35,781 nt of DNA, from NCBI GenBank assembly GCA_945898055.1, contig CAMDGV010000044.1:1-35781 (forward strand), in the 5' to 3' direction. Position numbers and translations under genes: made by a program. The notes under the pieces were generated by a model. It searched no databases and had not been told where the DNA came from. It saw nothing but the letters and a program-made list of their open reading frames with translations. The DNA comes from Akkermansia muciniphila. GTDB taxonomy: Bacteria; Verrucomicrobiota; Verrucomicrobiia; Limisphaerales; UBA9464. Of this stretch, positions 1 to 35,781 are shown in pieces. Position 1 is the first letter of the stretch. The number at the start of each line of letters is the position of its first letter.

Positions 1-472
1 CTTGTTTGACTGCTTTGGGACGACAGGTTCGCTTCAGGTTGTTCCCCACCCCGCCTCACGGCGACGCAGTTACCTTCAGCTACACGGTGCCATGCCAGCA
101 CCGTACTCGGTCTTTCACCGGTTAGTCGTTTCAGTTTCATGTTCACACATAGGGACGGCATCTTGCCTGCTTGGGAAGCTCACCCACTCTCCCGAGGTCT
201 TGGGCTTCGTATCCGTGTTTGTTCAACGACAATTATTCTTCCCCATCCCGTCGGCCGCGGTGACCGCGCCCAGATCCTCGGGTTCAGAGTGCGACGGCGG
301 TAATGACTCCCCGTTACGGAGTGTTTCTTGGCCGTCTATTCGTCGCCACCCTAGCGTTTAGGATGGTGTTCAGCGCTGTCTACGGGGGACTCACCCTGCT
401 GGAGTAAAGGCACGGTGATCGCCCCGATGAACGGAAGCGTGCGTTATCCGCCCCCTTGGAAAAGTTCCGGAC
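1..472 (-). mobile_element. 5' part of a probable group II intron (domain I)
   Basis: Read on the minus strand, this stretch is dense in short complementary arms and GAAA/GUGA-type loops and has no convincing protein frame. Several blocks match my memory of bacterial group IIB domain I: a GGGUGGCGACG-(A/U)-AUAGACGGC block near 325-355, a GAGAGUGGGUGAGC block near 175-200, AUGUGUGAACAUGAAACUGAAACGA near 125-155, and ACCGGUGAAAGACCGAGUACGG near 100-125. A GUCCG sequence starting at 472, next to AT-rich DNA, is a possible 5' splice boundary (consensus GUNYG), but the exact end is uncertain. Domains II-VI and any reverse transcriptase would lie left of the window, so completeness cannot be judged. 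The open frame on the plus strand at 2-361 is taken to be a non-coding antisense shadow. Another structured RNA is possible; rRNA, RNase P RNA and tmRNA signatures are absent. Confidence 0.6.
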
Positions 473-547
473 GTTGTCAAGAATACATTGCATTTTCTAT
501 TTACAATTCTCTCTTAAATTGTCTTATTCTTTTCTAATTGATTTCTT

Positions 548-1300
548 ATGACATCGCAATCCATTAGTCGAGCCTCTCGAGGCTTCACGCTCATTGAGTT
601 ACTGGTCGTCATTGCCATAATCGCGATTCTTGCTGGCATGTTATTGCCCGCTTTAGGGAAGGCTAAACAAAAAGCCCAGAGTATAAGTTGTCTCAATAAC
701 GCACGACAAATTATGTTGGCAGGCAAAATGTATGTCGATGACAACCGAGGTAAACACGTTGTTTCTTATATATTTCCACCTTACACAACGGGGCTCATTA
801 CTTGGTTTCAGCTGCTTCAACCCTACTTAGGTTCCACTAATATTCTTATGTGCCCCTCTAGAAAAGAGAAGCCGCTTGCACTTGCCCTTTGGGACGGTAT
901 CCCTGTGAATTCTCCTACCTCCACTGACTTTGCTATAAACCATCAGTTTGCTGGGGAATTAAGCAGTTACGTCCCCTATGTCCAACGAACGGAACTAAGT
1001 ATCGCTAATCCAGCACGCACCATTTTCATTGTCGATTCAGGGTCGAAAGGGGTCGCGGGAAAGAACCCAGCTGTAACGCCAACTTCGCCGAAAAAACCAG
1101 GCTCTTGGATGTTAGGAGATGTTGAAGCCGGTCAATGTCCCGATTGTGTCACTGGCGATAATCCTAATTGGTGTGCCCCAGCATTGCGCCACAATGATCG
1201 AAGCAACAACGGCTTTGCCGATGGTCATGTCGAGGCAATGAAAGGGGGCTGGTACTATCCTAAAACTCCGTGGTTAGATCCCAGTCGCGGCGGCAATTAA
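548..1300 (+). CDS. Prepilin-type cleavage/methylation protein with H-X9-DG motif
   Basis: This 250-residue protein starts with a short basic leader and a type IV prepilin site: cleavage is expected between Gly12 and Phe13, with Glu17 at mature position +5. A hydrophobic helix (about 13-36) follows, ending in [13 protein letters not shown], the form common in Verrucomicrobia, Lentisphaerae and Planctomycetes. Near the C-terminus is H215-X9-D225-G226, the H-X9-DG element of the large PVC pseudopilin-like family. It is presumably processed by a prepilin peptidase and held in the inner membrane or built into a type II secretion-like pseudopilus; the role of these abundant solitary copies is unknown. 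No other secretion gene is near. The gene is visibly richer in A+T than its neighbours and sits next to the intron fragment, so recent acquisition is possible. A TTGTCA (474-479) and TATTTA (498-503) pair with 18-nt spacing could be its promoter. Confidence 0.9.
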
Positions 1301-1706
1301 CTAGCGAGCATAAATCACAGTTAATCTGAGCTCACTCTCCGCTCGATTCCATTTTTTGATCCGTCAAGTGCTTATACCGACAGAAGATTGTCATAATAGA
1401 TTCGCACACTTTAAGATGGGTCACCGTCAATAATTCAGGGGGTAATCGGTAATTTTGCACTGGGCTGCATCCACCCAATGCTCACCTCCTATTCCAGCAA
1501 AGCCTTTTCCGAAACGCCGTTTACTTAATTTCTTGGCGCGATTGGTGAATTCAAAATTCAGAAATTCCTTGAACCTTGTTTTCAAATCGATTTGATTTTC
1601 TGTACGTCTGGATCTTGCCTCGAATCCCAATGCGGAAGGCATTTTGGACCTAAGCGTTAGATTCACGATAGAATTCACCCTCTTTTCGCTTTGGGGTTTG
1701 TGTTTT
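1301..1706. other. Intergenic stretch with no supported gene
   Basis: About 400 bases between the pseudopilin gene and the GT2 gene. The only sizeable frame, 83 codons on the minus strand at 1427-1678, has no ribosome binding site and no recognisable motif, and was left out. A short inverted repeat TGAATT-CAA-AATTCA lies at 1546-1560 without a T-tract. The region is AT-rich like the pseudopilin gene; a promoter for the GT2 gene is presumably here but was not resolved. Confidence 0.5.
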
Positions 1707-1712
1707 AGGAGG
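1707..1712 (+). promoter_or_regulatory. Shine-Dalgarno AGGAGG deciding a TTG start
   Basis: A perfect AGGAGG sits 5 nt before the TTG at 1718. The upstream in-frame GTG at 1712 begins inside this element and has no binding site of its own, so TTG is the better start. Confidence 0.6.
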
Positions 1713-1717
1713 TGAAT

Positions 1718-2575
1718 TTGTTAACCCTTTCATCGTTGAACGCCCGAACCCCCAGCCTACTGCTTCTGATTCCGGCCTATAATGAAGAGGCGCGGATTGG
1801 CCCCGTGCTGGAGGCCTATGCCAAATACTTCCTCAACCTTACGACAGTCAGCGTCCGGATTGTGGTTGTACTTAACGGGTGCCGGGACAAAACCCTTCAA
1901 GTTGTCCAAGCTGCTGAACAACGTTTTCCGAGCATCTCGCATACTGAATTTCCTGCGGCCATCGGAAAAGGGGGAGCCTTAATCGAAGGGCTGCGACTGG
2001 CTTCGATGGCAGATCTCATTGGTTACGTGGACGCCGACGGAGCGACTTCACCCAAGGCCTTCGTTGAACTTGTGCGCGAGCTCGATAATCCCGGAATCGA
2101 CTGTGCCATTGGTTCCCGTTGGATTCCAGGATCGGTTATTCGACATCTGCAAACCGGCCAACGCCGGTTCGCGAGCCGCTTATTTCATGTTTTTGTTGAA
2201 GCCTTCTTCGGTATGGGGATCCGAGACACTCAATGCGGGGCCAAGGTGGCTCGACGCGCTGCTATTATCCGGATCCATAAGCAACTGAGCCTCGCTGACC
2301 TCGCCTTCGACGTGAACTTTCTCTATTCGTTGAAAAGAGCCGGGAGCACGATCATCGAGGTTCCCACCGAATGGACGGACCAGAGCGGTTCCAAGGTGGT
2401 GTTCAATCTAAGAACCTGCCTGAACATGCTGCTGTCGCTCATTCGCTTGCGCTTGATTTACTCACCCTTCTACCGCTGGATGAAGCCACTTCGACCGCTC
2501 GAAACTTGGCTCTACACCTCTCTGCATGCTCCATTACCGATTCATCACAAAGATCAGGATAAAGACCGTTCATGA
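1718..2575 (+). CDS. GT2 glycosyltransferase, polyprenyl-phosphate glucosyltransferase-like
   Basis: A 285-residue GT-A protein. It opens with the GT2 signature LLIPAYNEE, continues with VVVLNGC-x-D, a GKGGAL nucleotide-binding segment and the metal-binding D105-A-D107 in a YVDADGATS context, then an IGSRW motif, RDTQCGAK and a VPTEW segment. These are the landmarks of the dolichyl-phosphate beta-glucosyltransferase (ALG5)/DPM1-like branch, which moves a sugar from UDP- or GDP-sugar to a polyprenyl phosphate at the cytoplasmic membrane face. There is no C-terminal membrane domain of the GtrB type, only a hydrophobic stretch near the end (about 235-255). The donor sugar cannot be read from sequence. 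The ArnT-like gene at 8336 could use such a lipid-linked sugar. The gene converges on the M13 peptidase gene with a 14-nt gap. Confidence 0.85.
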   Translation: MLTLSSLNARTPSLLLLIPAYNEEARIGPVLEAYAKYFLNLTTVSVRIVVVLNGCRDKTLQVVQAAEQRFPSISHTEFPAAIGKGGALIEGLRLASMADLIGYVDADGATSPKAFVELVRELDNPGIDCAIGSRWIPGSVIRHLQTGQRRFASRLFHVFVEAFFGMGIRDTQCGAKVARRAAIIRIHKQLSLADLAFDVNFLYSLKRAGSTIIEVPTEWTDQSGSKVVFNLRTCLNMLLSLIRLRLIYSPFYRWMKPLRPLETWLYTSLHAPLPIHHKDQDKDRS

Positions 2576-2589
2576 TGTCGGACTTTTTG

Positions 2590-4644
2590 TTACCAAATGA
2601 CGGTTCGTTTTTCGGGTGCTAACCACATTGGAGCCCCTTCTAAAATACCAAAAGCTTGGTAGAAAGCCGGATGATTCAGGTGAGGCCCAATCCCCCGAAA
2701 AATGGCTGGAGAATGGGGATCAACTGTCAAGCGTCGCACTAATTCAGCCTCGCGATAATTCGATCGCCAGAGTTGGGAGAGTGATAAAAAGAAACGCTGC
2801 TCTGGGGTAAATCCATCGATAGTTTTACGCTTAGCTGGGTCACGAGCCAAAGCTCTTTGCAGGGCTTCAAAGGCGATGGTGACACCTCCCAAATCGGCGA
2901 TGTTTTCGCCCAAGGTTAACCGCCCATTTACCTTCTTGCCCGGCAAAGCTTCATAACCACCATATTGATCAACTAACTTCTGCGTTCGACGATCGAACTC
3001 CGTCGCATCTGCTGCTGTCCACCAGTCATTTAGATTCCCTGAGGCATCGAACTTCCGGCCTTGATCGTCGTAGCCGTGGGTAATTTCGTGACCGATAACT
3101 ACCCCAATGGCCCCGTAATTAATCGCGTCATCGAGGGTCACGTCAAAAAAAGGCGGCTGCAAAATACCGGCAGGAAAAACGATTTCGTTCTGCAATGGAT
3201 TAAAGTAGGCGTTAACCGTCTGGGGGGTCATTTCCCATTCCGTCTTGTCGACGGTTCCACCGAGGCGTTTGACCTGACGGCGGTGCTCGAATTCCGATGC
3301 TCGCTGCAGATTACCGATCAGGTCATCGCGCTGAATAACAAGGCGAGAGTAGTCGCGGAAGACAACAGGATAGCCGATTTTCTGAGTGAATCGTTCAAAC
3401 TTAACTCGTGCCTTCAACCGAGTCTCGTTACTCATCCAGTCTAATCGAGCGAGGCGATCAACAAAAACTGTACGTAAATCTGCGACCAACTCAGTCATTC
3501 GCCGCCGGGCTTCATCGGTGAAATGTCGTTCGACAAAGAGTGCGCCTAGGGCTTCGCCAAGGTTAGCATCAACGAGCTTAGACGCCCGTTGCCAGCGCGG
3601 TTCCTGAGTGAGTTGGCCACGCAGTGCTGTCCCATAAAAAGCAAAGGACTCCTGAGCGGCGGCCGCATGGAGCCAAGGGGCGACGCTCCGGATGACATGC
3701 CAACGAAGATAGGTTTTCCAAGCGGTCAGTGGTTTCTCAACCAGGAGCGTGTTTAAACCTCGAAAAAACTGAGGTTGCCCCACAATGACTTCTGTCACTC
3801 CTGCGGCCTGCACAACACTCAAGTAGCGATTCCAATCCAACGCTGGGGTCAAGGCATCGAGTTCGGTGCGGTTCAGTTTGGTGTAATTAGCGAGAGCATC
3901 CCGAAGTTCGACTCGAGGCTTACTAACCTGAGCTAAAGCGGTCTCAAGTTCGAGTACCGTGTCCGCCGCCGCCGCCGCCGCGGCAACGGTTGTCCCAGAC
4001 AGGTGAAACATCTTTGAAATATGGACGCGGTAAGCGTCCCGCTGTTTGGCAAAGCCCTCAGCCAAATAGTAATCACGATCAGGGAGGCCTAGTCCGCCTT
4101 GAGATAAATAGAGGGCATACGTCACACTATTTTTAGCGTCGGCTTCAATTCCAGTACCAAATAAAACTCCCGTCGAACGTGTATGAAGTTTACCCACCAG
4201 CGTTAAGAGAGAGGGTAGGTCTTGGAGAGCATCGATCTGTTTAAAATCAGGAGTCAGCGGAGAAAATGCGCGACGTTCGCTGAGCGAAATATCCATGGCC
4301 GAGGCATACAAATCCCCCACCTGTGCGGCCGCCTTTCCCTTCACCCGGCGAGCCGCAGAGTCGTCGAGGATTTGCCGGATTAAAAACCAATTACGTTGGT
4401 CCAATTCATCAAAACCGCTCCAGCGAGATTTGTCTCCCGGTACCGGATTATTTCGACGCCAAGTCCCAGCGGCAAAGGCGTAGAAGTCGTCGGAGGGTTT
4501 GACTGATCGATCCATGTAGTCGACAGAAAACCGAGGAATATCAGGAATTCGCGGGGTGCTTACCGACGGAACAGGGGGCAGAGGAGGAGGCGTACCGCAA
4601 CCGGTGTAGAGGGCAAAGGCGAGAAGGCAAAAGAGCCATTTCAT
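2590..4644 (-). CDS. M13 family (neprilysin/PepO-like) zinc metallopeptidase lipoprotein
   Basis: The 684-residue protein begins with a lipoprotein signal peptide whose lipobox ends at Cys16 (LYTGC), so it is probably anchored in the periplasm or outer membrane. The N-terminal M13 domain has the usual early motif PSDDFYAFAAGTW. The catalytic domain carries NAYFNP, the zinc motif H519-E-I-T-H523 and the downstream E580-N-I-A-D584, giving two His and one Glu as zinc ligands and Glu520 as the base. Length and motif order match complete M13 enzymes, which cleave oligopeptides on the N-side of hydrophobic residues. A run of seven alanines near residue 223, encoded by a GCC/GCG repeat (about 3962-3985), interrupts the N-terminal helical domain. 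No partner is evident; the divergent neighbour is cinA. Confidence 0.95.
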   Translation of the reverse strand: MKWLFCLLAFALYTGCGTPPPLPPVPSVSTPRIPDIPRFSVDYMDRSVKPSDDFYAFAAGTWRRNNPVPGDKSRWSGFDELDQRNWFLIRQILDDSAARRVKGKAAAQVGDLYASAMDISLSERRAFSPLTPDFKQIDALQDLPSLLTLVGKLHTRSTGVLFGTGIEADAKNSVTYALYLSQGGLGLPDRDYYLAEGFAKQRDAYRVHISKMFHLSGTTVAAAAAAADTVLELETALAQVSKPRVELRDALANYTKLNRTELDALTPALDWNRYLSVVQAAGVTEVIVGQPQFFRGLNTLLVEKPLTAWKTYLRWHVIRSVAPWLHAAAAQESFAFYGTALRGQLTQEPRWQRASKLVDANLGEALGALFVERHFTDEARRRMTELVADLRTVFVDRLARLDWMSNETRLKARVKFERFTQKIGYPVVFRDYSRLVIQRDDLIGNLQRASEFEHRRQVKRLGGTVDKTEWEMTPQTVNAYFNPLQNEIVFPAGILQPPFFDVTLDDAINYGAIGVVIGHEITHGYDDQGRKFDASGNLNDWWTAADATEFDRRTQKLVDQYGGYEALPGKKVNGRLTLGENIADLGGVTIAFEALQRALARDPAKRKTIDGFTPEQRFFLSLSQLWRSNYREAELVRRLTVDPHSPAIFRGIGPHLNHPAFYQAFGILEGAPMWLAPEKRTVIW

Positions 4645-4770
4645 AGCTCTGAAAGTATCAGAACTGATTCCAAAAGACAGAACTGAAACTCGAAATACGG
4701 AGACTGGCCGCTCAGGGATAAAAAGATCTTCCCAGTTGGTGTGTTAGCTGACTTCGACCATTGTAGGGCC

Positions 4771-6045
4771 ATGACGATTGAGTTAATCAATACCGGATCC
4801 GAACTGATGTTGGGTCGAGTCTTAAATACGCACCAGCAGTGGCTCTGTGCACGATTGGCCGACTTGGGATATGTGGTCAATCGGCAGGTGGCAGTGCCCG
4901 ATACCGCGATCGATATCGAGCAGTCTGTCCGTGAAGGATTATCGCGGGCAGATTTGGTTATTACCACCGGCGGCCTAGGTCCAACCTGCGACGATATTAC
5001 TCGGGAGCGGATCGCTGGGCTCCTAGGATTGAGTCTCCACCAAAATGCTTCGGTCGAGGCTCAGATCCACGCTTACTTTATTTCACGAGGCCGACCGATA
5101 CCGTTGCGGACGCAGGTAGAAGCTATGATTCCGGAAGGGGCGATCGTTCTACCTAACCGCCACGGCACCGCACCGGGAATTGCTATCCAAGTTTCTCCTA
5201 ATCCTTTTCGTCACGGCGGAAAACCTTCTTGGTTAGTGATGTTACCTGGTCCACCTCGGGAACTACGACCTTTATTTGATCTCGAAGTTGCCCCACTGAT
5301 CCAACGTCTTTTCCCGTCTGTCGATGGCTTTACCTGCCGGACCCTGAAGACAACGGGCCTCGGTGAATCGGCCCTGGAAGAACTAATAGCTGGCCCCTTG
5401 AAACATCTAACTGACCAAGGAATGGATCTTGGATTCTGTGCGAGAGTTGGCGAGGTCGACGTGCGGTTCGTCGCCCGAGGCTTGCAAGCAGATGCCCTTG
5501 TAGCTGAAGCGGAATCCATAACCCAAAGGTGGGTTGGCCCCCATATCTTCGGTGCTCAAGACGACATACTTGAGTCGGTTCTGGTTCACGCCTTGGCCGC
5601 TCGGGGGCAGACCCTCGCGCTCGCTGAAAGTTGCACTGGTGGGCATATCGCCAACCGTATCACCAATATCCCTGGGGCTTCCGCTGTCCTCACTGCGGGC
5701 TTTGTGACTTATGCGAACGCCGCCAAAATAACCGCTCTCGGGGTACCGGAATCAACCTTGCGCGACCATGGTGCGGTCAGCGAACAAACCGCTCGAGCTA
5801 TGGCCGAAGGTGCCCGGAAAGCAGGTTCAGCCGATTGGGCTATCTCGGTTACAGGCATCGCCGGTCCCTCCGGTGCCACCCTCGGGAAACCCGTTGGAAC
5901 CGTCTTTATTGGCATCGCTAGCGACCATGGAACAGAGGTGTTTCATCAAATCAATGCCTTCGATCGAGAGACCTTTAAATATCTAACTGCTCAGCAAGCC
6001 TTAAGCCGTTTATTGCGCCGAGTCCAAGCGGGCCAGACTGCCTGA
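4771..6045 (+). CDS. cinA: CinA-like protein: MoCF domain plus PncC nicotinamide-nucleotide amidase
   Basis: The 424-residue product has the N-terminal MoCF/MoaB-like domain (about 1-170) with ELINTGSELMLGR and TTGGLGPTCDDITRE, a middle segment, and the C-terminal PncC amidase domain (about 270-424) with ESCTGG (Ser287 as the expected nucleophile), TAGFVTYAN and VTGIAGPSG. In characterised members the C-terminal domain deamidates NMN to nicotinate mononucleotide, recycling pyridine nucleotide, and the N-terminal domain can show ADP-ribose pyrophosphatase activity. The ATG at 4771 is preferred: homologues begin at this conserved M-x-x-E-L-I stretch and a TAGGG lies just upstream, whereas the GTG at 4741 would add ten unrelated residues. 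The gene seems monocistronic. Confidence 0.93.
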   Translation: MTIELINTGSELMLGRVLNTHQQWLCARLADLGYVVNRQVAVPDTAIDIEQSVREGLSRADLVITTGGLGPTCDDITRERIAGLLGLSLHQNASVEAQIHAYFISRGRPIPLRTQVEAMIPEGAIVLPNRHGTAPGIAIQVSPNPFRHGGKPSWLVMLPGPPRELRPLFDLEVAPLIQRLFPSVDGFTCRTLKTTGLGESALEELIAGPLKHLTDQGMDLGFCARVGEVDVRFVARGLQADALVAEAESITQRWVGPHIFGAQDDILESVLVHALAARGQTLALAESCTGGHIANRITNIPGASAVLTAGFVTYANAAKITALGVPESTLRDHGAVSEQTARAMAEGARKAGSADWAISVTGIAGPSGATLGKPVGTVFIGIASDHGTEVFHQINAFDRETFKYLTAQQALSRLLRRVQAGQTA

Positions 6046-6149
6046 TCATCTTGAAATTGTAGCGACACTTCTTGTACGGCTGTGACCAATAAATGAGCTC
6101 GATAAAACAAGACACCTAGCCGGACTCCTGATCCACTCAACTGAGGCCT

Positions 6150-7094
6150 ATGACCTCTCCTCAGCGCATTTGTGTCATCGATTCCCATACAGCGGGTGAA
6201 CCCACGCGGGTAGTTCTTTCTGGCGGTCCCGACCTCGGCACTGGCCCTCTTTCGGAACGAATCGAACGGTTCCGAACAGAGCATGACCGCTTTCGTTCTG
6301 CCGTCGTCAATGAACCGCGGGGATCGGATGTCCTGGTGGGCGCTTTACTCGTTGAACCCCATGATCCGACCTGTTCTCTCGGGGTCCTGTTCTTCAATAA
6401 TGTCGGCCCCTTAGGTATGTGTGGTCATGGCACCATCGGATTAGTCGTCACGCTCGCCCATTTAGGTCGGATTCAACCGGGCGATCATCGCATCGATACT
6501 TCCGTTGGTCCAGTCACGGCCACCCTTCACCTCGATGGTTCTGTTTCCGTGGCGAATGTTGTTTCCTATCGCTCGGCGGCGGCGGTGACCATCCAAGTTC
6601 CAGGACTGGGACCGATCGTTGGCGACGTCGCTTGGGGAGGTAACTGGTTTTTCTTAACGAACAATGCTGGGGCCCCAGTTGAAGTAGCTTCCATTGAAAC
6701 TTTAACCGAGCGGAGTTGGAAGATTCGACAGGCAGTGAATGCGCAGGGATATCCAGAAGTGGATCATATCGAGCTCTTTGGTAAACCTCATTATGGCGGA
6801 AATTCCCGTAACTTTGTGCTTTGTCCTGGGAAGGCCTATGACCGATCACCCTGCGGTACGGGGACCAGTGCCAAAATAGCCTGCTTGGCCGCCGCGGGCT
6901 TTTTGGAGGAGGGCACGGAATGGATCCAAGAAGGCATTTTGGGAAGTTCCTTTCGAGGGAGTTTCCGCTGGGTCGACCGATCGGCCGGCACTGTTTTACC
7001 CGTGGTAACCGGAATCGCCTTTGTTACCGGTGAGGCGTCCTTAATTCTTAATGAATCGGACCCCTTCTGTTGGGGAATCCGAGCAGGAATCTGA
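6150..7094 (+). CDS. Proline racemase family protein, probable 4-hydroxyproline 2-epimerase
   Basis: The 314-residue protein opens with I-D-S-H-T-A-G-E-P-T-R, the family start motif. Both catalytic cysteines are present: Cys91 in MCGHGTIG and Cys235 in SPCGTGTSAK. Two cysteines point to a racemase or epimerase; the trans-3-hydroxy-L-proline dehydratase branch replaces the first one. Length is typical (310-335). The best guess is epimerisation of trans-4-hydroxy-L-proline to cis-4-hydroxy-D-proline in the cytoplasm, but proline racemase activity is not excluded. The usual partners (D-amino-acid oxidase, pyrroline-hydroxy-carboxylate deaminase, ketoglutarate semialdehyde dehydrogenase) are absent here, so the substrate is not supported by context. 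Confidence 0.9.
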   Translation: MTSPQRICVIDSHTAGEPTRVVLSGGPDLGTGPLSERIERFRTEHDRFRSAVVNEPRGSDVLVGALLVEPHDPTCSLGVLFFNNVGPLGMCGHGTIGLVVTLAHLGRIQPGDHRIDTSVGPVTATLHLDGSVSVANVVSYRSAAAVTIQVPGLGPIVGDVAWGGNWFFLTNNAGAPVEVASIETLTERSWKIRQAVNAQGYPEVDHIELFGKPHYGGNSRNFVLCPGKAYDRSPCGTGTSAKIACLAAAGFLEEGTEWIQEGILGSSFRGSFRWVDRSAGTVLPVVTGIAFVTGEASLILNESDPFCWGIRAGI

Positions 7095-7398
7095 ACTGAG
7101 ACGCACGACTGTTTCTAATCAAGGAACGGAGGCAAACCACCCAATCGTTAACAGGATTTTGCCCCCATTCTGAAATCATTGAGCCCCCTGAGAATTATGA
7201 ACTGCTGCTGACGAATCTCCCGCTCCTAGCACCAAGCGAGAGTAGGAGCAGAAGGGATCGCCTGAGCAGAAGGAGGATGAGCGAAAGGGAGGTTCTTCGA
7301 ACTTTTCGGTTGGTTGCCATCTAGGCGGCAGCCTTGTTCGACGGTAGAAGTTCGACTCGTCGATCGGCCGGTTTTCTGCGATCCGATCCCCAATTAAT
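7095..7398. other. Intergenic stretch between convergent genes
   Basis: About 300 bases without a supported gene. It holds a perfect 7-bp inverted repeat, GCTCCTA (7222-7228) and TAGGAGC (7243-7249), with a 14-nt loop and no T-tract. A 41-codon leucine-rich frame on the minus strand (7195-7320) lies over it but has no ribosome binding site. Confidence 0.5.
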
Positions 7399-8106
7399 TT
7401 ATCCCTGTTGGACGGTCACCTCACCCCATGATTGAGGCGTACTAGCTCCGGATCCGGCAGCTATCGTCCCCAAAGACACGTCCGATTTGATCTTCATCCA
7501 AGCTCGTGCCCGAGGCCAAAGAAGCACGCTCACCAGTGCGCCGACAATCAAGCCTGCGACGACATCAGAAGGTCGATGTGCTCCTAGGTAAACCCGGGAC
7601 CATCCAACAAGGACGGCGTAGAGCAATCCGATGAAACCCAACCGCCTCCCTGCTCCGAACAACATGAGTCCAAAGCCGGCTCCCAATGAAGTATGTCCCG
7701 AGGGAAAGGAACTGTAAGCATAGCGACCAATCAACCACTTCCCCTGAGATCTCGGACCATACCACCCCTGTAAAACTGAAGTATTCGGCCGAGTGCGCCC
7801 AATCACTGAGCGGAGGATTGTTCCCACCGTTCCCGAAAGAAATCCAGAAATCATCAGGATCATAATCCAACGCCAAAGGCTCTTTCGCTTCCACCTTAGG
7901 ATTAAGGCAACCCCGAAGGCTGCTGGTAAAAGAAACGCGCCATTTGCACTTCGACTGAGAACCCAAGCCAAAGTTCGGAGAAAGGAAGGGTTGGCCGAGC
8001 CACGGAGAGCCATAAGCCTTTCATCTGCGATCAACGCCACAGTCAGAAGGAACCCGATCAAAGCGACTCCAATGAGAATTCGGCGAAAGAAAACCCATGC
8101 ACTCAT
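7399..8106 (-). CDS. PAP2-family membrane phosphatase
   Basis: A membrane protein of about 235 residues with roughly six hydrophobic segments and all three PAP2 superfamily phosphatase motifs in order: R-x5-R-T-R-P (as RSVIGRTRP), the central SFPSGHTS, and SR-x5-H-x3-D (as SRVYLGAHRPSD). The conserved histidines of motifs 2 and 3 form the phospho-enzyme and the acid/base pair. Likely substrates are undecaprenyl pyrophosphate or another lipid phosphate on the outer membrane face. I chose the ATG at 8106, just before the first hydrophobic helix and preceded by GAGCGG; a TTG at 8163 would add 19 hydrophilic residues without a binding site. It is divergent from the ArnT-like gene, suggesting shared lipid-carrier metabolism. 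Confidence 0.88.
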   Translation of the reverse strand: MSAWVFFRRILIGVALIGFLLTVALIADERLMALRGSANPSFLRTLAWVLSRSANGAFLLPAAFGVALILRWKRKSLWRWIMILMISGFLSGTVGTILRSVIGRTRPNTSVLQGWYGPRSQGKWLIGRYAYSSFPSGHTSLGAGFGLMLFGAGRRLGFIGLLYAVLVGWSRVYLGAHRPSDVVAGLIVGALVSVLLWPRARAWMKIKSDVSLGTIAAGSGASTPQSWGEVTVQQG

Positions 8107-8335
8107 CCGCTCGGTCTGTGATGGGTAAATAAAAAATGATGTCCCCTCTCTTGGAGGAGCCAAAAATGCCAGCGAATCGGGAACAGCCTTTATGATCTCA
8201 GCTCACCCTTAACCTGTGTCGAAATTCCGACGACCTTGTTAAAAAGGTGAAACCTTAAAATAGTTTCTTTCCTCACCGGATCTCTGGTGAAATTTGAAGG
8301 ATACTAGAAATACATAGTACCCAGACTTAATCCCA

Positions 8336-9832
8336 GTGATTTGCGCCAGTGCAAAATTCCACCGCTTTGAAGTCCTGAGGCTTGTCCTCTTAGTTGGACT
8401 GACCTCGATCTTTCTCTTCGGTTTCCGGTTGGGAGAATTGCCTCTGCTGGACCGAGACGAGCCCCGCTTTGCCGAGGCTTCTCGAGAAATGCTTCACAGC
8501 GGAGATTGGATAATTCCACGGCTCAATGGACGTGACCGTTTCGACAAGCCACCTCTCATCTATTGGGCTCAAGCCTTCTTTCTGCGTACCTTGGGTGAAT
8601 CTGCGGCCGCTGTCCGTTGGCCATCAGCTCTCGCCGCTGCCCTCACTGCTGTGGTCATTGCCCTCTGGGGTCGGCGCATCGCCGGATACCGCGTCGGTCT
8701 TTGGTCGGCGGTCCTCTTTGCCACCAACCCACAAGTATTCGCCCATGCTCACCTCGCCGTGGCCGATATGCTGATGGTTCTCTGTGTTACCCTCGCCAGT
8801 TGGCTTGGTTGGGAATGGCTTATATCCCCCTCAGTACGGCTCCGAAGATCCACTCTGTTTCTCGGGTTTTTCTTCTTTTTAGCACTCGGGTTTCTGGCGA
8901 AAGGTCCTATCGCTTGGATGGCAGTCATTCCGCTCATTTGGACAGCCAGAGCTGAAAAATCCCAAGGCTTGCCAACCTACCTTGACCCCACCTCTTTTCG
9001 AACTTGGATCCTCGGAGGACTCTTGACCCTGACCTTAATCGGCCTTTGGGGTGTTCCTGCCTTACTACAATCCGAAGGAGCCTATTTCCGTGTCGGCATC
9101 GGTAAACACGTCGTGGAACGGTCAGTCGGCATTCTCGAAGGCCACGGAGGAAAGGGTCTTCTCGGGTATCTAGCTGGGTTACCCTTTTACGGTTTCACTC
9201 TTTTGATCGGATTCCTCCCTTGGTCACCGCAACTCGTCCGCTCTCTCTATCGCCACTCACCTTGGCGCACCCAACAAAGCGTGGATACCTACTTACTCAC
9301 CGGCATCGCCTCAGTTTTCCTTATCTTTACCCTTATCCGAACCAAGCTCCCGCACTATGTTCTTCCTGCCTTTCCTTGGATCGCCCTTTGGTTGGGTAAA
9401 ACCCTCGTCGCAAATGGCATCTCGGATCGCTACTTCCGCCGTCGCGCCCTACCCACGCTCGTGCTTTTGACAAGTCTTGCCGCATTCGGATTCTCCAACG
9501 CCTCCCCGCTCCTCCCTGTTCCGCTCCTTGCGGAGGCTTGTGCTCCTTGGATCCACTCGCAGACCCATTTAGCCACCTTCGACTTCGAGGAACCCAGCGT
9601 GATCTGGTATTTTCGTAAGCCATCAAGCCCTTGGGTGAACCATCTCAAAAATGAAGCAGACCTCTTTCGCTTCATCAACCAGCCTGGCTCCAGAGTCTGT
9701 ATTTTACCTTTCAGCCCGGTGGTCGAACGTCTAGAAACTGCGAACCCGCGTCTGCGCCGAATCGAAGCTCAGGGATTCAATCTGGCCAATGGACGGCGGA
9801 TCCGACTGATCGCCCTCGTTCAACCTGACTGA
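8336..9832 (+). CDS. ArnT-like membrane glycosyltransferase (GT39/GT83 family)
   Basis: A 498-residue polytopic protein. The first periplasmic loop after the first hydrophobic helix carries L-D-R-D-E-P-R-F-A-E (about 38-47), followed by FDKPPLIYW (about 69-77). These acidic and basic landmarks are characteristic of ArnT/PMT-type GT-C enzymes. Ten or more hydrophobic segments follow, with a short soluble C-terminal region from about residue 400. Such enzymes take a sugar from a polyprenyl-phosphate carrier in the periplasm and move it to lipid A, protein or another glycolipid; donor and acceptor are unknown. The GTG at 8336 is the only start that keeps the first helix and the acidic motif. The gene may work with the GT2 enzyme at 1718 and the PAP2 phosphatase next door. 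Confidence 0.9.
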   Translation: MICASAKFHRFEVLRLVLLVGLTSIFLFGFRLGELPLLDRDEPRFAEASREMLHSGDWIIPRLNGRDRFDKPPLIYWAQAFFLRTLGESAAAVRWPSALAAALTAVVIALWGRRIAGYRVGLWSAVLFATNPQVFAHAHLAVADMLMVLCVTLASWLGWEWLISPSVRLRRSTLFLGFFFFLALGFLAKGPIAWMAVIPLIWTARAEKSQGLPTYLDPTSFRTWILGGLLTLTLIGLWGVPALLQSEGAYFRVGIGKHVVERSVGILEGHGGKGLLGYLAGLPFYGFTLLIGFLPWSPQLVRSLYRHSPWRTQQSVDTYLLTGIASVFLIFTLIRTKLPHYVLPAFPWIALWLGKTLVANGISDRYFRRRALPTLVLLTSLAAFGFSNASPLLPVPLLAEACAPWIHSQTHLATFDFEEPSVIWYFRKPSSPWVNHLKNEADLFRFINQPGSRVCILPFSPVVERLETANPRLRRIEAQGFNLANGRRIRLIALVQPD

Positions 9833-9861
9833 AAAGCGCTAACGAAAGACGAAGAGGCCTG

Positions 9862-9883
9862 TGGGGCCTGTCCCCAATTTTTT
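9862..9883 (+). terminator. Possible rho-independent terminator
   Basis: TGGGG-CCTGT-CCCCA forms a 5-bp stem with a 5-nt loop, followed directly by ATTTTTTC. It lies 30 nt after the ArnT-like gene and before the convergent helicase gene. The stem is short. Confidence 0.4.
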
Positions 9884-9906
9884 CTATCAAGGAGTCTTGG
9901 TTGGCC

Positions 9907-12081
9907 TTAAACAATTTCGACTGGGCACTTGGGTATGGCATCGAGGAAAGCCTGCCCATAGCGCTTGGTAAGAACGCGATTGTCTAAAACCACAATAATA
10001 CCTGAATCACTTTTAGTGCGAATGAGCCGTCCGACCCCTTGTCGAAACTTAAGAATCGCTTCGGGAAGACTAAAGTCTCCGAAGGCGTTACCGCCCGATG
10101 CTTCGATCCGTTCAATTCGAGCTTCCACCAGCGGGTGATCCGGAACGGCGAAGGGAAGCCGCGTGATAATGACATTGCTTAAAGCTTCGCCGGGTACATC
10201 AACGCCTTGCCAAAAACTGTCCGTACCGAAGAGCACGGAATCCACATTCTCTTTAAACTTTTCCAACATCGTGGATCGCGGTACTCCCGTATTCTGGATG
10301 TAACAGGGGAGTCCTAATTCGGCGAAAAAGGCAGTCATTCGGCCGGCCACCTGTTGCATCAAGCGCGAATTCGTGAAGAGCACAAACGCTTTCCCGTGGG
10401 TCTTCCGGATAAAGTGTTCAATCCAGTGAACCAAGGCGTCTTCGTAACCGGCTTCTCTCGGGTCAGGCATCTTACCGGCGACATAGACCTGCATCTGCTT
10501 TGGATAATCAAAGGGGGAACCTACTTGAAGACCTAAAGCCTCTTCGCCGCCAACTCGTCCTGCAATATACCGAAGGCCCGGGAGGGATCCAGCGCGGGGC
10601 AAGGCCAACGACATCACCGTTGAGGCCGTGCTTCGAGTCGGCGATGCCGATGGGGAGCAGGGCGTGGCATGGCCCGAGGTGCCGAGGGTGGCACTGGTGA
10701 GAATGACCGAGGTATCCGCCCCAAAAAGTCGTTGCCGTAGATATTCTGCGACATCTACCGGGGCCGCATTTAAGGACAGATTACGCTGAGTTCGACCGGT
10801 GCGTTCAACCCAGTAAACATGATCTTCCTGTGCCTGCTCAAGAAAGGTGGCGACCGCCAATTTAAGATCTCCCAAGCGCCGGTTGCATTCTAAAAGTTCT
10901 TCGCCGGTTTCCTTGTCCTCGGATTGCTGAATGAGACTATTAATTTCCTCGCGAAGCCGTTGGATGGGCAGGGTTAGATTGTCTTGAACCAAATCGGGTC
11001 GGCGGATGCGGAGTTCGTTCCAAGGACGGCGGTTGGAGTCCGTTGCGCTTTCGATGCTCCCGACTGGGCGAGGCGCAGTTGTGCCGGAGGCCTGATTCGA
11101 TAAATCAGTGCAGGTGTCTTCAACCCGAACAAAGAAATCATCAGATTCACGCAGAACATCGGCCACGAGTCGAACATTGGCTCCTGAACGTAACGAGGCG
11201 AGAATTCCCTTTTCAGTGCGTGGATTCCAAAGGCGTTGGAGGGCGTAGCGGACTTGCCCAGAGCTCACACTAACTCCGATATGGCGCGCGGCGACCTGCT
11301 CTACGGTGTGAGCTTCGTCAAAGATGACAAAGTCGTTGCGAAAAAGAACGCCCCCTTGTGGATCTTCGTCGACCCCATTCAGGAGGGTGAAGAAAAGGGT
11401 GTGATTGAGGACAAGAAGATCAGCCCCGAGAATGCGCTGGCGCGCGCGTTGAAAAAAGCAAACGCAGCCCGTTTTGGCATAGTCACTTTGGAAACCACAT
11501 TTTTTCGGAGTACAAAGACCGCGTTCAGAGCAAACGTGTTCCCAGACCTTTAGATCGGGTTCATGATCGAAATCACTGAGGGATCCGTCGGTGGTTCTTT
11601 TACTCCATTCGTAGATACGGTGGAGTTCGCTCACTTCGGGTGAAGTAAAAAGGGAATCTGCTTGCTGCATCGCCTTTTGCAGACGCCGAGTGCAGAGGTA
11701 ATTGGATCGACCTTTGAGCATTGCAAAGGTGAAATCCACCGGGAGAACCTGCTTCAGGACCGGCAGATCTTTTTCAACGAGTTGCTCTTGCAGATTGATG
11801 GTGTGCGTACAGATGATCGCCTTCTTTTTATGTTCGATGGCGAAGAGGATGGCAGGAACCAAATAGGCAAAACTTTTACCAACACCCGTCCCCGCTTCCA
11901 CCAAGAGATTACGTTTATCTTGCAGCACCGAAGCCACCGATATGGCCATTTGCTGTTGTTCGGGTCGAAATTCAAAGTTGCGGGCCTTCGAGAAAAGTCC
12001 CGTCGGAGAAAAAATCTCAGCGACGCGGCCTATCAGGTCCGGCATCGAAGCGCCCGAAGAAGTGTCGGCCAGCGAAATCAC
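9907..12081 (-). CDS. dinG: DinG/XPD-type ATP-dependent Fe-S helicase
   Basis: The 724-residue protein has superfamily 2 XPD/DinG motifs: Walker A G64-T-G-V-G-K-S70, the DEAH box D255-E-A-H258, an NHTLFF segment, SATLG motif III near 463, GTDSFWQGVDVPG and the motif VI region RQGVGRLIR. Cysteines 130, 184, 190, 195, 206 and 208 lie between Walker A and the DEAH box, where this family binds a [4Fe-4S] cluster; which four are ligands is unclear. DinG-type 5'-3' helicases unwind R-loops, forked DNA or G-quadruplexes. A Ser/Pro/Ala-rich stretch of about 40 residues (about 468-506) after SATLG appears to be an insertion. The start is GTG with AGGATGG upstream; Met13 (12045) is an alternative. It is divergent from the hydrolase gene. 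Confidence 0.93.
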   Translation of the reverse strand: MISLADTSSGASMPDLIGRVAEIFSPTGLFSKARNFEFRPEQQQMAISVASVLQDKRNLLVEAGTGVGKSFAYLVPAILFAIEHKKKAIICTHTINLQEQLVEKDLPVLKQVLPVDFTFAMLKGRSNYLCTRRLQKAMQQADSLFTSPEVSELHRIYEWSKRTTDGSLSDFDHEPDLKVWEHVCSERGLCTPKKCGFQSDYAKTGCVCFFQRARQRILGADLLVLNHTLFFTLLNGVDEDPQGGVLFRNDFVIFDEAHTVEQVAARHIGVSVSSGQVRYALQRLWNPRTEKGILASLRSGANVRLVADVLRESDDFFVRVEDTCTDLSNQASGTTAPRPVGSIESATDSNRRPWNELRIRRPDLVQDNLTLPIQRLREEINSLIQQSEDKETGEELLECNRRLGDLKLAVATFLEQAQEDHVYWVERTGRTQRNLSLNAAPVDVAEYLRQRLFGADTSVILTSATLGTSGHATPCSPSASPTRSTASTVMSLALPRAGSLPGLRYIAGRVGGEEALGLQVGSPFDYPKQMQVYVAGKMPDPREAGYEDALVHWIEHFIRKTHGKAFVLFTNSRLMQQVAGRMTAFFAELGLPCYIQNTGVPRSTMLEKFKENVDSVLFGTDSFWQGVDVPGEALSNVIITRLPFAVPDHPLVEARIERIEASGGNAFGDFSLPEAILKFRQGVGRLIRTKSDSGIIVVLDNRVLTKRYGQAFLDAIPKCPVEIV

Positions 12082-12215
12082 GGGGCCATCCTAGGGTGTC
12101 TGAAGAGGAATGTCTCGCTCCAGAGAGGTTCGGGGTCAGAAATCAACGATTTTGAACTGGATAGGCCTCGTCTTCAAGACTGTACGACTGCCTCGGTTCC
12201 TTCAATATCACCCGC

Positions 12216-13199
12216 ATGCCGTTGATTGAGGATGCTAATTTTCGACCCGTACCGCTGCTCGGGAATGCTCATGTTCAGACGGTTCTACCTTCCCTGTTTC
12301 GGTGGGTCCGAGGCTTAGAGTGGCGACGTCAGCGATTGGAATTGTTGGACGGTGATTTCCTCGATCTCGACTGGTTGACCTCAGGCTCCTCACGTTTGCT
12401 GGTGATTTCGCATGGATTAGAGGGAGATTCGCGTCGACCCTATGTGGCAGGTATGGCTCGAGCGGCCAGTCGAGCGGGTTGGGATGCGGTTGCTTGGAAC
12501 TTCCGAGGTTGTTCTGGTGAACTGAATAGACTGCCTCGATTTTATCACAGTGGTGCCTCTGAAGATCTGGGCGCAGTGGTACTCGAGGCAGGGAAGCGAG
12601 GGATTTACCGAACCATTGTGACCCTTGGATTCAGTCTTGGAGGCAACATGACCTTGAAGTTTCTTGGCGAAGACCATCCGGCTGCCAAACAAGTGGCCGC
12701 CGGGGTGGCGATTTCTGTTCCGTGTGATTTGAAGGGCTCTTCCGAAATCATGGAACAGTCTTCACGGGCCCTTTATATGCGCCGTTTCCAAAAAGATATT
12801 CTTAGAAAGTGGGATCAGAAGCGGCGTCTTTTCCCCGCTTTAATCCCTAAACCTGACTATCAAAAACAGCGAACCTTCCGAGACTTGGATCGCGTTTTTA
12901 CTGCACCGATCCACGGATTTGAGACAGAGGAACACTATTGGGCGAAGTGTTCAGCGAACCGTTTTTTGGCGGATATACCCAAGCCAACCCTAATTCTGAA
13001 TGCATTGGACGACCCCTTTCTCAGCCCCAGTTGTTTCCCTCGGGCGATCGCTCGACTTAGCGATCGGCTTCATTTGGAGATCCCTCGAAAGGGCGGGCAT
13101 GTCGGGTTTGTTGACCGCTTAGGTCCGTGGGCCAATCTCTGGGCGGAGCGGCGAACTATGACGTTCCTCAAGGGTCTTTTTGGGTCAAAGAACCGTTAA
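12216..13199 (+). CDS. YheT/ABHD1-3-type alpha/beta hydrolase
   Basis: The 327-residue protein matches the YheT-like branch: the N-terminal GNAHVQTVLPSLFR signature, the oxyanion region VISHGLEGDSRRPY, NFRGCSGE, and the nucleophile elbow G138-F-S140-L-G-G. The acid is in NALDDPF (Asp265/266) and the histidine in KGGHVGF (His295), completing a Ser-Asp-His triad. Members are cytoplasmic or membrane-linked esterases or lipases with poorly known natural substrates; the eukaryotic relatives act on acylglycerols and phospholipids. The length matches the family (about 320-340). The gene lies 134 bp from the divergent helicase gene and 69 bp before the PQQ-like propeller gene on the same strand, with no clear functional tie. 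Confidence 0.92.
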   Translation: MPLIEDANFRPVPLLGNAHVQTVLPSLFRWVRGLEWRRQRLELLDGDFLDLDWLTSGSSRLLVISHGLEGDSRRPYVAGMARAASRAGWDAVAWNFRGCSGELNRLPRFYHSGASEDLGAVVLEAGKRGIYRTIVTLGFSLGGNMTLKFLGEDHPAAKQVAAGVAISVPCDLKGSSEIMEQSSRALYMRRFQKDILRKWDQKRRLFPALIPKPDYQKQRTFRDLDRVFTAPIHGFETEEHYWAKCSANRFLADIPKPTLILNALDDPFLSPSCFPRAIARLSDRLHLEIPRKGGHVGFVDRLGPWANLWAERRTMTFLKGLFGSKNR

Positions 13200-13268
13200 G
13201 AGATTAAATTGAGACAAATCGGCGGTGGAACGGCTTGCACTTGGCTGTAGTTCGGCCATCAAGACGGG

Positions 13269-14621
13269 GTGCAATTTCCTTACGGTCTCCAAATTCTTGG
13301 GATAATCGCTGCTCTCCAAGCCACCGCAGCCGACTGGCCACGTTTTCTTGGGGCGACCTTGGACTCCATCAGTCCTGAGACGGGATTAATCGAACGAGTA
13401 CCGGAAAAAGGATTGCCTGTGGTATTTGATCTCGAAACTGGCACCGGATATGCGCCGCCATCCTTGGTCGGAAACCAGCTTTTTTTGTTCCATCGACTGG
13501 GAACGGAAGAAATTTTGGAGGCATGGGAAACCCCATCAGCTAAGCTCCTCTGGAAACACACTCAACCGACCCGTTATCGCGATCCTTATGGGTACAATGA
13601 TGGACCTCGCTGTGCCCCCCTCATTGCCGAGGATCGAGTGATCACCTTCGGCGCAGAAGGTTTGTTGACGTGCGTCGATAAGACGACTGGACGTCGCCTC
13701 TGGCAGCGGGATACAGCCAAAGATTTCAAAGTGCCAGAAGCTTTCTTTGGGGTCGGTAGCGGCCCCTTATTGGAGAGCGGTCGATTGCTGGTGATGGTCG
13801 GCGGCCAACCTGATTCCACAGTGGTCGCCTTTGATCTGAAGGAAGGTCGAACCCTCTGGGAATCGGTCGGGTCAAAAAATTGGACCGGACGCCCCATGCT
13901 AGGCTGGCCTGGCGACCGAACCGTGGCGTGGCAAGAATGGGATAAGACAGCCAGTTATGCGTCGTTGATTCCCGCAGTGATGAAAGGGCAGCGAGTTGTT
14001 CACGCACTGACACGGCAGGGCTTAGTGGTTTTGAATCCCACCAATGGCGCTGTTCATTTTAGTCGTTGGTTTCGCGCTCAGGTGAATGAATCAGTTAATG
14101 CCACAACACCATTGGTCTTTGGCGAAGATGTGCTTATTTCGAGTGCCTATTATCGGGCCGGTTCGGTTTTGCTTCGCCCACACTCTAGCCTGTCTCAATT
14201 CACGGAAGTCTGGAAAGGAACAGGCCTCGAGATGCACTGGAGTCAACCGATTAAGTTGGGCGGGCACCTTTATGGATTCAGTGGACGAAACGAACCTGAT
14301 GCCCTTTTTCGTTGTGTTGATTATGCTACAGGTAAAATAGCTTGGGAACGGATCGAGCGTTGGGCTCCCCACAGTTCTGAGCAACCTCCGGTTTTTGGAC
14401 GTGGATCCCTGCTGCTCGCTGACGGTCGGCTCTTTGCTTTAGGAGAGGGCGGTTTACTCGGCCTTTTCCGACCCACTGCAGAACAGTGTGAGGAACTGGG
14501 ACGTTGGCAGGTGCCATCGCTTAAGTTTCCCTGTTGGGCCGGACCGGTGTTGTCCGACGGACGCTTGTACATCAAAAGCGAGCGACGTCTCGTCTGTCTC
14601 GATGTACGAAAGGCAAAATGA
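13269..14621 (+). CDS. Secreted PQQ-like beta-propeller protein
   Basis: A 450-residue protein with a short hydrophobic N-terminus resembling a Sec signal peptide (cleavage likely around Ala20-Ala21), then repeated propeller blades of the PQQ-like type. Recognisable blade motifs include TCVDKTTGRRLWQRD near 137-151, VVAFDLKEGRTLWES, LVVLNPTNGAVHF and CVDYATGKIAWER, all of the pattern aromatic/hydrophobic-D-x-x-T-G-x-x-x-W. No calcium/PQQ dehydrogenase active-site signature or BamB lipobox was seen, so this is probably a structural or sensory propeller of the kind abundant in Planctomycetes and Verrucomicrobia. The start is GTG, just after GACGG. A second propeller protein lies at 29566-31119 on the opposite strand. 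The function is unknown. Confidence 0.82.
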   Translation: MQFPYGLQILGIIAALQATAADWPRFLGATLDSISPETGLIERVPEKGLPVVFDLETGTGYAPPSLVGNQLFLFHRLGTEEILEAWETPSAKLLWKHTQPTRYRDPYGYNDGPRCAPLIAEDRVITFGAEGLLTCVDKTTGRRLWQRDTAKDFKVPEAFFGVGSGPLLESGRLLVMVGGQPDSTVVAFDLKEGRTLWESVGSKNWTGRPMLGWPGDRTVAWQEWDKTASYASLIPAVMKGQRVVHALTRQGLVVLNPTNGAVHFSRWFRAQVNESVNATTPLVFGEDVLISSAYYRAGSVLLRPHSSLSQFTEVWKGTGLEMHWSQPIKLGGHLYGFSGRNEPDALFRCVDYATGKIAWERIERWAPHSSEQPPVFGRGSLLLADGRLFALGEGGLLGLFRPTAEQCEELGRWQVPSLKFPCWAGPVLSDGRLYIKSERRLVCLDVRKAK

Positions 14622-14665
14622 TCAGCCCTTAAATTTCGGCATGTCGACACCGATTACGAGACGGT

Positions 14666-15151
14666 TCAATTGAGTTGATCCTTGCGACCACTAACTGGGG
14701 AAGGGGGATTGGGAGCGAGGGTGCTGAGAGAGCGAAACAAACGGATCGCTTCGGCATGCGCGAAAATCACCTCTGGATCCCTTTGAAGAGCCTCATAATA
14801 ATTACCGGAAAAATTGAGGCAACCTTCTGAGGCGACTAAAAGTAATTGGCTCCGCTGAATCAGTGCTTTGGCCATGCCGGGGGTCAGCAGTTCCTTGTCG
14901 TCCAAGGATTCATCTAAGCTCACGATCAACTGAGATAACGGTTGCAACCAGATAAACCACCGATCAGCGGCCAGAAGTTTGAGAAAATGATTCGCCGACG
15001 GAATGGGGCCAAACACGGTCTCGTAGCTTACCTTTTCTGATTCGATGAGGGTCTTGTGGAGCAAAAGTAGGGTATTCCGAAGGTCTTGAAGGGTCTGGTA
15101 GCAGTGAGTCACGACGGATTTAAGTGTCCCTGACCGAGAAGCGTTCAGCAA
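14666..15151 (-). CDS. Uncharacterised conserved 161-residue helical protein
   Basis: I do not know a function. The protein is soluble and mostly helical, with a central pattern LLLLHKTLIESEKVSYETVFG, then F-L-K-L-L, a W-F-x-W-L motif, LSQLIVSLDE, a D-D-K-E-L-L-T segment, and near the end YYEALQRDPEVIFAHAEA. The layout (helix with an ERxxYE-like stretch, WFxWLxPLSxLIVxxDE, then YxxALQxDPxVVxAHAE) resembles, from memory, an unnamed family of 130-160 residues found in many proteobacteria and other phyla. The start is uncertain: TTG at 15151 is the most upstream, and a GTG at Val14 is possible; neither has a good binding site. It is divergent from the DUF1501 gene by about 100 bp. Confidence 0.7.
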   Translation of the reverse strand: MLNASRSGTLKSVVTHCYQTLQDLRNTLLLLHKTLIESEKVSYETVFGPIPSANHFLKLLAADRWFIWLQPLSQLIVSLDESLDDKELLTPGMAKALIQRSQLLLVASEGCLNFSGNYYEALQRDPEVIFAHAEAIRLFRSLSTLAPNPPSPVSGRKDQLN

Positions 15152-15250
15152 AGAGAAAGCGATTGGGGTTCATTAGATAAAAATACTCTCGAAGTTTGAG
15201 ACCAATCCTTCCCAAGAACCCTCGATACAGAGTAGGGTCTTCCGGATTCC

Positions 15251-16633
15251 ATGAACCATTCCATGCGTAATTGTGCCGGTATGTTGCGAAGAGACTTCCT
15301 CCAAGTCGGATTGGGTGGATTTCTCGGGCTTGGTTTGACCGAGACACTCCGTCTGCGAGCCAGCACGGCGGTTGGGCGCTCGAGTACCGATCACAAGGCT
15401 CGTCCGAGTAGTGCTGGCGCAGCGACACCGCGCTCGACCAAGCCAATAAATTGCATTCTTATCTGGTTAGATGGGGGGCCATCTCATTACGAAAGTTTTG
15501 ACCCAAAACCAGAGGCTCCATCAGAGATTCGGGGTAGCTTTAGCACCATCTCCACGTCGGTCCCAGGAATCCGCTTCAGTGAAGCCGTGCCAGAATTGGC
15601 GAAGGTAGCGGACAAATTTACGGTGATTCGGTCGATCTGCCATAAAGATCCGAATCACGGCGGCGGCAATCATTATATGATGACGGGGTCTCCCACTCCA
15701 GTTCCAGTGGCTTGCGGCGCACACGTTACTTTTCATCCTTCCCTCGGTTCGGTTGTTTCCAATCAACGTGGACAGCACGAAGGCCTGCCACCCTATGTTT
15801 CTATGCCCTCGGTCACTCGGAGTGGCGGCCCTCACTTTTTAGGGGGTAAACACGCGCCATTCGTGATTGATGGCCAACCCAATTCGGCCTCCTTCAAAGT
15901 TCGTGATGTTGTGTTGCCTTCGGACATCAGCGAAGGCCGTGCGGCGTCGCGCCGGGATTTACGGTCGTCGCTGGACCATATGGAACGGTTGACCGATCGC
16001 CTGGCCGAAGATCCTGCGGTTACCTTCGATGAATATTTGCAACAAAGTGTCCAACTGATGCTGTCTTCGAAGGCGCAAGCGGCTTTCGATATCTCCCGCG
16101 AAGAACCTAAAGTCCGAGATCTGTACGGACGCAATGATTTCGGTCAACGCCTCTTAATGGCTCGGCGCATGGTCGAAGTCGGTGTTTCTTGGGTCACGGT
16201 CACGAGTGGAGGTTGGGATCATCACACCAAAATCTTCGATGCTTACAAAGGTGATGCCGGAAAGAATATGGATCGTGGGGTCGCTGCCTTGATCACTGAC
16301 CTCGATCGTCTCGGCCTTCTCGAGACAACTTTAGTCGTCTTACTCGGCGAGTTCGGCCGCACTCCGAAGGTTAATAAAGACGCCGGCCGCGACCACTGGC
16401 CTTATGCTATGTCTGTCCTGATGGCCGGAGCCGGTTGCCCGCGCGGCGCGATCATTGGGGCGACCGATGCCAAGGGCTATGCAGCCTCAGAGAATGTGTA
16501 TCGCCCCGAGGACTTTGCCGCTTCCGTCTATTCTAAAATGGGGATCGATCCTGCCCAAGTCCTCCATACCCCTACCGGTCGACCTGTTCAGTTGGTCAAT
16601 AACGGTCGCCGAATCCGCGAACTCTTCTCCTGA
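15251..16633 (+). CDS. DUF1501 domain protein with Tat signal
   Basis: The 460-residue protein begins with a twin-arginine signal, R13-R-D-F-L17 followed by the Gly/Leu-rich stretch VGLGGFLGLGL, so it is exported folded. The body is the DUF1501 fold, related to sulfatases and alkaline phosphatases: WLDGGPSHYESFDPKP near the start, NHGGGNHYMMTG, a GGWDHHTKIFD block, and the C-terminal LLGEFGRTPKVN followed by GRDHWPYAMSVLMAGAG. These His/Asp-rich blocks probably bind metal. In Planctomycetes and Verrucomicrobia such genes usually sit beside DUF1549/DUF1553 cytochrome-type genes; here only the PPC-domain gene follows, 9 nt downstream, so the two are surely co-transcribed. The substrate is unknown. 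Confidence 0.92.
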   Translation: MNHSMRNCAGMLRRDFLQVGLGGFLGLGLTETLRLRASTAVGRSSTDHKARPSSAGAATPRSTKPINCILIWLDGGPSHYESFDPKPEAPSEIRGSFSTISTSVPGIRFSEAVPELAKVADKFTVIRSICHKDPNHGGGNHYMMTGSPTPVPVACGAHVTFHPSLGSVVSNQRGQHEGLPPYVSMPSVTRSGGPHFLGGKHAPFVIDGQPNSASFKVRDVVLPSDISEGRAASRRDLRSSLDHMERLTDRLAEDPAVTFDEYLQQSVQLMLSSKAQAAFDISREEPKVRDLYGRNDFGQRLLMARRMVEVGVSWVTVTSGGWDHHTKIFDAYKGDAGKNMDRGVAALITDLDRLGLLETTLVVLLGEFGRTPKVNKDAGRDHWPYAMSVLMAGAGCPRGAIIGATDAKGYAASENVYRPEDFAASVYSKMGIDPAQVLHTPTGRPVQLVNNGRRIRELFS

Positions 16634-16642
16634 ATCGATCGC

Positions 16643-18334
16643 ATGGAACGTCTCGTCAGTGCCCTTTCTGTTTTCCTTTTTGTCCTTTTTCTCGCTCGTG
16701 CTACCCGGGGGCAAGCAGCGGTTCCTGTCTTGGAAGGCTTATTTCCTGTGGCCTTAGAAAGAGGGCAAACCCATCAAGTAACCGCTGTCGGTAAATTTGA
16801 TCCGTGGCCTCCAAAAGTGTGGACCGAAACGCCGGGGGTTCAGATCGAACCTTCAACCAATGTCGGAATGCTCAAGGTGATCATCACCTCTAATACCCCC
16901 TCAGGCCCTTATTTTATCCGGCTTTTTAACGACGAAGGCGCTAGCAATCCGCGTTTCCTGATGGTGACGCCTGATCCTCAGGGGGGTGAAGAAGAACCCA
17001 ATAATCATTTTCTTAAACCTCAGAAGATCAGCAAACTCCCGGCGGCAATTAATGGAAGGTTAGAGAAACAAGGCGACGTAGATTCTTTTGCGGTGACACT
17101 GGTCTCAGGACAAACACTGGTGGCATCCTTGGAGGCCTACACCCTGATGTCACCGGTAGACGCCGTCCTGCAAATCGTCGATGACCGAGGAAAGCAGATG
17201 GCTTTCAACCATGATAATGGTCGCACCTTTGATCCTTTTCTCAGTTGGACATGTCAGGTAGCGGGAACCTATGTGGTGCAAGTGTTCGGATTTGCCTATC
17301 CAGCTGATTCCGATATCCGCTTCACGGGTAACCCTCGGTGCATTTATCGATTGCATCTCACTTCTGGTCCCGCAATTTCCTATACTCTTCCACTCGGCAT
17401 CCGCCGAGGTTCATCGACCTCGCTCCGATTGGTGGGGTGGAACCTTGGAGCTTTGAACGATCAACCGGTGATCTTTGATGGTTCCACATTAGGCCCGCGG
17501 GTCGACCGAGTTTTGTTTCAACCTTCGGGATTTGCCCTGCCGCTAGAAGTGGAGATCGGTGAGGGGCCAGAAGTACTAGAGACCGAACCGAATGGGCCGA
17601 AGGATCCCGCCAATCCCATCGAGATTCCGGGGGCGATAAGCGGTTCGATTGGTTTCAGTGGAGATGAAGATCGGTTCGCTTTCTCCGCGCGCAAAGGAGA
17701 TCGCTGGGCTTTGGATCTTAAGGCGGCAAGTCTCGGATTCTTGGTAGATGCCTGGTTGGAGATCCACGATGCCGCAGGAAAAATGCTGGTCCGAAACGAG
17801 GGAGGAAACGGAAGCGATCCGCGATTAGACTGGACCGTGCCATCGGATGGAACCTATCTAGCGAGCGTCGGCAATCTTTTACATCGCGGTGGTGATTCTC
17901 TGCGCTATCGACTCCAAATTATACACCCTGTTCCCTCAGTAAAAGTCACCGTCAGTGAAAACTCTTTTACCTTAGCTCCCGGAGCCACCAACGACATCAA
18001 AGTAAGTCTTAAACGCCTGTTCGGATCGGAAGCAGTTCTCACTCTCTCCATTACAAACTTACCGACCGGAGTATCGGCTCAACCTGTGACACTTTCTGCG
18101 AAAGACTTAGAAGGAGTCCTAAAATTAATCGCGACCCCGGATGCCAAACCGTTCACCGGAACTTTTCGCATTCAGGCTGAGGCTAAGGAAGGAGGTCGGG
18201 TCCAGTTGGCAATGATGGAATTGATCAGTAGCGGCGAAAATAACGGGGTGCCCCAAGGGTTCAAACGACTGCTCATCGAGTCTGTTGACGCCTTCTGGTT
18301 GACCCTAACCGCTCCGCCGAAGGCTAAAAAATGA
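16643..18334 (+). CDS. Exported protein with two pre-peptidase C-terminal (PPC) domains
   Basis: A 563-residue protein with a Sec signal peptide (hydrophobic 5-20, cleavage likely after the Gly-Gln-Ala region at about 23-26). Two PPC-type beta-sandwich domains are visible: about 115-225 beginning EEEPNN and about 308-425 beginning ETEPNG, each followed by the typical G-x-I-x-x-x-G-D-x-D-x-F core and a GTY(V/L) strand. The C-terminal region (about 430-530) looks like an Ig-like/NPCBM-associated sandwich. No catalytic residues were recognised, so it probably binds or presents substrate for the DUF1501 enzyme encoded 9 nt upstream. Homologous DUF1501-PPC pairs recur in Planctomycetes and Verrucomicrobia. 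The stop codon overlaps an ATG of a 49-codon frame (ATGA). Confidence 0.85.
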   Translation: MERLVSALSVFLFVLFLARATRGQAAVPVLEGLFPVALERGQTHQVTAVGKFDPWPPKVWTETPGVQIEPSTNVGMLKVIITSNTPSGPYFIRLFNDEGASNPRFLMVTPDPQGGEEEPNNHFLKPQKISKLPAAINGRLEKQGDVDSFAVTLVSGQTLVASLEAYTLMSPVDAVLQIVDDRGKQMAFNHDNGRTFDPFLSWTCQVAGTYVVQVFGFAYPADSDIRFTGNPRCIYRLHLTSGPAISYTLPLGIRRGSSTSLRLVGWNLGALNDQPVIFDGSTLGPRVDRVLFQPSGFALPLEVEIGEGPEVLETEPNGPKDPANPIEIPGAISGSIGFSGDEDRFAFSARKGDRWALDLKAASLGFLVDAWLEIHDAAGKMLVRNEGGNGSDPRLDWTVPSDGTYLASVGNLLHRGGDSLRYRLQIIHPVPSVKVTVSENSFTLAPGATNDIKVSLKRLFGSEAVLTLSITNLPTGVSAQPVTLSAKDLEGVLKLIATPDAKPFTGTFRIQAEAKEGGRVQLAMMELISSGENNGVPQGFKRLLIESVDAFWLTLTAPPKAKK

Positions 18335-18480
18335 GCCATTTAAGGGGGATCCTGACCCGCACCCTCTCGTTTATCCTCATGGGACAAACTCGCTTAGCCT
18401 CTCGCCCTTTGACCTCAAATCGGGGAGTTAAGAGCTTATCTCATTTCCTGAAGTTGACGCCTCTTTTGCCTTGCAGATAA
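18331..18480 (+). CDS. Possible 49-residue frame coupled to the PPC gene
   Basis: The frame starts at an ATG overlapping the TGA of the PPC gene (ATGA), an arrangement typical of translational coupling, and ends at a TAA at 18478-18480. The peptide begins MSHLRGILTRTLSFILMG, which resembles a basic, hydrophobic export signal, but the rest has no recognisable motif. It could be a small protein, the remnant start of a lost third gene of the operon, or chance. Confidence 0.25.
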   Translation: MSHLRGILTRTLSFILMGQTRLASRPLTSNRGVKSLSHFLKLTPLLPCR

Positions 18481-18510
18481 GCACGTCAGTCATTTAACCA
18501 AAGCTCTTAC

Positions 18511-19002
18511 TCACTGAGATTGATTGATCGATCGGCGATATCTCGCGGCGCTTTGATAGGCAAAAAACAGCAAAAGAGCAGTCACAAACGCCGGTGAGAC
18601 AAACTGTTTCACGCTCGGAGCCCGGCGAGCGGTCTCTGAATCCTGCTGCTGCTTCACTTTTTCGAGTACCTGCTGACTCGCTTGCTGCTGCGCCTTCTGA
18701 TTTTCACGAGCCGTTTGAAGAGCACGATCGAGGGAATCCTTATCTCCGGTAGCTACGGCGTTATCGATCAAACGACTATTTTCCTTCAGCCCATCTAACA
18801 GCGTGTGGGCGCCTTGAATGAGAAAAGTACTCCTCTGGATCAACTCTTGGACTTCAGCCGAACTCAGACTCTTAGAAGACTCAAAGATTACTGAGAACCA
18901 CACGACTGGATAAACGACCGCCAGCGCCATATAAATAAACGCAGCATGGAGGGGCTGGATGTTGATGGTCCGTAGAACGGTCAGTGACTTTGAGAATTGC
19001 AT
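18511..19002 (-). CDS. Uncharacterised small membrane protein with central helical stalk
   Basis: About 163 residues from the ATG at 19002. One hydrophobic helix lies at about 18-42 (MALAVVYPVVWFSVIF), a second near the C-terminus at about 135-153 (VTALLLFFAYQSA), and the segment between them is charged and Gln/Glu/Ala-rich, with heptad-like spacing and a QQQASQQVLEKVKQQQ run that predicts a coiled coil. The ends would both be cytoplasmic and the stalk periplasmic, or the reverse. This recalls chemoreceptor-like or FtsB-like topology without a known domain. The longer frame, starting at 19119, adds a cysteine-rich tail that I consider non-coding. It converges on the PPC gene and is followed by the histidine kinase unit read from the same strand. 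The function is unknown. Confidence 0.6.
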   Translation of the reverse strand: MQFSKSLTVLRTINIQPLHAAFIYMALAVVYPVVWFSVIFESSKSLSSAEVQELIQRSTFLIQGAHTLLDGLKENSRLIDNAVATGDKDSLDRALQTARENQKAQQQASQQVLEKVKQQQDSETARRAPSVKQFVSPAFVTALLLFFAYQSAARYRRSINQSQ

Positions 19003-19188
19003 AGATTTGAATAAATTTTCCAAAAGCTCAACCGAGTCCAAGCAGCAAACCTCGACCAAACAAACCAGGGGAAATTGACATTTCAACGCGCGGACTTTGA
19101 AAACAAACTCAGGCTGCACGGGGTAATTCGGGATTCCGTCGTTTGCCCGACAACCCCGAGGTTAGAAATTCCAAAGCAGCTCTTTGAC

Positions 19189-19214
19189 TTTAGATCAAGC
19201 CTTTAGATCAAGCC
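19189..19214. repeat. 13-nt tandem duplication
   Basis: TTTAGATCAAGCC occurs twice without a gap (19189-19201 and 19202-19214), just after the stop of the histidine kinase gene in its reading direction. It looks like a slippage duplication in non-coding DNA. Confidence 0.8.
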
Positions 19215-19218
19215 TTCA

Positions 19219-20445
19219 TTAGGACGTGCTCGAGGTCGGCGCGATCATCCGAGGTCGCCGCTCGAGCAAGGGCATCCAAATCTTAAAAGTCGTCCCACTA
19301 CCAACCGCACTCTCCACCTCAATTTGTCCGCGGTGATCGCGGATAATCCTTTGGACAATGAGCAAACCCAGCCCAGTGCCCTTCTCTTTGGTGGTAAAAA
19401 AAGGTTCAAAAATGCGGTTCAATCGTTCTGCGGGAATCCCCGCTCCAGTATCATGGATACGCAACCAAACAGCCTCACTATTGGCACCTGTCGATAGAGT
19501 GATAAATCCCCCAGGCGGGGTCGCTTGCATCGCGTTCTTCAGCAAATTTACCAAAACCTGCTTGATTTGGGCTGGGTCAAATTGCACGGAAGGTAGTCGC
19601 TCAGCTAATTCCTCGGTGAGGGTCAGTTGACGCGCTTCCATCTCAGGTCTGAGCAGAGCCACTGTTTCCGAAGCCGTTTCGTTGATTGATCCTGACTGAA
19701 ACTTGGGTGTGGTCGGTCGCAGGGCTTGTAAAAACTCAGTGATGATATAATCCAGACGATGTACCTCGCCCTTAGCGACCTTGAGGAATCCGTCTAATCG
19801 ATCCGCTGACGCAAGGACTTCCGTGGCCTCCTCACCCATTATCCGCCGCAGTCGACGGATTTCTCGCTCCATAAGTTGGAGATGAATATCCAGAGCGTTG
19901 AGCGGATTACCAATTTCATGGGCCAGACTTCCCGCCAAAAGGGTTAAGGCATGGACCCGTTCCGCTTCGACTGCATCGGAGGTCCGCTGGCGGGCCTCTG
20001 TGGCGTCGTGCATGATCAGAGCGAGACCACGACTTCCATCAGCCGATCCATCCAAGGGCGCGACGTGTAATCGCAAAAGGCGTGGACAGGGATATTCAAT
20101 TTCAAATTCCCGGTGGAAAACTGCGGGGCCACCTTGTTCGTCGGCACTCGCGATGGTTTTCCAATCTAACTCGGGGAGATAGCGCGAAACAGGTTGTCCC
20201 ACCGCCGTCTCTGCTGAAATCCCAAGTAACCGGGTCGCCGAGGCATTGAGATAATCGACTATCCCTTGGTTATTGGTAACGATGATCCCGTCTTCAATGG
20301 CATTAAAGAGCGTCTCAAGAAACTCTCGCTCCAATGCAAGTCGTTGAATAACGCTATGGAGCCCGGTGGAATCCAAACGGCCAATCTGGCCGAGTGCTTT
20401 TTTAAGAAAGCCCTTTCCGACCCGATTCTGACGTTTCAAAGCCAT
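19219..20445 (-). CDS. Soluble PAS-domain sensor histidine kinase (NtrB-like)
   Basis: The 408-residue protein has no membrane segment. A PAS domain (about 42-150) contains the usual AIEDGIIVTNNQGIVDYLN start. The HisKA helix follows with the phospho-acceptor His176 in SLAHEIGNPLNAL, and a HATPase_c domain carries the N box VLVNLLKNAMQATPPGG, the G1 box DTGAGIP, the F box FEPFFTTKEKG and the G2 box GTGLGL. The order matches NtrB/AtoS-type kinases. No response regulator is encoded in the window. Its ATG lies within the last codons of the corA gene (10-nt overlap ATGGCTTTGA), so the two are translationally coupled; this suggests a link between divalent cation flux and signalling, which is my inference. 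Confidence 0.93.
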   Translation of the reverse strand: MALKRQNRVGKGFLKKALGQIGRLDSTGLHSVIQRLALEREFLETLFNAIEDGIIVTNNQGIVDYLNASATRLLGISAETAVGQPVSRYLPELDWKTIASADEQGGPAVFHREFEIEYPCPRLLRLHVAPLDGSADGSRGLALIMHDATEARQRTSDAVEAERVHALTLLAGSLAHEIGNPLNALDIHLQLMEREIRRLRRIMGEEATEVLASADRLDGFLKVAKGEVHRLDYIITEFLQALRPTTPKFQSGSINETASETVALLRPEMEARQLTLTEELAERLPSVQFDPAQIKQVLVNLLKNAMQATPPGGFITLSTGANSEAVWLRIHDTGAGIPAERLNRIFEPFFTTKEKGTGLGLLIVQRIIRDHRGQIEVESAVGSGTTFKIWMPLLERRPRMIAPTSSTS

Positions 20446-21434
20446 CGTTTTTTCCGGAAGTAAATCAGCGTCAGTGCTGTGCTAATAACCGTCAAACTAA
20501 GGGCGAAACCGTAGCCGTATTTCCAGTCGATTTCGGGCATATCTTTAAAATTCATACCATACCATGTGCCCACGATCATCAGGGGCGTGGTGATAATGGT
20601 GATCATAGTAAGGACCTTAACGATTTCGCTCGTCTTGTTCGCCGACATGTTCAGATAAATCTGCAAGATACCGGTCAGGGAATCCATATAGCCCTGCGCT
20701 AGGTCACCGATGTGATAAAGGCTATCGTAGACGTTCCGATAGTAGGGAACGAGTTTAGCACGAATCAGTTTAAATTCGCCAAGAGCGAATCGACGAAGAA
20801 CTTCCCGTTGAGGACCAATAATCTGACGGAGGTGAAGCACTTCTTTTTTCACCATAATGATCCGTTGCAAGGTTTTTGGCACGGGCTTTTCGAGCACTTC
20901 AGCCTCCAGTTCAGCGATCTCTATGCTCAACTCTTCGAGCGCGGGTTTGTAGTTATCCACCAATGAATCAAGGAGGGCATGTGCGACTCTATCGGGAGCG
21001 CGAGCCACGAGCACGGAGCTCTTTAAGCAGAGTTCTTCGACTGTCGTGATGCTACGCAACGGAACCGAGTGGTAGGTAACTAGGAAATTTTTCCCTAAGA
21101 AAAAATTCAGTTCGCTCGTCGCAAAGACCCCGTTTTTGCGGCTGTAATCGACCGCATGAATCACCATAAAAAGGTAATTATTGAAGCGATCCTCTTCCTT
21201 AGGTTCGTAGGTCTCTACTTTGGGCGACGGGCTGTCATTGATACAATCTTCGACTGATAAGGGATGAAAATGGAAGACATCATCGAGGATCGACCGCGCT
21301 TCTTCTGGGGTTGAACCCTCCAAATCGACCCAGAGAAAAAGATTCGTATTTGCCAGCAACGTGGGCATTAGAAACAGGTCCAAATCCTGCGAGTGCAGGC
21401 GGCCAGTTGTATTAAAAGCAAACGAACGGATCAT
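20436..21434 (-). CDS. corA: CorA-family magnesium/cobalt transporter
   Basis: The 332-residue protein has the CorA layout: an N-terminal cytoplasmic alpha/beta domain, a long helical stalk (about 170-265), and two C-terminal membrane helices (about 268-290 and 308-326). The signature YGMNF, with G293-M-N295, lies just after the first helix and the chain ends in the basic KKRWL. CorA pentamers conduct Mg2+ or Co2+ through the inner membrane, gated by cytoplasmic Mg2+. Length is near the usual 315-350. The start ATG at 21434 gives a complete N-terminal domain. The 3' end overlaps the histidine kinase gene by 10 nt. Confidence 0.95.
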   Translation of the reverse strand: MIRSFAFNTTGRLHSQDLDLFLMPTLLANTNLFLWVDLEGSTPEEARSILDDVFHFHPLSVEDCINDSPSPKVETYEPKEEDRFNNYLFMVIHAVDYSRKNGVFATSELNFFLGKNFLVTYHSVPLRSITTVEELCLKSSVLVARAPDRVAHALLDSLVDNYKPALEELSIEIAELEAEVLEKPVPKTLQRIIMVKKEVLHLRQIIGPQREVLRRFALGEFKLIRAKLVPYYRNVYDSLYHIGDLAQGYMDSLTGILQIYLNMSANKTSEIVKVLTMITIITTPLMIVGTWYGMNFKDMPEIDWKYGYGFALSLTVISTALTLIYFRKKRWL

Positions 21435-21569
21435 GAACTTCGGTGGTTAAGGTACTGCCGTCACCCTTGGGTGGGGAAGCAGAGAAAACAGGGTTGACTG
21501 GAATCCTGCACCTTCATTGATTGCAAACAGGCTGGTCCGAAGCGTTTTCGCCGCTACACTCGCCCTCTA

Positions 21570-22781
21570 GTGAGTCAGCCTACACTTCAAGAATTTCTGG
21601 ACCGAGTCCAAGCCTCGATCGGCGAGGCTACCTTTGTTCGCCTCAATTTGGGTATTCCAGTCGATCGGGATGGCATTCGTAATGTATTTGTTCGTCCAGT
21701 CGTTCTAAAGGAGGGATTTATGCTGTCCTTTCTGTACCGCTATCCAACCCGCGATCTCACCCGGAATTTTCCACCGGAAGAAGCTCTCGAAATTCTGCGG
21801 GAACTCTTAGGGCGCCAATTCTTAAATGGCTTTCTTTCGGCAACCAATGGCACCGCCCAGTTGACCTTCCGCAAGGGCCAAACGACGCGTTTGGTCTTAG
21901 GAAAAGCCGAGGTGACCACCCCGCCCAATCTTTCGCATGATCGGGTCAAAAAACGGTCCGTAGCGCCAACCTCTCATTGGTTGCGTGAAATAGGCGTCAC
22001 CACTGCCGATGGAGCAGTCAAGGCGGGAATGGAAGCGAAGTTTCGCCAAATCCATCGATTTATCGAAGTGCTCCAGCCACTTCTTGCTGAGACAGGGTTC
22101 CCTGCTAATGCCCCTGTGCAGGTTGTGGATATGGGTTGCGGCAAGGCTTACCTGACCTTTGCCCTCCACCAACATCTCCAAAGCACGCGGACGGGCTTGG
22201 TCACAGTGACCGGGGTCGAGGCACGGGCTGAGTTAGTGACCGAGTGTCGAGCGACGGCCGAACGGTGCGGTCTGGGTGGCCTCACCTTTCAAGCCGGTGA
22301 TATTGCCTCCTGCACCTTACCTGAGGGTGGAGTCCTCATGGCTTTACATGCCTGTGATACCGCTACCGACGAAGCTCTTGCTAAAGGGGTTCTTTCTAAG
22401 GCTGCTTTGATGGTTGTTGCTCCCTGTTGCCATCAGGAAGTTCGATCGCAGCTCACCGCTTCACCTGTTCTATCTGAACCTCTGCGCCATGGTATTTTCC
22501 GGGAACGACAGGCTGAATTTGCAACCGATGCCTTTCGAGCAGCCTTACTCGAGTGGGCTGGCTATGCTACCCGCGTCTTCGAATTTATTTCCACCGAACA
22601 CACTGGCAAGAATTTAATGATATCCGCGGTGAAATCTAAACGCCCCAAGGATCCTGAGTTCGCCGCAAAGGCGGTCCGTGACCTCGCTGATTTTTATGGG
22701 ATACGCCGACAACGGCTTGCCGAAAGATTGGGCTTTTCTCTCGAGTCTGAACTCCCAACGATTCCTCCGCCTCTCGACTGA
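21570..22781 (+). CDS. Class I SAM-dependent methyltransferase, METTL25-like (Methyltransf_32)
   Basis: A 403-residue protein. An N-terminal domain (about 1-135) of unknown type, with a WLREIGVTTADGAVK-type linker and a conserved K-F-R-Q-I-H-R-F-I-E helix, precedes a Rossmann methyltransferase domain (about 180-380). The SAM motif I is D187-M-G-C-G-K-A-Y-L-T196, motif II is VTGVEAR, and the downstream signatures LHACDTATDEAL (259-270) and VAPCCHQE (283-290) identify the METTL25/RRNAD-like branch. Substrates of bacterial members are not established; an RNA or ribosomal target is plausible. The start is GTG at 21570, with the upstream in-frame stop TAG overlapping by one base. The Rsm22-like gene begins 30 nt downstream and carries a parallel VAPC-x-H motif. 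Confidence 0.85.
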   Translation: MSQPTLQEFLDRVQASIGEATFVRLNLGIPVDRDGIRNVFVRPVVLKEGFMLSFLYRYPTRDLTRNFPPEEALEILRELLGRQFLNGFLSATNGTAQLTFRKGQTTRLVLGKAEVTTPPNLSHDRVKKRSVAPTSHWLREIGVTTADGAVKAGMEAKFRQIHRFIEVLQPLLAETGFPANAPVQVVDMGCGKAYLTFALHQHLQSTRTGLVTVTGVEARAELVTECRATAERCGLGGLTFQAGDIASCTLPEGGVLMALHACDTATDEALAKGVLSKAALMVVAPCCHQEVRSQLTASPVLSEPLRHGIFRERQAEFATDAFRAALLEWAGYATRVFEFISTEHTGKNLMISAVKSKRPKDPEFAAKAVRDLADFYGIRRQRLAERLGFSLESELPTIPPPLD

Positions 22782-22811
22782 GGCTCAATAGGATATGCTG
22801 CAGAATTTTCT

Positions 22812-23768
22812 ATGACTTGGGATGCTGTTGATTGGCCGGCTTTGGACCGATTGAGGGAACTCTTTCTGAAGTCTGAACCTGTTCAGGAAACATACTGGCG
22901 CTCGGAGTCAGATCTCGCTTCCTATGACTTTACCTTCGCCCAACGAATCGCCTGGAAATGGGACGCGGCACTCCAAGAATTGGGGCGCCTCAATTGGGTC
23001 CCACCGCCGGGCGATCTTCTGGATTGGGGTTGTGGGAGTGGCGTGGCGTCTCGGTGTTTAATCGACGCCTTTGGCGCTGATCGATTGACGGAAGTTCGAC
23101 TGCACGATCGATCGCCCTTGGCCATGAACTTTGCCAAACGACGCGCTCTGCAACGGTTCCCCAGTATCAATGCGCAGATCGACCCTACTGGCACCGCCAT
23201 CTCCACGACCCTCGTGGTTAGCCATGTGTTGAATGAATTGCATCGCGATGATTTGCCTCGATTACTGGACGCAATAAACGCAGCCCAATGCGTCCTCTGG
23301 CTCGAACCGGGAATTTTTGCGGTTAGTCGCGGCTTAGTCAGTCTTCGCGAACAACTTCGTAAGACCTTTTATGTCGTAGCCCCTTGTCCTCATCGAAAAC
23401 CTTGCGGCTTGCTTCCAGCCGAGAAAGAAAGGGATTGGTGTCATTTTTTTGCTAAAGCTCCCAGTGATGCCTTTACCAATAGCTCGTGGGTTCGGTTCGG
23501 TCAGCGAATGGGCATCGACCTTCGCAGCCTTCCCTACAGTTGGCTGGTGCTGGATCGTCGCCCTGTCGCCGAGTGGACGCCAGACCGCGGTCGAGTATTG
23601 GGCTTGGCTGAACTCTTCAAACCTTATGCGCGGGCGGAAATCTGTCGTCAGGAAAGTACCGGCCTAATGGAAATTCAGAAGCGAACGCACGGAGAAATTT
23701 ATCGTCAACTCAAGCAGGTTCCCCCTCCACCGGAAATAAACCTAACCGGAGTGCTCAAAAGCATCTAA
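22812..23768 (+). CDS. Rsm22/METTL17-like ribosome-associated methyltransferase-fold protein
   Basis: The 318-residue protein has a methyltransferase motif I at D71-W-G-C-G-S-G77, SHVLNEL (about 137-143), LEPG, and the Rsm22 signature VAPCPHRKPC followed by DWCHF. Cys192, Cys198, Cys210 and Cys278 are spaced as in the four-cysteine [4Fe-4S] site of mitochondrial Rsm22/METTL17, which assists small-subunit ribosome assembly. A bacterial member therefore probably binds the 30S subunit or 16S rRNA in the cytoplasm; whether it methylates is unclear. It follows the METTL25-like gene by 30 nt on the same strand, so co-transcription is likely, and precedes the 755-residue membrane protein gene by 80 nt. 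Confidence 0.88.
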   Translation: MTWDAVDWPALDRLRELFLKSEPVQETYWRSESDLASYDFTFAQRIAWKWDAALQELGRLNWVPPPGDLLDWGCGSGVASRCLIDAFGADRLTEVRLHDRSPLAMNFAKRRALQRFPSINAQIDPTGTAISTTLVVSHVLNELHRDDLPRLLDAINAAQCVLWLEPGIFAVSRGLVSLREQLRKTFYVVAPCPHRKPCGLLPAEKERDWCHFFAKAPSDAFTNSSWVRFGQRMGIDLRSLPYSWLVLDRRPVAEWTPDRGRVLGLAELFKPYARAEICRQESTGLMEIQKRTHGEIYRQLKQVPPPPEINLTGVLKSI

Positions 23769-23848
23769 AGGCGTGATGTCTCCTCTTAGCTCAGAAAGCA
23801 ATCACTCGTCAATTTGCTGTTTTTTCTGAAAACGTTGGTAAAACTATT

Positions 23849-26116
23849 ATGAATTCTACCCCGCACTCTTGGAGCTTCTTTCGTGCAGGCGGCTTTGATC
23901 AGGTCAAAATTGAAACCGGCGCAGATCTCCTAAATCTGCCCCAGTTAGATCAAAAGCTCTGGGTCGCCTTGGCATGTCCCACAACCGGCATCGAATTCGA
24001 TCCCAAGACTTCAGCCTTAATTGATACCGACAACGACCGTCGCATCCGAGCCAAAGAATTAACCGCAGCGATTACTTGGGCAGGATCGATGTTGCGGAAT
24101 GCAGATGACCTGGTGAAAGGAGTCGATGGGGTCGCTCTTGATGCCATCAATGACAGCGTACCGGAAGGGCGACAGATTCTCGCCTCCGCGCGGGTTATTC
24201 TCGCTAATCTGGGCAAAAAAGAGTCGGCCGTTTTTACGGTCGCAGATGCCACCGCCGCCGCTAGTAGTTTTGCGACGACCGTGTTCAATGGTGACGGCAT
24301 TATTATCCCAGAATCGGCGTCGGATCCAGCCCTTCAGACGATCATTCGAGAGATCATAACGGCAGTGGGATCAGTGGTTGATCGGAGCGGTAAACCCGGC
24401 ATTGACACGGTTAAGGTGGAGGCGTTCTTTGCAGAACTAGCGGCTTTTAACGGTTGGACGACTCTTTCTGAAATTGATCCTGATCGTATTTTGCCGGCAG
24501 GCCCTGATACCGCTCGAGCGAGTGCCGCGATCCGTGCGGTCAAAATTAAAGTCGATGATTTTTTCGGACGCTGTCGACTCGCTGCCTATGATCCTCGGAC
24601 AGCTCTCTTGCTAAATCGTAAAGAAGAAGAATACCTCCCCATCGCCGTCCGTGACCTCAGCATTACTGCTACCGAAATCGCTGGCTTTCCCTTGGCCCAT
24701 ATCGCCGCCGGTCGATCTCTTCCGCTCACCGCAGGTATCAATCCAGCACATGCGAAAGCAATGACTGACTTTGTCCATCATGCCTTGAGGCCACTTTTAA
24801 AGGATAGCTTGGAGCTTTCCGAAGCGGATTGGGCGACGGTTCAGGCGAAAATTGCGCCCTTTGATGCTTGGCACGGAGCGAAATTGGGAATCTCTGTCGA
24901 AAAATTAGGAATTGCCCGGATTCGTGACCTCCTCGCGTGCGGCGCTCGGCAAGCAATTATTGAGCTGATTGCCAAGGACAAGACATTAGAACCGGAGGCG
25001 ACGGGGGTGGCTAATGTTGAGAAATTGGTTCGTTTCCACCGAGATCTGATCTTGTTGGTGAAGAACTTCGTTAACTTTAAAGATCTCTACGACGGTGGTT
25101 CTTCTGCCATCTTTCAAGCGGGCACTCTCTACCTTGATCAACGTTCATGTACCTTGTGTATTTCGGTGGAAGATCCGGGTAAACACGCTGCCATGGCTGG
25201 ACTTGCTGGGGCCTATCTCGCTTATGTCGACTGCGTCCGTAAGGGGACCAATGAGAAAAAAAGTATTGTCGCCATTTTTTCTCAAGGCGACGACGACAAC
25301 CTCATGGTGGGTCGTAATGGCATTTTCTACGATCGCATAGGAAACGATTTTGATGCCACGATTACTAAGATTATTTCCAATCCAATTAGTCTTCGTCAGG
25401 CCTTTTGGTTACCCTACAAAAAATTTGTGCGGGTGATTGAAGAGCAAGTGGCTAAGAGGGCCGCCGCCGCCGATGCCGATGCAACATCTAAACTTTCTGG
25501 TGCGGCAACTAATGCGGCGAATCTGGATAAACTGAAGACGGCGGATAAGAAGGTTGATATCGGCACTGTGGCCGCCTTGGGCGTTGCCTTTGGTGCACTT
25601 GGCACCTTCTTAACCGGGATCGCCAGCGGTGCCATGGAAGTCGTTGGCCTGGGTCCCTTCGCTGTCATCGGATCTATTCTTGGATTAATGACGCTCATCT
25701 CAGGCCCGTCTATGATTCTCGCTTATATTAAACTGCGGAAGCGCAACTTGGGACCCATCCTCGATGCCAATGGTTGGGCAGTTAACGCGAAAGCTAAAAT
25801 CAATGTTCCCTTCGGAACAAGTATGACTGAAATAGCTAAACTTCCTCTGGGTGCTACCCGTGATTTGGTCGATCCGTTTGCCGAAAAGAAGAGTCAGTCG
25901 CCCAAGATTATTGCACTGCTATTAGCCGTTTACACTGTCTATAAGATCCTTTGGATTGGGGGTTATGTGTTTGATTGGACGGGCGGACGCTATGGCCTAT
26001 CGAAGCCCAAACTGACGATCGTTCAGCCAGCCAGCTTGGGCGCTTCTTTGCTGACAGTAACCAATACCTCTCTCCCCGGGTCAGTGGGACCGACCACGGG
26101 TGCGGTATCAAAATAA
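23849..26116 (+). CDS. Uncharacterised large membrane protein with EF-hand loop
   Basis: I do not know a named family. The 755-residue product starts HSWSFFRAGGFDQVKIET, then QLDQKLWVALACP, and a classical EF-hand loop D59-T-D-N-D-R-R-I-R-A-K-E70. A second, weaker Asp/Gly-rich loop (NGDGIIIPE) occurs around residue 150. The middle (about 200-560) is mixed alpha/beta without a recognised fold and includes a segment with LYLDQRSCTLCISVED. An Ala/Asp/Lys-rich region leads to hydrophobic helices at about 572-597, 605-630 and 686-708; between the last two lies RNLGPILDANGWAVNAKAKINVPFG, which looks strongly constrained. There is no signal peptide, so the large N-terminal part is probably cytoplasmic and the C-terminus anchors it. 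From memory, proteins with the same opening and EF loop exist in other Verrucomicrobia and proteobacteria. Confidence 0.75.
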   Translation: MNSTPHSWSFFRAGGFDQVKIETGADLLNLPQLDQKLWVALACPTTGIEFDPKTSALIDTDNDRRIRAKELTAAITWAGSMLRNADDLVKGVDGVALDAINDSVPEGRQILASARVILANLGKKESAVFTVADATAAASSFATTVFNGDGIIIPESASDPALQTIIREIITAVGSVVDRSGKPGIDTVKVEAFFAELAAFNGWTTLSEIDPDRILPAGPDTARASAAIRAVKIKVDDFFGRCRLAAYDPRTALLLNRKEEEYLPIAVRDLSITATEIAGFPLAHIAAGRSLPLTAGINPAHAKAMTDFVHHALRPLLKDSLELSEADWATVQAKIAPFDAWHGAKLGISVEKLGIARIRDLLACGARQAIIELIAKDKTLEPEATGVANVEKLVRFHRDLILLVKNFVNFKDLYDGGSSAIFQAGTLYLDQRSCTLCISVEDPGKHAAMAGLAGAYLAYVDCVRKGTNEKKSIVAIFSQGDDDNLMVGRNGIFYDRIGNDFDATITKIISNPISLRQAFWLPYKKFVRVIEEQVAKRAAAADADATSKLSGAATNAANLDKLKTADKKVDIGTVAALGVAFGALGTFLTGIASGAMEVVGLGPFAVIGSILGLMTLISGPSMILAYIKLRKRNLGPILDANGWAVNAKAKINVPFGTSMTEIAKLPLGATRDLVDPFAEKKSQSPKIIALLLAVYTVYKILWIGGYVFDWTGGRYGLSKPKLTIVQPASLGASLLTVTNTSLPGSVGPTTGAVSK

Positions 26117-26211
26117 GGCGTTTGAATCCTAGCTGAGCTCACTCTGGGTGCGCTAAGCCTTTTTCTTCTGTGCCTTGAATCTTGTCGCCGCCACCTCATG
26201 ATTGCTGGCCA

Positions 26212-27975
26212 ATGAAACAGTTTGCCTTGGCCGCTCTCTTTGCCTTAGCCGGATGTCACGGATCCGGCGGGTCGAAGGAGTCTAAATCGGCTGAATTTGA
26301 CCACCTAGCCAACGACTTTATCGCCTCCCATTACGCTGCTCGCCCTCTCGAGGCAGTTGCTTTGGGCCTGCATGAGCACGATGGCCGATTTCTGGTCCCT
26401 GATCGGCAGTTTTTCCAATCAGAAATAACTCGGCTGAACACCGCTTCTCAGAAGTTTAACAGCCTTCAAACCAAGCGTCTTTCCCCTGATCAACAGCGCG
26501 AACTCAAGGTCCTCCAATCGACTGTCGCCACCGCCCGATGGACTCTTGATTCTATTCAAACTCCAAGCCGTAATCCGATGTATTATGCCAGCGCATTGGA
26601 CGTCAGTGTTTATCTGAAACGCGACTTTGTCCCGCTCCGAGACCGCGTCCGAATGATCACCTCGGTCCTGTCCAAAGCACCTGAGGTCTTTGCTGCAGCA
26701 CGGCAAACTCTTTTGCCCGATTTGGCGCTCCCTCTGGTCGAGACCGCGATAGAAATTACCGAAGGCACTGCAGGCTTCTTGGAAAAAGACGTCGCAGCAG
26801 AGGTGGCTAAGTCAGGGGATTTAGCGGCGGCCGAGGAGTACACCAGGGTCGCTGGTCGCGCCGTGACTGAGTTACGTGCTTATGCCGACTGGTTGCGGAA
26901 GACGCGTTTACCGACGGCCCATCCTCGTTTTGCCATTGGAACCCTGGCTTATGCTGAGATGCTTCGTACCGAACTGATTGACCTCTCGCCCACTGAAGTT
27001 CTTGCGATCGGTCTAACTGAACTTCGCATTGAACAGGCTCGTTTCATCGCCGCCGCACGCCTCATTGATCCCACTCGGACGGCGGCAGAAGTGTTCAAAG
27101 AAGTGCAACAGGATCATCCCACCGAGCAGTCTCTTTTGCCGGATACCCGACGCGGACTTGAAACGATCCGAGCCTTTGTTTTAGAACGAGATTTACTGAC
27201 GATTCCCAGTGAAGTCCGTGCGCGGGTTGAGGCGACCCTTCCGCCCTTTCGAGCAACGTCATTTGCCTCGATGGACACGCCAGGTCCATTTGAGCGCAAA
27301 GCCACCGAGGCCTACTATTATGTGACCCCACCAGAACCCGAATGGCCGCAGTCGCAGAAGGAGGAATGGTTGACGGCCTATAATTATTACACCACCGATG
27401 TGGTCAGCATCCACGAGACGTACCCCGGACATTATGTGCAGTTTTTGGCACTGAACGCCTCGACTATCGGGCCAGTTGGTAAAGTTTTTGTCAGCTACGC
27501 GTTCGCTGAAGGCTGGGCTCATTATACCGAACAACTGCTGATCGAAGCCGGATTTGGTGGACCTAAAGCAGCGGAAAAAGCCACGATTCAAGAGCAAGTG
27601 CGTGGAGCGAAATATCGCCTAGCTCAATCGAGCGAAGCTCTCCTTCGTCTCTGCCGTTTGTGTTGTTCGGTTAAATTGCATTGCGAGAAAATGACCGTCG
27701 ATGAAGCCACTCGTTTCTTTATGGAAAATTCATTTTATGAAATGCGCCCAGCTCAGAGTGAAGCCCTCCGTGGCACCTACGATCCGGGTTATTGTTTTTA
27801 CACCCTCGGTAAATTGCAGATCCTTAAGCTCCGCAAGGATGTGCGCGAGCAGGAGGGGGCTTCATTTAGTTTGAAACGATTTCACGATAATCTCCTCGCC
27901 CACGGCGCACCGCCAATTCGTGTGCTGCGTGAGATTTTGCTCAAAAATCCGGCGTCTTGGCCTCAGGTTCTCTAA
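26212..27975 (+). CDS. DUF885 family metallopeptidase-like lipoprotein
   Basis: From the ATG at 26212 the protein has 587 residues and a lipoprotein signal ending in LAGC (Cys15); the longer frame from the TTG at 26182 would only add ten residues before this signal. The DUF885 hallmarks are present: the zinc-type motif H401-E-T-Y-P-G-H407 and the downstream E433 in FAEGWAHYTEQL, plus MRPAQSEALRGTYDPGY near the C-terminus. The family is related to M2/M3-type gluzincin peptidases, and a periplasmic peptidase role is expected, though substrates are not known. Length is typical (550-600). The GlcF-like gene begins 28 nt downstream, implying co-transcription. Confidence 0.9.
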   Translation: MKQFALAALFALAGCHGSGGSKESKSAEFDHLANDFIASHYAARPLEAVALGLHEHDGRFLVPDRQFFQSEITRLNTASQKFNSLQTKRLSPDQQRELKVLQSTVATARWTLDSIQTPSRNPMYYASALDVSVYLKRDFVPLRDRVRMITSVLSKAPEVFAAARQTLLPDLALPLVETAIEITEGTAGFLEKDVAAEVAKSGDLAAAEEYTRVAGRAVTELRAYADWLRKTRLPTAHPRFAIGTLAYAEMLRTELIDLSPTEVLAIGLTELRIEQARFIAAARLIDPTRTAAEVFKEVQQDHPTEQSLLPDTRRGLETIRAFVLERDLLTIPSEVRARVEATLPPFRATSFASMDTPGPFERKATEAYYYVTPPEPEWPQSQKEEWLTAYNYYTTDVVSIHETYPGHYVQFLALNASTIGPVGKVFVSYAFAEGWAHYTEQLLIEAGFGGPKAAEKATIQEQVRGAKYRLAQSSEALLRLCRLCCSVKLHCEKMTVDEATRFFMENSFYEMRPAQSEALRGTYDPGYCFYTLGKLQILKLRKDVREQEGASFSLKRFHDNLLAHGAPPIRVLREILLKNPASWPQVL

Positions 27976-28003
27976 GCATAGCCTATCAAATTTTCCTAAA
28001 ATC

Positions 28004-29308
28004 GTGCCCAAACCTGTCTCCCATCTTAAGGCTCTCGACTACTCCATTGTTCAACAGTGTATCCACTGTGGGCTCTGTCTACCTACCTGCCCTACCTACG
28101 ACGCCACTAAGCTCGAACGGAACTCGCCGCGTGGTCGTATCGCCTTGATGCGCGCTATTACCGACGATCGATTGGAACCTACGCGAACCTTTGCTGAAGA
28201 GATGTATTTTTGTCTCGGCTGCCTCGCCTGCATGACCGCCTGTCCGGCTGGCGTCAATTATGCTGAACTTTTTGAACGCGCACGGGCTGAGGCCGAGGCT
28301 TCTGGGGTCCTAGCCTCGCCCCGCAGATCTGCCATTCGCGCCTTCACCCTCGGGTGGTTGTTCACCGATCTTAATCGACTCAAATTGTTGGGAAACCTTC
28401 TGCGCCTTTGGCAAGAACTTGGGCTACAGGCCGCCGTTCGCAGCAGCGGTCTTCTGAGAATTCTTCCGGCACGCTTGGCCGAACTGGAAGCAATGACCCC
28501 AGAGGTGCAACCGGCTTTCTCAGAAGATATGATTTCCCCAGTGACTCCACCGGTCGGCCAGCGCCGTTACCGGGTCGCGGTACTGACCGGTTGTGCTCAA
28601 GATCTTCTCTTCAGCGATGTGAATCGAGATACGGTCGAAGTTTTGGCGCAGAACGGATGTGAGGTCATCACCCCATCGGATCAACACTGCTGCGGTTCTT
28701 TACACGCTCACAATGGCGAATGGACCTTGGCCCAAGAATTGGCCCGTCGAAATATTGATCAGTTTCCGCCGGCACAATTCGATGCCATCATTACCAATGC
28801 GGGCGGATGTGGATCTCATTTAAAACACTATGCCACGTTGCTAGCCGATGATCCAAAGTATTTGGTTCGGGCCCAACTTTGGGATCGCCGGGTAAAAGAT
28901 ATTCACGAATGGCTAGAGCTGATCGGGGTAGTACCGCCGGCTTCCACGGGTGCACCGGTTCAGAAGATTACCTATCACGATTCCTGTCATTTGTGTCATG
29001 GACAGAAGGTGGTGAGCCAACCGCGACGGCTCTTAAAATCATTGCCGGGAGTGACGCTCGTCGAACTCCCTGAAGCCTCTTGGTGTTGCGGGAGTGCGGG
29101 AATTTATAACCTTACCCAGCCAGAAATGTCCGCACAACTCTTGGAACGGAAAGTGAACCACATTGCATCAACTGGGGCAAACGTGGTTGCCACGGGTAAT
29201 CCGGGCTGTCTCTTGCAGGTGGCCAATGGATGTCGTCAACGAGGCCTTAAGATTCGCACAGTCCATCCGGTGAGTTTACTGGCCGAAGCCTATCGTCGGG
29301 TCGGGTAA
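28004..29308 (+). CDS. glcF: Glycolate oxidase iron-sulfur subunit (GlcF-like)
   Basis: About 434 residues from the GTG at 28004. Two ferredoxin-type clusters are encoded near the N-terminus: C19-I-H-C22-G-L-C25-x3-C29-P, and a second set in FCLGCLACMTACPAG (about 71-85). Two CCG domains follow, with QHCCGSLHAHNG near 230 and SWCCGSAGIYNLTQ near 360. This is the layout of GlcF, the membrane-peripheral subunit that passes electrons from a GlcD/GlcE flavin dehydrogenase to quinone during oxidation of glycolate or other 2-hydroxy acids. No glcD or glcE lies in the window, so the partner must be elsewhere. A longer frame beginning at 27920 overlaps the DUF885 gene and was rejected. Confidence 0.9.
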   Translation: MPKPVSHLKALDYSIVQQCIHCGLCLPTCPTYDATKLERNSPRGRIALMRAITDDRLEPTRTFAEEMYFCLGCLACMTACPAGVNYAELFERARAEAEASGVLASPRRSAIRAFTLGWLFTDLNRLKLLGNLLRLWQELGLQAAVRSSGLLRILPARLAELEAMTPEVQPAFSEDMISPVTPPVGQRRYRVAVLTGCAQDLLFSDVNRDTVEVLAQNGCEVITPSDQHCCGSLHAHNGEWTLAQELARRNIDQFPPAQFDAIITNAGGCGSHLKHYATLLADDPKYLVRAQLWDRRVKDIHEWLELIGVVPPASTGAPVQKITYHDSCHLCHGQKVVSQPRRLLKSLPGVTLVELPEASWCCGSAGIYNLTQPEMSAQLLERKVNHIASTGANVVATGNPGCLLQVANGCRQRGLKIRTVHPVSLLAEAYRRVG

Positions 29309-29403
29309 GTCTAGCGGGCCCCATCCCCCCCTCAGCACACCCCATTTAGAAAAACTGCCCCACCAAAGGGCCCCGGTGGTCGATCCGGTTAATTCAGTCC
29401 CGT

Positions 29404-29562
29404 TGGCTGTGAGTAAACTCACAGTCGGTTAAAGAAAAGTAGCACCGCACCAATACCACCAACGCTCCACAGCGATGGATAAAGCCAGAATCCACTGGAA
29501 CGTAACCCGCGTGAAATCGAGGTAGGCTAACCCATAAATTTGACCTTCCGTTTCGGAGTCCC
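29404..29562 (-). pseudogene. Possible decayed C-terminus of a membrane transporter
   Basis: Downstream of the PQQ-like gene on the minus strand one frame reads DSETEGQIYGLAYLDFTRVT (about 29558-29499). A second frame, one base off, continues SSGFWLYPSLWSVGGIGAVLLFFNRL before a TGA at about 29418-29420. Joined by one frameshift these give a short soluble loop and a final hydrophobic helix, as at the end of a major facilitator (nucleoside-permease-like) protein. No frame is open across the region and no start exists. The match is by eye and the fragment is short. Confidence 0.3.
29405..29426. terminator. Hairpin downstream of converging genes, possible terminator
   Basis: GGCTGTGAG-TAAA-CTCACAGTC forms a stem of 7 perfect pairs extended by one G-T and one G-C pair, with a 4-nt loop. 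It lies between the GlcF-like gene and the converging PQQ-like gene. No T-tract follows on either strand, so factor-independent termination is doubtful. Confidence 0.4.
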
Positions 29563-29565
29563 GAT

Positions 29566-31119
29566 TTAATGGACAACTAAACGAAAACAGGCGGCTTCTC
29601 GATCGCTGCGGGCCAAGACTAGGTCACCGGCTAAAGCAATCGGATTCCATGTCTTGCCCTTAAACGCCCGATAACGACCCAGTTCCCCACTGCCAGCGGT
29701 GGTCGGGCGCATCAAAATCATCTCCCCGTTTTCAGCCATCAATAGATAAAGGTCGTTTATCCAAACCCCTTGGCCATGACCATAACGGCCTTCTTTCCAC
29801 TTCTGGGATCCATCCCGAATATCAAGACAAGCCAAAATCCCATCATCGAGCCCGTAGACATAGCCGTCGTGCAAAACCGGATTGGAAAATTTTGCTTTAA
29901 GACGTTTCGATACCCAGACGGACTTCGGCCCCAAAACCCCGCTCGAATCGGGCTGAATCTCAAAAAGTTCAGCTCCCACCCCGTACCCCGCTGTCACAAG
30001 AAATCGATTAGAAGAAACAACAATGGGATTTGCCACAAGCGGAAAGCCTGTCCCCCATGTTCGCTTCCAAAGTTGGGCCCCAGTCAAGGGATTGTGCGCA
30101 GCGATTTCATGGTGATTAACCACTAAAATCTGCTCTTGCCCGGCCAGAGTCACCAACGAAGGGGAGGCATAATCAATCGCCCCAGACCCGCCCGCACCAA
30201 TGAGTTCTCCGGTGCCGACGTCGAAGATCAGCAGGGATTGATTGTTTCGCCCACCGGCACCGACATAAACACGACCCTTAGCGACTAACGGTGACCCCGA
30301 AACCCCCCATTCAGGCACCGAGGCACCGGTGAGACTTACCACGTTGGTTCCCCAAAGACGCCGTCCCGTGGATAAGTCTAAGCACTGCAGCCAACCATTG
30401 GAACCGAGGGTCAAGACACGTCCATCGGCAACGGTAGGGGTACTGCGCGGTCCCTCGCCGCCGATGGGATTAGCGTAGCGACCCGAGTTCGTTGCGGTCC
30501 AAAGCAGGGCGCCAGTTAGAGCTTGGAAACAAAGCACCTGTTCCTCCGCGCCATTTTGTTCCAAAGTCAAGGCTCGGTCGCCCACCACAGCGAAGCCAGA
30601 CCACGCGGCTCCAACGGGTTTCCTCCATAATTCCACCGGGGGATTGCGGCCCCAATCTGAATCCAGACTGGGTCCAGTGAGAATACCGGTTCGGTTAGGA
30701 CCCAAGAAGTGTGGATACTCTCCGGGCACCCGTCGGAGGGCCTGATTTGCCGTCCCAGCAGTAGCTCGCACAGAGCTCGACCTAAATTTTTCAGCCCCCT
30801 TAAATTCGATAATTGGAATGAGATCACCCGTAACGCCGTGGATTCTGAGCGTTGCGAAGCCACCGCCGACGAGGAGAACCAGACCGAGCAGAGAAAGAAG
30901 ACGAACTTTGGTGGAAGCTCGCGAAAAGAAGAGCCACCAAAAAATGAGGAGCAAAAGAGCCCCAGCACCGATGGGGAGTGAAATAAGGTTACGCCGTTGA
31001 AAAGGAAATTCGGAGAGCGATTGAACAACAAGAATAGCGATCGTCGCCACGCTCAGAATGAGTAAACAAGGCCACCAACGAAGAGGACGCTTAGACTGCT
31101 TTGCTGACGTATTGCTCAT
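29566..31119 (-). CDS. Membrane-anchored PQQ-like beta-propeller protein
   Basis: The 517-residue protein begins with three hydrophobic helices (about 15-35, 45-66 and 73-90) and continues into an exported propeller domain. Blade motifs of the PQQ-like type are visible: VLCFQALTGALLWTA, CLDLSTGRRLWGTN, LLIFDVGTGELIGA, IAAHNPLTGAQLWKR and CLDIRDGSQKWKEG. No PQQ-dehydrogenase catalytic residues were recognised. The blade sequence GPRSTPTVADGRVLTLG resembles GPRCAPLIAEDRVITFG in the 13269-14621 protein, so the two are probably paralogues, one secreted and one anchored. The start ATG at 31119 lies before the basic stretch that precedes the first helix. It is divergent from the epimerase gene by about 155 bp. 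The function is unknown. Confidence 0.83.
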   Translation of the reverse strand: MSNTSAKQSKRPLRWWPCLLILSVATIAILVVQSLSEFPFQRRNLISLPIGAGALLLLIFWWLFFSRASTKVRLLSLLGLVLLVGGGFATLRIHGVTGDLIPIIEFKGAEKFRSSSVRATAGTANQALRRVPGEYPHFLGPNRTGILTGPSLDSDWGRNPPVELWRKPVGAAWSGFAVVGDRALTLEQNGAEEQVLCFQALTGALLWTATNSGRYANPIGGEGPRSTPTVADGRVLTLGSNGWLQCLDLSTGRRLWGTNVVSLTGASVPEWGVSGSPLVAKGRVYVGAGGRNNQSLLIFDVGTGELIGAGGSGAIDYASPSLVTLAGQEQILVVNHHEIAAHNPLTGAQLWKRTWGTGFPLVANPIVVSSNRFLVTAGYGVGAELFEIQPDSSGVLGPKSVWVSKRLKAKFSNPVLHDGYVYGLDDGILACLDIRDGSQKWKEGRYGHGQGVWINDLYLLMAENGEMILMRPTTAGSGELGRYRAFKGKTWNPIALAGDLVLARSDREAACFRLVVH

Positions 31120-31274
31120 CTAGAACGGAACTGTCGCTGCACCCTTCCCAGAGGCAAGCCTCGAGCTAGATCTTGGATCCCTTTTCTCCGAAGACAAAAA
31201 GTGGGCGGCAGCTAATTCCACTGTGCTCAACGGTTGAATTCCGATTTTACATCCGTACACTCACGGCACCTACC

Positions 31275-32126
31275 ATGAGATTTGGAATCAACACTTTCCT
31301 GTTCACCTCCCCGTTTACCACTGACTCAATCAAACTGTTTCCCAAGTTTAAGAAATGGGGATTTCAAACGATTGAGATTCCAGTTGAGGCCCCCGAGCAC
31401 ATTAACCCAGCTCAGGTGAAGGCTGCGGCCGACAAAAACGGCTTAGTGGTCGGTAGCATCTGTGCTTGCATGGGGCCAGGCCGCGACTTTCGCGGCACTC
31501 CCGAAGAACAACAGACTGCCACAACCTACATCACTGCCTTGATTGACCAAGCGGTCGTCCTCGGCTGCCCATCCATCATTGGCCCAATTTATTCGGTGGT
31601 GGGTCGGACGGGTGCCCATACCGACGCTGAGCGTAAACAACAGTTTGCCGAGGTCGTTAAACACCTGAAACCCTTAGCCAAGTACGCCGAAGCCAAGGGC
31701 ATAACCCTCTGTATTGAACCTCTTAATCGTTTTGAGACCGATTTCCTCAATACCTGCGACCAAGGACTCAAACTGGTCAAAGCCGTGAAGTCTAAAGCCG
31801 TGAAACTGCATCTCGATACGTTCCATATGAATATCGAGGAGAAAAATCAGGGCGAAGCTATCCGCAAGGCGGGTCCGTATCTCGCCCATTTCCACGCTTG
31901 CGGCACCGACCGCGGGACCCCAGGTAATGATTCACTCGATTGGAAGCCCATTGTCGCGGCACTTAAGGCGATTAAATATCAGGGAGATGTGGTCATCGAG
32001 AGTTTTACTACCGATGTCAAAGTCATCGCGCGCGCCGCCGCTATTTGGCGTCGGATGGAACCTACCCGAGATGAAATCGCGGTCAAAGGATTACAAAATC
32101 TGCATCGCATCTTCGGAAAGAAGTAG
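31275..32126 (+). CDS. D-psicose/D-tagatose 3-epimerase-like sugar isomerase
   Basis: The 283-residue TIM-barrel protein (AP endonuclease family 2 fold) starts at the ATG at 31275, where homologues begin M-x-(F/Y)-G-I-N-T. The metal ligands of the Agrobacterium psicose 3-epimerase (Glu150, Asp183, His209, Glu244) line up with Glu148 (CIEPLNRFETDFLNT), Asp181 (HLDTFHMN), His207 (FHACGTDRG) and Glu242 (VIESF), with a constant offset of two. The second-shell His184 and Arg213 are also present. It should epimerise ketohexoses at C3 using Mn2+ or a similar metal, in the cytoplasm; an isomerase of keto-sugars or inososes is an alternative. It lies 73 nt before the oxidase/hydrolase fusion gene, probably in one transcript, which hints at a 3-ketosugar role. 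Confidence 0.9.
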   Translation: MRFGINTFLFTSPFTTDSIKLFPKFKKWGFQTIEIPVEAPEHINPAQVKAAADKNGLVVGSICACMGPGRDFRGTPEEQQTATTYITALIDQAVVLGCPSIIGPIYSVVGRTGAHTDAERKQQFAEVVKHLKPLAKYAEAKGITLCIEPLNRFETDFLNTCDQGLKLVKAVKSKAVKLHLDTFHMNIEEKNQGEAIRKAGPYLAHFHACGTDRGTPGNDSLDWKPIVAALKAIKYQGDVVIESFTTDVKVIARAAAIWRRMEPTRDEIAVKGLQNLHRIFGKK

Positions 32127-32199
32127 TCTCTTTTTATTAGAGATTCTACCTGTCCTCAAAAAAATTAATCCCGAACACTTTGAAGAACTCTTCCCTCCC

Positions 32200-35100
32200 A
32201 TGAAGCCCCTTTTATTGCGAACTGCCCTGACGATATGGGCCTTTTTGGTTGCCCATACTTTGTTGGGCGCGACCCCCGCGCCGATTGCTGAGCCCGGGTT
32301 CATCTCACTTTTCAACGGTCGCGATTTGACCGGTTGGTCCGGAGCACCCGGCTTCTGGTCGGTAGAATCTGGAACCCTTATCGGCCGAACCACGGCCTCG
32401 CGTCCCGCTAAAGGGAATACCTTCCTCATTGCTCAGGTGAACTCCCAAAATCGAATAGTCGATGATTTCGAATTGCGATTTTCCTATCGCATCGTCGCCG
32501 ATAACAACACTGGGTTTGCCAATTCTGGCGTTCAGTACCGCAGTATCGACAAAGGTAACTTTAGCGTTGCTGGTTATCAGGCCGACTTTGAGGCCGGATC
32601 AACCTACTCGGGTATTTTATACGATGAATCCGGGGGTGCCGGAGGTCGAGGGATCATGGCCGAGCGCGGCGAGTCAGTGAAATGGAGCGCAGACGGGCAG
32701 AAATCTGCGCTCGGACCTCTGGGTAAGTCCGCAGAAATCCAAGCAAAGATCCGGCCGAACGAATGGAATGACTACGTCATCATCGCCCGAGGTAATGAAC
32801 TGCAGCACTTCATCAACGGAGTGAAAACGGTCAATGTGGTGGATGAAACCTCAGGCAAACGATTGGCGTCAGGGATTCTCGCCCTGCAATTGCACGCCGG
32901 CGATCCGATGACTGTCCAATTCAAAAATCTGCGAATCCGCTCTCTCTTTACCGCAGGGACCGCCGGCGGTGCAGCGGTCAAAGTGGCTGCCGGATTTAAA
33001 TTGGAGTCGCTCTATACGGTCCCAAAAGCAACCGAAGGTTCTTGGGTGGCGATGTGCTTGGATCCCAAGGGGCGACTCCTTGTTTCGGATCAATATGGGG
33101 CTTTGCACCGAGTCACTTTGCCACCCTTAACCGGTGGGGTGGTTAAAACTGAGAAGATCAATCTCGAGGTCGGAAATGCGCACGGTCTGTTATATGCTTT
33201 TGATAGCCTCTACGTGGCAGTAAATGAAGGAAATCGTCCGCATGGTCTTTACCGAGTACGCGACACCAACAACGATGATGTCTTCGATAAGGTTGAACTG
33301 CTCCGAGAAATTAAGGCAGGCGGTGAACACGGAGTTCATTCGCTGGTCCTTTCGCCCGATGGACAATCGATCTACGTGGTCGTCGGCAACCAAAGCACAC
33401 TGACGCCGGTGGATTCCTCTCGGGTCCCGATGATCTGGGGTGAAGACAACCTTTTGCCTCGGCTACAAACGGGGTTCATGGATGACTCTTTGGCCCCTCA
33501 AGGGTGGATTGCTAAGACCGATCCTGAAGGTAAGAAATGGGAACTCATTTCCATGGGCTTACGGAACGAATTCGACGTGGCCTTTAATCACGAAGGTGAA
33601 TTATTCACTTACGACGCAGATATGGAATGGGATATCGGCGCGCCATGGTATCGGCCCACCCGTGTGAATCACGTTATTAGTGGCGCTGAGTATGGGTTTC
33701 GGAATGGCGATGGTAAGTGGCCAGATTACCTGATCGATAGCTTGGGTGCTGCCGTAAACATTGGGCCAGGCTCGCCGACGGGGATTAGCTTCGGGTATGG
33801 AGCGAAGTTTCCCGCCAAATACCAAAACGCCTTGTTTCTCGCTGACTGGAGCTTCGGAAAAGTTCGCGCCGTGTATTTGCGTCCGGATGGCTCTTCTTAC
33901 ACGGGAGATTTTGATGAGTTCATTAGTGGTCAACCGTTTCCTGTCACCGACTTTATCATCAATCCACGGGATGGCGCTATGTATCTTGCCGTTGGCGGTC
34001 GAGGGGCGCAGTCGGCTTTATATCGGGTGACCTACACCGGAACCGAATCCACGGCCCCAACAGGCCCCGATTTACGCCTGCAAAAGCAACGGGATTTGCG
34101 GCATCGGTTGGAGGCCTTCCACGGACATGCCGATGCCTCGGCTGTCACGACAGTTTGGCCGTTTCTTTCCAATCCAGATCGATCGATTCGGTTTGCTGCA
34201 CGGACGGCACTTGAATGGCAGGATCCTACGGGATGGCGCGAACGTGCCTTATCGGAAAAGAACCCGCGGAAGGCGATCCACGCCTTGGTCGGTTTGATCC
34301 GTATCAGCGGGATTGATTCGGCTCATCGTTCGGCAAAAAGCCCGATCGTTGATCCTGCCTTGTCACGACGGATTATGGCTGCGTTGGATCGAATCGATTG
34401 GGTTCAACTGACGCCCAGTGATCGAGTAGACCTCTTGCGGGCTTGGTCCCTCGCCTTCATTCGCTTAGGTCGGCCTGATGAAACCCTTCAGAGGCAACTG
34501 GCAACAAAGTTAGAGCCGTTATTTCCGGCCAAAGATCGAGGTACAGATTTGTTGATGGCACAAATTCTCGCGTATCTTCAGTCACCACAAGCGGCCCATA
34601 AATTGATGGCTGCCTTACGCACTGCCCCTACTCAAGAAGAGCAAATTGATTATGTATCTGCACTGCGAGAAGTGAAAAACGGATGGACACTTCCTTTGAG
34701 AGAAGAGTACTTCCGTTGGTTCCAAAAGGCAGAGGGCTATCGCGGCGGGAATACCTTTGCGAGCTCCATTCGCACTATGCGAAAAAAAGCGACCGAAGCT
34801 CTTTCTGAAACCGACAAAACAGCCTTGGCTGGGATATTGAACGCGAAGACTGAGAGGAAAAGCCCTCGAGATGCGCTGACGGCTCGATCCTTTGTGAAGG
34901 AATGGACAACCGCAGAACTGGTGCCCTTGCTAGAGCAAGGACTCCAAGGAGGACGTAACTTCGAACGTGGCCGTAAACTCTACGGTGAAGTCGCCTGCGC
35001 GGCCTGTCATCGCTTCGGTCAAGAGGGTGGATCGGTCGGACCTGAACTAACCGGTGTCGCCGGCCGATTCAATCTCCGAGACATGCTGGACGCGATTATC

Positions 35101-35397
35101 GAACCAAGCAAAATTATCAGCGATCAATACGAGGCGATTTTAGTTGCTAAGAAAAATGGCGAAACCCTCTCAGGTCGCGTCGCCAATCTGGGTGGAGGCG
35201 ATCTCAACCTTGTCGAAGATATGTTTGACCCCGGCAACATGACTAATATCAAACGCACGGAAATTGAGTCGATTGAACCTTCCAAAATTTCGATGATGCC
35301 TGAAGGGTTGTTGAATAGCCTCAAGGCGGATGAAATTTCTGATCTTCTTGCCTATCTTTTTACCCGAGGTGACTCCACGCATAAGAGCTTCAAGTAA
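32200..35397 (+). CDS. DUF1080 hydrolase - dehydrogenase propeller - cytochrome c fusion protein
   Basis: A 1065-residue exported protein from the ATG at 32200, which opens a clear signal peptide (cleavage near 24-26). Domain 1 (about 28-245) is the 3-keto-disaccharide hydrolase (DUF1080) sandwich beginning FISLFNGRDLTGWSG. Domain 2 (about 255-615) is a PVC-type membrane-bound dehydrogenase propeller related to glucose/sorbosone dehydrogenases, with GLRNEFDVAFNHEGELFTYD. A helical HEAT-like region spans about 625-905. Domain 3 (about 915-1065) is the PVC-type heme module: C933-A-A-C936-H937 and the likely axial ligand Met1032 or Met1033 in MMPEGLL. The layout suggests oxidation of a glycoside with transfer of electrons to heme, coupled to cleavage of the 3-keto product. 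The 91 residues upstream in the open frame overlap the epimerase gene and are not real. Confidence 0.92.
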   Translation: MKPLLLRTALTIWAFLVAHTLLGATPAPIAEPGFISLFNGRDLTGWSGAPGFWSVESGTLIGRTTASRPAKGNTFLIAQVNSQNRIVDDFELRFSYRIVADNNTGFANSGVQYRSIDKGNFSVAGYQADFEAGSTYSGILYDESGGAGGRGIMAERGESVKWSADGQKSALGPLGKSAEIQAKIRPNEWNDYVIIARGNELQHFINGVKTVNVVDETSGKRLASGILALQLHAGDPMTVQFKNLRIRSLFTAGTAGGAAVKVAAGFKLESLYTVPKATEGSWVAMCLDPKGRLLVSDQYGALHRVTLPPLTGGVVKTEKINLEVGNAHGLLYAFDSLYVAVNEGNRPHGLYRVRDTNNDDVFDKVELLREIKAGGEHGVHSLVLSPDGQSIYVVVGNQSTLTPVDSSRVPMIWGEDNLLPRLQTGFMDDSLAPQGWIAKTDPEGKKWELISMGLRNEFDVAFNHEGELFTYDADMEWDIGAPWYRPTRVNHVISGAEYGFRNGDGKWPDYLIDSLGAAVNIGPGSPTGISFGYGAKFPAKYQNALFLADWSFGKVRAVYLRPDGSSYTGDFDEFISGQPFPVTDFIINPRDGAMYLAVGGRGAQSALYRVTYTGTESTAPTGPDLRLQKQRDLRHRLEAFHGHADASAVTTVWPFLSNPDRSIRFAARTALEWQDPTGWRERALSEKNPRKAIHALVGLIRISGIDSAHRSAKSPIVDPALSRRIMAALDRIDWVQLTPSDRVDLLRAWSLAFIRLGRPDETLQRQLATKLEPLFPAKDRGTDLLMAQILAYLQSPQAAHKLMAALRTAPTQEEQIDYVSALREVKNGWTLPLREEYFRWFQKAEGYRGGNTFASSIRTMRKKATEALSETDKTALAGILNAKTERKSPRDALTARSFVKEWTTAELVPLLEQGLQGGRNFERGRKLYGEVACAACHRFGQEGGSVGPELTGVAGRFNLRDMLDAIIEPSKIISDQYEAILVAKKNGETLSGRVANLGGGDLNLVEDMFDPGNMTNIKRTEIESIEPSKISMMPEGLLNSLKADEISDLLAYLFTRGDSTHKSFK

Positions 35398-35422
35398 ACG
35401 CCGAAAAATACAAATTTAAGGC

Positions 35423-35456
35423 AACGGTTAGGCTCAGAGCCTAACCGTTTTTCTTT
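35423..35456 (+). terminator. Strong rho-independent terminator
   Basis: AACGGTTAGGCTC (35423-35435) and GAGCCTAACCGTT (35437-35449) are perfect complements around one central A, giving a working stem of about 11 bp with a TCAGA loop, followed by TTTCTTT. It lies 25 nt after the fusion gene. On the minus strand the arm contains the stop codon of a short reading frame. Confidence 0.9.
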
Positions 35457-35625
35457 CGATAATAGCCCATTTGCAGGGCCCTTTCAGTTTTTCCGCTCCG
35501 AGTTCAGCCGGATAAAAATAAGCCTCAGGATCGATTCCCTGCACTTCGACCCAATCTTTCCCGCAAACGAGTAAAGGGTGACGTGCCTCCGCAGGTATAC
35601 CTTCTATCGCTGCTTTCTCGCTCCC
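35434..35625 (-). pseudogene. Open frame lacking an upstream start, possible gene remnant
   Basis: A 63-codon open stretch on the minus strand, bounded upstream by TAG (35628-35626) and ending in TGA (35436-35434). Its translation looks protein-like (HPLLVCGKDWVEVQGIDPEAY, then LKGPCKWAIIERK), but no ATG, GTG or TTG occurs before a GTG at 35544, which would leave only 36 residues. It may be the 3' remnant of a truncated or frameshifted gene, or a very short gene. I recognise no family. Confidence 0.3.
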
Positions 35626-35660
35626 CTAAAGTTCAGACCTCAGAAAAATGGGGGTAAAGC

Positions 35661-35781
35661 CTAGGAATCAGGTGCGAGTTCAAATCCCTGAATTTTGAGC
35701 GATTTTTTGCGAAGGCAGACTTCTCCTTGGGAATGCCAGACGATGAAAGTAGCGACTTGTTTCCCGAGCTGGTTGCTGCGG
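35661..35781 (-). CDS. 3' end of a gene running off the right edge
   Basis: The minus strand is open from the window edge to a TAG at 35661-35663, giving 39 residues with a plausible beta-rich composition: LGKQVATFIVWHSQGEVCLR, then KIQGFELAPDS. The other two frames here are less protein-like. The gene would converge on the fusion gene. Only the C-terminus is visible, so no function can be assigned. Confidence 0.4.
   Translation of the reverse strand, partial: RSNQLGKQVATFIVWHSQGEVCLRKKSLKIQGFELAPDS

Follow-up and report, generated by a model that had tools for sequence, protein, structure and literature searches.

A DUF1080-propeller-cytochrome c fusion beside a ketose 3-epimerase-like gene: a candidate periplasmic sugar-oxidising chassis with an exchangeable carbohydrate module

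The window, i.e., the whole stretch of 35,781 nucleotides analysed here (contig CAMDGV010000044.1, Verrucomicrobiota), encodes a protein that joins a DUF1080 domain, a propeller resembling sugar dehydrogenases, a helical region, and a c-type cytochrome on a single chain, just downstream of a ketose 3-epimerase-like gene (Table 1). We tentatively favour the view that this fusion is a periplasmic sugar-oxidising chassis, made of the propeller and the cytochrome, that carries a swappable carbohydrate module. The module found here, DUF1080, would most likely cleave an oxidised glycoside, and the ketosugar would then be isomerised. The first-pass annotation of this DNA had described an exported chain of 1065 residues with these four parts, 73 nt after the epimerase gene. 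The spacing is as described, and the profile matches and the AF2 fold agree with the layout of the chain, whose signal peptide was recognised by eye only.

Table 1. Features of the epimerase-fusion locus, in window coordinates
Feature	Position	Strand	Remarks
PQQ_2 (BamB-like) propeller gene	29566..31119	-	divergent; context only
Ketose 3-epimerase-like gene	31275..32126	+	TIM barrel
Intergenic gap, epimerase to fusion gene	32127..32199	+	73 nt
Fusion gene	32200..35397	+	1065 aa; signal peptide (by eye), DUF1080, propeller, helical region, c-type cytochrome
PF06439 (DUF1080) domain	32296..32940	+	residues 33-247
Low-confidence linker, DUF1080 to propeller	32950..32970	+	residues about 251-257, pLDDT < 50 (model residues 226-232)
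PQQ sugar dehydrogenase-fold propeller (AF2 model)	32986..34044	+	residues about 263-615
Helical region	34081..34797	+	residues about 628-866
TIGR02603 c-type heme domain	34960..35361	+	residues 921-1054
Terminator-like stem-loop	35423..35449	+	12 pairs, T-rich tail, 3' of the fusion stop

A sequence scan revealed no promoter- or terminator-like sites on the forward strand between the epimerase and fusion genes, and the same scan of the window found no promoter 5' of the epimerase. Since the number of sites is not above that of shuffled sequence (3 promoters vs 3.3, and 5 terminators vs 6.2) and no promoter precedes the epimerase, the scan says little about transcripts.

The C-terminal domain of the fusion scores 101.9 bits against TIGR02603, above the cut-off of 68.15, and has both a heme-binding motif (C933-A-A-C-H937) and a distal methionine. 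We aligned the window protein with 62 of 77 chains from related loci (alignment A3, 63 rows), the set of 77 being what was left of 80 loci after 3 were dropped because of low score or masked bases. In the CxxCH motif, the two Cys and the His are kept in 62 of the 63 rows, with one gap, and Met1033 is kept in 61, with two gaps. Judging from the sequence, Met1033 is the probable axial ligand of the heme; it aligns with Met292 of Kustd1711, the residue altered in 7zs1/7zs2. The Pfam HEAT models matched no part of the fusion protein, the helical stretch included.

The propeller had been described as sorbosone-dehydrogenase-like, and its AF2 model clearly shows a sugar-dehydrogenase fold. The 16 best structural entries all have PQQ, glucose, aldose, or pyranose dehydrogenase or AA12 titles (Z 28.5-31.0), and the next entry falls to Z 24.4. 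Residues H377, H380, R455, and N456 are the same in all 63 aligned rows; a further alignment (A2) included 40 of 120 propellers. A phmmer search of the propeller against the PDB gave nothing significant (best E 0.14), and its profile aligned a Gly-x-Arg-Asn stretch with 2ism at E 0.68, which is not significant alone. The predicted fold is common to the PQQ sugar dehydrogenases (sGDH, Asd 2g8s, AA12 pyranose dehydrogenase 6jt5 and 6h7t), from which the fusion differs by the c-type heme and the DUF1080 domain in the same chain and by a host without PqqC. The PVC-type heme-binding CxxCH proteins (TIGR02604 plus TIGR02603; Pfam DUF7133) also share with it a sugar-dehydrogenase-type propeller, helical repeats, and a C-terminal CxxCH domain. 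However, the window propeller scores 67.4 bits against TIGR02604, which places it outside that subfamily (cut-off 122.2), and the window protein adds an N-terminal DUF1080.

We found no match to PqqC in the genome of the window (G000, 95% complete), and none above the cut-off in the 62 class-sample genomes carrying a propeller of this kind. In a set of 51 relatives with such a propeller, which overlaps in part with the former, a single genome (G053) has one. The comparison of propeller-bearing genomes (0/62) with 19/224 gives a Fisher p of 0.017, which is weak evidence because it was not corrected for kinship. The absence of PQQ synthesis from nearly all sampled hosts raises the question of the cofactor for a large protein family.

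The N-terminal domain of the fusion belongs to PF06439, with 119 bits for a curated cut-off of 26.8. Among solved structures, its closest relative is domain 1 of BT3469 (4jqt), an entry titled simply putative glycosyl hydrolase, and BT3469 also gives the best fold match (Z 22.4). The DUF1080 3-keto-glycoside eliminase/hydratases (BT2157 = 3osd; 8rr2, 9fbe, 8tda, and 8v31 by PDB title) have the same Pfam family and fold (Z 17.9-19.5), with Z 19.5 for 9fbe and 17.8-18.2 for other members of the group. However, in a tree of 37 rows (quick method, support 90, several long branches) the window domain falls outside the BT2157 group, the one with demonstrated 3-keto-glycoside activity, and it lacks the YQxLDxxxHxD motif of that group. 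Residues N108, S109, R114, Q127, D129, Q230, and H232 are invariant in the 32 rows of alignment A1, drawn from 62 DUF1080 domains. The window domain also retains all the polar residues that are invariant across 16 standalone DUF1080 rows, and has Ala78 at a position occupied by Trp in 14 of them. A second tree took DUF1080 domains of at least 150 residues with at least 40 bits against a window-seeded model, a filter that admitted only 2 of the standalone DUF1080 domains of the window's own genome. There, seven fused rows, the window's among them, form a clade (support 99, starred) nested in a group of 36 rows (support 92, not starred) with 25 of 27 epimerase-adjacent DUF1080 domains. Elsewhere, members of this group are single-domain proteins, encoded by separate exported genes downstream of the epimerase.

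The epimerase gene starts at an ATG within a longer frame, and its product matches AP_endonuc_2 (134 bits) and has no signal peptide as judged by eye. Seven residues do not vary among 12 aligned sequences, one of which is the window's: the metal ligands E148, D181, H207, and E242, and the sugar-contact residues E154, H184, and R213. All four metal ligands of psicose 3-epimerase reported in the first-pass annotation are present. The protein shares its fold, these ligands, and the sugar-contact residues with ketose 3-epimerases of the D-tagatose/D-allulose type, and such enzymes top the 32 PDB sequences that match it (E up to 0.001). It differs from them in scoring 184 bits against the NCBIfam D-psicose 3-epimerase equivalog, under the cut-off of 300, and in having DUF1080 as its genomic partner. 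A 3-keto-D-glucoside 4-epimerase (6wn6) matches it at 4.5e-16. We also considered whether the protein is a beta-eliminase of 3-keto-glycosides, as AtOGE (8BVK) and PuCGE are; this is less likely, since neither is among the 32 matches.

The tie between the epimerase and DUF1080 that had been proposed from this locus extends to other genomes. Outside the genus, the epimerase is present in 34 genomes, and a DUF1080 gene lies downstream on the same strand in 27 of the 33 examined; neither G032, whose gene stops 80 nt short of the end of its contig, nor the second epimerase copies of G009, G028, and G034 enter the count of neighbours. DUF1080 was not found beside the epimerase in the 6 other genomes, nor in 13 of 15 genomes inside the genus, with some of these loci ending within 600 nt. 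We followed 20 of the 27 epimerase-DUF1080 loci further downstream: 11 have ThuA, 5 a TIGR02604-type propeller, and 2 a cytochrome domain; in one locus (L134), ThuA and the propeller are on one chain. In the flanks available, the epimerase adjoins the fusion itself only in the window's genome and in G008 (locus L155, the only such case among 23 fused loci), which rules out a conserved unit of epimerase and fusion.

The single-chain architecture was thought to be new. This does not hold, as it occurs in 23 of 80 related loci across two phyla (the best 80 of at least 585, with an unfused class that may include truncated contigs such as L176 and L229). Relatives of the window protein are encoded by the isolates Thalassoglobus neptunius KOR42 (L200) and Bythopirellula polymerisocia Pla144 (L226). 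Furthermore, the same genome as the window has a second fusion (at C56), with DUF1080, GDSL, propeller, HEAT, and cytochrome in one frame and a propeller from a different subfamily. Three elements of the first-pass interpretation are supported: the epimerase-DUF1080 link, the propeller fold, and a heme site that is kept. We found no published account of a DUF1080-propeller-cytochrome fusion, most subscription literature being outside the reach of the search. Counting starred branches of the propeller tree, fusion was gained or lost at least 11 times, and the DUF1080 tree requires at least 2 changes. The nearest relatives of the fusion, 80% identical, are unfused and lack the DUF1080 part. Elsewhere, the N-terminal slot holds rhamnosidase-N-like and sulfatase modules (10 of 32 N-terminal stretches scanned). 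The neighbours of unfused propellers, compared only with the window genes and after crude ORF picking, revealed nothing recurrent.

In the reading that we favour, the exported chassis of propeller, helical region, and heme c would act in the periplasm, oxidising a sugar or glycoside, possibly at C3, and the electrons would pass to the fusion's own heme and then to respiration. The N-terminal slot would hold an exchangeable carbohydrate module, and DUF1080 in this slot would most likely cleave the oxidised (3-keto-type) glycoside. After uptake, the cytosolic epimerase would isomerise the freed ketosugar. With the epimerase-DUF1080-ThuA-propeller cluster and the repeated fusions, an oxidative route to sugars becomes a hypothesis that can be tested. 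A bolder version, which we find doubtful, is a PVC one-chain platform in which a propeller without home-made PQQ, using another or a scavenged cofactor, oxidises the glycoside and hands the electrons to the in-chain heme c, while an interchangeable enzyme at the N-terminus (DUF1080, ThuA, sulfatase, or esterase) acts on the same molecule.

DUF1080 might instead be a CBM66-like carbohydrate-binding module that directs the propeller-cytochrome to a polysaccharide, in a chain that cleaves nothing, which we consider somewhat unlikely. Fungal pyranose dehydrogenase has a propeller, a cytochrome, and a CBM on one chain, and 6jt5, its PQQ domain, ranks with the best matches of the window propeller. 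The low-confidence linker after DUF1080, the frequent gain or loss of the domain, and the rhamnosidase-N-like sandwiches that otherwise occupy its slot are in line with a binding role. The fold match to CBM66 (4azz, Z 17.6) is among the lower DUF1080 rows, about 2 below 9fbe and level with the rest of the eliminase/hydratase group, and PMC5673643 points out an overlap between DUF1080 and CBM66 annotations. However, at E up to 0.01 the DUF1080 sequence profile retrieved no CBM66 but 14 chains, each of them titled glycosyl or sugar hydrolase or 3-keto-disaccharide hydrolase. The top fold match is itself a DUF1080 protein, the seven invariant residues look like an active site, and window-type domains exist as single-domain proteins beside the epimerase.

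It is also unlikely that DUF1080 acts on 3-keto-glycosides made by another enzyme, of the Gfo/Idh/MocA type, while the propeller-cytochrome oxidises a different or released sugar. Gfo/Idh/MocA proteins have 35 matches in the genome and could make the 3-keto groups instead of the propeller; BT2158 of Bacteroides is Gfo/Idh-like, and C1 is the usual site of oxidation by sugar dehydrogenases with this propeller fold. The known partners of DUF1080 are separate oxidoreductases, LacABC in Caulobacter (PMC9007349) and BT2158 in Bacteroides (PMC12385236). Yet none of the 35 matches is on the contig of the window, and both fusion and operon linkage bind DUF1080 to propeller-cytochromes. Finally, the join could be functionally meaningless, a product of domain shuffling without coupling in a genome with dozens of both families (24 PF06439 and 22 TIGR02603 matches), whose roles in Planctomycetota/Verrucomicrobiota are largely unassigned. 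The many gains or losses fit such shuffling, as does the lack of a clear excess of DUF1080/TIGR02603 neighbours within 5 kb in this genome (3 pairs vs 1.1 expected). We regard it as improbable, given that the joining of the two families happened repeatedly, including two cases in this genome whose propellers belong to different subfamilies, and that elsewhere in the order, in other families, both occur in one gene cluster.

The chemistry of 3-keto-glycosides is reportedly the subject of a 2024 Nature paper. Like the window, the BT2156-BT2159 operon of Bacteroides encodes a DUF1080 protein (BT2157) together with a TIM-barrel protein (BT2156). Its oxidoreductases are separate proteins, from a family other than that of the window propeller.

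The epimerase and the fusion protein are found as the first-pass annotation had described them, in a window that is all of contig C44 of a draft genome of 4.6 Mb in 136 contigs.

Features of the window
Feature	Position	Strand	Remark
DUF1501 gene and PPC-domain gene	15251-18334		PPC-domain gene follows after 9 nt
DUF885 gene	26182-27975		
GlcF/LdhH-like iron-sulfur protein	27920-29308		longest frame runs into the end of the DUF885 gene
PQQ_2-type propeller	29566-31119		divergent; adjoins the epimerase
Epimerase	31275-32126	+	
Fusion protein	32200-35397	+	

Several other genomes of the genus also have a match to the PQQ_2-type propeller next to the epimerase, at 41-54% identity. G008, a genome of the genus, has a fusion copy that is 95% identical. 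This copy (L053, around 4002-4117) is one base short in the signal-peptide stretch, which puts the first Met out of the DUF1080 frame and reflects either the draft assembly or an alternative start.

The genes beside the epimerase provide the best evidence for a shared pathway. Its orthologues occur in 49 of 59 genomes (52 matches), 15 within the genus and 34 outside, and neighbours were checked in all of the former and 33 of the latter (G032, with the gene at a contig end, was left out). Outside the genus, 27 of the 33 genomes have a same-strand DUF1080 downstream of the epimerase, within 750 nt in 26 and at 2.3 kb in G051. Within it, this arrangement is found in 2 of 15, both times as the fusion (the window's genome and G008), and some other loci stop less than 600 nt past the epimerase. 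When 20 of the 27 loci were extended downstream up to the contig limit, 11 proved to have ThuA (PF06283), 5 a TIGR02604-type propeller and 2 a cytochrome domain; in one of them (L134:4728-7001) ThuA and the propeller share a chain. ThuA takes part in the 3-keto-disaccharide metabolism of rhizobia. On the strength of this epimerase-DUF1080-ThuA-propeller cluster, epimerase, DUF1080 and propeller probably belong to one pathway. The initial proposal, in which one chain would oxidise a glycoside (hypothetically at C3), reduce heme and cleave the product and the epimerase would handle the released ketosugar, is reasonable and is backed by linkage beyond what the window could reveal.

The part of that proposal that fails is the uniqueness of the single-chain form. 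The available portions of the literature on DUF1080, 3-keto-glycosides and PVC-type heme proteins contain no account of a DUF1080-propeller-cytochrome chain. The best 80 of at least 585 loci divide into 23 that are fused (with the strains Thalassoglobus neptunius KOR42 and Bythopirellula polymerisocia Pla144 among their hosts), 2 whose DUF1080 lies at another place in the locus, and 55 that lack one, although the unfused may include loci on truncated contigs (L176, L229). Within the flanks examined, an epimerase accompanies 1 of the 23 fused loci (L155, that of G008). The propeller tree (123 rows, 30 fused) implies at least 11 changes of fused state on well-supported branches, and 16 by parsimony. 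Closest to the window and G008, at about 80% identity, are three genomes of a single genus (G022, G028, G034), which are unfused and have a separate epimerase-DUF1080 pair (L124, L121, L123). The DUF1080 tree comprised 61 domains of at least 150 residues and 40 bits against a model seeded with the window, only 2 of them standalone domains of its own genome. Here the window lies in a well-supported clade of 7 fused rows (support 99), nested in a less firmly supported 36-row group (92) that also takes in 25 of the 27 domains found next to the epimerase, so the fusion's DUF1080 probably derived from the epimerase's usual partner. A standalone DUF1080 of this group in the same genome (L008, on C85) is probably the orthologue.

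The window's DUF1080 is likely catalytic. Residues N108, S109, R114, Q127, D129, Q230 and H232 are invariant in all 32 domains aligned (16 fused and 16 standalone, from 62 found), and every polar residue invariant among the standalone domains is retained, whereas Trp78, present in 14 of these 16, is Ala. For Caulobacter, the available text of PMC9007349 names a DUF1080 protein as the proposed 3'-ketolactose hydrolase, acting together with LacABC, and it refers to BT2157 as an enzyme that hydrolyses 3-ketotrehalose; that of PMC12385236 attributes isothiocyanates from glucosinolates to BT2158 with BT2156 or BT2157. As far as the available text goes, BT2157 and BT2158 are dispensable for growth on raffinose-family sugars (PMC11501099), and 3-keto-glycoside eliminases with a TIM-barrel fold exist (PMC10628242). 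The chief rival is a binding role. The domain model (pLDDT 94.3) is closest to BT3469 domain 1 (Z 22.4), followed by other DUF1080s, including the 3-keto-glycoside eliminase/hydratase 9fbe (19.5); CBM66 (4azz) scores 17.6, on par with BT2157 (18.0). The available portion of PMC5673643 reports an overlap of DUF1080, over-represented in Planctomycetes, with CBM66. In contrast to the BT2157 group of 3-keto-glycoside eliminase/hydratases, the window's domain lacks the motif YQxLDxxxHxD, and it stands apart from them in a 37-row tree (support 90; quick method, long branches).

Other chains carry other modules in the N-terminal position. In the window's own genome, L258:5895-9650 encodes DUF1080-GDSL-propeller-HEAT-cytochrome in one frame, and at L256:4080-8821 a double-DUF1080 frame overlaps a propeller-HEAT-cytochrome frame. 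Of 10 N-terminal stretches scanned in unfused propeller relatives, 2 exceed the Pfam cut-off for Bac_rhamnosid_N (L046, L076), 3 fall just under it (L084, L087, L198) and 3 lack any domain match; L198:1955-5152 joins a sulfatase, a rhamnosidase-N-like sandwich and the propeller in one open frame that includes masked bases. In our reading, the chain is a redox chassis whose carbohydrate modules can be exchanged. In a 44% identical paralogue on C73 of the same genome (L257:4321-7473), an alpha-L-rhamnosidase match far under the model cut-off replaces DUF1080. By a crude test, DUF1080s do not lie near heme domains clearly more often than expected in this genome: 3 pairs are separated by at most 5 kb, against 1.1 expected.

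No PqqC was found in the window's genome, and PqqC exceeds the cut-off in 3 of 59 genomes, this one included in the count. Among relatives matching the fusion at 1e-120 or better, it occurs in 1 of 51 (G053, fusion match 1.7e-146). In a class-wide sample PqqC exceeds the cut-off in 19 of 286 genomes and in none of the 62 with such a fusion match, a set partly overlapping the 51; one of the 62 (G237) has a weak PqqC-like match. With PqqC nearly absent, most hosts of the propeller family would have to take up PQQ from elsewhere or rely on another cofactor.

The propeller scores 67 bits, below the TIGR02604 cut-off of 122, but its assignment to the sugar-dehydrogenase fold is clear from the predicted structure (AF2, mean pLDDT 88.9, pTM 0.75): the top 16 VIA rows are all titled PQQ, glucose, aldose or pyranose dehydrogenase or AA12 (Z 28.5-31.0, rmsd 2.5-3.1, 283-313 residues), and the next row has Z 24.4. 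H377, H380, R455 and N456 are invariant in the 63 chains aligned (the window and 62 of 77; 3 of the 80 loci were skipped for low score or masked bases). The heme domain exceeds its own TIGR02603 cut-off, and in the alignment its Met1033 falls on Met292 of the diheme cytochrome Kustd1711; entries 7zs1 and 7zs2 have that methionine changed to Cys or His.
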